A stretch of 37,266 nucleotides of DNA from a virus. The notes under the pieces were generated by a model. The model was given only the letters and a program-made list of their open reading frames with translations, searched no databases and was not told where the DNA came from. The translations under genes and the position numbers were made by a program. Position 1 is the stretch's first letter, and the number at the start of each line of letters is the position of its first letter. Shown here one piece after another: positions 1 through 37,266 of the stretch. The DNA lies in IMG/VR virus record IMGVR_UViG_3300032116_000614, positions 1-37,266 of that record, one strand, 5' to 3'.

Positions 1-13
1 CGAACGAACGACC
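1..13. repeat. Terminal direct repeat, left copy (putative cos overhang)
   Basis: The first 13 bases, CGAACGAACGACC, are identical to the last 13 bases of the window (37254-37266). Seen directly. The repeat is too short for a usual assembler k-mer overlap, and it lies about 150 bp upstream of the terminase small-subunit gene, where lambda-like phages carry cosN. Inference: filled-in cohesive ends of a cos phage, or a trimmed circular overlap. Confidence 0.6.
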
Positions 14-40
14 CACACGAGTTGAACGCGGAAGGACCCG

Positions 41-730
41 TTACTTCGCGGTTGACAGCGCACGTTCAAGTGCGGCTTCAAGTTGCGTGACCCAGTTGCG
101 GTTGATCACCTTGCTGCCTACGTCTTGGATTGGGAAGCGTCCGGTGTAGCGCGGTGCTGATGATGCTGCGACGAAGTAAGGGAATAGTTGATCGCGTGAC
201 CGACGGTAGATACCAGGCGGCCTATCACCTCCGCGTGGTGTGCCAACAAAGAAGCCGCCGCGTTTGTTGGTGGTGCTCAGCCCTTTACTGATCGAGCGCA
301 GCGTTGCAATGGAGACGTTGCCTTGGGCTGTGGTCTTGACCAGGGAGGTGGGTAGGAGGGTGACCCCTGGGGGGAGGGTGCCGTCGTTGTCAGCGCCAGC
401 GAAGAAGCGCTCGAAGCCCTTGGCTACACGCTGACCACCTTGGATGCCATAGCGCAGGTAGCGGGCACGGTTGCGGCCGTCTTGGTTGTTGGCAAAGACG
501 ATGGCTTGGAGGTCTGCCTTCTTGGACTTCTGAACTAGGAAGGCGGTCTCGGTGAACTTGGTAGGTGCGTTGAAGTATTGGCGCGTGCTGCCATTGAGCG
601 CTGTGCGGGCCTTGAAGGCCACCTCGTTGAGGGCGAGGGAGGCGGCAAAGGGCAACTGCTTGGCGAGCACCCTGGAGCGCCTTGCTGCCTCTTCTAGGCC
701 GGTGGTGTCAACGGTGATGGATAGGGCCAT
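41..730 (-). CDS. Probable minor tail / virion morphogenesis protein
   Basis: A protein of 229 aa. The open frame runs further upstream, to 823, but that extension crosses the repeated GTCTCA element and reads as non-coding, so I use the ATG at 730 (protein begins MALSITVDTTGL). It starts with a short beta-like segment, then an Ala/Leu/Arg-rich helix that resembles HK97 gp10-like or minor tail proteins acting on the head-tail or tail region. There is no catalytic motif. It is the last gene before the putative cos end when the genome is read on the minus strand, separate from the main tail cluster but in the same orientation. The structural role is inferred from its looks and orientation only. 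Confidence 0.6.
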   Translation of the reverse strand: MALSITVDTTGLEEAARRSRVLAKQLPFAASLALNEVAFKARTALNGSTRQYFNAPTKFTETAFLVQKSKKADLQAIVFANNQDGRNRARYLRYGIQGGQRVAKGFERFFAGADNDGTLPPGVTLLPTSLVKTTAQGNVSIATLRSISKGLSTTNKRGGFFVGTPRGGDRPPGIYRRSRDQLFPYFVAASSAPRYTGRFPIQDVGSKVINRNWVTQLEAALERALSTAK

Positions 731-774
731 GCCCCAAGGGTAGGAGGCGGACGCCAGAGGTAGGCAAATCGGCT

Positions 775-808
775 GTCTCACGTGTCTCATTTGAGACAGG
801 TTTGAGAC
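775..808. promoter_or_regulatory. Four-half-site GTCTCA/TGAGAC element, copy A
   Basis: Half-sites: GTCTCA at 775-780 and 784-789, TGAGAC at 792-797 and 803-808. The central pair forms GTCTCATTTGAGAC, and the same 14-mer occurs at 37173-37186 in copy B. A wider inverted repeat, GAGGTAGGCA at 757-766 against TGCCTACCTC at 828-837, brackets the element. It lies 45-78 bp upstream of the start at 730, a fitting place for an operator or activator site for that gene. No clear -35/-10 pair is visible. The protein that binds it is unknown. Confidence 0.6.
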
Positions 809-843
809 TTGCCAACCTGCCAACCTCTGCCTACCTCCCTATA

Positions 844-936
844 TCTTTTCCTTTTTCCTCCCCTCTCCCCCTCTCCTCTCTATTTCTATTTACTCTTTAG
901 AAGAAGTAGGAAGGTAGGAGAGGGTAGAAGAAGGCA
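844..936. other. Polypyrimidine/polypurine tract in the non-coding gap 731-966
   Basis: Positions 844-881 are an uninterrupted run of 38 pyrimidines on the plus strand. After a short T/A-rich stretch follows a purine-rich run (about 899-936, GAAG/GTAGG repeats). The two parts are partly complementary, so the region could fold into a long imperfect hairpin or adopt triplex-type structure. No open frame of note lies in 731-966. It sits immediately downstream of the primase-helicase gene, so an origin-like or terminator-like role is possible but unproven. Confidence 0.5.
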
Positions 937-957
937 GCCATACCAATGGATCTGAGG

Positions 958-985
958 TTGCCTACCTCAGCCGGGAGGTAGGCAA
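958..985. terminator. Perfect 11-bp hairpin at the end of the primase gene
   Basis: TTGCCTACCTC (958-968) pairs perfectly with GAGGTAGGCAA (975-985) around a 6-base loop. It covers the last codons and the TGA (967-969) of the primase gene. No U-run follows in the minus direction, so it is not a textbook rho-independent terminator. It could limit transcription, protect the 3' end, or be a protein site: the same stem sequence recurs at 757-767 and 828-837. Confidence 0.45.
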
Positions 986-2997
986 TAGACCCATTTTTGG
1001 GTGCCATCGATCAGGCGGCGTCGTTTGATCAGTCCAAGCTCCCTGAGGATGGAGGCGAGCTGCATCTGGTCCGCACGAGACTGGCGCTCGATGGGCTTTC
1101 CGATGGCATCAGTGAGCAAAACCTCTGTGGTGACTGGGATTCCAGCGTTTCGGGGTGATGCCAACCACTCTCTAACCGGTGCAAGCCAAGGAGATTCAAC
1201 GAGGTAGGCAAGGTTGGCATCTGCCACTTGGCGCTCAAGGTCGCGGGGCAGGTGATTGGGTTCGCCGGCTTTGTATGCGGCGACCGCTGCAGACCAGATC
1301 GCGTCGCGTTCGAGGAGCAAGCCATCCACTTCGATCATTCCCTGTACGTCCACAGGAATGACCCAGAAGCGGCGGTTACCGGTGTCATCGATCAGGAAGC
1401 CGGTGTCGCGGTTGGTGGAGCCGACGATGATCGAGCGGCGCGGGAAGTCCTCCATCGCCTTGCCGTAGGGCACGCGATAGGAATCGGTCTGGCGGGATAA
1501 GAAGGCTTTGATCTTGCCGGCGTGGTTCTTGCCAGTGATGCGGTCGATCTCCCCCCACTCATGGATCCAGGCTTTACCGACCAGGAGTAGGTCGTCTTTG
1601 TTGTTGATATCGCCTAAGGCATCAGAGAAGAACGGGCCGCCGAGGTTGCGCCAGAACGTGGACTTACCGCAGCCTTGGGTGCCCATGAGGACGCAGGCGG
1701 CGTCGTGCTTGCTGCCGGGTTCGTAGATGCGGCGGACGGCTGCGATCAGCGTGCAGCGCAGCATGGCGTCGTAAAGGGTGCCGGGCTGGTCCTGCGGGCG
1801 CAGGTAGCTGCTGGCAAGGTGATCGATGGATGCTGGTGGCACCTCGTCGGCCACGCGGTCTAGGTAGTCGCGGACTGGATCGAACTGGTTTTCTTTGGCG
1901 ACGAACACCAAGGCATCAGCGGCCAGCTCCTTGCCGACCTTGATATTGAGCTGAGCCAGCTGCAGGTAATAGTGCTCTAGGTCTGTGATGGCCTTGCCGT
2001 CTAGCTCTACCGCTTGGGTGTAGATGTTGAAGCGCAGGCGGTCGGTTAGTTGCTGGCGCAGCAGGGTAAGCAGCTCGCCTGTTTCAAGCTTGATAGGTTT
2101 GGCCGCGCCAGCTGACTGGGCAACATCAGGGCCGAGGACGGACTGAAGTGCCTTGATGGCCTGCTGACGTGGCGAGATGCCACCGGCTAGGTGATAGAGG
2201 GTGCCGAGGCCAACGCCGCCTGTATCAGAATTGAAGGATGCCCATTTGGCTTCACATTCGCCGGGCTTGAACTTTCCAGATGCTGCAGACCACTGGCACC
2301 AGTCGGCTAAGAGTGCGTCATTGCCGACGCTGTGGAGTGCCATGCCGACCTTGACCCATTCGTCGTAGTCATCAGCGATGGAGCTAGGGATGTTGGCGAG
2401 GTACTGGCGGGCGCGTTCCGTGTCGTCGGTGGTGTTGGTATGCAGCAGGGGCGGCGTTTCGATAGGCCGTTGCATCTGCTGCAGGAGCACAGATGGAGCA
2501 TCTGCGATGGGCAGATCACCAGGTGCGCGGCCATTCAGCCAGCGGTAGGAGCCAGTGATGGGGTGCTTGCCGATGACAACGGACTGGCAGCCGGTCCACC
2601 GCAGTTCGAGTTGCTCGCCCTTGATGCTGCTGCGGAGCTTAGTGGTTTTGATCTGATCCCAGAACGGTTCAGGTACGCGGTAGATGATTTGTAGGCGGCC
2701 ATCACGGCCTGAGGTGACGGCCCATGATTTGGGCAGTTCGCGCAGTGATGTGCCGAGAGATTCGAGCACCTCTGAAGCGCCGAGGCCATCGTGATCAACG
2801 AACAGGAGGCCACCGGATGGTGGGCCGGCTAGGACGCCAACGGCGACAGCGCGACCTGCTGATAGCTCGGATTCAATGCCTCGTTTGTTAAGGGGGTGCT
2901 TCTGCCATTCGGGTTGGTAGGGGCGCTTGTCGTTGCCGACTGCCACCAAGGCCCATGAGTCGGGTATGTCTTGCAGCTGATCGACGATGGTTACCAC
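967..2997 (-). CDS. Prim-Pol primase fused to VapE-type SF3-like helicase
   Basis: 676 aa. The N-terminal part (about 1-180) matches bifunctional DNA primase/polymerase folds: FVDHD at 66-70 gives the paired acidic residues D68/D70, and IGKHPITGSY (142-151) holds the conserved His. Next comes a PriCT-2-like segment (about 193-272, with YDEWVKVGMAL and CEAKWASF). The C-terminal half is a virulence-associated-E (VapE) P-loop ATPase: Walker A GTQGCGKST at 439-447, Walker B-like KAWIHEWGEID at 475-485 and GSTNRD at 526-531. The likely job is to start and unwind DNA at the phage origin. It is the last gene of the minus-strand early operon and is followed by the dyad- and tract-rich intergenic region. 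No phage DNA polymerase accompanies it. Confidence 0.92.
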   Translation of the reverse strand: MVTIVDQLQDIPDSWALVAVGNDKRPYQPEWQKHPLNKRGIESELSAGRAVAVGVLAGPPSGGLLFVDHDGLGASEVLESLGTSLRELPKSWAVTSGRDGRLQIIYRVPEPFWDQIKTTKLRSSIKGEQLELRWTGCQSVVIGKHPITGSYRWLNGRAPGDLPIADAPSVLLQQMQRPIETPPLLHTNTTDDTERARQYLANIPSSIADDYDEWVKVGMALHSVGNDALLADWCQWSAASGKFKPGECEAKWASFNSDTGGVGLGTLYHLAGGISPRQQAIKALQSVLGPDVAQSAGAAKPIKLETGELLTLLRQQLTDRLRFNIYTQAVELDGKAITDLEHYYLQLAQLNIKVGKELAADALVFVAKENQFDPVRDYLDRVADEVPPASIDHLASSYLRPQDQPGTLYDAMLRCTLIAAVRRIYEPGSKHDAACVLMGTQGCGKSTFWRNLGGPFFSDALGDINNKDDLLLVGKAWIHEWGEIDRITGKNHAGKIKAFLSRQTDSYRVPYGKAMEDFPRRSIIVGSTNRDTGFLIDDTGNRRFWVIPVDVQGMIEVDGLLLERDAIWSAAVAAYKAGEPNHLPRDLERQVADANLAYLVESPWLAPVREWLASPRNAGIPVTTEVLLTDAIGKPIERQSRADQMQLASILRELGLIKRRRLIDGTQKWVYCLPPG

Positions 2998-3052
2998 AAC
3001 GGCTATCGGAAGGAGCCGTCAGAGTGTGCGTTAGGTGAGCAAGGTTGGCAAG

Positions 3053-3403
3053 CTATCTCACGAGATCATTTGCGTCTTGGATTGAGCGGGCGATACCTGC
3101 GATGCCACCTGCTGCGGATACGGTGCGCTGCCATGCGTGCTGTTCAGGTCGCACATGACCCCGCTCGGTTTTGACTTCTATAGAGGTAAACACGGCCAGC
3201 TGCTGGCCGACCATCTGTGGGGTGACCGTGATGGTGCGCCAGCCGATCAGATCTGCTGAGCCGCGGGCCAGGCCGAATTGCACGGGCCTGCCGGTACGTG
3301 GATCTGGCAGCTGGCCAACCTGATTGCGAAACAGGCGCAGATCAGTGCGTGTGCCGAGTGCGAGGCGTATTTGCTGCTGGAGGGTGGTCTCACCGTGCGG
3401 CAT
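3053..3403 (-). CDS. VRR-NUC domain nuclease
   Basis: 116 aa, almost all of it one VRR-NUC domain (PD-(D/E)XK superfamily, the domain of FAN1 and of stand-alone phage nucleases proposed to cut branched DNA). Visible motifs are an N-terminal Glu in GETTLQQQI, LFRNQVG (RN plus G), GLARGSADLIG (catalytic Asp), TSIEVKTERG (E-x-K core) and a following Gln in RPEQHAW. Its ATG overlaps the end of the methyltransferase gene by 14 nt, so the two are probably co-translated. The primase gene follows after 55 bp. The likely role is processing of replication or recombination intermediates; a role linked to the methylation state is possible but not shown. Confidence 0.85.
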   Translation of the reverse strand: MPHGETTLQQQIRLALGTRTDLRLFRNQVGQLPDPRTGRPVQFGLARGSADLIGWRTITVTPQMVGQQLAVFTSIEVKTERGHVRPEQHAWQRTVSAAGGIAGIARSIQDANDLVR

Positions 3404-4226
3404 GGTGGTGATCCAGAACGCGCTGCAGGGGTATCATCGCCACTTGCGGCACGACGGCGTTACCTAAGGCTTTAAGACGGTCCACCCGACCGGAAAGCCC
3501 ATCATCTCCTCGACAAAGCACGGGTTGAGATAGGTAGCTACGCCAGTCGGGATTGAGTTGTCGCGGAGCATTGCTCCAGCAAGACCATCCCGATCCGCTT
3601 GAGAAGGCGGAAGGCTGCTGTTCTTGCTGTCGTTGACAGTGGGCGTTGGGAGCATCCGGGCCATAACTGTCTCCAAGTTTGGCTGCAGCTCTGGTCTGTC
3701 CTTCTGGGTTTGCAAATCCACGGCCATGGCACTGTTGGCCCTGGGGGTAGGCAACAAGCCACCAGCGGTCGCGTTGGTGGCAGGCTCCCACAGCACTTGC
3801 CGGAATACATGCCCATTCCGCATCAAACCCTGCCTCGGCCAGTTCTCCGAGAACGGTGTCCAGTCCGTTAGCAAGGATCGCTGCGACGTTTTCCAAGACA
3901 ACGAACTGGGGTCGTACCAAGCGAACGACTCGGATGAGTTCGTAAAAGAGACCACTCCGCGTGCCTTGCTTGATGCCGGCTTGCTTGCCAGCAGTGCTGA
4001 TGTCTTGGCAGGGAAATCCACCGCAAATAACGTCAGCTGCTCCTCGCTCAGGAAAGAAGGTGGTGATGTCGCCATGGATGGGTGTGTTGGGAAAGTGTTG
4101 GGAAAGGATGCGCTGGCAGTAGGGCTCCCATTCAACGAACTGCACGGTCTGGAAGCCGCCAAGCCAGCGGGCTGCAAGCGAGAAGCCGCCGATGCCGCTG
4201 AAGGTGTCGATGATGCGAAGGGTCAT
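3390..4226 (-). CDS. dcm: DNA (cytosine-5) methyltransferase
   Basis: 278 aa from the ATG at 4226, chosen because it overlaps the helicase stop as ATGA; the frame is open further up but that part lies in helicase coding sequence. C5-methyltransferase motifs are in order: motif I DTFSGIGGF (7-15), motif IV GGFPCQDIS with catalytic Cys73, motif VI ENV (112-114), motif VIII QRDRWW (151-156) and motif IX/X RLKALGNAVVPQ near the C-terminus. The target-recognition part between VIII and IX is short, so the specificity cannot be read by eye. It should methylate phage DNA (protection from host enzymes) or mark DNA for the neighbouring helicase and nuclease. No classical restriction enzyme is adjacent. 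A second long frame lies inside this gene (see 3464-4177). Confidence 0.93.
   Translation of the reverse strand: MTLRIIDTFSGIGGFSLAARWLGGFQTVQFVEWEPYCQRILSQHFPNTPIHGDITTFFPERGAADVICGGFPCQDISTAGKQAGIKQGTRSGLFYELIRVVRLVRPQFVVLENVAAILANGLDTVLGELAEAGFDAEWACIPASAVGACHQRDRWWLVAYPQGQQCHGRGFANPEGQTRAAAKLGDSYGPDAPNAHCQRQQEQQPSAFSSGSGWSCWSNAPRQLNPDWRSYLSQPVLCRGDDGLSGRVDRLKALGNAVVPQVAMIPLQRVLDHHHAAR
3464..4177 (-). CDS. Overlapping ORF nested in the methyltransferase gene, alternative frame
   Basis: An open frame of 237 codons on the same strand as dcm, offset by one base, wholly inside it. The product does not read like a random shadow. It has segments LFAVDFPAKTSALL, SLSWKTSQRSLL, WTPFSENWPRQGLMRNG, two LLPTP/MLPTPT-type units followed by polar residues, and LNPCFVEEMMGFPVGWT at the end. 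From memory, phage proteins with the series WPRSGMMRNG, LLPTP, and LNPxFVEWMMGFPxGWT are frequent and found at dcm loci. Part of this frame shares its DNA with the catalytic PCQ motif and with motif IX of Dcm, so both readings look constrained. An internal ATG at 4075 is another possible start. Function unknown. Confidence 0.5.
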   Translation of the reverse strand: MQPAGLAASRPCSSLNGSPTASASFPNTFPTHPSMATSPPSFLSEEQLTLFAVDFPAKTSALLASKPASSKARGVVSFTNSSESFAWYDPSSLSWKTSQRSLLTDWTPFSENWPRQGLMRNGHVFRQVLWEPATNATAGGLLPTPRANSAMAVDLQTQKDRPELQPNLETVMARMLPTPTVNDSKNSSLPPSQADRDGLAGAMLRDNSIPTGVATYLNPCFVEEMMGFPVGWTVLKP

Positions 4227-5590
4227 GAGTGCGCCCTCTGCTGCCGGGCAAAGTGAACATGCTTCGCCCATCCAACTGGATTCTTCATGCCTCTGGCTTG
4301 CCCGACAGCAATGAGCTGTTGCAGGGTGCGTGCTTGCCGGCGCTCATCAATGCGTTGGCGCACTTCCTCGCGCTTGAGCTCACGCAGCTCGCCAGCCATC
4401 TCGCGTATGACCCGCGATCTGATCGGCACGCATTGCGCGCCACATAGCGGACAGATCGGTGCCGGCTTGAACGCGGCAAAGCACTCTGGGCATGTGCGGA
4501 CAGATGGCGCTGGCGTGCCTTTGCTGCGCCGCATACGGTCATAAAGCGACCAATCGCGTGCATCATCGGGGAAGCCATGGCGCATGGCGTTGCCGACATG
4601 ATCGAGCACGATGGCGTGTTCCTTGCCAGGCGCTGGCCGCAACACGCGGCCCACCTGTTGCAGATAGAGCCCCAGTGATTGCGTGGGGCGTAGCAGGATG
4701 GCGCAGCTGGCGGCTGGCACATCAAAGCCTTCGCTCACCACGTTGACGGTCACCAGGACGCGGGTGCGATGGGCTGCGAAGTCTGCCACTACCTGATCAC
4801 GATCCTGCGTGCCACCTAGCAACAGTTCTGTGGTGATCCCAGCCGTCTTAAATGCGTCGCACACTGAGACGGCGTGCTTCACGTTGCAGCAGAAGGCAAT
4901 GGCCTGCTGGCCTGCTGCATAACGCTGATAGTGCGCGATGGCATCACCGGTGACTGTTGGGCGATCCATAGCGGCCGCGGCTTGATCGTTGGCATAGTCG
5001 CCACCACGGGAGCGAATGCTTTGCAGATCAGCGACCACCGGCGGCGCATAGATCCGTGCAGGGGATAGGAATCCAACACCGATCAGATCGGCCACTGATG
5101 GGCCCAACACCATGGTGTCAAAGGTGCCGCGCAACCCGCAGCCATCCAAGCGGCATGGCGTGGCGGTCACACCCAGCCGGTAGGCATTGGGCCAGTGGTC
5201 AAGGATCCGCGCCCATTGGCCTGCAGTGGCGTGGTGGGCCTCATCGATGATGATCAGCCCCGGCTGCCAATCGATGCGGGTCAGCCTGCGGGCGAGCGTT
5301 TGCACGGATGCGATCTGCACCGGTGCATCTGATGCGGGCACACCAGCGGCGATGATGCCGTGATCCAGGCCGATCCACTGGAGTTTGCTGCTGGCTTGAT
5401 GGATCAGCTCCCGCCGGTGCACCAAGATCAGCACGCGGTTGCCCTTGGCCGCGGCCGATTGAGCGATTGCGGAGAAGATGATCGTCTTCCCGCCTCCAGT
5501 GGGCAGCACTAGCAGCGGCGCACGTGAGCCGCCAGCAATTGCAGCGCGTGTGTCGGCTATAGCCCGTTGCTGATAGGTGCGGAGATTCAC
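4223..5590 (-). CDS. SF2 DEAD/DEAH-box helicase with C-terminal zinc ribbon
   Basis: 455 aa from the GTG at 5590, which overlaps the upstream stop as GTGA and is preceded by a GGAG Shine-Dalgarno; the longer open frame is non-coding in character. Motifs: Walker A PTGGGKT (30-36), motif Ia VHRRELIHQ, motif II DEAH (116-119), motif III GVTATPCR, motif V VSEGFDVP and motif VI QQVGRVLRP. After the second RecA-like domain comes a CPEC...CPLCGA zinc ribbon and a charged helical tail. This is the type of phage SF2 helicase related to RadD/UvrB-like enzymes, expected to use ATP to remodel DNA in replication or repair. It couples by ATGA overlap to dcm, then VRR-NUC, so helicase, methylase and nuclease are made together. 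Confidence 0.9.
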   Translation of the reverse strand: MNLRTYQQRAIADTRAAIAGGSRAPLLVLPTGGGKTIIFSAIAQSAAAKGNRVLILVHRRELIHQASSKLQWIGLDHGIIAAGVPASDAPVQIASVQTLARRLTRIDWQPGLIIIDEAHHATAGQWARILDHWPNAYRLGVTATPCRLDGCGLRGTFDTMVLGPSVADLIGVGFLSPARIYAPPVVADLQSIRSRGGDYANDQAAAAMDRPTVTGDAIAHYQRYAAGQQAIAFCCNVKHAVSVCDAFKTAGITTELLLGGTQDRDQVVADFAAHRTRVLVTVNVVSEGFDVPAASCAILLRPTQSLGLYLQQVGRVLRPAPGKEHAIVLDHVGNAMRHGFPDDARDWSLYDRMRRSKGTPAPSVRTCPECFAAFKPAPICPLCGAQCVPIRSRVIREMAGELRELKREEVRQRIDERRQARTLQQLIAVGQARGMKNPVGWAKHVHFARQQRAHS

Positions 5591-5835
5591 AACGGCAACT
5601 CCAACTGCGTGCCATCTGCCGGTACGCCATGCATGGCTATTTGAGCCATGGTCACAGCGCGGCGTTGCTGGTCGTATGCAGGTCGTGCATAACCAAGCTG
5701 ATAAAGGTGCAGATCGTTTTGCAGCAATGCAACTGCTACTGCACGCCACGATGGTGCACGGCCTGAGGCTGCAACCTTGGCTGGCACTTCATCGGGGATC
5801 TCGTGCGAATAACAGCGGGCTTTCCACGTCCGCAC
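5587..5835 (-). CDS. Small conserved-looking protein sharing a motif with the DUF3440 protein
   Basis: 82 aa from a GTG at 5835. An ATG at 5919 is possible, but it would overlap the previous gene by 131 bp and read through its conserved part. The protein has VRTWKARCYSHEIPDEVP at the start and, at residues 29-59, a segment running from SWRAVAVALLQND through LGYARP to QQRR. That segment closely resembles residues 392-421 of the PAPS-reductase-like protein encoded at 7121-8437 (SWKRFAITVLKND ... LGLAPT ... QQRR). The family is one I associate, from memory, with phage PAPS-reductase/ParB loci; function unknown. It overlaps the helicase gene by 4 nt (GTGA). Confidence 0.7.
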   Translation of the reverse strand: MRTWKARCYSHEIPDEVPAKVAASGRAPSWRAVAVALLQNDLHLYQLGYARPAYDQQRRAVTMAQIAMHGVPADGTQLELPL

Positions 5836-6214
5836 GTATTCCGAGACTCTCGCGGTAGCGCATCTCCCAGGCGCGAATGGCTCGATCCGCTTGTCGGTTC
5901 GCCAGTGTCCGTTGCTCATCAGTCAGAAGTCCCCATGCTTGTCGGGTGATGTCCTCAGGGCATCGCAAGGCAAGGGCGCAGGCAGCGTGGCCGATCCATG
6001 CCTTGCGGTTGAGGTTGTAGTCGGTCAGTGCATTGATGCAGCTGTTGGGCCACTCCACGGTGACCCGCTGCATGTAGCGCCCATAGAGGCGGTGATTGCC
6101 GGTGAAGATCTGTGCGCGATACAGGGCAATGCGTCGATTTGGCACATCGCCCCACATGTTGAAGTGGATCTCCTCCCAGGCGTCAATGGGCAACCAGATC
6201 CTCTTGAGCTTCAC
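5789..6214 (-). CDS. Conserved-looking protein of unknown function in the PAPS-reductase/ParB cassette
   Basis: 141 aa from a GTG at 6214, chosen because GGAGG lies about 9 nt upstream and because the longer frame is a shadow of the preceding gene. It overlaps the EctC-ParB gene by 32 bp. The N-terminal half has MWGDVPNR and FTGNHRLYGRYM. The C-terminal half has KAWIGHAACALALRCPEDI and AWGLLTDEQRTLAN, then a long Arg-rich helix. There is no known catalytic motif, signal peptide or membrane segment. The aromatic-rich, Cys-containing pattern looks like a real globular protein. Placement between the ParB-like and helicase genes suggests it works with the cassette; no function can be named. Confidence 0.7.
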   Translation of the reverse strand: MKLKRIWLPIDAWEEIHFNMWGDVPNRRIALYRAQIFTGNHRLYGRYMQRVTVEWPNSCINALTDYNLNRKAWIGHAACALALRCPEDITRQAWGLLTDEQRTLANRQADRAIRAWEMRYRESLGIRADVESPLLFARDPR

Positions 6215-7124
6215 GTTCGAGATCCTCCGTGATGTTGTCGATCTGATCCACGTCCCATGCCTTGCTGAAATCTTTGCCAAGGAACAGCGACGCCAACCCG
6301 GTGACTTGCTTGAGGCGCAACAGCTCATCAGGGCTCATGCCGATGTGCTTGCAAATCCATGCGTCGCCCTTACCCATCTCGATCAGCTCGGCAACAATCA
6401 CGCTCATCAGCTCGATGTTGTGCGAACCACGGGCGCGGTTGTGACGGATAGTAGAAGCCATCCGGTCGTGTAGCTCTTTGCGGAGCACAACCACGGGCAA
6501 GCGGCCGCCTTCACGTTCGCGGATGCGCTGGCTGTTCTTAAGGGTCAGGAATCGGTGAAAACCGTCAACGACCACATAAAGGTCACGCTCGGCATCATGC
6601 ACGACAACGACAGGTTGCGTGTAACCATCTTCCCAGATGGATGTTTCGAGTAGTGCCATTTCAGGCGGCGCCACAGAGTTGGGGTTGTAATCATTGGCGG
6701 TAACTTTCTCGATAGGAATACTACGTACGGAGTAGACCGGGGATCGCCAAGGGTATGAATCGTTCTCGTCATGCAGTTCATCGCCTTTGAGGGGTGGGTT
6801 GAATACACAGATCAGAGTGGTGGGCTCTAGGGCTTCAAACGTGTGGGGATCATGTTTGTCCAGCACATAGGTCACATCAGGCGCGATGGCGTGGATCTCT
6901 TGGGTTGCCTCGTTAATCAGCAGACCTTTGCCGCTGACGCAGTAGCACGTTTCGAGGTGGTGCTGATAGTGCCAGCGGTGCGGCTTACCAGGATGCACGA
7001 TGGTCTTAGTCATGCTGTATCCCATGCCGTCGTCTTCCGTGAGCAAGCGATGGCTGGTGAAACCGCCTTTTGGGCAATTGACAATGCGATCAGCTGGAAG
7101 CTGTGAAGCGTTAAGGATTTTCAT
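6183..7124 (-). CDS. Ectoine-synthase-like cupin fused to a ParB/IbrB-like domain
   Basis: 313 aa. Residues 1-125 read as an L-ectoine synthase (EctC) cupin: DDGMGYS, HYQHHLETCYCVSGKG, YVLDKHDPH and CVFNPPLKGDELHDE follow the family pattern. The EctC iron ligands (Glu57, Tyr85, His93 in characterised enzymes) correspond to E58, Y86 and H94 with a one-residue offset; H56, C106, F108, E116 and H118 also match active-site positions, while Trp21 appears as Phe22. Residues about 130-250 form a ParB/sulfiredoxin-like domain with NPNSVAPPEM, DGYTQPVVV and VDGFHR (186-191), as in IbrB. A helical, HTH-like tail follows. No EctA or EctB is present, so ectoine is an unlikely product. It is coupled by ATGA overlap to the PAPS-reductase-like gene. 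Its role is unknown. Confidence 0.85.
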   Translation of the reverse strand: MKILNASQLPADRIVNCPKGGFTSHRLLTEDDGMGYSMTKTIVHPGKPHRWHYQHHLETCYCVSGKGLLINEATQEIHAIAPDVTYVLDKHDPHTFEALEPTTLICVFNPPLKGDELHDENDSYPWRSPVYSVRSIPIEKVTANDYNPNSVAPPEMALLETSIWEDGYTQPVVVVHDAERDLYVVVDGFHRFLTLKNSQRIREREGGRLPVVVLRKELHDRMASTIRHNRARGSHNIELMSVIVAELIEMGKGDAWICKHIGMSPDELLRLKQVTGLASLFLGKDFSKAWDVDQIDNITEDLEREAQEDLVAH

Positions 7125-8437
7125 TTGGCGGAACGGTTGAGGACTTGGCTGTACTTACGCTGGATTGACTTTTGGCGGCGCTGCTGCTCTTGCGTTGGCG
7201 CTAGGCCCAGATACTTGCAGGTGTGGTCGTTTTTTAGCACCGTAATGGCGAAGCGCTTCCACGATGTGACCATGCTGTTGTGGCACGGCAGATCATCGAG
7301 ATGATCGGGTGGCACCTTGATCACAACACGGCGCAGATTGTTTCCGCCATGGCGTGTGGTGCCATTGATGTAGAAGCGAATGCCGATACGGCTAAGCGCA
7401 TCAATGATTGACTCAGGAAGACCGCGCCCCACTCGGCCCCAGTAACGGATTGACTGAATGAAGCGCTGCTTAAAATTTGCGCTGGATTGATCTGGCAGTG
7501 TGGCCAGCAAGAACTTGACAAATGATTTCCATGTGTGCCCGGCTGGCAGCTTGAAGGATTTGTAGTCAAGCTGTTTGCCGTAAGTGGCCATAAAGTTTGC
7601 ACCGCCGACCCTGGCGCAAAGCCTGGCCCATACCTGAGGATCAATCACCCGGTACATCGCCAGGCTTGATTTGGACTCTGACATGAACGGTGAGGCAACC
7701 CGCATCTTTTTGATTGGGATGCCGGCCATGTAGAACACGTCATAGAGCTTGTTGTAATCCCAGCCGAACTTTGCGTTCGCGGTCCAAATGTCCTCTGTTC
7801 GCCAGTCGTAGATGGGATAGCAGTTGTAGGTGTGATCGGTGTTCTTTTTTGTCCACATGCGGCCAAGCATGGTTTCCTTGTCCTGATTCAGGATGGCCCG
7901 GAACCGGTTGAGCGATTCAACGGTGCGGATGCCGATCAGGTTGGCGCAAGGTTTGCCTTGGCTGTACCACTCCGCGAACATGTCCCAGAAGGTGGCGTAG
8001 TCCATGTTCTCGATGAACAGGTCGCCAAAGGGATGGTTCTGCAGGTTCACGATGTAATCCTGCTGCGGCATAGGCCGTATCCATCGGTGCCGGTCTTGCT
8101 CACCCCAACACTGCCAATCGATCTCGTAGGAACTGACGGTGCAGGGAAGAGTAATGGGCAGGCAGCACCAGTAGATGTCGAGGATGTCTTGGTTGGCTTG
8201 GAGAATGCGATGCATGAACTCCTCGCTGTGGGTGTAGTTGGCCTCGTTGTCCATAATCTGGACGCCAATCTTGATCGGCAGCTTGCGCTCTCGCACGTAG
8301 TCGCAAACAAGATTGAGGAGAACACCGCTGTCCTTGCCACCAGAGAAGGAGACGTAGACACGGGTGAAGTGCTGAAAGATGAAGTCAAGCCGCTCGATGG
8401 CGGCGTCGTAGACAGATTGTTCGAGGTAGTGGCGCAT
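7121..8437 (-). CDS. PAPS reductase-like PP-loop protein with DUF3440 (IbrA-like)
   Basis: 438 aa. The PP-loop SFSGGKDSG at 30-38 binds ATP or PAPS-like nucleotides in the adenine-nucleotide alpha-hydrolase superfamily. This is followed by IMDNEANYTHSEEFM, IGIRTVES, YPIYDWRTEDIW and a long C-terminal region with SWKRFAITVLKND ... YLGL typical of DUF3440. Such proteins pair with ParB-like partners as IbrA/IbrB, known in E. coli as activators of the prophage eib genes; related PP-loop proteins (DndC) put sulfur into DNA. Here it is the first gene of the minus-strand operon, transcribed away from the recombination genes, and overlaps the ParB-fusion gene by 4 nt. The chemistry is not known; sulfur or adenylate transfer is possible. 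Confidence 0.85.
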   Translation of the reverse strand: MRHYLEQSVYDAAIERLDFIFQHFTRVYVSFSGGKDSGVLLNLVCDYVRERKLPIKIGVQIMDNEANYTHSEEFMHRILQANQDILDIYWCCLPITLPCTVSSYEIDWQCWGEQDRHRWIRPMPQQDYIVNLQNHPFGDLFIENMDYATFWDMFAEWYSQGKPCANLIGIRTVESLNRFRAILNQDKETMLGRMWTKKNTDHTYNCYPIYDWRTEDIWTANAKFGWDYNKLYDVFYMAGIPIKKMRVASPFMSESKSSLAMYRVIDPQVWARLCARVGGANFMATYGKQLDYKSFKLPAGHTWKSFVKFLLATLPDQSSANFKQRFIQSIRYWGRVGRGLPESIIDALSRIGIRFYINGTTRHGGNNLRRVVIKVPPDHLDDLPCHNSMVTSWKRFAITVLKNDHTCKYLGLAPTQEQQRRQKSIQRKYSQVLNRSAK

Positions 8438-8514
8438 GGGCTTTGCCGTGGCCAGCTGAACCTAGCAGCATCTGGCCGCAAGTGCTAGCATCTGGTGGCA
8501 ACTCGCAGGAGATC
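8438..8514. promoter_or_regulatory. Divergent control region with a 20-bp-spaced direct repeat
   Basis: 77 bp between the starts of two opposite operons. AGCATCTGG occurs at 8467-8475 and again at 8487-8495, exactly 20 bp apart, each followed two bases later by GCAA. This is the spacing expected for two sites on one face of the helix. TGCTAGCAT at 8483-8491 could be an extended -10 for the rightward operon. AGGAG directly before 8515 is the ribosome-binding site of the nuclease gene. The promoter assignment is tentative. Confidence 0.4.
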
Positions 8515-9357
8515 ATGCAAAACGCCGACTATCACCGCCATTACGCGGTCAGCAAGTCCGGCTTGGATCAGATCGCAAAAAGCCCTCTGCACTACTGGGC
8601 TCGCTATCTCGATCCGAACCGAGTCTGGCCTGAGCCCACACCTGCCATGCGACTTGGCACCGCACTGCATACCCACGTGCTTGAGCTGGATCAATGGGAC
8701 AACCAGATCGCTGTGGCGCCTGGCGATATCAACCGACGCACAAAGGAAGGCAAGGAGCAATGGGCTGCCTTCGAGGCTGATGCCAAGCGCAAGACCGTGA
8801 TCACCGCCGACGATGCCGAGGTGGTCATGCAGATGGGCCGCAGCATCATGCGCCATCCCGGTGCAGCAATGCTGCTGGGCCTGCCGGGCAAGGCTGAGGC
8901 CACCCACATGTGGACAGATGCCACCTATGGGGTGGAGTGCAAATGCCGGCCGGATTGGCTTACGGATGACGGCAGCATCATGGTGGACCTCAAGACCACC
9001 CGCGACGCCAGCCCGCGTGGGTTCCGGCGCAGCATTGGCGATTACCGCTACCACGTGCAGGCCGGCTGGTACATGCACGGGGTCCAAGCTGCCACAGGCA
9101 AGCGGCCCGATCAGTTCATCTTTGTGTGTGTCGAGACAACAGCGCCTTATGCGGTTGCCGTGTATGCCGCTGATGCCGAGATGATCGATCGCGGCTATGA
9201 ACAGGCGATGTTCGACCTGGGCAAGCTGGCCACCTGCCGCGCTGCTGATAGCTGGCCGAGCTACAGCGATCAGATCGAAACCATCAGCCTGCCGGGTTGG
9301 ATGACGGGCGCCACCGGCCAGCAGCAGCAAGCGCCCGAAATCATTCAGGAGTTTTGA
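8515..9357 (+). CDS. RecE-like PD-(D/E)XK exonuclease
   Basis: 280 aa from the ATG at 8515, which has AGGAG just upstream; the frame extends further up but overlaps the control region. The opening YHRHYAVSKSGLDQIAKSP and LGTALHTHVLE (48-58, with His) are typical of RecE/exonuclease VIII-type nucleases. The core is VECKCRPDWL (Asp147) and VDLKTTRDASPRGF (157-170, D-x-K), then a Tyr/Gln helix QAGWYMHG. It would degrade one strand of double-stranded DNA ends to give 3' tails for the annealing protein encoded two genes downstream. It is the first gene of the plus-strand recombination operon. Confidence 0.9.
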   Translation: MQNADYHRHYAVSKSGLDQIAKSPLHYWARYLDPNRVWPEPTPAMRLGTALHTHVLELDQWDNQIAVAPGDINRRTKEGKEQWAAFEADAKRKTVITADDAEVVMQMGRSIMRHPGAAMLLGLPGKAEATHMWTDATYGVECKCRPDWLTDDGSIMVDLKTTRDASPRGFRRSIGDYRYHVQAGWYMHGVQAATGKRPDQFIFVCVETTAPYAVAVYAADAEMIDRGYEQAMFDLGKLATCRAADSWPSYSDQIETISLPGWMTGATGQQQQAPEIIQEF

Positions 9358-9359
9358 CG

Positions 9360-9566
9360 ATGACTGAGATTCAAGAAGAATGGGCTTATCGACGAGGTTT
9401 TAGCCAAGCGGTTGCACATGTGTTTGGACGGCTGGGTTTAAGCCAGCACAAATACGTTGAACATGTTTGGCAATGGCGCGTGCATGGCGACAAAAGCCAA
9501 ATGGAGCCGGCACCTGAGCTCGATGAGATGACTGCTGAACAAATCCGCGCACTTTTCAATGACTGA
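9360..9566 (+). CDS. Small hypothetical protein
   Basis: 68 aa, lying between the nuclease and annealing genes; CAGGAG is just upstream and the start comes two bases after the nuclease stop. The product has an aromatic N-terminal helix (EEWAYRRGFSQAVAHVFGRL), a basic WQWRVHGDKS turn and an acidic end (EMTAEQIRALFND). It overlaps the next gene by 8 nt. It could be an accessory factor of recombination; no family is recognised. Confidence 0.65.
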   Translation: MTEIQEEWAYRRGFSQAVAHVFGRLGLSQHKYVEHVWQWRVHGDKSQMEPAPELDEMTAEQIRALFND

Positions 9567-10218
9567 CCCAACCACAGCACTCACAACCACCACCCCATCT
9601 GGGTCGGTGTTTAGCGGCATTCAAGCCTTTGAAGACGCCCAGCGGATTGCCAAGGCCCTGGCCAGCAGCACCCTGATCCCGCCTCAGTTTCAGGGGCAGC
9701 AGGGCTTTGCCAACTGCCTTGTGGCTTTGGAGATTGCCAACCGGATGGGCATCAGCCCGTTTTTGGCGATGCAACACCTGCACGTGATTCACGGCCGCCC
9801 CAGCTGGTCAAGCAGCTTCATCATTGCGATGGTGAATGGCTGCGGCCGGTTCAGCCCATTGCGGTTTGAGATCAGCGGCACTGGCGACAGCCTGGCCTGT
9901 TATGCGGTCGCCACTGACCTTGCCAGCCAGCAGGAATTGAAAGGCCCAACGATCACGATGGCGATGGCCAAGCGTGAAGGATGGGCTACCAAAAGCGGCA
10001 GCAAGTGGGCCACCATGCCTGAGCTGATGATTCGTTACCGGGCCGCGGCTTTTTGGGGCCGGTTATATGCGAGCGATTTGCTGCTCGGGATGCAGAGCCA
10101 AGAGGAGGTGCTCGACGTGCAGCCGGTCACAGTGACCGAAACCAGCGTGGCTGATTTGAACGCCAAGCTGCAGCCCGAAACTCCAGTTGCCGCAACCGAT
10201 CAGGATGAACTCTTCTGA
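9559..10218 (+). CDS. RecT-like single-strand annealing protein
   Basis: 219 aa. The core follows the RecT-type phage recombinase pattern: AFEDAQRIAKALASSTLIPP, ALEIANRMGISPFLAMQHL, HGRPSWSSSFIIAMVN, MAKREGW and MPELMIRYRAAAFWGRLYA. Such proteins coat single strands made by a RecE-type exonuclease and anneal them to homologous DNA, supporting phage replication and concatemer formation. The C-terminus (after about 185) is a low-complexity acidic tail ending DQDELF, which could dock on partner proteins or SSB. The gene overlaps its neighbours on both sides. It is shorter than E. coli RecT (269 aa) but within the range of phage relatives. Confidence 0.85.
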   Translation: MTDPTTALTTTTPSGSVFSGIQAFEDAQRIAKALASSTLIPPQFQGQQGFANCLVALEIANRMGISPFLAMQHLHVIHGRPSWSSSFIIAMVNGCGRFSPLRFEISGTGDSLACYAVATDLASQQELKGPTITMAMAKREGWATKSGSKWATMPELMIRYRAAAFWGRLYASDLLLGMQSQEEVLDVQPVTVTETSVADLNAKLQPETPVAATDQDELF

Positions 10219-10396
10219 TTACTTAACGGCCACGCAGTTAGCGCAGCGCTGGGGCCTGCACCCTGACACGCTTAGCCGCTGGCGAAAGGCTGGCAAAGGC
10301 CCGCCGTACTTCCGCACCCCAGGCTTCGTGCTCTACCCCTTGGCCGAGGTGGAGCAATACGAACAGGCCAACACCATTACCCACGAGCAACCATGA
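10205..10396 (+). CDS. Small helix-turn-helix DNA-binding protein
   Basis: 63 aa from the ATG at 10205; a start at 10187 is possible, but the protein proper begins at MNSSDYLTATQLAQRWG. It is a MerR/excisionase-type winged helix: YLTATQLAQRWGLHPDTLSRWRKAGKGPPYFRTPGFVLYPLAEVEQ is the HTH followed by the wing. Proteins of this size act as excisionases, small repressors or DNA-binding accessory factors. No integrase is present, so excision is unlikely; regulation of early genes is a better guess. It overlaps RecT (14 nt) and SSB (ATGA). Confidence 0.75.
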   Translation: MNSSDYLTATQLAQRWGLHPDTLSRWRKAGKGPPYFRTPGFVLYPLAEVEQYEQANTITHEQP

Positions 10397-10818
10397 GCTT
10401 CAACGGAACAGTCACTGGCAACCTTGCCCGTGATCCAGAGTTAAAGGCTTTTGAAAACGGCAGTATGGTCTGCAATGTCGTTGTAGGTGTTAAGCGTCCC
10501 AAGCGTCGCGGCGAGGATCAGCTACCTTTCTGGGTCAAAGCCCAGATCTGGGGAAAGCAAGCAGAAATGGCGGCTGACTGGATGCACAAAGGCGACCTAG
10601 TGCTACTTGCAGGTGAAATTTCAGAAGAGCGCTTCCAAAAGCGTGACGGTTCACAAGGCTTTGCCGTTGTCATTGAAAACGCTCGTTTCGAGCTTTTGCA
10701 ATCCAAGGGCGCATCTGGGTCTAATGCCACGCAAGCGGTTGCGCAAGTAACAGCAGCCGCTCAATCCTTGGCCCAAGCCACTGATGGCGTAGTTGTTGAG
10801 GCTGAGCCGTTCTTCTAA
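10393..10818 (+). CDS. ssb: Single-stranded DNA-binding protein
   Basis: 141 aa with an OB fold over residues 1-110: MSFNGTVTGNLARDPELKAF, VVVGVKRPKRR, PFWVKAQIWGKQAEMAADWMHKGDLVLLAGEI and FAVVIENARFELL. A short Ala/Gln-rich linker leads to the acidic tip EAEPFF, the equivalent of the DDIPF tail that recruits replication and repair proteins. It protects single strands made by the RecE-like nuclease and helicase. It is the last gene of the recombination operon and its stop overlaps the stop of the convergent small gene at 10815. Confidence 0.93.
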   Translation: MSFNGTVTGNLARDPELKAFENGSMVCNVVVGVKRPKRRGEDQLPFWVKAQIWGKQAEMAADWMHKGDLVLLAGEISEERFQKRDGSQGFAVVIENARFELLQSKGASGSNATQAVAQVTAAAQSLAQATDGVVVEAEPFF

Positions 10819-11000
10819 CGCCCCATCAGCTCGCATTCAAGCCGTGCGATCTCGTTGACGGCCTGCTGTAGCAGCTGCTGTTGATAGCAGGCTTGCTTTA
10901 GGAGCGCCGCGGCCATTGGGCCTGCATCTTTGCTGGTTAGCAGGGTGCGGGCTTGTTTTTCAATCTCAAACTGCTGTTCTGCTGATAGCTGGACAGCCAT
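10815..11000 (-). CDS. NblA-like small protein (tentative)
   Basis: 61 aa from the ATG at 11000, which has GGTGAG upstream; an ATG at 11018 is also in frame but lacks a Shine-Dalgarno. The protein reads VQLSAEQQFEIEKQARTLL, then two helices with CYQQQLLQQAVNEIARLECEL. NblA proteins (55-65 aa, phycobilisome degradation) begin with an LSxEQQF helix and are two-helix proteins; some freshwater cyanophages carry nblA. The C-terminal half does not show the usual MMVRE..Y signature, so the call is tentative; an unrelated small helical protein is possible. It is the only minus-strand gene within the plus-strand block, as expected of a moron with its own promoter. Confidence 0.45.
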   Translation of the reverse strand: MAVQLSAEQQFEIEKQARTLLTSKDAGPMAAALLKQACYQQQLLQQAVNEIARLECELMGR

Positions 11001-11041
11001 CCACTCACCGAAGTTCATGGTGCCATAGTGGTGGTGTACAC

Positions 11042-11293
11042 ATGCACGTTAGCGAAGCTGTGAAGTGCCCCCAGTGCGGCAGTGACGAAATACGCGCAAC
11101 CTATACCAACGGCCACGATGCCGACCGTGTGGTGAGGCAACGCCGATGCTTGGCTTGCCAGAATCGCTGGTATACGGCGGAGCTAGCGGTGAGCTTGGCC
11201 GTGGTTGGTTGGGAGCGCAAGGAACCAAACAGCAAAAGTCTGCCGGTTCTGCGGGTCCCGGTCGAGCTGGCAGTGGGCAGCGACGCGGTGTAA
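11042..11293 (+). CDS. Zinc-ribbon protein, NrdR-like N-terminal type
   Basis: 83 aa from the ATG at 11042; the upstream frame is antisense to the NblA-like gene. CPQCGSDEIRATYTNG and, after a basic stretch, RQRRCLACQNRWYT form a CxxC...CxxC zinc ribbon like the DNA-binding end of NrdR or of phage Ogr-type activators. No ATP-cone follows, so it is not an NrdR. It could be a small transcription factor for phage genes. A GTGTACAC palindrome (11034-11041) sits directly in front of its start, between it and the divergent gene. Confidence 0.7.
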   Translation: MHVSEAVKCPQCGSDEIRATYTNGHDADRVVRQRRCLACQNRWYTAELAVSLAVVGWERKEPNSKSLPVLRVPVELAVGSDAV

Positions 11294-11313
11294 CGGGATG
11301 TGACTACCCACCC

Positions 11314-11341
11314 TTGACGTGCACCGCAGAAGGGGCATAAT
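11314..11341 (+). promoter_or_regulatory. Sigma-70 type promoter
   Basis: TTGACG at 11314-11319 and CATAAT at 11336-11341 are separated by 16 bases; each box matches the consensus at 5 of 6 positions. It is the best -35/-10 pair noticed in the window. It points at the block of small genes beginning at 11478. Confidence 0.65.
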
Positions 11342-11347
11342 GGCCGC

Positions 11348-11477
11348 ACGAGGGGAGCGGCCCACTCGCAAAACTCAACCGCCGCGGAACGGATCACACG
11401 ACGCGTCACCACGAGATCAACACGGCCCGACTAAGCCTGCACCGCCGGTTGGCCCGGCACTCCAATCCACCCACACC
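11348..11477 (+). other. Untranslated leader of the small-gene block
   Basis: About 130 bases between the predicted transcription start and the first ATG. No good open frame with a ribosome-binding site is seen, and the last 20 bases before 11478 are CA-rich without a Shine-Dalgarno. It may be a structured leader or a small RNA, but I see no known riboswitch or RNA family. Confidence 0.35.
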
Positions 11478-11633
11478 ATGAAACAGGCACTCACAAGCGA
11501 CTGGGGGCCGACTCTGTACCTATGGACTGCTCAGCTCGCAGAAATCGTCGTGGCCGTGTACGTCAGCGGTCTAATGCTCGGCGCATGGCTGCATCGGCTA
11601 AACGACAGCATCGCACGGATGGTCGCATCATGA
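11478..11633 (+). CDS. Small single-pass membrane protein
   Basis: 51 aa from the ATG at 11478. One hydrophobic segment (about 18-38, LAEIVVAVYVSGLMLGAWLH) is followed by a short basic end, which predicts an inner-membrane protein with a cytoplasmic C-terminus. There is no Shine-Dalgarno. It is the first gene after the promoter at 11314 and is coupled by ATGA to the next membrane protein. The pair could act on the host envelope or as lysis helpers, but the lysis genes lie elsewhere (15594-17080). Confidence 0.55.
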   Translation: MKQALTSDWGPTLYLWTAQLAEIVVAVYVSGLMLGAWLHRLNDSIARMVAS

Positions 11634-11758
11634 ACGCCATCAACAACGCCATCTGTTGCCTGATCGCGGCCAGCGTGTTCGCCATGATCGGCATCGAGTC
11701 CGGCGCACATCACAGCCCCACTCACTCCGGCACGCAGCAGGTAGTGCGGCATGACTGA
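11630..11758 (+). CDS. Very small membrane or secreted protein
   Basis: 42 aa; overlaps the preceding gene by ATGA and the following gene by 8 nt. A hydrophobic segment (about 6-23, NAICCLIAASVFAMIGIE) is followed by a His/Ser/Thr-rich tail. It may be a one-pass membrane peptide or have a signal-peptide-like start. The coupling on both sides is the main reason to accept it. Confidence 0.5.
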   Translation: MNAINNAICCLIAASVFAMIGIESGAHHSPTHSGTQQVVRHD

Positions 11759-12083
11759 ACGCACCATCATCCCATCAGATGAGCTGATCGGCAAGTGGAT
11801 TGATACTGATGAAGGCGGCCCAAATGTGATCAGCCGCATCGCCACCCGCGCCGCCCAATGGGGCGCAGATCAGGAGCTGGAGGCGTGCTGTGAGTGGCTG
11901 GTCAGCGAAGGGTGGTTCAAATACGAACACGAGGCTGTGGAAGATCTTCGCGCCGCCCGCCGCTCCAAGCCCCCGAGACTGAAGGAACAGGCGTTAGAGG
12001 CGTTAGCTCACATTCTCAATAACAGCTCTACTCAACTTGGTGCAGACACCATCCGCCGCGCATTGGAGGCGCTCCCCGAATGA
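11751..12083 (+). CDS. Hypothetical protein of the small-gene block
   Basis: 110 aa. An acidic N-terminus with ELIGKWIDTDEGG is followed by a Trp/Cys helix (QWGADQELEACCEWLVSEGW) and a basic segment DLRAARRSKPPRLKEQALEAL. I recall similar layouts in unassigned cyanophage proteins but know no function. It looks fully helical and cytoplasmic. It is translationally coupled by overlap at both ends. Confidence 0.65.
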   Translation: MTERTIIPSDELIGKWIDTDEGGPNVISRIATRAAQWGADQELEACCEWLVSEGWFKYEHEAVEDLRAARRSKPPRLKEQALEALAHILNNSSTQLGADTIRRALEALPE

Positions 12084-12244
12084 CCCCACGCCGCTTCTAC
12101 TTCACGATCAAGGCCGCCAACGTGTTCGAGTCCATCACGGCCTGCAGCCTGACTGAGGCCAAGCTGATCGCTGCTGATACTTGGCTTGAGTGGTGGTCGC
12201 AGATTGAATGGCTCAACCCTGAACAGGAGCCCAGCAATGGCTGA
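12080..12244 (+). CDS. Small hypothetical protein
   Basis: 54 aa. The start overlaps the preceding stop as ATGA; the end overlaps the next start by 8 nt. The product reads MTPRRFYFTIKAANVFES, ITACSLTEAKLIAADTW and a Trp-rich end EWWSQIEWLNPEQ. The beta-beta-helix order suggests a small alpha/beta fold. No function known. Confidence 0.55.
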   Translation: MTPRRFYFTIKAANVFESITACSLTEAKLIAADTWLEWWSQIEWLNPEQEPSNG

Positions 12245-12473
12245 TGTAACCGGAGCGCTGCTGCAATGGCGCACTGATGAGACTGAGTTAGGCAACTATG
12301 GCGAAGGCGTCAGCCGGCCACGCCACAACGCACGCGTCAAGGATTTCACGGTCTTGGTGCGATTCCCGCAGGTGCGCCCCATCAAGTGGTACACCCGCGC
12401 CGAATCCAAGACCGCAGCCGCGAAATACGCCCGCAACCGCTGGCCCCACGCCATTGCCGTGGAGGTGTTGTGA
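12237..12473 (+). CDS. Small hypothetical protein
   Basis: 78 aa from the ATG at 12237. It is a beta-rich, basic protein: RVKDFTVLVRFPQVRPIKWY followed by the helix ESKTAAAKYARNRWPHAIAVEVL. The strand-strand-helix-strand order resembles the small protein encoded just upstream. No catalytic motif is seen. It overlaps the following GTG-started gene. Confidence 0.6.
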   Translation: MADVTGALLQWRTDETELGNYGEGVSRPRHNARVKDFTVLVRFPQVRPIKWYTRAESKTAAAKYARNRWPHAIAVEVL

Positions 12474-12667
12474 GCGATATCCGCCACCGCCTTGAACAGC
12501 TACTCAACGACACTGGCGCCTACCGTCAGGGTCGGCAGGATGAACGCGAGCGACTGCAGCATCTGATCGATATTCGCATTGATCAGCTGCATTGCATCGC
12601 TGGCATCCGCAACCGGCAACAGCTTTGCGCTGAGCTGCTGCAACTCCGACAAACGCTTGAACCATGA
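12470..12667 (+). CDS. Small coiled-coil protein
   Basis: 65 aa, starting with GTG at 12470 in a GTGA overlap with the previous gene. Nearly all helix, with Arg/Glu/Leu heptad-like spacing (RHRLEQLL, RQDERERLQHLIDIRIDQL, CAELLQLRQTLE). It is probably a dimeric coiled coil. Function unknown. Confidence 0.55.
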   Translation: MSDIRHRLEQLLNDTGAYRQGRQDERERLQHLIDIRIDQLHCIAGIRNRQQLCAELLQLRQTLEP

Positions 12668-12930
12668 ACGCCACACAGCTTGACCAGCAACGCGCCGATA
12701 TGATCGACGCGCTGTACGAACGCAGTGGCCGCACGTGCGGCACCTACACCGGGCTGTGGGAAGAATTCTGCCGCGATATCGCGGCCAACTTCCGCGACAC
12801 GGATTACACCGAACTCCTGGCCCGCGTTGTTCGTGCCATGGATGCCACTGAATCGGTGATGACGCAGAAGCAAGCGCAGCAGGCCATTGAGGTGTGCCGC
12901 CAGCAGCTGCTGGGAGATAAGTGGAGGTGA
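12664..12930 (+). CDS. Hypothetical helical protein
   Basis: 88 aa, coupled to the previous gene by ATGA. It reads MNATQLDQQRADMIDALYERSGR, then CGTYTGLWEEFCRDIAANF and DYTELLARVVRAMDATESVM, ending in a Gln/Arg-rich helix. It has three Cys, but not in a zinc-site pattern. No family recognised. Confidence 0.6.
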   Translation: MNATQLDQQRADMIDALYERSGRTCGTYTGLWEEFCRDIAANFRDTDYTELLARVVRAMDATESVMTQKQAQQAIEVCRQQLLGDKWR

Positions 12931-13115
12931 GCCGGCCATTCAAGGCTGGCGAGGAGAACATCGCCGCGATCCTCACGCCGGAGCTGGTGCGCAAGCTGCG
13001 CCGGCTCCGCACCAAGGGGTGGAGCTACCGGCAGCTGGCAGCTGAGTTTGACGTAGACGAGAAGCACGCATGGCGCATCTGCAAACGCATTGCATGGGGA
13101 TGGCTTGATGACTGA
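12921..13115 (+). CDS. Small HTH protein (sigma-4/transposase-like helix-turn-helix)
   Basis: 64 aa from a GTG at 12921 (GGGAG upstream); GTG at 12927, overlapping the previous stop, is an equal candidate. The segment LTPELVRKLRRLRTKGWSYRQLAAEFDVDEKHAWRICKRIAW is a clear helix-turn-helix of the Homeodomain-like/sigma-70 region 4 type. It is probably a DNA-binding regulator. It could be one of the proteins that reads the palindromic elements in this genome, but nothing in the sequence proves that. Confidence 0.7.
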   Translation: MEVSRPFKAGEENIAAILTPELVRKLRRLRTKGWSYRQLAAEFDVDEKHAWRICKRIAWGWLDD

Positions 13116-13329
13116 TCCAATTAATCCAGATCACTACCGCCGCGGCCCAGTGGAGGCTATCGACGTGATCGAAGCGGCAATCACTGACGCGCCGCACATG
13201 GTGCCTGCCCACCTGCAAGGCCAGGCGCTGAAATATCTGCTGCGCATCTGGTGCAAAGGCCATGCCTTGGAAGACGCCCGCAAATGCCGCTGGTATCTCG
13301 ACCGTCTGATTGCCAAACTGGAGGGATGA
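13108..13329 (+). CDS. DUF3310 family protein
   Basis: 73 aa from the ATG at 13108. DPINPDHYRRGPVEAIDVIEA, then LQGQALKYLLRIWCKGHALEDARKCRWYLDRLIAKLEG, follow the DUF3310 pattern common in phages (NPxHY at the start, NALKYL..R...K...ED..K..WYL at the end). Phage members are often annotated as nucleotide-kinase-like, but the function is not established. It overlaps both neighbours (8 nt and ATGA). Confidence 0.85.
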   Translation: MTDPINPDHYRRGPVEAIDVIEAAITDAPHMVPAHLQGQALKYLLRIWCKGHALEDARKCRWYLDRLIAKLEG

Positions 13330-13559
13330 TGCACCAGCTGCCTGGCCTGAATCTGATTGAACGCCTTGCGTTGCGGATCCTCACGCGTAGCAAGCGCACG
13401 GGTCTGGTGGTGGTAAAGCCTTACGGCTACTCATGCGTATACGTGGCAGCTGATGGCACGGATCCGGTCGCTGCGTATGTCACAAATGGGCCTGAGGAGC
13501 CGGCCAGCATGACGCTAGAGCGGATCTTTCATCAGCCGGCTTACGGGGAGGATGAATGA
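13326..13559 (+). CDS. Small hypothetical protein
   Basis: 77 aa; its ATG overlaps the DUF3310 stop (ATGA). A basic, amphipathic N-terminal helix (LNLIERLALRILTRSKRTG) is followed by beta strands LVVVKPYGYSCVYVAADG and an acidic end. No function recognised; it may be a peripheral membrane or nucleic-acid-associated protein judging only from the basic helix. Confidence 0.6.
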   Translation: MMHQLPGLNLIERLALRILTRSKRTGLVVVKPYGYSCVYVAADGTDPVAAYVTNGPEEPASMTLERIFHQPAYGEDE

Positions 13560-13882
13560 TCAGCCTGCACGCTGGCCGTTTGCTGCTGGTGTGCAGCCGC
13601 TCTGATCGCAACTGGCACGCTCGTGTGGTGCTCGGCCCCAAGCCTGAACATCAGCTGGAGATGGACACGGGCACGGTGCACCTGCAGACGGCGTTGATCA
13701 AGGCGCAGCAGATCTATCAGGCAGCACGCAACCGCATCCGCCCCGCTGATGGGCCAATGATGTGCTGGGACTGCCACTACTGGGAGATGCGCCACCAGGC
13801 GTGCGGCCTGGAGTTGCCAGAATCAAAACGTAGTGGCGGGCGTTATGCGTCTCGCTGTGAAATGTACGAACGTGCCACGTGA
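13556..13882 (+). CDS. Cys-rich putative zinc-binding protein
   Basis: 108 aa. The first half is helical and basic. The second half has CWDCHYWEMRHQACGLELPESK and YASRCEMYE, giving C-x2-C...C...C with a His and Trp pattern like the small zinc-knuckle proteins found in phages. Its N-terminus is coupled to the previous gene by ATGA. Probably a metal-stabilised adaptor; function unknown. Confidence 0.6.
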   Translation: MISLHAGRLLLVCSRSDRNWHARVVLGPKPEHQLEMDTGTVHLQTALIKAQQIYQAARNRIRPADGPMMCWDCHYWEMRHQACGLELPESKRSGGRYASRCEMYERAT

Positions 13883-14081
13883 GTGGGCCACACCTGTACG
13901 CGCTGATTGGTGCCCGCTGATCCACCAGTCGCTGCAGGCGATTGATCGCCACAATCAACTGTGGTTTGCCAGCAGAGACCCATTTCACCTGCAACAGGCG
14001 CAGGTGCTGCGGGAGTATGTCGGCAGACTAAAGGTATGGATCCACCAGCAAGAGGCACGGCAATGTTCGGACCCGAGGTGA
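13845..14081 (+). CDS. Small hypothetical protein
   Basis: 78 aa from the ATG at 13845, overlapping the previous gene by 38 bp; a GTG at 13872 would shorten the overlap. It contains REWATPVRADWCPLIHQSLQAIDRHNQLWFASRD, then the helix PFHLQQAQVLREYVGRLKVWIHQQE. It is a Trp/His-rich, helical protein with no recognised family. Confidence 0.5.
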   Translation: MRLAVKCTNVPREWATPVRADWCPLIHQSLQAIDRHNQLWFASRDPFHLQQAQVLREYVGRLKVWIHQQEARQCSDPR

Positions 14082-14233
14082 TCAGCCGCACAGATCGAGA
14101 TGGCGGCTATATCGAGACGTTAATGCCGGTGCACGGTGAGGTGTATTACCGCAGCTGCGTTGGTGGCACCTGCCGCTACAGCTCAGATCTATGGCAGGCG
14201 GAGCTGTATCTCGATCACCTGCTGGCGCATTAG
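14063..14233 (+). CDS. Small hypothetical protein
   Basis: 56 aa from the ATG at 14063 (GAGG 8 nt upstream); an ATG at 14036 is also in frame. It reads ISRTDRDGGYIETLMPVHGEVYYRS, then CRYSSDLWQAELYLDHLLAH: a beta hairpin followed by a helix. It is the last plus-strand gene of the small-gene block and is followed by paired hairpins before the convergent HNH gene. Confidence 0.5.
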   Translation: MFGPEVISRTDRDGGYIETLMPVHGEVYYRSCVGGTCRYSSDLWQAELYLDHLLAH

Positions 14234-14271
14234 GTGTGGCCGGTGGTGGGTCCTCACGCGGTGCCCACCTG

Positions 14272-14321
14272 ACCGCAGCCGGCCGCTGCGGTTCCGCCTA
14301 GCCCTCGAAAAAGGTCTAGGC
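14272..14321. terminator. Hairpin pair between convergent genes
   Basis: ACCGCAG (14272-14278) pairs with CTGCGGT (14286-14292). GCCTAG (14296-14301) pairs with CTAGGC (14316-14321) around a loop with AAAAA. They lie between the end of the plus-strand block (14233) and the end of the HNH gene (14316). No long U-run follows, so they are probable but not textbook terminators. Confidence 0.4.
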
Positions 14322-14633
14322 CGAAAGCTTAGCGTCATCCTGCAACCACTGCGCGATGGCCCACTCACCCAATGCAGACCAGAAAGGCTGCGCACGATAC
14401 CAGTCCACCCAAGGCTTATGGCCCTTGCTGCAGTTGCATCCCATGCAGCAGGCCACCAGGTTCGATGGCGTAGTGGCGCCGCCGTGTGCTTTAGGAATCA
14501 CATGATCAATGGTCGGGCTGCGGCCCAGATCTGCGCCGCAGTATGCGCACTGATAGTTCCACGCCAGGAGGATCTGATCACGTGCTGATCGCCGTGTGAC
14601 CAGTCGCGTCTCTTCAATCCGATGGCGGTCCAC
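14316..14633 (-). CDS. HNH endonuclease
   Basis: 105 aa. A complete HNH fold: CAYCGADLG (first CxxC), TIDHVIPKAHGGATTPSNLVACCMGCNCSKG (His of DHV, Asn of SNL, second CxxC-type pair). The C-terminal helix WVDWYRAQPFW is extra. Short HNH proteins in lambda-like phages either assist terminase in cos cleavage or are homing or nicking enzymes. Here it is far from terS/terL (37 kb end), on the minus strand between small genes, so a homing or free-standing role is as likely. Confidence 0.88.
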   Translation of the reverse strand: MDRHRIEETRLVTRRSARDQILLAWNYQCAYCGADLGRSPTIDHVIPKAHGGATTPSNLVACCMGCNCSKGHKPWVDWYRAQPFWSALGEWAIAQWLQDDAKLSA

Positions 14634-14805
14634 ACAGGTCTGGCGGGATGGGCACCGCGTTCACCTCGATATCGATGATGTCCTCATCGGATCGGATGAA
14701 CTCAGCCATATGGCTGTAGATATCGCCCGGCAGATCATCTGCGGACGTATTGGACCGTATGAACAGCTTTGCGTTGATCTCCAGGAAGTAGCCCTGCATG
14801 ACCAT
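14614..14805 (-). CDS. Small acidic hypothetical protein
   Basis: 63 aa from the ATG at 14805 (or ATG 14799). The frame is open to 14907, but that part lies upstream without a ribosome-binding site. MQGYFLEINAKLFIRS is a beta hairpin, followed by ADDLPGDIYSHMAEFI and the strand IIDIEVNAVPIPP: a beta-beta-helix-beta layout, as in small phage proteins of unknown role. It overlaps the HNH gene start by 20 bp. Confidence 0.5.
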   Translation of the reverse strand: MVMQGYFLEINAKLFIRSNTSADDLPGDIYSHMAEFIRSDEDIIDIEVNAVPIPPDLCGPPSD

Positions 14806-14901
14806 GCGCCGCTTGGCATACGGTAGCGGTCGCGACTGCGTCTCATGAGACTGCAGAATTGCTACGGGATTCGGCGGCAGGATTCGCGCTACTGTCCCGC
14901 C

Positions 14902-15090
14902 ATGCAATACCTACTCCGCATCGGCCCGTGGCATATCGGGCCGTTCCCCACCCATCAGGCCGCCAGCCATTTCGCTGAATCACACGGCTGCGATGACTAC
15001 ACGATGATCCCAATGGATGATCCAGCTGAGGCGCCCGGCAAGATCTATCGGCTGCGCATGGCGCCGCTTGCTACCCCTTGGACCCTGTAA
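14902..15090 (+). CDS. Small hypothetical protein
   Basis: 62 aa from the ATG at 14902. It contains MQYLLRIGPWHIGPFPTHQAASHFAESHGCDDYTMIPMD and LRMAPLATPW. The strand-turn-helix-strand layout suits a small alpha/beta domain. It lies between divergent and convergent neighbours, and its end overlaps the end of the deaminase gene by 20 bp. Real but unassigned. Confidence 0.5.
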   Translation: MQYLLRIGPWHIGPFPTHQAASHFAESHGCDDYTMIPMDDPAEAPGKIYRLRMAPLATPWTL

Positions 15091-15586
15091 CGCCTAGGTC
15101 TGCGTTATATCTTCCGGTTTCGGCATAGCTGTGCTCCACGGTGCCGCTGACCAGTAGGAACTTCATCTGTCCGATGCGCAAGCCCGGCCAAATCGGCAGC
15201 GGATGCAGTCGCCTTTGGTTGCGCAGTTCCATGGTCAGCCTGCTGCCAAACCATCCTGGATCCGCCCATCCGGCCTCAGCGTGATCCCAGCCCTCACGTG
15301 CGCGGGAAGACTTCAGCACGAACTGAGCGCCGACGTGATTAGGCAGGTTGAAGATCTCCTGCGTTTCAGCCAGGAAGAACTCACCAGGCTGAATCCAGAA
15401 TGGATCCTGTTGTGTGTGGCCATGCAGCTGCACTTTCTGCAGCTCAGCTGTGCTGGCAACCTCCATCATGATCTGACCGCCGAGCGTCACGTCATAACTG
15501 GCCGGGTTCAGCTGAGCTTCGTTGTATGGGCTCACCATCCCGTGTCGTTGGCACAGCCGGCGGATCTCATGGTCAGGTAGCAGCAT
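15071..15586 (-). CDS. dcd: dCTP deaminase / dUTPase-like (Dcd family)
   Basis: 171 aa from the ATG at 15586, 7 bp after the endolysin stop; the longer open frame is a shadow of the endolysin. Dcd/DUT trimer signatures: LNPASYDVTLGG, KSSRAREGW (92-100), AGWADPGWFG (105-114), then TMELRN with the candidate catalytic Glu120, and PGLRIGQMKFLLVS (134-147). The C-terminal Y..TGRYNADLGVTGSKG is the nucleotide-closing tail. It would turn dCTP into dUTP for dTMP supply, adjusting the host nucleotide pool to phage DNA synthesis. Placement beside the lysis genes is unusual for a nucleotide enzyme. Confidence 0.87.
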   Translation of the reverse strand: MLLPDHEIRRLCQRHGMVSPYNEAQLNPASYDVTLGGQIMMEVASTAELQKVQLHGHTQQDPFWIQPGEFFLAETQEIFNLPNHVGAQFVLKSSRAREGWDHAEAGWADPGWFGSRLTMELRNQRRLHPLPIWPGLRIGQMKFLLVSGTVEHSYAETGRYNADLGVTGSKG

Positions 15587-15593
15587 CAGGCGC

Positions 15594-16676
15594 TCAGTAA
15601 TCCCAAACGACCTTAGGCCGCCCTTGCCGGATGCCGGTATGAATGAATCCTTTAGGCGCTCCCTTGCCGGTGCTGTACGGCCAGTTCTTGATGCACCACT
15701 CCTGCAGCTTGTAGATATCGACTCCTTGGATGTACCAGTCGACCGCGCCAACGCCTGGTGCGTTGTAAAGGTGCTCGCTCCCACTGGCCCCGCCAACCGA
15801 ACGATTGACGGCTGGTGGCCTGAAGCCACTGGTAATGATGATCGGCTTCCCGCCAAATGCCGTCCGGGCCCTCTCCAAGAATGCAGCCAGCTCCGCTGCA
15901 GTGTCTAGCTGATGCTGATGCTGGAACCGCCGCGCTTGCTGATCAAGCGCGAATTCTCCCAGCCTGATGTGCGGCGTGATCCGCGCATTGAATGGGCTGT
16001 TGGGGCGCAGTTTCGCAGTTTCAGGTTCAGCCGCAGCCTGGTGCTGCCCCCATAGCTTGCCCTCCGCACGGCGCCTCCGCAGCAGGCCAGCTACCACGTT
16101 GGTGCCAGGGTTCCTATACAACTCAAGCGCAGCTGGCACTCCTGCCCAATCACGGTCACGCAAGCACCGGCTGATCGTCTCAAATCCTTCTGATCCGTAA
16201 AAGCCAGCGCCAAGGTTGTAGGCGAAGCTCACCAGCGCTGATCGCTGCTGATCATCCATCACCTTCCAGTGCGGGATGGTGGTGCGCAGCTTCTCAGCGA
16301 TGCGATCCACCTCAAGCCGCAGCAGCATATCGGCCTCGATCACGTTGATCTTGTCGCCGCGCTTCACGGGCACGCCGCCGCTGTACCGCGTTGTGCCATA
16401 GCCAATCGTCCACGGATCACCACCGCTAAGCGGATCGGGATACGCCGAGAGGTGGCAGCCCTCGAACTCCTTAATCAAGCTGATCGCGGCGCTTAGATCG
16501 CTTTGCTTGCCGTCTTGGCTCCACGTCTGAAACCAGTCTCGATCCCTGCGCATCACGGCGTCGTAGCCGTTGGCGGCCAGATCGCTCTCTAGCTGCTGAA
16601 TCGCGGCGCTCTGGTGCGGCAGTGCCTTGTAATACCTGAACAGCTGCTGCAGCGAGATTGGCGCGTCGTTGGCCAT
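15594..16676 (-). CDS. Two-domain endolysin: GH24 lysozyme plus M15 peptidase
   Basis: 360 aa. Residues about 55-210 are a T4-type/GH24 lysozyme: FEGCHLSAYPDPLSGG with Glu72, Asp81 and T90IGYGT as the E-D-T catalytic set, then ALVSFAYNLGAGF and a C-terminal RRRAEGKLW helix. Residues about 235-360 are a peptidase M15A/VanY-like domain: ITSGFRPPAVN, then SEH (His302), AVDW (Asp313) and FIHTGI (His346) as zinc ligands and catalytic groups. One protein should thus cut both the glycan and the stem peptide of peptidoglycan. No signal peptide is seen, so a holin must release it; two membrane proteins follow directly. Confidence 0.9.
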   Translation of the reverse strand: MANDAPISLQQLFRYYKALPHQSAAIQQLESDLAANGYDAVMRRDRDWFQTWSQDGKQSDLSAAISLIKEFEGCHLSAYPDPLSGGDPWTIGYGTTRYSGGVPVKRGDKINVIEADMLLRLEVDRIAEKLRTTIPHWKVMDDQQRSALVSFAYNLGAGFYGSEGFETISRCLRDRDWAGVPAALELYRNPGTNVVAGLLRRRRAEGKLWGQHQAAAEPETAKLRPNSPFNARITPHIRLGEFALDQQARRFQHQHQLDTAAELAAFLERARTAFGGKPIIITSGFRPPAVNRSVGGASGSEHLYNAPGVGAVDWYIQGVDIYKLQEWCIKNWPYSTGKGAPKGFIHTGIRQGRPKVVWDY

Positions 16677-16679
16677 GAT

Positions 16680-16826
16680 TCAGCGGCGCTGCTTTGGGAA
16701 AGCCATCTGCAGCACCTTTACCAGCAGCTGTATCCAGCTGTTGGATTTGAGCGGTGAAACTGCAATGATCTCGCTGCCTGCTGCAACGATGATGGCGATC
16801 ACCGCAATGGTGGTTGCCTGATCCAT
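16680..16826 (-). CDS. Holin-like small membrane protein
   Basis: 48 aa. It begins MDQATTIAVIAIIVAAGSEIIA (one hydrophobic segment), then SPLKSNSWIQLLVKVLQMAFPKQRR, a short amphipathic basic end. I recall near-identical layouts (SPLKSNS..QL) in cyanophage genomes. The gene sits between the endolysin and another membrane protein, the usual lysis order. A holin or holin partner is the best guess; a structural membrane peptide cannot be excluded. Confidence 0.65.
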   Translation of the reverse strand: MDQATTIAVIAIIVAAGSEIIAVSPLKSNSWIQLLVKVLQMAFPKQRR

Positions 16827-16828
16827 GA

Positions 16829-17080
16829 TCAGCACGAAGGTGGACGTGCTTCCAACTTAGAGACGCGTTGCTCTACCGTCGATAGCCGGGTGAACGTCTC
16901 TTTGCGATCTTCTTTGATATCGGTGTGAAGCACCTCAAGCTGTGAAGCGATGTGTTCCACAGCTGAGGTCAGCCTGATGACAGCCTCGCGGGCCTCATCA
17001 GATTTCCGGCTAAAACCAGCAGCACCCATGGCTGCGACTGAGATTGACGCGCCGGCAATGGCGGCAATGATTTCGATCAT
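16829..17080 (-). CDS. Membrane protein with coiled coil, XhlA/holin-like
   Basis: 83 aa from the ATG at 17080; the frame is open to 17167, but that extension overlaps the basic peptide gene. The N-terminal hydrophobic stretch (MIEIIAAIAGASISVAAMGAAGF) spans the membrane once. It is followed by a long coiled coil (AREAVIRLTSAVEHIASQLEVLHTDIKEDRKETFTRLSTVEQRVSKLE). This is the layout of haemolysin XhlA-type proteins that help lysis. With the 48-mer it forms a putative holin pair directly upstream of the endolysin. Confidence 0.65.
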   Translation of the reverse strand: MIEIIAAIAGASISVAAMGAAGFSRKSDEAREAVIRLTSAVEHIASQLEVLHTDIKEDRKETFTRLSTVEQRVSKLEARPPSC

Positions 17081-17105
17081 GGCGCCATGGGGGTACCTGT
17101 TCAGC

Positions 17106-17243
17106 TTACCGACCCTGCCCGCGCAAGGCTTTCTTGCCGCGACGACGCGGCCGTGATCGCTGCCCATAGCCTTGCCGGGTTGTCTTGGGTGGGCCGGCTT
17201 GATAATCCAGTCGCCCTGTGCCTGTCTTGGCTTTTGTTGCCAT
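17106..17243 (-). CDS. Small basic protein, cyanophage-type
   Basis: 45 aa. The start overlaps the stop of the tail chaperone gene as TGATG. It is extremely basic: KAKTGTGRLDYQAGPPKTTRQ then GQRSRPRRGKKALRGQGR. I recall similar KTGTGR...PPK.TRQG...RGQGR peptides near tail genes of cyanophages. The charge suggests nucleic-acid or membrane binding. No function is known. Confidence 0.6.
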   Translation of the reverse strand: MATKAKTGTGRLDYQAGPPKTTRQGYGQRSRPRRRGKKALRGQGR

Positions 17244-17755
17244 CAGTTATCACCGGGCTTAGGGGGCCACTGCACATTCCAGGGGAAGCCAGCCTGTTGT
17301 GGCACCATGCGGAGTGTTTCGCGGTAGAGCGCCCAAGCACCTTTGCCGTCAGGATCGAGTGGGCTGTCTTCCAGCTGGGTCCAGTCGCACTCTGCTAGGC
17401 GACGGTTGCGATCTTCGCGGACGGCTTTGCCCTGCTCAGCATCCTTGGCGAAACAGTACGCCTCATACTGCTCAGCAGCGGTGTGCACCGCGCCCTCTTC
17501 GTCGGTGTAGTCGTGGAAGACAGGACCCGCGATGTAGTGCGTGAACCACTGACCGTTCACCTCAACCACGCCATCACGCTGGCTGTATTGATAGGGCGGC
17601 ACGGTGGTGGCTTGGGGGCCTTCCAGCACGGGGTCGTAGCCGAAATCGCTGATGATCTCAGCGGTCAGCTGCGGCGGGAAGCTGGTGTTGGGGTTGGTGC
17701 GGCGAAACTCGTCTTCAGTGATGACGGCGCCGGTTGTGCGGTTGCGGAGTTCCAT
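17243..17755 (-). CDS. Tail fibre assembly chaperone-like protein
   Basis: 170 aa. The C-terminal part reads NRRLAECDWTQLEDSPLDPDGKGAWALYRETLRMVPQQAGFPWNVQWPPKP, the Phage_tail_APC-type pattern (R..RLAESDWTQ, YR..LR, P.QPGFP..V.WP). The N-terminal part has TAEIISDFGYDPVLEGP. Such proteins help the fibre fold or assemble. It is encoded right after the fibre genes, as usual. Confidence 0.78.
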   Translation of the reverse strand: MELRNRTTGAVITEDEFRRTNPNTSFPPQLTAEIISDFGYDPVLEGPQATTVPPYQYSQRDGVVEVNGQWFTHYIAGPVFHDYTDEEGAVHTAAEQYEAYCFAKDAEQGKAVREDRNRRLAECDWTQLEDSPLDPDGKGAWALYRETLRMVPQQAGFPWNVQWPPKPGDN

Positions 17756-17760
17756 GATGA

Positions 17761-19674
17761 TCAGGCAATAGCGAGGAAGATGTAGTTGGCACCATTAGTG
17801 TTAACAGGAGGAAAAAGGCTATTAACACTAAAGCCTGAGGCAAAAGGCGAGATACCGTACTCGCCTGTTTCTTCAGCCGCTGTTGAGTTGAGCAATAGAT
17901 AGGGCTCTATTAACGTGCTGATGCCGCGTGCAGTATCCCAGACGTACCAGTCACCTGTGGAATCCGTGCGTTTGATTAGAACAAACCGTGCGCCTGCTGT
18001 AAAGCCACAGTTAATGTTGAGCGTGGTGCCGGTGCCGGTGTAGCTACCGACTTTGCTCACGCCGGGGCAAGAGGCGAAGAGGTAGGCGATGTAGGTGTAA
18101 CCAGTAGCACTTGTGGCGGAGTCACCTGGCGTTGTGTAAAAATTGGATGATGTAGGACTTACGCCATTAGACAACGAAAAATTAGTCTTGGCATTTGATC
18201 CGTTAAGCAAGAGATAGTAATTAATACCAATCCCTGCACTATACACATACCAGGCAACATTCGTTGCCCCTGTTCGTGCCTTGTAAATGATTAGTTCCGG
18301 TACCGCACCTAGGTTATGGGGAACGGCATTTTGCCCAGCAGTATTTGTGCCCGTATAAGCCACCACGTCGAAGAAGCCGGGGGCGCGGCGGAAGGCATAG
18401 TTGATCCAACTTGTGCCCCACGTCTCACCCCAAAGCCCAGTTGCTTTATCCCAGGCATACCAATTACTGTTTGTGCTTTCTGAGGCGGTATCAAAAGTTG
18501 TCAGTTTGGCACCATTGCCTGTAAGACGCGCAGAAATGCTGGGAAAGTTGCCAGAATTTCCTGCTGGAATATGACTGAGAACAGTGTCAACGACTATTCC
18601 AAAGTTCCTTGTGCTGTCTGCACTCTTGTCAATCTTAAACACCTTCGTGGCATCGGTGGGCGTCTTCATCGGCCCACGGCGGATGGCGATGTAGATGTAG
18701 GTGCCGCCTGAGGCGTTGTAACCAGCATCAGTGGTGTTGAGCTGGAAGCCGGTGGAGGTTGGCGTGACGAACGTGCCAGAGCTTTCGGCTGCGCTGAGAT
18801 TGGGGTTCAGCTCAGCATCAGCACCGCCAACAACAAAGCCGCGCATGTTGTCGATCAACTGCCAATCGCCGCCGGTGCTGTCGCTGCGTTTGATCAACAG
18901 CCACTGAGGCTCCCAGTTGAGTGTTACCGCTGGGCCAGTGGCGCTGCCATTGCCGGTGTAGCTGCCACAACTGATGACGCCTTCTGCGCCACTACCACCA
19001 AACCCGCCAGCGTCGTGCGCGAACAGGTAGGCGACGTAAGTAAGCCCGTTACCATTCACACCTGCGCCTGTACCGACAGTAAATACTGAGCTGGTTGGTT
19101 CGGTGTTGTTCCAGCGGTTACTGTTGGTGCCGGCAGCACTAGTTGCGTCCAAGTTCAAGAACTTAGTTGCGCCTAGACTTCGGTGGTATACCTGCCAGTT
19201 ATCTGCAGCACTAGTACATTTGACGATGATGCAGCCGGGCACGCTGCCTAAGTTGTGGCTGATGGTGCGGTTTGCACCCGAACCGGTCCACGTGCAGACA
19301 TCAAAGAACTTCGCCGCCTTGCGGAAGGTCCAGGAGGTGTAGGTGGTCGCATTCTCATTTGTGCCATTATCTGAGCTGTTCAATATAAATCCTGAGCTTG
19401 AGAACGAAACACCATTGGGGGTTTGATTGAAACTTGCATCAGTTGCCTGGGATTGCAGCACTTGATGAGCGCCGCGTGCCGTGTCTGTTAAAGAATGGAA
19501 GTAAGCTGCAGAGCGTGATTTAGCCCAAACCAATCCCCCCTTACCGCTCAGATCAATCCCATTCGTGATTGTCTGCGTGCTGCCGTTGCCGGTATATAAA
19601 TAAACCGACATCACATCCTCAACGTAAACCTTGGCTGCGCTGGCGGATGCAGCGAGTGCTTTACTGTTTAGCAT
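17761..19674 (-). CDS. Tail fibre/tip protein with repeated adhesin-like modules
   Basis: 637 aa, beta-rich, Ser/Thr/Gly/Asn-rich. Several copies of a module are seen: FFDV..(Y/W)TG.......HNLG(S/A)VP..II.K then a W-x-V-Y segment, at two places; and GSYTGNG.....NW.PQWLLIKR(S/T)DSTG.DWQ in two places, each leading to YI(Y/A)IAIR or YVAYLFA. The repeat style matches the DUF7483-type fibre proteins of cyanophages. It is probably the receptor-binding part at the tail tip. Its start overlaps the stop of the next fibre gene (TGATG), so the fibre parts are made together. No enzymatic motif is seen. Confidence 0.75.
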   Translation of the reverse strand: MLNSKALAASASAAKVYVEDVMSVYLYTGNGSTQTITNGIDLSGKGGLVWAKSRSAAYFHSLTDTARGAHQVLQSQATDASFNQTPNGVSFSSSGFILNSSDNGTNENATTYTSWTFRKAAKFFDVCTWTGSGANRTISHNLGSVPGCIIVKCTSAADNWQVYHRSLGATKFLNLDATSAAGTNSNRWNNTEPTSSVFTVGTGAGVNGNGLTYVAYLFAHDAGGFGGSGAEGVISCGSYTGNGSATGPAVTLNWEPQWLLIKRSDSTGGDWQLIDNMRGFVVGGADAELNPNLSAAESSGTFVTPTSTGFQLNTTDAGYNASGGTYIYIAIRRGPMKTPTDATKVFKIDKSADSTRNFGIVVDTVLSHIPAGNSGNFPSISARLTGNGAKLTTFDTASESTNSNWYAWDKATGLWGETWGTSWINYAFRRAPGFFDVVAYTGTNTAGQNAVPHNLGAVPELIIYKARTGATNVAWYVYSAGIGINYYLLLNGSNAKTNFSLSNGVSPTSSNFYTTPGDSATSATGYTYIAYLFASCPGVSKVGSYTGTGTTLNINCGFTAGARFVLIKRTDSTGDWYVWDTARGISTLIEPYLLLNSTAAEETGEYGISPFASGFSVNSLFPPVNTNGANYIFLAIA

Positions 19675-20228
19675 CAGGCATCACCCACGCGAGCGCCGTA
19701 CACCTGCGTGCCGACTTTCCAAAGCACAATAACCGTGTAGCCCGTTGTATTCAGCGTCGGTGCATTGCCGCCGCCTGTCTTCCACACCACGCCACTGCCG
19801 CCAAACGTCGCGTCGCTCCAGGTCAACGTGTAGGCGCTGCCATCATCCACCATCAGCGTGACTGATTCCCCCGCTGCAAAGTTGGTGGCCTTTGGTGTGC
19901 GGTTAGCGCCAAGCGTGATCAGTTGGATACTGCCGTTGCCAGGGTTAATCTCAAACGCTGCCCCATCAGTGATGGTGAACACGTCCTCCAGGATCGTGCC
20001 GATGATGGCTGGATCGGTGAGTGTTTTGTTGGTCAGCGTTTGTGTGCCAGTCAAGGTCACATCACCAGCCGGTAGGCTTGTTAGGGCACCGCCTTCAATG
20101 ACATAACAGCGATTCTCGTCTGTGGCGTAACAGATCTCACCCTCTTGTAAATCAGCGATGCTGCTGTTGAGATTGCTGTAAGTGCCCCGTGCAATGCGCA
20201 CAGGCGTGCGGGTTGCTGGTGTTGGCAT
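19674..20228 (-). CDS. Tail fibre component
   Basis: 184 aa. The N-terminus (RIARGTYSNLNSSIADLQEGEICYATDENRCYVIEGG) is the type of tail-fibre adaptor head that holds fibres to the baseplate (MTD N-terminal-like). The middle has TLTGTQTLTNKTLTDP, a common fibre motif. The rest is beta-rich with SVTLMVDDGSAYTLTW. It starts one nt inside the stop of the preceding fibre gene. Confidence 0.75.
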   Translation of the reverse strand: MPTPATRTPVRIARGTYSNLNSSIADLQEGEICYATDENRCYVIEGGALTSLPAGDVTLTGTQTLTNKTLTDPAIIGTILEDVFTITDGAAFEINPGNGSIQLITLGANRTPKATNFAAGESVTLMVDDGSAYTLTWSDATFGGSGVVWKTGGGNAPTLNTTGYTVIVLWKVGTQVYGARVGDA

Positions 20229-21610
20229 CAGTTGAAGCTCCCGCCGTCGATGGTGCTGCTGGTTGTCACAATGCTACTGCCATTGGCAAAGTTGCCACCA
20301 TCAACGATCACGGCACCGCCTGCCTGTGCCCAGCTAAGAGTTCCTGCTGCGTTGCTCACCAAAGCGTAACCAGCTACAGCTGCATCAGTTGCCGGCAATG
20401 TCCACGTGACATTGCTAGCGATGGTTGCCGGCGCTTCAAATGCTACCCAGTTGCCGCCATGCCCGGTAGCTTCACCAAAGCGCAGATCAGACTGGTTATC
20501 GAGCAACAAATCACCAGTTAAGGTGCCACCAGTCAGCGGCAGCGGTGCTGCACCATTCGATGCAGCGGTAAGCCGACCTTGTTGATCAACCGTGATGCTG
20601 GCGTAGGTATAACTGCCTGGCGTGACTGCTGTGTTGTCTAGATCAACTGTGATTGTGCCGTTGCTTGTGATCGGACCGCCTGAACTGGTAAGCCCTGTAC
20701 CACCACTTACGTCAACGCTGGTTACAGTGCCACCGCTGCCAGTTGCAGCAATAGTGATGGCACCGTCACCATTTGTGATTGTGACGCCAGTGCTGGCTGT
20801 CAGCGTCGCCTTTGCCAGCGTGCCATCGGTCTTGCCGATCAGAAGCTGACCATTGGTGTAGGTGGTCTGCCCGGTGCCTCCATAGCCCGTCGCAAGTGTT
20901 GTGCCCTGCCATGTACCAGTACCAATCGTGCCAACGCTGGTCAGGCTTGAGCTAACGACAGCGCTACCAAGGCTAGTCGCATCAAGAACTTTTGTGCCAT
21001 CAATTCGATACTCTTTGGTACTTACAATGTTGACGTGCTCGCTAAATGTCCATGCATCCGTGGCGTCTAGCCATGTAATCGTCTTATCTGTAGATCCCTT
21101 AAGTGTTACGCCGCCGCCATCTGCGGTTACATCGGTTGGGGTTGTGACCTTGCCGATAATGACGTTTTTATCTTCAACCTCAAGCGTTTGAGTGTTAATG
21201 ATGACTTCTGTTCCGTTAACGGTCAAGTCGCCCTGTACCGTTACATTACCGTCGAATGTCGCCCCCCCGGTTACGTCCAACGTACCAGGTACGTCAATGT
21301 TGCTAGTCCACTCAACGCCAGTGCCCGCTGCATCGGTTTGCAGTAGTTGGCGGGCTGCTCCATCCGCGAGTTTGCTTACAGCAATCTCAGCGGTTGCTGC
21401 GATGTCTGCATTAACTAGAGGGTAAGCGCTTAGCTGCGACCCAGGAATGTAGGCAAGTGATGTCCAAGCCGTGCTACCATCGCCAACTTTCCATTTGCCA
21501 GTGTCGCTTTCATAGCCCAGCTCACCAGCCAGCAGGGTTGGATTATTGGCAGTCCAGTTGGCAGCAGAATCGCGCCGTTGCTTTTGCAGTGCTGACAGCG
21601 TGATGGTCAT
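20228..21610 (-). CDS. Tail fibre protein
   Basis: 460 aa. It opens with an adaptor domain (ALQKQRRDSAANWTANNPTLLAGELGYESDTGKWKVGDGSTAW) as in many phage fibres, then LDVTGGATFDGNVTVQGDLTVNG, a beta-helix repeat typical of trimeric fibres, and long Thr/Ser/Gly/Val-rich stretches (GTIGTGTWQGTTLATGYGGTGQ, a common fibre signature). The C-terminus repeats glycine-rich beta segments. It is likely the main shaft of the fibre. Coupled by ATGA with the gene before it. Confidence 0.85.
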   Translation of the reverse strand: MTITLSALQKQRRDSAANWTANNPTLLAGELGYESDTGKWKVGDGSTAWTSLAYIPGSQLSAYPLVNADIAATAEIAVSKLADGAARQLLQTDAAGTGVEWTSNIDVPGTLDVTGGATFDGNVTVQGDLTVNGTEVIINTQTLEVEDKNVIIGKVTTPTDVTADGGGVTLKGSTDKTITWLDATDAWTFSEHVNIVSTKEYRIDGTKVLDATSLGSAVVSSSLTSVGTIGTGTWQGTTLATGYGGTGQTTYTNGQLLIGKTDGTLAKATLTASTGVTITNGDGAITIAATGSGGTVTSVDVSGGTGLTSSGGPITSNGTITVDLDNTAVTPGSYTYASITVDQQGRLTAASNGAAPLPLTGGTLTGDLLLDNQSDLRFGEATGHGGNWVAFEAPATIASNVTWTLPATDAAVAGYALVSNAAGTLSWAQAGGAVIVDGGNFANGSSIVTTSSTIDGGSFN

Positions 21611-22125
21611 GCTGATGCCCCTGAATCAATCAGATAGGCGCGTGCTGGTGATGCAGACGCGGTAAGCCCATCATAGATATAGTCAACAGTTGTAGGCAAG
21701 TCGGGATCGGATCCGGTTTCACCGGGTGGGATGTCGATGTCAATATCGCCTAACTCGATGACGTACGATGCCAGTTCGATTTCAACTGACCAAAGATCAC
21801 ACGATCCATCAGTGATCGTTGGCGGCGCCCCATAACGCCAAGCAACATTGCTGGGTGAAGGGACAGGCGGCACGGCATAGCCAGACCAAACCTCTGGGGG
21901 CAAGAAAAAGATGTTGTAACTGCCGTCTTGTGCAACGTAGTGATTGCGTATCTCGTTTAATTGTGCTTCACTGATATTGTTAAAGGTAAGCGACAGCGAT
22001 TGCCCAACCCTTCTGCTACCAAGTCGATATGCCGTATCCATACCAGATAAAGCAACCTGACGTACTTGCGGCACATCACCGGGGGTGTAAGTTCTTGCGG
22101 ATGGCACCAATGCTGGGAATGTCAT
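21607..22125 (-). CDS. Minor tail protein, paralogue 1
   Basis: 172 aa. The first 120 residues parallel the protein encoded immediately upstream (22128-22499): FPALVPSAR..T.GD.PQ, then LSLTFNNISEAQ...I..HY..QDGS, then VWSGYAVPPV.......WRYGAPP and a closing VEIELASYVIEL. A short acidic Asp/Pro tail (about 125-150) follows that the paralogue lacks. It is a beta-rich tail-tip or baseplate-type protein lying between the tip protein and the fibre. Fits a duplicated subunit with a fibre-binding extension. Confidence 0.6.
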   Translation of the reverse strand: MTFPALVPSARTYTPGDVPQVRQVALSGMDTAYRLGSRRVGQSLSLTFNNISEAQLNEIRNHYVAQDGSYNIFFLPPEVWSGYAVPPVPSPSNVAWRYGAPPTITDGSCDLWSVEIELASYVIELGDIDIDIPPGETGSDPDLPTTVDYIYDGLTASASPARAYLIDSGASA

Positions 22126-22127
22126 GG

Positions 22128-22499
22128 CTAGAGCGGAACTGTTTCAAGTTCAATGCTTAGGTTGTAGCGCTTTGGCGACGCAATCTCAACATCAGGCGAT
22201 CCGGTATATCGCCACTGATAACTGGCGCTGCTAACTGGTGGCGTGGTGTAGCCGCCCCATACTGCAGCCGATAAATCAAAAGGAATCAAACTTCCTTGCT
22301 GGCCTGCGTAGTGATCCAAAATCTGCTGCGCTTCAGATTCAGTAATGTATTCGTAGCCTAATGTCAGCTGTTGCGCGATGTAGCTGCTGCCCTGTTTGAA
22401 CCGAACATCACCGCCACTGCTGCCGGTGTAAACCTGCTGCGGTATATCGCCCAGCGTGAGCGATCTTGTGCGTGGCGCTAGCGAGGGGAAGATTGCCAT
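22128..22499 (-). CDS. Minor tail protein, paralogue 2
   Basis: 123 aa. It shares with the protein at 21607-22125 the order FPSLAPRTR..T.GDIPQQ, QQLTLGYEYITESEAQQILDHY, QQGS, VWGGYTTPPV, WRYTGSPDV and NLSIELETV. The pair looks like a tandem duplication. The stop of the large tip protein overlaps its start as TAATG. The structural role is inferred from position. Confidence 0.6.
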   Translation of the reverse strand: MAIFPSLAPRTRSLTLGDIPQQVYTGSSGGDVRFKQGSSYIAQQLTLGYEYITESEAQQILDHYAGQQGSLIPFDLSAAVWGGYTTPPVSSASYQWRYTGSPDVEIASPKRYNLSIELETVPL

Positions 22500-24496
22500 T
22501 ACACCACGGTAAAGGTGCCGTTCACCACTTCATTGCTGATGATAGGCACGCTGCTGCCATTGACCGGGAACTGCGCGGCTTCAATGCTGGTAGTTCCATC
22601 GGTGTTGTGATCGATGGATGTGATCTGGTAATACTCTGTCTCCGTTCGATTGTCGCCTGCGCTGCTGATTCGTTGTCGTTCAATCTTGATGATGTCGGTG
22701 GGGATCAATCCGGTTGTATCTAGCGTCGTTTCAAAGTCGATGATATGTGCGGTGTATCGGCGCCGGGCCAGGTAATGCTTGGCATAAATGATGGCATGAT
22801 TCCGGTTTGAGCAGAAATCGGTCATATCAAATTGCTCAGTCGGTGCATCAAGGCTCACGCCGCTGTAACGCACCTGCACGGTCTGCTGCGTACCAATGGC
22901 ATCAGGTTCATTCTGCCGATACAGCAGCACGCAGTTCACATCAGATTTATCGGCGGCTGAAATATAGGTTTTGCCAAACGATCCTGGCAGAATCTCGTCC
23001 TCAGTAAATGTTGCGGCTGCGCTTAGGACCGATAAGTTGATCTGCTGGCTGCCATTGATTGGCAATGCAGGCGCGAACCGATACTGTCCGCCATTGGAAA
23101 GGAAAGACAACAGAAAGAATGGCGCGGTCTCGCCAATCAGTTCGATAACGTTGACTGATTCTGAAATAATGCCGTTGAAATGCAAGCCATACTCATTGCA
23201 GAAGCTGGCAATGGTCGGCAGATTGCCAGTGAAGATTGGGGCTGATACATCCGGCGTTGTACCAGCAGCGTTGCGCTTCAAACTGGTGAACAGATACATC
23301 GCAAGATCAACCAGCTGATTGCTGGCGCCTAGCGTGCTGCCTGTTGAATCGTTACTGTATAGGTTGACCTTGACGCCTTGCTCGTAGTAAATGGATAGCT
23401 GGCGCGTTGTAGTTGGATATGAACCCTCTTCTGGCGGATCGTAGATATCGCCCACAACTTTCAGGAAGGTAATGTCGGCATAGGATGAATTATCCGCAGT
23501 TGGCGTGTTAGCCGGATTGGCGTATTTGCTGACCACCACCTCCTGCTGAACTCCTGTAAGTGTGCCGGTGCTAGCAGGGTTGGCTGGATAGAATTGATTA
23601 TTAACGCTTACAGTTGTATTGACAAAAGTTATGCTGCCAGAAGAAATGGAATTCCAGAAGGCTTTTGCTTCTATATATCCCACGCCAATGGTTGGCCCAT
23701 CAATGAAATCACTTACAACCCCAACAAGACCACAGCCAAGCGCAGCCGAGCCTAGCTGGTTGATCGCAAATTGCGTATTAGACGGCAAGCCTATAGCGGA
23801 GAAATAAGCCGCCGAAATGTCGCTACCTGTGACATTATCATAAACCTTAACTGTATAAAGTATGGCTGAATTTGACGTGTCGCCAGAGCCTCTTGCAATT
23901 AACCTAATACCAAAATAGTCTGTACCCAAGAAATCGCGGCGCTGAGTGCTATCACCACTAGCTAGCTGTGATTCTTCTGTGAACGAATAGGTTTCTTTGC
24001 CGCAGTACATACCTGCGCCAAGTACCGGACAGGTGCCAGGGGATGCGGCAAGCGTTGCAGCGCTGTTGTAGATATTGCTGATCGTGATCGTTTGATCAGC
24101 CAGAAATGCCATATTGCGCAGGCCAACCCATACGCGATGCTTGGCTGGACTGCTAACGATCTCGCCTTGGCTAACTGGGAAAAGAAAACTGCCTTTGAAA
24201 AAATAAGATCCAGCCTTTACAAGTGACGGCTGAATCCACACGCCACCAACATTGCTAACACGCTTGCCAAATAAAATCGGGACAGTCTCGCCTGCGATGG
24301 CGATCTTCTGTTGTTCACCAAGATCAGCCGCTGGCGTCTTGCGATTGCCAGGCGAGCGGTCTTGGTTTGCTGTTGCTTGGTTGGGTGGCGTCTTGCCAGC
24401 AGATGGGCCTAGCAGCGACTTTTTCAACCGCCGCCGTGTTCTTTTATTGTCTAACAGCTTGGCAAGCCATTTATTAGCTGGTGACAGATCGGCCAT
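22499..24496 (-). CDS. Large tail tip / hub-type protein
   Basis: 665 aa from the ATG at 24496, in TAATG overlap with the small Cys gene; the longer frame adds six residues only. After a basic N-terminal region (RTRRRLKKSLLG) comes GEQQKIAIAGETVPILFGKRVSNVGGVWIQPSLVK, the kind of start seen in lambda J-type and other tail-hub proteins, then long beta segments. The C-terminal half has TDFCSNRNHAIIYAKHYLARRRYTAHIIDFET, typical of hub proteins of siphoviruses (ring-forming, J-like). It should sit at the tail tip and bind tape measure and fibres. It is larger than most neighbours and lies just after the tape measure and small tail genes, as in lambda. Confidence 0.75.
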   Translation of the reverse strand: MADLSPANKWLAKLLDNKRTRRRLKKSLLGPSAGKTPPNQATANQDRSPGNRKTPAADLGEQQKIAIAGETVPILFGKRVSNVGGVWIQPSLVKAGSYFFKGSFLFPVSQGEIVSSPAKHRVWVGLRNMAFLADQTITISNIYNSAATLAASPGTCPVLGAGMYCGKETYSFTEESQLASGDSTQRRDFLGTDYFGIRLIARGSGDTSNSAILYTVKVYDNVTGSDISAAYFSAIGLPSNTQFAINQLGSAALGCGLVGVVSDFIDGPTIGVGYIEAKAFWNSISSGSITFVNTTVSVNNQFYPANPASTGTLTGVQQEVVVSKYANPANTPTADNSSYADITFLKVVGDIYDPPEEGSYPTTTRQLSIYYEQGVKVNLYSNDSTGSTLGASNQLVDLAMYLFTSLKRNAAGTTPDVSAPIFTGNLPTIASFCNEYGLHFNGIISESVNVIELIGETAPFFLLSFLSNGGQYRFAPALPINGSQQINLSVLSAAATFTEDEILPGSFGKTYISAADKSDVNCVLLYRQNEPDAIGTQQTVQVRYSGVSLDAPTEQFDMTDFCSNRNHAIIYAKHYLARRRYTAHIIDFETTLDTTGLIPTDIIKIERQRISSAGDNRTETEYYQITSIDHNTDGTTSIEAAQFPVNGSSVPIISNEVVNGTFTVV

Positions 24497-24711
24497 TACG
24501 CTGCCTCCTCGCATTGCCGCATAGCTACCAGCAGCATCATGGGCGGCACTACTGCTGTGGCCTGCTCGATGTTTTCAACGCCTGCAATCTCGCAGCCATC
24601 GCAGCCCACAAATACCTTTTGCCCATCACGCACAAACATCTTCACATCATCATGCACGCAGCCATCGCTGCAGCGCACTTGCATGTTGATGGCCAGCACT
24701 GGTGTAATCAT
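24496..24711 (-). CDS. Small Cys-rich tail-region protein
   Basis: 71 aa. CSDGCVHDDVKMFVRDGQKVFVGCDGCEIAGVEN contains CxxxC and CxxC clusters that could bind a metal (zinc or iron-sulfur); the rest is a hydrophobic helix. Its position between the tape-measure-linked gene and the hub gene matches the lambda L/K/I region, where a small iron-sulfur tail protein exists (lambda gpL). By analogy this may be a tail-tip metal protein, but it is far smaller than gpL. Confidence 0.5.
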   Translation of the reverse strand: MITPVLAINMQVRCSDGCVHDDVKMFVRDGQKVFVGCDGCEIAGVENIEQATAVVPPMMLLVAMRQCEEAA

Positions 24712-25211
24712 CGCCCTGTGAACCTCCCGATCAAGTCTGACGCAATTTTGCGCGTTGGCACTTGGGGCTTTGTCTTGTCCACCATAGGGCTAATTGTCCA
24801 GCTGACCGAATCATCATTAACGCTTGCCCCATTGATACCGCCAATGTAGCGGCTGATCAACTGTGCGCTAGCAGCGTCCAGAGCATCCTTGCCCGCATCC
24901 TGCAAATACAACGAAGCAATCACTAGCCTGTTGGTGCCGATTGCTCCATCAGTCAAATCAATGATGTCGCCAGTGGCGGCAATTTCAACAGTTAAATCGC
25001 CAATCGCATTGGCAGACCGCAGAGAGAAGCCAGAAGCCGAAAAGGGGATGTAAACAAAGTCGCCGTCTACGTCAGTGTCAATCAATGCCATATTTTGCGG
25101 TTCTTGATAGAAGTTCTGCCAGCGCCGTGTTGGTGTCCGCTTACTGCCGCTGTAGACGCTATTGCGGTCTGCGTAGTATTCAAGAAAGCACAGGAGATCG
25201 TAATAAGCCAT
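24708..25211 (-). CDS. Tail protein between tape measure and tip
   Basis: 167 aa from the ATG at 25211 (TGATG overlap with tape measure). It has aromatic starts (YYDLLCFLEYYADRN) and RWQNFYQEP, then DGDFVYIPFSASGFSLRSAN and NRLVIASLYLQDAG, then a Ser/Asp-rich end. The beta-rich pattern and order fit the DUF1833/lambda-M or L class of tip proteins. Annotation by position. Confidence 0.6.
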   Translation of the reverse strand: MAYYDLLCFLEYYADRNSVYSGSKRTPTRRWQNFYQEPQNMALIDTDVDGDFVYIPFSASGFSLRSANAIGDLTVEIAATGDIIDLTDGAIGTNRLVIASLYLQDAGKDALDAASAQLISRYIGGINGASVNDDSVSWTISPMVDKTKPQVPTRKIASDLIGRFTGR

Positions 25212-27061
25212 CACGCAATTCCAATGCTGCGACGCACCATGCTGTCGCCTGCTAATAGGTCAAGCGTCTGGTTAACGCTAGCCTGCACTGCACGACTCAA
25301 ATCCGCAGTGGTTACATAATTGGTGCCGTTCATCTGAGTGACCGGGCCAGTCTGAATGCTCACACTTGCAGAGGATGGGACCACCACTCCACCCTCAGCA
25401 AAACGCGGGATGGCAGCAGCGCCACGCACGCCGGCCATCCAGTTCGCTGCAAATTTGCCAGCCTTGGACTGCGGCACGATGTATTCAGGTTCGCCGCCCT
25501 CACCAACCATTGCCAAGGTCGGGCCGCTCACCACACCACCCTCAGCGAAGCGAGGGATTTGCGGCATGGGCAAAAAAGGAATTTGTGGCAACTGAACTCG
25601 TGCTAATGCTTGGTTAGCGCCAGCAATCACGTTGTTAATTGCCTGCACAACGCTGCCGATGGCGCTGCCGATGCTATTCAAAATCTGATTAACAATGCCA
25701 CGCACTGCGGTGAAGGCAGCCTTGAATGGTGCTGTGATCGCATCGGTCACACTCTTGAATGTGGCACCGATCTTTTGTACCAAGCCTGTGATCGCCTGAT
25801 TGATTGGTGTCACAAAGCTAGTGTTTACAAAAGTAACAACAGCCTTGAATCCCGCCATGACCGGCTCGATGAACACCGTTTTGAATCCCTGAGCAGCCTG
25901 CTGCAGCACGCTGCCGATGACCTTAAACGCTGCTCCAATCTGATCACGGAACGCATAGATGGCGGTACCAGCAGCAACCGCAAGCGCCACCCAGCCGACA
26001 GGGCCGGTGAAGACGCCGATTAAGATTTGCCCCAAGCCGCCCAGTGCCGCAACCAATGGGCCGATGGCTCCGGCGAATCCTGCAATGACAGCAGGAATTC
26101 CAGCAAGCAATGGGCCAAGGGTCGTGAACACTGCAAGAATCGCCGTAACGGCAGGCGCAAGCGCAACGAAAGCAGCCGTCAATCCAGCAGCACTGACAAC
26201 AAAGGTTTGAGCCTGAGGGCTAAGCGTGCTGAACCACTGGCCGAGCTGCGTCAGGCCCTGCAGCAGTCCGGTGATTATTGGCGTCAGGGCCGCGATGGCG
26301 CCAGGTAATGATTCCCCTAGCTGCTGCGCCAGCTGCGTGATGTATGGCAATGCAGCTGTGATCGCCTGATTGAATGGCCCCGCTAACTCACGCATGATCA
26401 TGTTCAACGCATCATTGAACTGATCAGCCGCTTGCGCCATTTCGGTTGTGATAGTGGCGCTGTATTGACTCATCGCCTCACGGCCACCGTTCAACATCGG
26501 AATCAGGTTGGCGCCTGATTTACCAAAGATCTCCATGGCCAGCGCAGTCTTTTGCGCACCATCTGGCAGCTTGCTGAATTTATCGGCAATGTCCAACATC
26601 ACAGCATCGACACTGCGTACCTTGCCGCTGGCATCAACAGAGCTGATGCCAATCGATCTCAACGCCTCATTTGCTTTCGATGCAGGATCAACAATGCCCT
26701 TGGCAAGCTTGCCCATTGCCTTGGCAACCTCATCCAAGCTGCTGCCACTATCTTCAGCAGCAGCACCGAACTTACTAAGCGTTTCGACGCCAACGCCAGT
26801 ACGTTGGCTCATGTCATTGATGTTGTCTGCAGCATCAATGGCGTTTTTGCCAAGCACCGCAAGGCCGCCAACGGCCGCTGTGCCAACACCAGCGAGCAAA
26901 GCTCCTGTACTTTTAGCTATGCCGCCAAGCTTGCTGAATGCTGTGCCAAGTCCATTAGCCTGCTTGTCAGCAGCGCCGAGCGCCTTTTCCAGCCCTTGGA
27001 TCTGGTTGATGCCGTCAACCTTGGCCTTAATGGTCAAGGCCGTTGTCATATCCAGCGCCAT
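25211..27061 (-). CDS. Tape measure protein
   Basis: 616 aa. Coiled coils at the start (IQGLEKALGAADKQANGLGTAFSKLG), Gly/Ala hydrophobic blocks (AGVGTAAVGGLAVLG), VDAVMLDIADKFSKLPDGAQKTALAMEIFGKSGANLIPML (conserved in TMPs), then several long hydrophobic Ala/Val stretches from about 280 to 400. The end has IPRFAEGGVV twice and GEPEYIVPQSK, the usual TMP C-terminal signature. It sets tail length: using about 0.15 nm per residue gives roughly 90 nm (a rule of thumb, not a measurement). Directly downstream of the tail chaperone pair. Confidence 0.93.
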   Translation of the reverse strand: MALDMTTALTIKAKVDGINQIQGLEKALGAADKQANGLGTAFSKLGGIAKSTGALLAGVGTAAVGGLAVLGKNAIDAADNINDMSQRTGVGVETLSKFGAAAEDSGSSLDEVAKAMGKLAKGIVDPASKANEALRSIGISSVDASGKVRSVDAVMLDIADKFSKLPDGAQKTALAMEIFGKSGANLIPMLNGGREAMSQYSATITTEMAQAADQFNDALNMIMRELAGPFNQAITAALPYITQLAQQLGESLPGAIAALTPIITGLLQGLTQLGQWFSTLSPQAQTFVVSAAGLTAAFVALAPAVTAILAVFTTLGPLLAGIPAVIAGFAGAIGPLVAALGGLGQILIGVFTGPVGWVALAVAAGTAIYAFRDQIGAAFKVIGSVLQQAAQGFKTVFIEPVMAGFKAVVTFVNTSFVTPINQAITGLVQKIGATFKSVTDAITAPFKAAFTAVRGIVNQILNSIGSAIGSVVQAINNVIAGANQALARVQLPQIPFLPMPQIPRFAEGGVVSGPTLAMVGEGGEPEYIVPQSKAGKFAANWMAGVRGAAAIPRFAEGGVVVPSSASVSIQTGPVTQMNGTNYVTTADLSRAVQASVNQTLDLLAGDSMVRRSIGIA

Positions 27062-27064
27062 AGG

Positions 27065-27388
27065 TCAGCTCTTGCGCTTGTTGACGGCTTCCACCACTGT
27101 AGCCTCGATGATCTGCAAATCACTCAACAGCTCAGCCGGATTGTCGGCGCCATACAGCTCAAACGCCCACCGCACAGCCGAATAGTCCAAACCAATGATC
27201 GCGCCGCTGTCAGCACGCCATTGGGTCTGCACCTTCAGGAACATTCGCACAGCGGGCCATGCCTCCTCGATCACCTCATAATTCTTGGCCGCCTTACTGG
27301 GTGGTGGTGCGATGCCAAGCACGGCTGCATCCTTAGCCGTCTCATCGATCTCGGTACCGGCCACCCAGTGCTCAGCGGCCCCGATCAG
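27065..27388 (-). CDS. Tail assembly chaperone, T-part (DUF1799-like), made by -1 frameshift
   Basis: Read as the -1 continuation of the gene at 27385-27765: the base at 27388 is re-read and the frame runs LIGAAEHWVAGTEIDETAKDAAVLG on to the stop at 27065, adding 107 aa (fusion total about 233 aa). The part with AWPAVRMFLKVQTQWRADSGAIIGLDYSAVRWAFELYG matches DUF1799-type phage proteins. No ribosome-binding site or ATG fits an independent start; the only candidate is GTG at 27364. It parallels lambda gpG/gpGT, where the T part binds the tail tube protein and the G part coats the tape measure. Confidence 0.85.
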   Translation of the reverse strand: MIGAAEHWVAGTEIDETAKDAAVLGIAPPPSKAAKNYEVIEEAWPAVRMFLKVQTQWRADSGAIIGLDYSAVRWAFELYGADNPAELLSDLQIIEATVVEAVNKRKS

Positions 27389-27765
27389 TTTTTTCTTTTC
27401 AGCTCAACTAGCGACTCAAAGAACGCATTGATCAGCGCTGGCGCCATCATCGGTACATCCAGCAACATGGCTTTGCTGGCTTCGCTAAAAGGCACGGGCT
27501 CGCCATCACCGTCGATAATGCCCTCCCAGCCGACCAGAATTTCGTCGGCGATGCTCTGATCGCTGATATCAACAGCCGGCTCCTCGCCCCGTTCCGTGGC
27601 CTTCAGGCGCTTCTGTACCAGCTCTTGGATCTCATTGATCCGGCTCTGAGGCAGGCGCTTGAACTCAGCATCAAAGCTCTGCCGCTCTCGCTTCCCCCCG
27701 TTGGCCGGCAGCTTAATGCTCACCGGCCAGGTGTAGGAGTCGGACTGCTTTAGGACAAAAGCCAC
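27385..27765 (-). CDS. Tail assembly chaperone, G-part
   Basis: 126 aa. N-terminal ALKQ/beta segment (MAFVLKQSDSYTWPVSIKLPANGGKR), FDAEFKRLPQSRINEIQELVQKRL, ISDQSIADEILVGWEGI and ALINAFFESLVELKRKN. The end holds a slippery A AAA AAC sequence one codon before TGA, which makes the longer fusion with the next frame. It is a chaperone that should bind tape measure protein during tail assembly and not remain in the virion. Confidence 0.85.
   Translation of the reverse strand: MAFVLKQSDSYTWPVSIKLPANGGKRERQSFDAEFKRLPQSRINEIQELVQKRLKATERGEEPAVDISDQSIADEILVGWEGIIDGDGEPVPFSEASKAMLLDVPMMAPALINAFFESLVELKRKN
27388..27394 (-). other. -1 programmed frameshift site (A AAA AAC)
   Basis: On the minus strand the heptamer A AAA AAC reads in the zero frame as xxA AAA AAC and is followed directly by the stop TGA (27385-27387). 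A shift of -1 joins the chaperone to the DUF1799-like frame exactly. Seen directly in the sequence. Confidence 0.88.
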
Positions 27766-27770
27766 GCGGA

Positions 27771-28709
27771 TCAGGTGAAGACAATCTCCATCTCATCATT
27801 GCCCGAATCGGTCGGGGTGGCAATGTACGGCAGGGTCAGCATCTGGATGCCATCCGCATCGCTGTAGGACGGATTGCCCAGATCGATCTGTCCGGCCGTG
27901 AAGGTCACGATATTTCCGGCGGTCTGGCCATGCTGGAAGGTCAGGTTTCCAGTGCTGTTGCCGGTGGCATCCGTAAAGAAGTTGTGAGTGCCAACGGGGA
28001 CAGCCTCGATCATTACCTCGCCAGCAGGGGCGCGGTTGGTGATCAGCACTTCCTTGGTGCAGCCCACCAGCTCGCGGTAGACGATCTCATTGGCCAGCTC
28101 AAGACTGAAGCTTTGCAGGCAGCCGGCGTAGCTGAACACTTGGAAGCCGGTGGTGTTGCCCTGCTTGAAAACCACAGGATCAGCCTGATTGGCGTAGGTG
28201 GGGCTGCCCAGCGCCACGTCCGTAGGCGTGTTGTAGATGCCAGTGAACTCAAACGCAATCGTGGGGATCTCGCCCACAGCACAGTTCAGCGAGAAGGTAC
28301 CGCGGCAACCGGTGGCCTTGTGCAGCACCCCGTCGTTGTTGAAGTAGATAGTGACCGACTTAGGCGAAGCGTCGCTGTTCGGCTCATAGGTCACGCTTGT
28401 ACCAGCGCTCACCGTCTCAGTGAAGCTGCAGGCACGCAGCAGTGGGCCATAGGCCGGTGCGGTACCTGCAGCGCCTGAGCCTGCCAGCTCCACTTCGAAG
28501 TTGATCAGCACACGGGTCTGCGCCAACAGCTGCTCAGATTGGCCGAGATAAGGCCGGATCAGTTCACGGCTAACGGTGTCAGCCTCAAGCGGCGTCACCT
28601 CGATATTGCGCACCAGGATCGCGTTGCTACCTACTAGAGGGGTCGGATCAGTTCCGTAGGTAACTTCCAGTTCAGCCAGCAGCAGCTGGCGGCGAGAAAG
28701 CAGCGGCAT
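27771..28709 (-). CDS. Major tail tube protein
   Basis: 312 aa. The start LSRRQLLLAELEVTYGTDPTPLVGSNAILVRNIEV is the usual opening of phage tail tube proteins; VINFEVELAGSGAAGT and TGCRGTFSLNCAVGEIPTIAFEFTGIY follow the family's beta-sandwich. The last third has TFTAGQIDLGNPSYSD. It forms the hollow tail and lies between the tail terminator and the tail chaperone, the normal order. Longer than the minimal tube protein (about 200 aa) with no clear Ig-like end domain. Confidence 0.85.
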   Translation of the reverse strand: MPLLSRRQLLLAELEVTYGTDPTPLVGSNAILVRNIEVTPLEADTVSRELIRPYLGQSEQLLAQTRVLINFEVELAGSGAAGTAPAYGPLLRACSFTETVSAGTSVTYEPNSDASPKSVTIYFNNDGVLHKATGCRGTFSLNCAVGEIPTIAFEFTGIYNTPTDVALGSPTYANQADPVVFKQGNTTGFQVFSYAGCLQSFSLELANEIVYRELVGCTKEVLITNRAPAGEVMIEAVPVGTHNFFTDATGNSTGNLTFQHGQTAGNIVTFTAGQIDLGNPSYSDADGIQMLTLPYIATPTDSGNDEMEIVFT

Positions 28710-28751
28710 GGCTTAAGGCCGGATGAGATCTTTCAATCCATCGTAACCGGC

Positions 28752-29180
28752 TCAGCTTGTTGTCAGATTCGTGACTGAAGTGCGATAACGCACAAGATAT
28801 TCGCAGCCAATCACGCCAGCAGGCTGATCGGCCTCAACCATCTCAAAGCTGACGGATCGCGGCTGCACATCAATCGCATAACCGCCAAGCGTTAGGTCGG
28901 CCATGATCTTGCTATGCAGCGATTCCACAGTGGCATCAGCCTGCTGATCTGGCACATTGCCGCGCACGATCACAGCGACCCGTACCGTCAGGCTCCAGTC
29001 CAGGGTGGGCAGGCTAGTGTTTTGCTCGGCCGTGTCGTTGATCGGTTCGATCACGATGGCCGGGCTTTCGCCACGCGCCAATGGCTCAACCCTGCTGCGG
29101 TAGATCCGCGTGCTAACGCCAGTGGCACCGGCCAGCGTGGTAGCGATCTGAGCCAGGATTGATTCGCGCTTGGTTGTCAT
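28752..29180 (-). CDS. Tail terminator (lambda gpU-type)
   Basis: 142 aa. MTTKRESILAQIATTLAGATGVSTRIYRSRVEPLARGESPAIVIEPIND, then WSLTVRVAVIVRG, QQADATVESLHSKIMADLTLGGYAIDVQPRSVSFEMVEADQPAGVIGCEYLVRYRT: the pattern of phage minor tail protein U/tail terminators. It should cap the tail tube and join it to the head. ATGA-coupled to the fibre-like gene before it. Confidence 0.8.
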   Translation of the reverse strand: MTTKRESILAQIATTLAGATGVSTRIYRSRVEPLARGESPAIVIEPINDTAEQNTSLPTLDWSLTVRVAVIVRGNVPDQQADATVESLHSKIMADLTLGGYAIDVQPRSVSFEMVEADQPAGVIGCEYLVRYRTSVTNLTTS

Positions 29181-29815
29181 GCTGATGCCACCTGAACCAC
29201 TGTGCAGATAATGCCTGGAATGCTGGGGTGCGTGGGAGTGCTGCCAGCTGGCTCTGCGTGGATATACGCGGCAACGTTGGTCGTTGACCAGATCAGCTCG
29301 ATGTAGTCGTTGGTGGTCAAGCCCAGCACGAAATTCACTGTTCCAATCACGTTGCCATCAACGCCGCCGTGGCTTGAGATGATGCTAAAGCGGCTGTCAC
29401 TGGCAGGCACATCACCAAGGCTGCCTTCATTGTTCTTGCGAAGCCAGACGTTGATGTCGTGGATCTGGGCGTCGCTATTGCTGAACTGGATCGAGAAGGT
29501 GAAGCTATAGATGCCCGGATGATCAACAGTGATCCGGCCATCTGAAATGATCCTTACGCCGCGGCTGGCTGTGTCTGATTGCCGCAGCTTGATGGGATAG
29601 GCCGTGTTGGCCAAGGTTGCTACCTGCGAGGTTTCATCCCAGAAGGATCCCCAGTACCCAGGACAGCCGTGATACGGCAACTTGTCCCATGAGGATCGTC
29701 CATCGCCAATCTTCAGATTCTTGGTGTCGCTTTCAAGGCCAGGCTCTCCTGCCATCAGCACAGGATTCAGCGATGCCCACTGGCTGCGAGTGTTGACCTT
29801 GAAAGGACCGCTCAT
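29177..29815 (-). CDS. Fibre-like virion protein placed among connector genes
   Basis: 212 aa. The start VNTRSQWASLNPVLMAGEPGLESDTKNLKIGDGRSSWDKLPY is the fibre adaptor seen also in the fibre at 20228-21610. The rest is a C1q/TNF-like jelly-roll type: PIKLRQSDTASRGVRIISDGRITVDHPGIYSFTFSIQFS, DINVWLRKN, NYIELIW-type strands. It looks like a short trimeric spike. Its gene lies between head-tail connector and tail terminator, where lambda has none; it may be a neck or head fibre. Confidence 0.6.
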   Translation of the reverse strand: MSGPFKVNTRSQWASLNPVLMAGEPGLESDTKNLKIGDGRSSWDKLPYHGCPGYWGSFWDETSQVATLANTAYPIKLRQSDTASRGVRIISDGRITVDHPGIYSFTFSIQFSNSDAQIHDINVWLRKNNEGSLGDVPASDSRFSIISSHGGVDGNVIGTVNFVLGLTTNDYIELIWSTTNVAAYIHAEPAGSTPTHPSIPGIICTVVQVASA

Positions 29816-30090
29816 GTCTTCTGAAGCCCGATCTGAACAAACTTGCCATCGTCTAGCAGCATCACGTCACGCACGGTGTAGGCGACCGTTGCGACAGTGA
29901 TTGAACTGCCACGGCTCAGGTTCCCGAAATCGGACGCCTTAGCCGTCAGTGTGTAGTCAGTGCTCAGCACCATGCCATCAGCCAGCACTTGGCTTGGCAT
30001 ATCCAAGATGCCCAGTGCAGTAACGGCGCCAGCTGTGCAGCTGACGCCGAAATCTGCCAGGAAGATATCAAGATCTTCCGTGAGTGCCAT
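29812..30090 (-). CDS. Head-tail connector (stopper) protein
   Basis: 92 aa. DIFLADFGVSCTAGAVTALGILDMPSQ, YTLTAKASDFGNLSRGSSITV and YTVRDVMLLDDGKFVQIGLQK give the small beta-barrel of lambda FII/head-tail joining class. It is expected to seal the portal and bind the tail terminator. Starts one nt inside the preceding stop (TGATG). Confidence 0.75.
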   Translation of the reverse strand: MALTEDLDIFLADFGVSCTAGAVTALGILDMPSQVLADGMVLSTDYTLTAKASDFGNLSRGSSITVATVAYTVRDVMLLDDGKFVQIGLQKT

Positions 30091-30479
30091 CAGCTGTACT
30101 TCTTGGAGCCGAGGGCCTGAACCGACACAGCACCAGTGCCGCTGCCACCAGTCACGGTGAAGAGCACGCGAACATAGCGACGCAGATCGTTGCTGTTCAG
30201 GTAGATCTTCTCGCGGAAGGCAGTGTTAGCCGCAGCAGCGGTAAAACCGCCACCAGTCACGTCGGCGAAATCGCCGGCAGTGGTGGTGTTGCTGTGCTGG
30301 ATCTTGGCAGTCAGGGTGACGCCAGAACCGGCAGCAGCAGCATCGATGATGAAGGCAACGTCGCCCTCATAGTCCACTAGGTCAACGTTGGCGGGGGTGC
30401 CAGCGCCAGTAGCAGAAACCACTGCGTTGTTGTGGATGCTCAGCAGATCGGTTTTCGATCCGAGGTTGTGGATGGTCAT
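30090..30479 (-). CDS. Small head protein, decoration-like
   Basis: 129 aa. NVDLVDYEGDVAFIIDAAAAGSGVTLTAKIQHSNTTTAGDFADV, then EKIYLNSNDLRRYVRVLFTVTGGSGTGAVSVQALGSKK: an all-beta protein seen beside the capsid gene in other siphoviruses. Probably a capsid decoration or structural protein; no direct proof. Confidence 0.55.
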   Translation of the reverse strand: MTIHNLGSKTDLLSIHNNAVVSATGAGTPANVDLVDYEGDVAFIIDAAAAGSGVTLTAKIQHSNTTTAGDFADVTGGGFTAAAANTAFREKIYLNSNDLRRYVRVLFTVTGGSGTGAVSVQALGSKKYS

Positions 30480-30682
30480 TGGGTAGATCTCCTGCGCTTA
30501 GGCGCTGATTTAGGGGTGGGAGCCTCTACTGGCTCTTCAATCTTGACAGGTGCGACAGCAGCTTCAACAGCTTTGCCAATACCGATCAGAAGCCTGGCAT
30601 CAGAAGGGGAAGCCTCTAGGACTTCCCCGACGTTTGCCACACGTCCGCTCAGCATCGTCTGCCTAAGGACGCGGATCAACAT
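30476..30682 (-). CDS. Small head-region protein
   Basis: 68 aa. VRVLRQTMLSGRVANVGEVLEASPSDARLLIGIGKAVEAA is a beta-helix unit common in small proteins beside HK97-type capsid genes; the tail is Pro/Lys/Arg-rich (EAPTPKSAPKRRRSTQ). The basic end may touch DNA or capsid. Function unknown. Confidence 0.6.
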   Translation of the reverse strand: MLIRVLRQTMLSGRVANVGEVLEASPSDARLLIGIGKAVEAAVAPVKIEEPVEAPTPKSAPKRRRSTQ

Positions 30683-30684
30683 GA

Positions 30685-32574
30685 TCAGAGGGAATCGTTG
30701 CCGCGGCTGAAGGATTCAGGGTGGCGAACGGCGATGTCCACATCCTGCATCGCAACCACGCGGACGGTGCCGGAGGTGCTGTGGGTGTAGGGGTCAACCA
30801 TTAGATCCAGGCCAGAGAAGTAGCCAATGATCAGATCAGCAAAGTTGCCGAACCACAGATCACCAGATTCAACTTGGTTGGACAGCACACCTTGGTAGCC
30901 GTTCACTTCGTTGCCTTCCATAACGAACAGGCCGGAACCTGCGTCCTTGGCTTTGGTCTTGAGGCCGCCGCGCATTGCAGCGTTCATCAGGTAGACGGGG
31001 CTGCCGAGCAGTGCGTTGGCGGTTGCCACGTCGCTCTCCAGTGCCACCACCTCAGCGAAGGTGGGGATTGCAGCGGCGAAGTTCTCGGTGCCGATGCCGG
31101 TGGTCAGCTTCAGGCCGAGGGGCTCACCGTTGGAGCCAGTGCCGTAGAGGCCAGCCAGGTCGATCTTGAGTGCCAGCACACGGGCCAGATCGCTGCGCAC
31201 CATGTTCTCCACGTCGATAGACGACTGGATCATCAGGCGGCGGCTGTAGTCGGTGAAGGCCGCAACAGTCTTAGGGGTCAGGCTGACCTGATCCACAGTC
31301 TGCTGGCTCTCGGTAGGCGAGCCGGATTCAGCCACCCAGTAAGCGGTACCAGCGCCGGACTGGCGGGGGATGGCAACGTTGCCGGTCAGGCCGGTCAGCA
31401 CGGTGGCGCCAGCTTGATCCAGAGCGGATGCATTGCGCAGCAGATCAATGAAGCTGCCAGCGTCCAGATCAGTAGCAACCAGGTTGCCGCCAGCGGTAGC
31501 AGCGCCAACGGTCAGGTCGCGACGCAGCACATCCTGGGGAATGGTGATACCGCGGGACTGACGGCCGAGCTTTGCAGCAGCAGCATCAGATGCTTCGATC
31601 TCGAATGCAGCAGCATCACGAGCCGAGCGATCAGTGGGATTGGCCAAGTAGTTGATGGCACGCAGGAAGGAGAAGCTGCGGCTCTCCTTTTCAGTAAGGC
31701 CGATTTCAGCGGCGCTCATGTTCACAGGCTCCTGTTTGATGTCGAGTTTGTCGAGCACAGCAGCGCGAGCCTCGTCGATAGAACGACCAGACTCAACCAG
31801 CTGGCGGCCGAGATCGGCCATGTTGTGCTTGTCGCACAGTGCAGAAATGCCAGCGATGCGGGAGCGCTCAGCCTCAGCGGCTTCGGCCCGCACCACGGCC
31901 AGATCGGTGGTGGAGTTTTCCATTACAGGAATGGGATCAGGTGTAGGTGCTGCCGAGGCAGCGGACTCGGCCTCAAGAGCTCGGCCAATGCCGACGCCGG
32001 GATCAGCCGGCACCGACACAACCGAAACCTCATAAGGAGACCAGGCAGTAGCAACAAAGTCGCCGCTGCCGCGTTCCTCCATTTTGTCAATGGAGTAACC
32101 AAAGGAGACGTTTCGTAGAACGCCATCCTTCACATCGCTCAAGACTTCCTGAGCGAATGGGTTGCGGCTGAACCGCACTCGAGCGTAACCGCGTCGTTTT
32201 TTGCCATCGATATAGGCGCGTTCAACAACACCGATCACGCGATCAGGGTTGTGGTTGAACAGCAGCGGTGCGCCATCGTTCAAGCGGCTAAGATCAGCAG
32301 CCTTGGCGTCATGGCTCAGGATCTCATTGCCGAAGTAACGGGCAACAGGAAACTCAGAGCTAAACGGAAACTCGTAGGTGCGATCCTCAACCTCATCAAA
32401 GGTTGTGAGCTCTGCACGCTGGTGGCGACCAAGGCCAGGCATTGCCCGCTCTTCTTCTACGGCCTCAACCTCTACTGTCTCTTCAGTTTCGATCACTTCA
32501 GGATCGGGCAGTTGCGCCTCTTCCATTTTTCTACCCTGCAATGCCTTAATTGTATCCGGCTCAATCGATGCCAT
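30685..32574 (-). CDS. Fused prohead protease and HK97 major capsid protein
   Basis: 629 aa in one frame. About 45-200 is an HK97-type prohead protease (S78/U35 family): LLFNHNPDRVIG with His108, RNVSFGYS with Ser157 and SPYEVSVVSVPADP with Glu182 fit the catalytic triad. A middle helical part (about 205-290, AVVRAEAAEAERSRI..DIKQEPVNMSAAE) is the scaffold/delta type. From about 290 is an HK97-type capsid protein: GGNLVATDLDAGSFIDLLRNASALDQAG, NVAIPRQSGAGTAYWVAESGSPTESQ, LIIGYFSGLDLMVDPYTH. The fusion means each capsid subunit carries its own protease and must be cut apart in maturation. It overlaps the portal stop (TGATG). Confidence 0.92.
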   Translation of the reverse strand: MASIEPDTIKALQGRKMEEAQLPDPEVIETEETVEVEAVEEERAMPGLGRHQRAELTTFDEVEDRTYEFPFSSEFPVARYFGNEILSHDAKAADLSRLNDGAPLLFNHNPDRVIGVVERAYIDGKKRRGYARVRFSRNPFAQEVLSDVKDGVLRNVSFGYSIDKMEERGSGDFVATAWSPYEVSVVSVPADPGVGIGRALEAESAASAAPTPDPIPVMENSTTDLAVVRAEAAEAERSRIAGISALCDKHNMADLGRQLVESGRSIDEARAAVLDKLDIKQEPVNMSAAEIGLTEKESRSFSFLRAINYLANPTDRSARDAAAFEIEASDAAAAKLGRQSRGITIPQDVLRRDLTVGAATAGGNLVATDLDAGSFIDLLRNASALDQAGATVLTGLTGNVAIPRQSGAGTAYWVAESGSPTESQQTVDQVSLTPKTVAAFTDYSRRLMIQSSIDVENMVRSDLARVLALKIDLAGLYGTGSNGEPLGLKLTTGIGTENFAAAIPTFAEVVALESDVATANALLGSPVYLMNAAMRGGLKTKAKDAGSGLFVMEGNEVNGYQGVLSNQVESGDLWFGNFADLIIGYFSGLDLMVDPYTHSTSGTVRVVAMQDVDIAVRHPESFSRGNDSL

Positions 32575-34154
32575 CAGTCCTCAGGCCCTTCAGTGGGATC
32601 CTTGAGAACTGACTCCTCTTCGTACTCCTCCTCTTTTATCGGCGATTCCGTATCCTCAAATGCCGGCTGGGCGCCCATCGTCACAGCAGGCTGCGAACCG
32701 CCGCCAGCGTTCACCTCACTCGGATCGGTGTCAAGCACGATATCCATCTCATCCAACATCGCCAGTTCCGCCTGACGTGCGACCAGCACATCATCAAGAT
32801 CACCGCCCTGCTCAGCGATCACCTGGCCCAGCGTCTTGAAGCCACATCGCACCGCGGTCTTGTAGGCATCCACCTCACGCTGCGGATCCACCCACTCCCA
32901 GCTACGTGGCACCCACCGGCTGGCGCGGTAGCGATCAGGATTGGTCTCATAGCCAGGCAGGTTCAGCGTGCCGCTCAGCACGGCCATGTCAAGCCATGCC
33001 TCAAACACCTGCTGATGGAAGTTCTCCACCATGTAGCGCTGCAGCACGCGGTACGTATCGCGCTCTTCCAGCAGGCTCAGCCGGCTGCTGCTGTAGTTGC
33101 TCTCTGAAAAGTTCTTGCTGATGCTCTCGAACGAGACGCCAACGCCAGCCGCCACAGCACGCAGCATCGAACGCGTGAACGGTTCCAGCTGCCCATCAGG
33201 TGCGTTCAGATCCGGCACCGATACTGACTCACCAGGGGCCAGATACTTGAACACACCGGGAGTGAACTCGCTCACCCGGTCGCCCTCGTAAACCTCATCA
33301 CCGATCAGCTCGCCCTCAGGACTGCTGATGAAGCCCATCAGCGCCGAACTTGCACGAGCACGCACCACCTCCGCCTCTTCGTAGCCCTGCAGCATGTGCA
33401 GCCGCATCAGCGCTGACGCGAACCAGGTGACCCCTCGTGTCTGGCCGGGGCGTTCAGGGAGGAAAAGATGAAGGACCTCATCAGCCGGCACGCGCACACG
33501 TTTGCCATTCGTGCGCGGGTTGCCCGCATAGGTGTCACCCGGATGGTTGGCGTAGAAGTGATAAGCCTGCGGCCGCAGATAGCCATCCACTTCAATGCCC
33601 ATCCGCACCGTGTTGCCATCCTTGGCTTGCGGTACATCGTCGTCGATCAGGTAATCCGCCTCCAGCACCTGCAACGCGAATGGCACTTTGCTATCTCCGA
33701 ACGGCCGGCGAATCATCCGCACGAACACTTCGCCGCTTTCAGCCAGGCTGCGCACCAGCAGGCGCTCAATATCGTGGAAGCCGAGGATGCCGCTCACATC
33801 ACAACGGCTCTTGTGCATCCACTTCTCCCATGCCTCGTGGATCTGGCCATTGATGGCCTCATCCAATCGGCCACCACGCAGCATCCGCACCTGCCCCTGA
33901 TGGCGGATGCCATGACCGATCACGTTGTTCTGAATCGCCCGTAATGCCTGCCGCGCATAGTCGTTATCCCTGCACAGCTGACGCGCTCGATTGCGCAGCG
34001 CCTTAAAGCTGCTCTTGATCTCGCTGTCGGCACTGGTGCCGCTGGTCACCCAGTCAGCCGTCAGCCTACTAACGCGGGCACCTTGATACGCACGCCGCTG
34101 CGGCCGCACCGGCTCAAATCCCATCGCCCTGAATAGCCGCGTGCGCAATCCCAT
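32574..34154 (-). CDS. Portal protein (lambda family)
   Basis: 526 aa from the ATG at 34154 (TGATG overlap with the joiner gene). Lambda-type portal pattern: TADWVTSGTSADSEIKSSFKALRNRARQLCRDNDYARQALRAIQNNVIGHGI, VRSLAESGEVFVR, VLEADYL, RGVTWFASALMRLH and NFSESNYSSSRLSLLEERDTYR. It forms the ring through which DNA enters and leaves the head. The C-terminus is acidic (EEEYEEES...DPTEGPED), which is common near the crown region. Confidence 0.93.
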   Translation of the reverse strand: MGLRTRLFRAMGFEPVRPQRRAYQGARVSRLTADWVTSGTSADSEIKSSFKALRNRARQLCRDNDYARQALRAIQNNVIGHGIRHQGQVRMLRGGRLDEAINGQIHEAWEKWMHKSRCDVSGILGFHDIERLLVRSLAESGEVFVRMIRRPFGDSKVPFALQVLEADYLIDDDVPQAKDGNTVRMGIEVDGYLRPQAYHFYANHPGDTYAGNPRTNGKRVRVPADEVLHLFLPERPGQTRGVTWFASALMRLHMLQGYEEAEVVRARASSALMGFISSPEGELIGDEVYEGDRVSEFTPGVFKYLAPGESVSVPDLNAPDGQLEPFTRSMLRAVAAGVGVSFESISKNFSESNYSSSRLSLLEERDTYRVLQRYMVENFHQQVFEAWLDMAVLSGTLNLPGYETNPDRYRASRWVPRSWEWVDPQREVDAYKTAVRCGFKTLGQVIAEQGGDLDDVLVARQAELAMLDEMDIVLDTDPSEVNAGGGSQPAVTMGAQPAFEDTESPIKEEEYEEESVLKDPTEGPED

Positions 34155-34720
34155 CAAAACCTCACGAACAGATTGTGCGGATTGCCAAGACCATTGGCGA
34201 TCAGCTCCGCCATCTGCTCTCGTTTGATCTCAGCCTTCAGCTTAGATTCACGCTCCATTAGCTCACCCAGATCGAGCTTCGTAAAGCTGCGACTGCCGAT
34301 GGTGTACTGCTTAGCGCCGCCGCTGATGATCGCGCGGATCGCAGCCTGCACAGCATCGAGATCGATCTGCGCTTGGCTGCGTCCATCAAACGCGCCAGGT
34401 GTGCCGGCATAGCTCAGCGCACGCTCAACCGTCAGCTGGCCAGCGCCCAGCGTGATTACAGATCCAGCCTTGCTGGCAATCGCCTGCCAATACCAGGTGC
34501 CCGCATCAAACCCGCCGCTGGTCGCTGCGCTGATCGTGAACTCCCACCCAGTGCCGTAAGCAGTGCCCGTAGCGCTGCTGCCCTCGCTCGCTGTATTGGT
34601 GCGCAGCCAATACGTCAGCGAATAGTCCGCGCTGCTAACCACATTGCCCAGATTGTCCATACCCTCAACGTCCCGCCACTGAATCGTGTCGCCGGCCTGG
34701 ATTGTGCTGGGGATGTTCAC
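34154..34720 (-). CDS. gpW-like head-tail joining protein with an extra N-terminal domain
   Basis: 188 aa. The C-terminal part (about 110-188: AQIDLDAVQAAIRAIISGG, KQYTIGSRSFTKLDLGELMERESKLKAEIKREQ) follows lambda gpW, which lies in the same place between TerL and portal. The N-terminal 100 residues are Thr/Ser/Ala-rich beta strands with YSLTYWLRTN and GTWYWQAIAS, an Ig- or carbohydrate-binding-like domain not found in the 68-aa gpW. Its purpose may be a neck ornament. Confidence 0.7.
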   Translation of the reverse strand: MNIPSTIQAGDTIQWRDVEGMDNLGNVVSSADYSLTYWLRTNTASEGSSATGTAYGTGWEFTISAATSGGFDAGTWYWQAIASKAGSVITLGAGQLTVERALSYAGTPGAFDGRSQAQIDLDAVQAAIRAIISGGAKQYTIGSRSFTKLDLGELMERESKLKAEIKREQMAELIANGLGNPHNLFVRF

Positions 34721-34723
34721 GGC

Positions 34724-36583
34724 CTACCAGTTGCTGACAAACGCAGACGGGGCGGCAGGCGCCGCTTTCTTCCTCGATCTTAGCGGTGCCTTCTTGCCTT
34801 CCTCTAACTGAACTCTCAACTGTTCCCACATCGTTGCCTGATTCATGCGACGCCCATAAAGCAACATCGCCGCATAGCCATACACCAAGCAATCCAACGC
34901 TTCGTTTCGATCTCCCGCTTTCTTTACCCACTCCCGAATCGGAAAGCCGCGGTGATATCGCAACGCCTGCCGTTCGCTGGTCACCTGCTTGAAGTACTCC
35001 GGGTCCGCAGCCATGCCGAAGTGGAGCCCGCCAGCCTGTTGGTTGTGACGCAGCCGACCGAACAGCGTCGTCTTAATCGTGTCGGTGCCCAGCTGATACA
35101 GCGTCACGCCACGTTTCAGCACCTTGCCACGCCAGTTCACATCCACCTTGCTGCCCTTGCCAACTGCAGCGCTGTTGCGCCGGCTGCTGCCCTTGATGGC
35201 AATCACACCCTGCCCCACGCGGTCGCGCACATACCGATACACCTCATGCGTGCAGTGGCCGCCAGAGTCCACCGCCATCTGCGCCACCTTCAAGGTCTTG
35301 CCGCTCTCCGTGTCCCACTCAGTCGCTAGCACCTGATCCAGTTGCCCCCATACCTCCGTCATTGTCGGGTCACCCATCAGCTCCTGATGCCATACCAGCC
35401 AGCCCGTCTCGCCCTCACCCCATCCCCATACACTCACAGCCAGCCGGTTGTCCTGCACGTCAACGCCAGCAGTCAGCAGCACCACGCCAGCAGGGCACAG
35501 CCCGCTCTTGTAATCCAGTCGCCGTTCCATCAGTCCATCGGCGCTGATCTTCGCCGCGTAGTCCTCCTCCCATGTCTCTGCCAGCCGCGTATTCACAAAC
35601 GCCTTCAACGCCGGCGCATCACCCTTGGCCCTCAAGAAATCCTCCACCAGCTGTTCCCAGCTGCACCAACCCAGCGGGCTATACAGACCGCTCAGCTGGA
35701 ACCCAGCAGTCCGACCATTGCCAGCCGGTGCCGTCGCACGCCACTCGCCACGCCGGAGCATCGCCGGCTTGTGCAGTTCCTCGAATCGCTCACCGCAGTG
35801 CTCGCACTGATATCGCGCAGTGTCCGGCCTGCCGTCATCCCACTTCAGTTGGCCCCACTTCAGCCACTCCATCGCGCCACAGCTCGGGCACGGCACATAG
35901 AACCGCCGTTGATCAGTCCGCAGATATTCCGCCTCGATCCGGCTGAAGTCCTTCACGGTCGGCGTGCTGGTCAACAGAATCTTGCGCCGCGCAAACGTCG
36001 TCGTTCGTCGCTCCGCCAGCGCCACCGGATCGCCCTCCCCGTCCACATCGCTCGGGAATCCGTCCACCTCATCGCAGAACAGATACCGACACGGCGCTGA
36101 TCGCAAGCCCGTCGCACTGTTCGCCCCAGTCAGCAGCATGATCCCGCCGCTGAACTCTTTGCTGAACATCGTGTTGCCAGAGTCCCGCGCCCGTGCCGGT
36201 GCGATCTTCTCCGCCAGGCACGGCGTCTCCGTGATCATGCTCTCAAGCCGCTGCTTGCTCAGCCGCTTCGCCATCTCCACCGTTGGCTGCACGCACAGCA
36301 TCGGCCCTGGCGCATGGTCGATCACATAGCCCAGCCAATTACTGCCGGCCTCCGTCTTGCCCGTCTGCGCCGCAAACATCATCACCACTCGCTGCACCGT
36401 GCTCTCGCTGCTCAGGCAATCCATCGGCTCACGCAGGTAAGGCGTCCGATCCGTGCGCCATGGGCCAGGCTCCGCACTCGCCTTGCTGCTCAGCCGGCGA
36501 TACCGATCCGCCCACTCGCTAACCGTCAGCGGCTGCTCAGGCCGCAGCCCATCCATGAAGCCATCGCGCCAAGCGTTAGCCAT
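34724..36583 (-). CDS. terL: Terminase large subunit (GpA family)
   Basis: 619 aa from the ATG at 36583 (ATGGCTAA overlap with TerS). GpA-type: Walker A AAQTGKT (71-77), Walker B YLFCDEVD (167-174), SAT-like LLTSTPTV (203-210), two zinc-binding pairs CPSCG (232-236) and CEHCG (260-264), then an RNase-H-type nuclease with TAGVDVQDNRLAVSVWGWG and VAQMAVDSGGHCTHEVY. It cuts concatemers at cos and pumps DNA into the portal. The cos-type lambda family fits the 13-bp end repeats. Confidence 0.95.
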   Translation of the reverse strand: MANAWRDGFMDGLRPEQPLTVSEWADRYRRLSSKASAEPGPWRTDRTPYLREPMDCLSSESTVQRVVMMFAAQTGKTEAGSNWLGYVIDHAPGPMLCVQPTVEMAKRLSKQRLESMITETPCLAEKIAPARARDSGNTMFSKEFSGGIMLLTGANSATGLRSAPCRYLFCDEVDGFPSDVDGEGDPVALAERRTTTFARRKILLTSTPTVKDFSRIEAEYLRTDQRRFYVPCPSCGAMEWLKWGQLKWDDGRPDTARYQCEHCGERFEELHKPAMLRRGEWRATAPAGNGRTAGFQLSGLYSPLGWCSWEQLVEDFLRAKGDAPALKAFVNTRLAETWEEDYAAKISADGLMERRLDYKSGLCPAGVVLLTAGVDVQDNRLAVSVWGWGEGETGWLVWHQELMGDPTMTEVWGQLDQVLATEWDTESGKTLKVAQMAVDSGGHCTHEVYRYVRDRVGQGVIAIKGSSRRNSAAVGKGSKVDVNWRGKVLKRGVTLYQLGTDTIKTTLFGRLRHNQQAGGLHFGMAADPEYFKQVTSERQALRYHRGFPIREWVKKAGDRNEALDCLVYGYAAMLLYGRRMNQATMWEQLRVQLEEGKKAPLRSRKKAAPAAPSAFVSNW

Positions 36584-37109
36584 CACACAGCTCCACCAGT
36601 GCACTGCGGTGCTCCTGCGTGAGCACCTGATGAATCACCGTCGGATCCGTCTCGCCAGCCAGCTGATGGCTCAAACGATCCGCCAAATTCGCCAATGCTT
36701 CCCGCACGCCGCGGCCAACCTTAAACGCCTCCTTCTTCACCTCCTCAGCTGGTACCAGCTCACCACGCTGCTGCGTCACCTGAAGCTTTGCCAGCTCCGC
36801 CTGATAGTGCTCACGCCTTGCCCTGCTCTCATTCAGGTCCGGAATCGCATCATCCGGCAATCCATTCACCCGACGCCGCAACTCATCCGCATCCCTCACC
36901 GGCTCCTCTACCGGATCTGGCCTGCTCACCTTGCTCACGCTGTTGGCAACCGTGTTCTTGTTCCACAGCTCAAGCGCCAGATCACGATCCAGCCAGCGCT
37001 TGCCATCCTTCACAACAACAGCGCCAGCGATCCTGCTCTTCGTCGCATGAGTTACAGCGCCCTTGCTGCACCCTCTGATCGCTGCAAACTCAGCGAACGT
37101 GACCAGCAC
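36576..37109 (-). CDS. terS: Terminase small subunit (Nu1-like)
   Basis: 177 aa. The start is a GTG at 37109 (no ATG nearby and no strong Shine-Dalgarno). N-terminal winged helix-turn-helix: TFAEFAAIRGCSKGAVTHATKSRIAGAVVVKDGKRWLDRDLA; then a linker and DLNESRARREHYQAELAKLQVTQQRGELV, the Nu1-type TerS segment, and a C-terminal helix AFKVGRGVREALANLADRLSHQLAGETD. It should bind cosB-type repeats upstream of its own gene. The four-half-site element at 37162-37197 lies exactly in that position. Confidence 0.87.
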   Translation of the reverse strand: MLVTFAEFAAIRGCSKGAVTHATKSRIAGAVVVKDGKRWLDRDLALELWNKNTVANSVSKVSRPDPVEEPVRDADELRRRVNGLPDDAIPDLNESRARREHYQAELAKLQVTQQRGELVPAEEVKKEAFKVGRGVREALANLADRLSHQLAGETDPTVIHQVLTQEHRSALVELCDG

Positions 37110-37123
37110 AAAGTTAAATCGAT

Positions 37124-37241
37124 CTAGCGTTAACTTAACTCCCGCTAAACCGCCCTAAACTGTCTCAAGGGAGTCTCATTTGAGACTCACGTGAGACTCC
37201 TTGCGCCGCAAGGGTTTAGGACGGTTGGGCGCTGACGCTAG
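37124..37241. promoter_or_regulatory. Nested dyads with four-half-site element, copy B (putative cosB/late control)
   Basis: Inner element: GTCTCA at 37162-37167 and 37173-37178, TGAGAC at 37181-37186 and 37192-37197; gaps 5, 2 and 5, fully symmetric. Middle arms: AACCGCCCTAAAC (37148-37160) against GTTTAGGACGGTT (37214-37226), 12 of 13 pairs. Outer arms: CTAGCGT (37124-37130) against ACGCTAG (37235-37241). All are centred near 37180-37187, between the end repeat and TerS. A terminase-binding or operator role is inferred. No other gene is seen in 37110-37266. Confidence 0.65.
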
Positions 37242-37253
37242 CGGAAGCGGGTG

Positions 37254-37266
37254 CGAACGAACGACC
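37254..37266. repeat. Terminal direct repeat, right copy (putative cos overhang)
   Basis: Identical to positions 1-13. In the minus-strand reading it is the first sequence upstream of the terminase genes. See the left copy. Confidence 0.6.

What the first reader, a model, noticed from the sequence alone, without database searches (positions are those of the whole stretch)
775..808. Two copies of a four-half-site GTCTCA/TGAGAC element bracket one gene across the genome ends
Copy A (775-808) and copy B (37162-37197) each have two GTCTCA followed by two TGAGAC, with the identical central 14-mer GTCTCATTTGAGAC. In a circular genome they flank only the gene at 41-730 and cos. This is too regular to be chance and suggests a tetrameric or paired-dimer DNA-binding protein controlling the late genes, or terminase binding.
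Basis: seen in the sequence. Interest (0 to 1): 0.75.

Follow-up and report, generated by a model that had tools for sequence, protein, structure and literature searches.

The report
Packaging-site array and origin-side array
Two nearly identical clusters of a six-letter DNA word lie on either side of one gene in a phage related to viruses of cyanobacteria; one is very probably the docking site of the DNA-packaging enzyme beside the cut ends of the genome, the other belongs to the hairpin behind the replication gene (possibly the replication origin), and relatives show that the two are inherited separately rather than working as a pair.

Summary
Copies A (775-808) and B (37162-37197) are the only places in the window where any 6-mer forms this four-half-site layout; 40 shuffles give none. 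The interpretation must be split. B lies 70-105 bp inside the physical left end of the virion DNA, between the cohesive end and terS, where lambda has cosB. Among 59 distinct terS upstreams from relatives, the array is kept only where the TerS recognition helix is of the VTHA[TS]KSRI type (26 of 42) and never where it is TVTAA[ST]KARI (0 of 16), so B is most likely the TerS docking site. A travels with the PrimPol gene: all 14 A-bearing phages form one PrimPol clade (100/99), and A ignores both the tail gene it precedes and the state of B. A sits at the tip of a 95-nt stem-loop 3' of primpol, like the proposed pRN1-type origin. The bracketing of one gene is therefore incidental. GTCTCA arrays also lie at the 3' ends of Prim-Pol genes in other replicons. 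By-products: a 13-nt cohesive end and a lambda-like cosQ. Binding and origin activity are untested; the GC-skew minimum falls at B, not A.

The parts
37162..37197 (-). Copy B: four-half-site array, proposed cosB (TerS docking site), bp 70-105 from the left virion end
37254..37266 (-). cosN, left-end copy of the 13-nt cohesive end GGTCGTTCGTTCG
1..13 (-). cosN, right-end copy of the same 13-mer (second copy explained by fill-in of the overhang)
33..39 (-). GGGTCCT, candidate cosQ, 19 bp before the nick (lambda has the same word 23 bp before its nick)
36576..37109 (-). terS, small terminase subunit with N-terminal winged HTH
34724..36604 (-). terL, large terminase subunit
775..808 (-). Copy A: four-half-site array at the tip of the stem-loop 3' of primpol
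745..839 (-). Stem-loop that carries A (z -6.1), candidate replication origin
811..839 (-). Short direct repeats (GGTTGGCA / GGTAGGCA), iteron-like, also present in phages without A
967..2997 (-). primpol: Prim-Pol + PriCT_2 + VapE-like helicase; its allele predicts the presence of A
41..730 (-). Minor tail protein gene lying between A and cos; its allele does not travel with A

Best explanation
A and B are two separate cis elements that use the same half-site word. B is cosB of a lambda-type cohesive-end site: TerS, through its N-terminal winged HTH, docks on the array GTCTCA-N5-GTCTCA-N2-TGAGAC-N5-TGAGAC just inside the left virion end and positions TerL to nick cosN (13-nt 5' overhang GGTCGTTCGTTCG), with GGGTCCT as cosQ. 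The central inverted pair, with its fixed 2-bp gap, would take one TerS dimer and the outer half-sites, at flexible spacing, the wHTHs of further subunits. A is part of the replication module: it lies at the tip of a stem-loop 3' of the PrimPol gene, most likely the replication origin or a control site on it, and stands beside the tail gene only because that module ends there. Shown: position, physical ends, sequence conservation, co-variation of B with TerS type, linkage of A to PrimPol. Inferred: protein binding, stoichiometry, nicking, origin activity.
For: B: it lies between the cohesive end and terS at bp 70-105, with terS starting at bp 158; contigs from different samples begin or end exactly at the same 13-mer. 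TerS is phrog_57 (E 3e-24) and its wHTH model matches known terminase DNA-binding domains first (6hn7 Z 7.9, 7lw0 7.3; lambda gpNu1 1j9i 6.2). The array, strict or one step off, is present in 26 of 42 distinct upstreams with H21-type TerS and in 0 of 16 with the TVTAA[ST]KARI type. The central gap is fixed at N2 while the outer spacers vary. A: all 14 A+ phages form one PrimPol clade at 100/99 with 10 A- outside; G001 has the tail gene at 95% identity without A, while G002 and G004 have A with a tail gene only 41% identical. Within A, 23 of 24 half-site columns are invariant against 4 of 10 spacer and 0 of 14 3'-flank columns. The strand folds into a 95-nt stem-loop (z -6.1), as reported 3' of the PrimPol-type gene of pRN1 and some phages (PMC4234260). 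GTCTCA arrays also lie in or just after the 3' ends of Prim-Pol genes in L010, L275, L261, L293 and L222.
Against: TerS with helix TKAAVTHASKSRI goes with strongly diverged B in some phages (L151, L154, L177), so the co-variation is not strict, and the helix type without the array is essentially one clade, about one event. The shared word in A and B is left to convergence or an unknown common binder. The GC-skew minimum is at 37166, at B rather than A, and near cos in several relatives, which does not favour A as origin. Related PrimPols without A have the GGTTGGCA repeats alone. The whole TerS model has low pTM (0.32) and no Foldseek match reaches E 0.001.
Confidence: 0.58

Rival explanations
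1. One protein, TerS, binds both arrays: B as cosB, and A as a second site at the replication module, coupling packaging or terminase level to replication or to transcription of the last tail gene.
For: Identical half-site word and N2-centred layout in A and B of the window and of L126. TerS of the TKAAVTHA type occurs with GTCTCA-type B sites in L168 and L187, so it could bind A in G002-G004 too.
Against: A and B do not co-vary: G002, G003, G004, L281 and L304 have A or an A-like array with a diverged or different cosB; L281 keeps most of A although its TerS is of the type that never has the array. G001 and G005 have no A.
Confidence: 0.18
2. Both arrays are operators: a phage or host regulator binds A and B and controls transcription of the tail gene and of the terS-led late operon.
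For: Both arrays lie 45-90 bp upstream of a start codon in the same orientation; inverted half-sites are typical of operators.
Against: No sigma-70-like promoter at either site. No phage gene tracks A or B except primpol and terS. Phages with a 95-97% identical tail gene lack A (G001, L136). The tail gene has the base composition of primpol, not of terS (third-position skew -0.47 against +0.50).
Confidence: 0.12
3. Both arrays are replication elements: the replication protein or a host replication factor binds GTCTCA at A and at B, and B marks the real origin at cos.
For: Cumulative GC skew has its minimum at 37166, in B, and near cos in several relatives. GTCTCA arrays recur at Prim-Pol genes elsewhere. 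B also lies in a stem-loop (z -6.0).
Against: B persists with very different PrimPols (G001 67%, G005 61% identical) and changes with TerS type. A change of transcription block at cos would also give the skew.
Confidence: 0.08

Closest known systems
Phage lambda cos site (cosQ-cosN-cosB, gpNu1/gpA)
   Same: Order cosQ, cosN, TerS-site array, terS, terL; 5' cohesive ends; cosQ word GGGTCCT; gpNu1-type wHTH; recognition helix and site differ together, as reported for lambda and 21 (PMC4669245)
   Different: 13-nt instead of 12-nt overhang; four 6-bp half-sites packed in 36 bp instead of R3, R2 and R1 spread over 120 bp with an IHF site between R3 and R2
Simple cosB of phage N15
   Same: TerS site near the left end without an IHF-dependent layout (PMC4669245)
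   Different: N15 has one critical R3 plus a remote inverted rR2 inside terS; here four half-sites are together before terS
pRN1-type replication origin (stem-loop 3' of a primase-polymerase/helicase gene)
   Same: Stem-loop of about 100 nt starting within 130 bp behind a Prim-Pol/helicase gene; also proposed for phages (PMC4234260)
   Different: Here the tip carries a four-half-site array and iteron-like repeats; origin activity untested; the helicase domain is VapE-like
Synechococcus siphoviruses S-CBS1, S-CBS3 and S-LBS1
   Same: Related terL (52%) or primpol; S-CBS1 and S-CBS3 share the order replication gene, minor tail gene, cos, terS, terL and a GGGTCC word at the end
   Different: S-CBS1 and S-CBS3 records lack the cosB segment, so the array cannot be tested; S-LBS1 is reported to package by headful (PMC6157547)

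Membership tests
lambda-type cos site | Defined physical ends with complementary 5' overhangs | tested here: met
   13-bp repeat at both ends of the window; 19 of 54 contigs near terS start exactly at GGTCGTTCG and L133, L135, L136, L137 and L140 end at the same 13-mer. The overhang itself is inferred from fill-in.
lambda-type cos site | cosQ word upstream of cosN | tested here: met
   GGGTCCT at 33-39, 19 bp from the nick; lambda 48473-48479, 23 bp. That this is lambda's cosQ is from general knowledge.
lambda-type cos site | TerS with gpNu1-type winged HTH | tested here: met
   phrog_57 E 3e-24; terminase DNA-binding domains rank first, Z 6.2-7.9, moderate support
lambda-type cos site | TerS binds repeated sites between cosN and terS | tested here: inconclusive
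   Sites present and co-varying with TerS type; binding itself not testable here
lambda-type complex cosB | Three R sites over about 120 bp with an IHF site between R3 and R2 | tested here: not met
   Four half-sites within 36 bp, largest gap 5 bp
pRN1-type PrimPol replicon | Primase-polymerase fused to a helicase with C-terminal winged helix | tested here: inconclusive
   Prim-Pol, PriCT_2 and VapE-like domains found; C-terminal winged helix not tested by structure
pRN1-type PrimPol replicon | Large stem-loop 3' of the replication gene | tested here: met
   745-839, z -6.1, starting 128 bp after the stop codon
pRN1-type PrimPol replicon | Stem-loop works as origin | tested here: inconclusive
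   GC-skew minimum at 37166, about 0.9 kb away on the circle; function not testable here
two-site late operator | Promoter at both sites | tested here: inconclusive
   No sigma-70-like promoter found; other promoter types are not covered by the scan
two-site late operator | A regulator inherited together with both sites | tested here: not met
   No gene present with both A and B across relatives; candidate HTH genes do not track them

The most novel reading that the evidence does not exclude
TerS itself, or one shared factor, binds both the cosB array and an array at the tip of the origin stem-loop, so that terminase occupancy at the origin switches the genome from replication to packaging.
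Probability: 0.15. Interest if true: 0.75.

Novelty: new variant of a known kind. Interest (0 to 1): 0.45.

Why it matters
It defines a probable complete cos site (cosQ, cosN, cosB) for a large group of metagenomic phages related to Synechococcus siphoviruses, and gives dozens of natural TerS/cosB pairs in which recognition helix and site can be compared. It also shows that contig ends in metagenomes can be true virion ends, and points to GTCTCA arrays at the 3' end of PrimPol replication genes as a candidate origin signature.

Tried and rejected
Rejected: chance; A and B as one functional pair bracketing a gene; an RNA hairpin as the selected feature of B, because in relatives one half-site changes without its partner (GTCTCA facing TAAGAC); regulation by the HTH proteins 10187-10396 and 12921-13115. 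Led nowhere: PDB sequence search with the TerS profile, papers containing the two words, promoter scans, S-CBS1 and S-CBS3 (records lack the cosB segment). Control scans with permuted half-sites gave 10, 3 and 22 contigs against 66 for GTCTCA (5, 3 and 17 families against 20). One control family (GCTTCA, up to 11 copies) also lies near a PrimPol-like gene, so PrimPol replicons use other words too, and the GTCTCA excess at PrimPol genes is suggestive only: the PrimPol queries were partly taken from the GTCTCA loci. A first conservation count had an indexing slip and was replaced.

Full report
What was checked. Copies A (775-808) and B (37162-37197) are exactly as described. GTCTCA as a word is at its chance frequency in the window, but the layout X-gap-X-N2-X'-gap-X' for any 6-mer exists only at A and B, and not once in 40 dinucleotide-preserving shuffles.

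What the phage is. The window is one whole virus record. TerL is 52% identical to Synechococcus siphoviruses S-CBS3 and S-CBS1, and the primpol DNA is about 70% identical to S-LBS1 over its matching parts. On the - strand the circular order is primpol, A, minor tail gene, cos, B, terS, terL, other late genes. Early genes on the + strand include an exonuclease and a RecT-like protein.

The window ends look like virion ends. The first and last 13 bases are the same. Contigs from different samples start exactly at GGTCGTTCG upstream of terS, or stop exactly after GGTCGTTCGTTCG behind the tail gene. This is what filled-in 13-nt 5' cohesive ends would give. GGGTCCT, found at a similar place in lambda, lies 19 bp before the nick.

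B is in the cosB position and follows TerS. It lies at bp 70-105 from the left end; terS starts at bp 158. In relatives the element is recognisable as [GA]TCT[CT]A twice followed by T[GA]AGA[CT] twice, with a constant central gap of 2 and variable outer gaps of about 3-7. Counting distinct upstreams, 26 of 42 with histidine 21 in the TerS helix carry the array (19 strict, 7 one step off), and none of 16 with the TVTAA[ST]KARI helix; one further row (L200) was out of register and is not counted. Those 16 are essentially one clade, so this is about one evolutionary event. The TerS N-terminus is predicted as a winged HTH with residues 16-24 as recognition helix, and its nearest solved structures include terminase DNA-binding domains and lambda gpNu1 (Z below 8, so supportive only). 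In lambda and 21 the recognition helix and the R sites differ together (PMC4669245).

A belongs to the replication module. In 24 phages compared, A or an A-like array is present in 14, and these form one PrimPol clade with 100/99 support. The tail gene next to A does not matter: 95% identical in G001, which lacks A, and only 41% in G002 and G004, which have it. In 12 phages (11 distinct sequences), 23 of 24 half-site columns are invariant, against 4 of 10 spacer columns and 0 of 14 columns on the 3' side; the 5' side is also conserved, 11 of 14. A sits at the tip of a 95-nt stem-loop (z -6.1) 3' of the gene, as proposed for pRN1 and some phages (PMC4234260). In relatives without A the same interval holds direct repeats such as GGTTGGCA. 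L267 and L304 have only three exact half-sites.

A and B are not a pair. A occurs with diverged B (G002, G003, G004) and with a quite different cosB (L281, whose A has one changed half-site); canonical-type B occurs without A (G005; G001 judged by its close relative L149, since its own contig is cut inside B). So the bracketing of one gene follows from the order of two modules.

Wider use of the word. A three-half-site pattern of GTCTCA gives 66 viral contigs in 20 families, against 10, 3 and 22 contigs in 5, 3 and 17 families for permuted words. Six of the 20 families are within 600 bp of a PrimPol-type or primase gene, against 1 of 25 control families; the queries were partly drawn from the GTCTCA loci, so this is exploratory. 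Prim-Pol domains were found in L010, L275, L261, L293 and, in a bacterial contig, L222.

What remains open. Why A and B share the word is not explained: convergence, TerS at both, or another common binder. The cumulative GC skew has its minimum at 37166, in B, and near cos in several relatives. This would fit an origin or a change of transcription block at cos, and does not favour A as the origin. No binding, packaging or replication was tested.

Noticed in passing
window 37166 and relatives G001, G003, G008, G012, G014: GC skew changes sign close to cos although genes on both sides run the same way (third-position skew -0.47 in the tail gene, +0.50 in terS).
   Followed up: partly
NC_015465 (S-CBS3) about 32713-32840; starts of NC_015465 and NC_016164 (S-CBS1): The S-CBS3 record seems to carry, just after its cos word, an inverted copy of its own stretch near 31900-32020; both records begin inside an unannotated terS and lack the cosB segment.
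   Followed up: partly
L010 90-290; L222 7076-7277: Dense arrays of about 13-14 GTCTCA/TGAGAC half-sites next to Prim-Pol/AAA_25 replication genes.
   Followed up: partly
L263 6572-7147 and relatives (L269, L270, L272, L280, L285, L290, L294, L295, L296, L303, L306): Up to 11 half-sites in and after the 3' end of a gene of about 190 aa; the two members tested had no PHROG match.
   Followed up: partly
L072 1103-1136, L125, L037, L282: The same kind of array (four half-sites in L072 and L125) in a different phage that carries ribonucleotide reductase-like genes.
   Followed up: no
window 37200-37212 and many relatives: A conserved palindrome CTTGCG[GC]CGCAAG lies just cos-side of B, and similar words flank other GTCTCA arrays.
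   Followed up: no
window 14840-14851: A gapless GTCTCATGAGAC palindrome overlaps the possible start codon at 14845.
   Followed up: no

Follow-up and report, generated by a model that had tools for sequence, protein, structure and literature searches.

A small gene family of picocyanobacterial phages with an NblA-like N-terminal half and a predicted helix-loop-helix shape

Introduction

The phage gene described here encodes a protein of 67 residues that is NblA-like in its N-terminal half and in its shape, and we do not class it with NblA because both curated membership and the C-terminal half fail. As judged from profile comparison, the gene is one of a widespread family across picocyanobacterial phages, carried by freshwater siphoviruses, marine siphoviruses and a T7-like podovirus. 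An earlier note had proposed an NblA-like gene here from the DNA alone; the N-terminal motif and helix 1, which align with NblA in register and outscore decoys, the size and shape, the homologues in Synechococcus phages and the mutual absence with NblA bear this out in part, whereas the curated models, the C-terminal half of the window type and the relatives in phages of Prochlorococcus MED4 do not.

NblA is a ClpC adaptor of about 60 residues with a helix-loop-helix structure, as stated in an excerpt of PMC7966870, and its N-terminal end binds ClpC while its C-terminal end binds phycobiliproteins, as stated in an excerpt of PMC4103541. Phage forms are exemplified by BAF36096 of Ma-LMM01 and by a podoviral type comprising QPD06442 of S-SRP01 and the homologous region of S-TIP37, and both NblA and the gene studied here are small lone genes in cyanophages. 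No earlier description of the present family as NblA-like was found in the literature searched. A prior assignment is nevertheless possible, since the Fig. 5 legend of PMC9602691 names cyanosiphovirus NblA sequences without identifying them.

Materials and methods

The window is the whole stretch of DNA analyzed, 37,266 nucleotides long. IMG/VR stretches that encode a relative of the 67-residue protein numbered 239, and DNA-level comparisons used the best 80 of these 239. Family proteins fall into three groups: FW, the window type, has 45 distinct proteins; FS, the type of Synechococcus phages, has 25 rows, among them S-CBS1 gp26 and KBS-S-2A CPKG_00010; and FP, the marine type, has 19 rows, among them P-SCSP2. 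FWS denotes the window type plus its sister FS, and FWSP denotes FWS plus FP. The A3 profile was built without the rows of S-CBS1, KBS-S-2A, P-SCSP2 and MED4-117. NblA was represented by a host-type set including Ma-LMM01-like sequences (NH, 14 rows), a podoviral set (NP, 8 rows), both together (NN), a myoviral set taken from PMC9602691 (NM, 51 rows) and all three (NNN).

Results

The gene and its surroundings

The window is a 37-kb cyanosiphovirus-type contig with terminase, portal, capsid, tape measure, tail and endolysin genes, and it also encodes a primase/helicase, RecT, exonuclease VIII and SSB. Between 8 and 16 kb, DNA matches at 60-80% were obtained to Synechococcus phages, among them S-CBS3 and S-CBS1. 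The features discussed below are collected in Table 1.

Table 1. Positions of the NblA-like gene, its parts and neighboring genes in the window
Feature	Position	Strand	Basis or remark
NblA-like small helix-loop-helix protein gene, 67 aa	10815..11018	(-)	conserved start; no stops in 80/80 relatives; dN/dS 0.059
N-terminal segment MNFGEWMAV	10992..11018	(-)	W6-M7-x-V9 invariant in window type, S-CBS1 and KBS-S-2A; NblA without counterpart
LSAEQQF (residues 11-17)	10968..10988	(-)	matches conserved motif near NblA N terminus
Predicted helix 1 (residues 13-28)	10935..10982	(-)	AlphaFold2 model m81354bc4919d
Predicted helix 2 (residues 34-66)	10821..10919	(-)	AlphaFold2 model and half-profile comparison; half not recognizably NblA-like in window type
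SSB gene (OB fold)	10393..10818	(+)	PF00436, 67.3 bits; convergent, 4-base overlap with 3' end of NblA-like gene
NrdR-type zinc-ribbon gene	11042..11293	(+)	PF22811, 33 bits; divergent, start 24 bases from NblA-like start; conserved neighbor
HNH ORF	14316-14633	(-)	coding; strand resumes minus here
dCTP-deaminase-like ORF	15071-15856	(-)	coding

The true start of the gene lies 18 bases upstream of that of the 61-residue form, which begins at 11000. The earlier note had described this shorter form as starting with LSAEQQF; the minus-strand open frame and the motif exist, but the full frame runs to 67 codons, and the motif follows a conserved MNFGEW. All of the 80 best relatives begin with [MV][ND]FG[EQ]WM, and W6, M7 and V9 are unchanged even in the distant proteins of S-CBS1 and KBS-S-2A. 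Ungapped alignment to the window frame revealed no internal stop in any of the 80 relatives, substitutions were distributed over codon positions 1, 2 and 3 as 0.16, 0.05 and 0.79 (n=2081, 80 loci), and dN/dS was 0.059 (NG86, 58 distinct DNA sequences). The lack of stops, the 79% of substitutions at third positions and the low dN/dS establish it as a genuine gene on which purifying selection is strong.

The region between the divergent genes, 11019-11050, reads ACTATGGCAC just 5' of the minus-strand start, and this stretch is near-identical in six of seven loci compared, L076 being the deviant. No clear Shine-Dalgarno sequence for the NblA-like gene was seen upstream in these seven loci; a leaderless start is one idea.

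Between 8443 and 14233, no other minus-strand ORF shows clear coding behavior. The description of the gene as the sole minus-strand one in a plus-strand setting holds locally, but all of the window up to 8437 and the greater part of it beyond 15594 is minus strand, and the HNH and dCTP-deaminase-like ORFs are also minus-strand. The order of SSB slot, NblA-like gene and zinc-ribbon gene is conserved in those window-type loci that are long enough, with the slot usually filled by another protein. The minus strand showed no sigma-70-like promoter site for the gene. A hairpin at 10693-10681 weakly resembles a terminator, and terminator-like sites numbered 4 versus 1.5 expected.

Two further observations concern the surroundings. 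The OB-fold SSB of the window is an exception: tblastn found a relative in 6 of the 80 window-type loci (L003-L082), in five of them within the slot, while 74 of the 80 carry another, Pfam-less protein of about 122 residues with an SSB-like acidic tail (DVVDADLF in L003), which is a candidate non-homologous SSB substitute. Some of its relatives are only about 30% identical, and in these searches four loci match both protein types and four match neither. Elsewhere, a 313-residue minus-strand ORF at 6183-7124, adjoining the PAPS-reductase gene at 7121-8437, encodes an ectoine-synthase cupin (PF06339, 127.8 bits) fused to a ParB N-terminal domain (PF02195), an unusual fusion for a phage.

A family across picocyanobacterial phages

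hhalign joined FW to FS at 98.9% and FS to FP at 97.1%, and FW to FP directly at only 55%. The A3 profile matched S-CBS1 (5.4e-28), KBS-S-2A (2.2e-30), P-SCSP2 (1.8e-12) and MED4-117 (4.7e-10), and it also found AG-345-A17, of which near-identical relatives remain in the profile; all five records fell within 8e-31 to 5e-10, and eight other records tested gave no match. The isolate members, namely gp26 of S-CBS1 (ADP06631), CPKG_00010 of KBS-S-2A (AGH57641), PSCSP2_00039 of P-SCSP2 and CPWG_00046 of MED4-117, therefore belong to the same family as the window protein, and all four are annotated as hypothetical.

The nearest isolate homologues, those of S-CBS1 and KBS-S-2A, come from phages of Synechococcus hosts, and the records of P-SCSP2 and MED4-117 give Prochlorococcus MED4 as the host. 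To our knowledge, Prochlorococcus MED4 is without phycobilisomes. Contrary to what the earlier note expected of a true NblA, the gene does not fix the host as phycobilisome-bearing. GC content shifts from a mean of 60% over the 80 window-type loci to about 50% in FS and 34% in FP, which would fit, as expected, hosts among Cyanobium or freshwater Synechococcus, marine Synechococcus and Prochlorococcus, respectively. Pattern scans of host genome contigs revealed no host homologue of A1; this is weak evidence of absence because the Ma-LMM01 NblA, which should exist in hosts, was equally unmatched.

Similarity to NblA is concentrated in the N-terminal half

Against NblA profiles, FS gave 79.8% with NH (E 1.5e-5), FW gave 38% with NP, 6.7% with NH and 14% with NN, and FWS gave 66.7% with NN. 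Adding the myoviral set (NNN) raised FW to 84% and FWS to 91.8%; the positive control, NH against NP, reached 92.8%. None of 139 decoys, which are small-ORF families from the same loci and include many chance frames, and none of 24 helix-rich ones reached the score of FW, FS or FWS against NN. With NM alone, FW was equalled by six decoys, and FP against NH was equalled by four. None of 150 column shuffles reached the score of FWS against NNN. Reversed and shuffled profiles fell to background scores apart from three shuffles: two unexplained FWS outliers, of 134 and 139, with NP and NN respectively, and a shuffle of FW whose score with NH was as high as the real one. Single family members among the best rows listed scored about 7 to 17 bits against NblA models.

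Similarity over the whole domain thus lies above all decoys with NN and is carried mostly by the N-terminal half, with some 20 consecutive residues accounting for most of the score. The two families share the alignment register, in which L[ST]xEQ[QE][FL] of the present family falls on L[ST]xEQ[QE]F of NblA. A looser pattern made in this analysis, [LM][ST]xE[QE][QED][FL] near the N terminus, occurs in all 45 distinct window-type proteins, in 13 of 14 host-type and in 7 of 8 podoviral NblA rows; the motif is largely lost in marine FP (1/19 with the loose pattern). The N-terminal half of FW scored 23% against NN and 58% against NP, and the C-terminal half 0.4% and 0.05%. Compared with NblA helix 2, the C-terminal half of FW was equalled by 38 of 139 decoys (NN) and 82 of 139 (NH), and that of FS fared better (1/139 and 4/139, respectively). 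A rough C-terminal phycobiliprotein-binding pattern, also made in this analysis, was found in none of the 45 window-type proteins. Since the N-terminal half carries the score and the C-terminal half of FW scores like decoys, the part common to the family and NblA is, at the level of sequence, the [LST]xEQQF motif plus helix 1.

A related observation concerns S-SCSM1 ORF237 (QFG06501.1), a cyanomyoviral nblA assigned by HHpred according to an excerpt of PMC9602691. It has a similar FExEK...R stretch (FWS against its set 44%, FWSP 52%), but it is 54 residues long and without the [ST]xEQ motif. The S-SCSM1 'nblA' set (L229 28952-29116, L230-L309) gave only 0.6% against host NblA, with [ST]xEQ missing in 51 of 51 rows, so the NblA status of this type of cyanomyoviral gene deserves a re-check.

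Curated models and structure

A search of 43 records with PF04485 at E<=10 found all three NblA-bearing controls but none of the 40 records that carry the family, and the window likewise gave no match. The earlier note had named the lack of such a match beforehand as a result that would refute the NblA reading. NF045916 (NCBIfam) likewise did not match the window protein, although the podoviral NblA of S-SRP01 also fell under its cut-off (17.6 of 100 bits). Across Pfam, PHROGs and NCBIfam, the window protein and its relatives gave no family, or weak chance-like rows only. None of the 40 family-bearing records holds a canonical NblA by PF04485, and the family profile is absent from all five NblA-bearing records tested (S-SRP01, Ma-LMM01, S-TIP37, P-SSP7 and S-SCSM1). 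This mutual absence is only compatible with a shared role because the records come from separate lineages and include many fragments.

The AlphaFold2 model of the 67 residues (pLDDT 89.3) has two main helices, residues 13-28 and 34-66, and a short one formed by residues 3-7, in agreement with the two helices anticipated earlier, and the predicted helix-loop-helix is consistent with NblA in shape and size. Foldseek against PDB and BFVD returned nothing at E<=0.001 and did not list NblA; VIA-align reached a Z of at most 4.6, with unrelated chains, and its list held no NblA either. Modeling a true NblA as a control gave a poor, single-helix model (pLDDT 69) that was also without a match, which leaves the fold search uninformative. 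In a PDB profile search with A1, NblA 1ojh came last of 58 rows (E 0.51), aligned from the motif onward, and was outranked by unrelated chains (beta-lactamase segments, E47). Beta-lactamase was rejected as a candidate, the best PDB rows being a match of only 25 residues that we judged to be chance.

Position in relatives

The four isolate members adjoin lysis or late genes, whereas the window gene lies between ssb and the zinc-ribbon gene. Upstream of the family gene, a same-strand endolysin gene is present in 24 of 30 FS loci, and a phrog_2738-like gene lies directly upstream in all 21 FP-type loci examined, including P-SCSP2, AG-345-A17 and MED4-117; of the six other FS loci, four end at most 235 bases upstream and two (L217 and L218) show neither gene. 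In MED4-117, the family gene is again opposite to its annotated neighbors. In the FS and FP lineages, the gene looks like a late gene at the end of a lysis/late cassette. This position weakens the earlier label of a 'moron', to which the lack of a promoter-like site on the minus strand of the window lends little help either, and it keeps a lysis role under consideration.

In marine and Synechococcus phages (L113-L192, L108, L228, L194, L199-L206), the phrog_2738-type protein, of 54 residues, is encoded ahead of the family gene or of the endolysin gene. Its place suggests a role in lysis; a holin-like label would be a guess.

Discussion

The present family and NblA (PF04485; 1OJH, 2Q8V and 3CS5) are alike in size, helix-loop-helix shape and the register of the N-terminal motif. 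They differ in the curated models, in the extra N-terminal WM-x-V, in the C-terminal half of the window type and in the occurrence of some relatives in Prochlorococcus MED4 phages. The best reading is an adaptor derived from, or imitating, NblA: tentatively, the protein is quite possibly a small helix-loop-helix proteolysis adaptor that would work like NblA with an altered cargo half. The conserved motif and helix 1 would dock on the host ClpC chaperone, and the long second helix would present cargo to the Clp protease. With the cargo half of the window type diverged beyond recognition, phycobiliprotein might be bound differently, or another host protein might take its place. The unmatched PF04485 and NF045916, the short scoring stretch, the loss of the motif in FP and the MED4 phages count against an adaptor, and the neighboring lysis genes of FS and FP do not point to NblA.

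In a narrower form of this proposal, which we consider rather unlikely, the ClpC-docking end of NblA would have been kept or acquired and a different host protein delivered for degradation. Such other cargo would explain the presence of the family in Prochlorococcus MED4 phages. Both forms build on the division of labor published for NblA, with ClpC at the N-terminal end and phycobiliproteins at the C-terminal end.

A role outside proteolysis is suggested by genomic position. The protein could be an accessory of the lysis cassette, a late gene product tuning the timing of lysis, as the endolysin and phrog_2738-like genes upstream in FS and FP would suggest, and several members end in a basic-aromatic C-terminal tail such as RKRRPWWHLW. 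However, the window gene lies about 4.6 kb from its endolysin, the window type is without this tail, phrog_2738 has no assigned function or Pfam match, and a place at the end of an operon is by itself a poor guide. We regard this role as rather doubtful.

That the family is strictly NblA, in a rapidly evolving viral form that would trigger phycobilisome degradation in freshwater Synechococcus- or Cyanobium-like hosts, seems unlikely to us. The motif in every window-type protein, the score of FW against the widest NblA profile and the Synechococcus hosts of the nearest isolates argue for it, as does the diversity of phage NblAs, some of which were assigned via HHpred alone according to the excerpt of PMC9602691. 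However, PF04485 is unmatched, the C-terminal half is not NblA-like, and Prochlorococcus phages carry relatives. A generic host-takeover hairpin, for example a nucleotide sponge or inhibitor of the Acb2/Tad1 kind, likewise a small phage helical hairpin, with the EQQF likeness arising by chance, is quite improbable: two-helix hairpins are common and the weak structural rows include Tad1 and Acb2-like ones, but PF24729 has no match in the window or in seven other family-bearing records while its controls match (T4 2.2e-20, Saintus 4e-11), and the similarity to NblA exceeds all decoys.

If the preferred reading of an NblA-derived or NblA-imitating adaptor is true, picocyanobacterial phages would carry a second, unannotated and widespread family with the probable ClpC-docking end of NblA. 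The set of phages that perhaps hijack the host Clp protease would then come to include cyanosiphoviruses whose picocyanobacterial hosts are freshwater, estuarine and marine, and the question of the cargo would become testable using the 67-residue protein.
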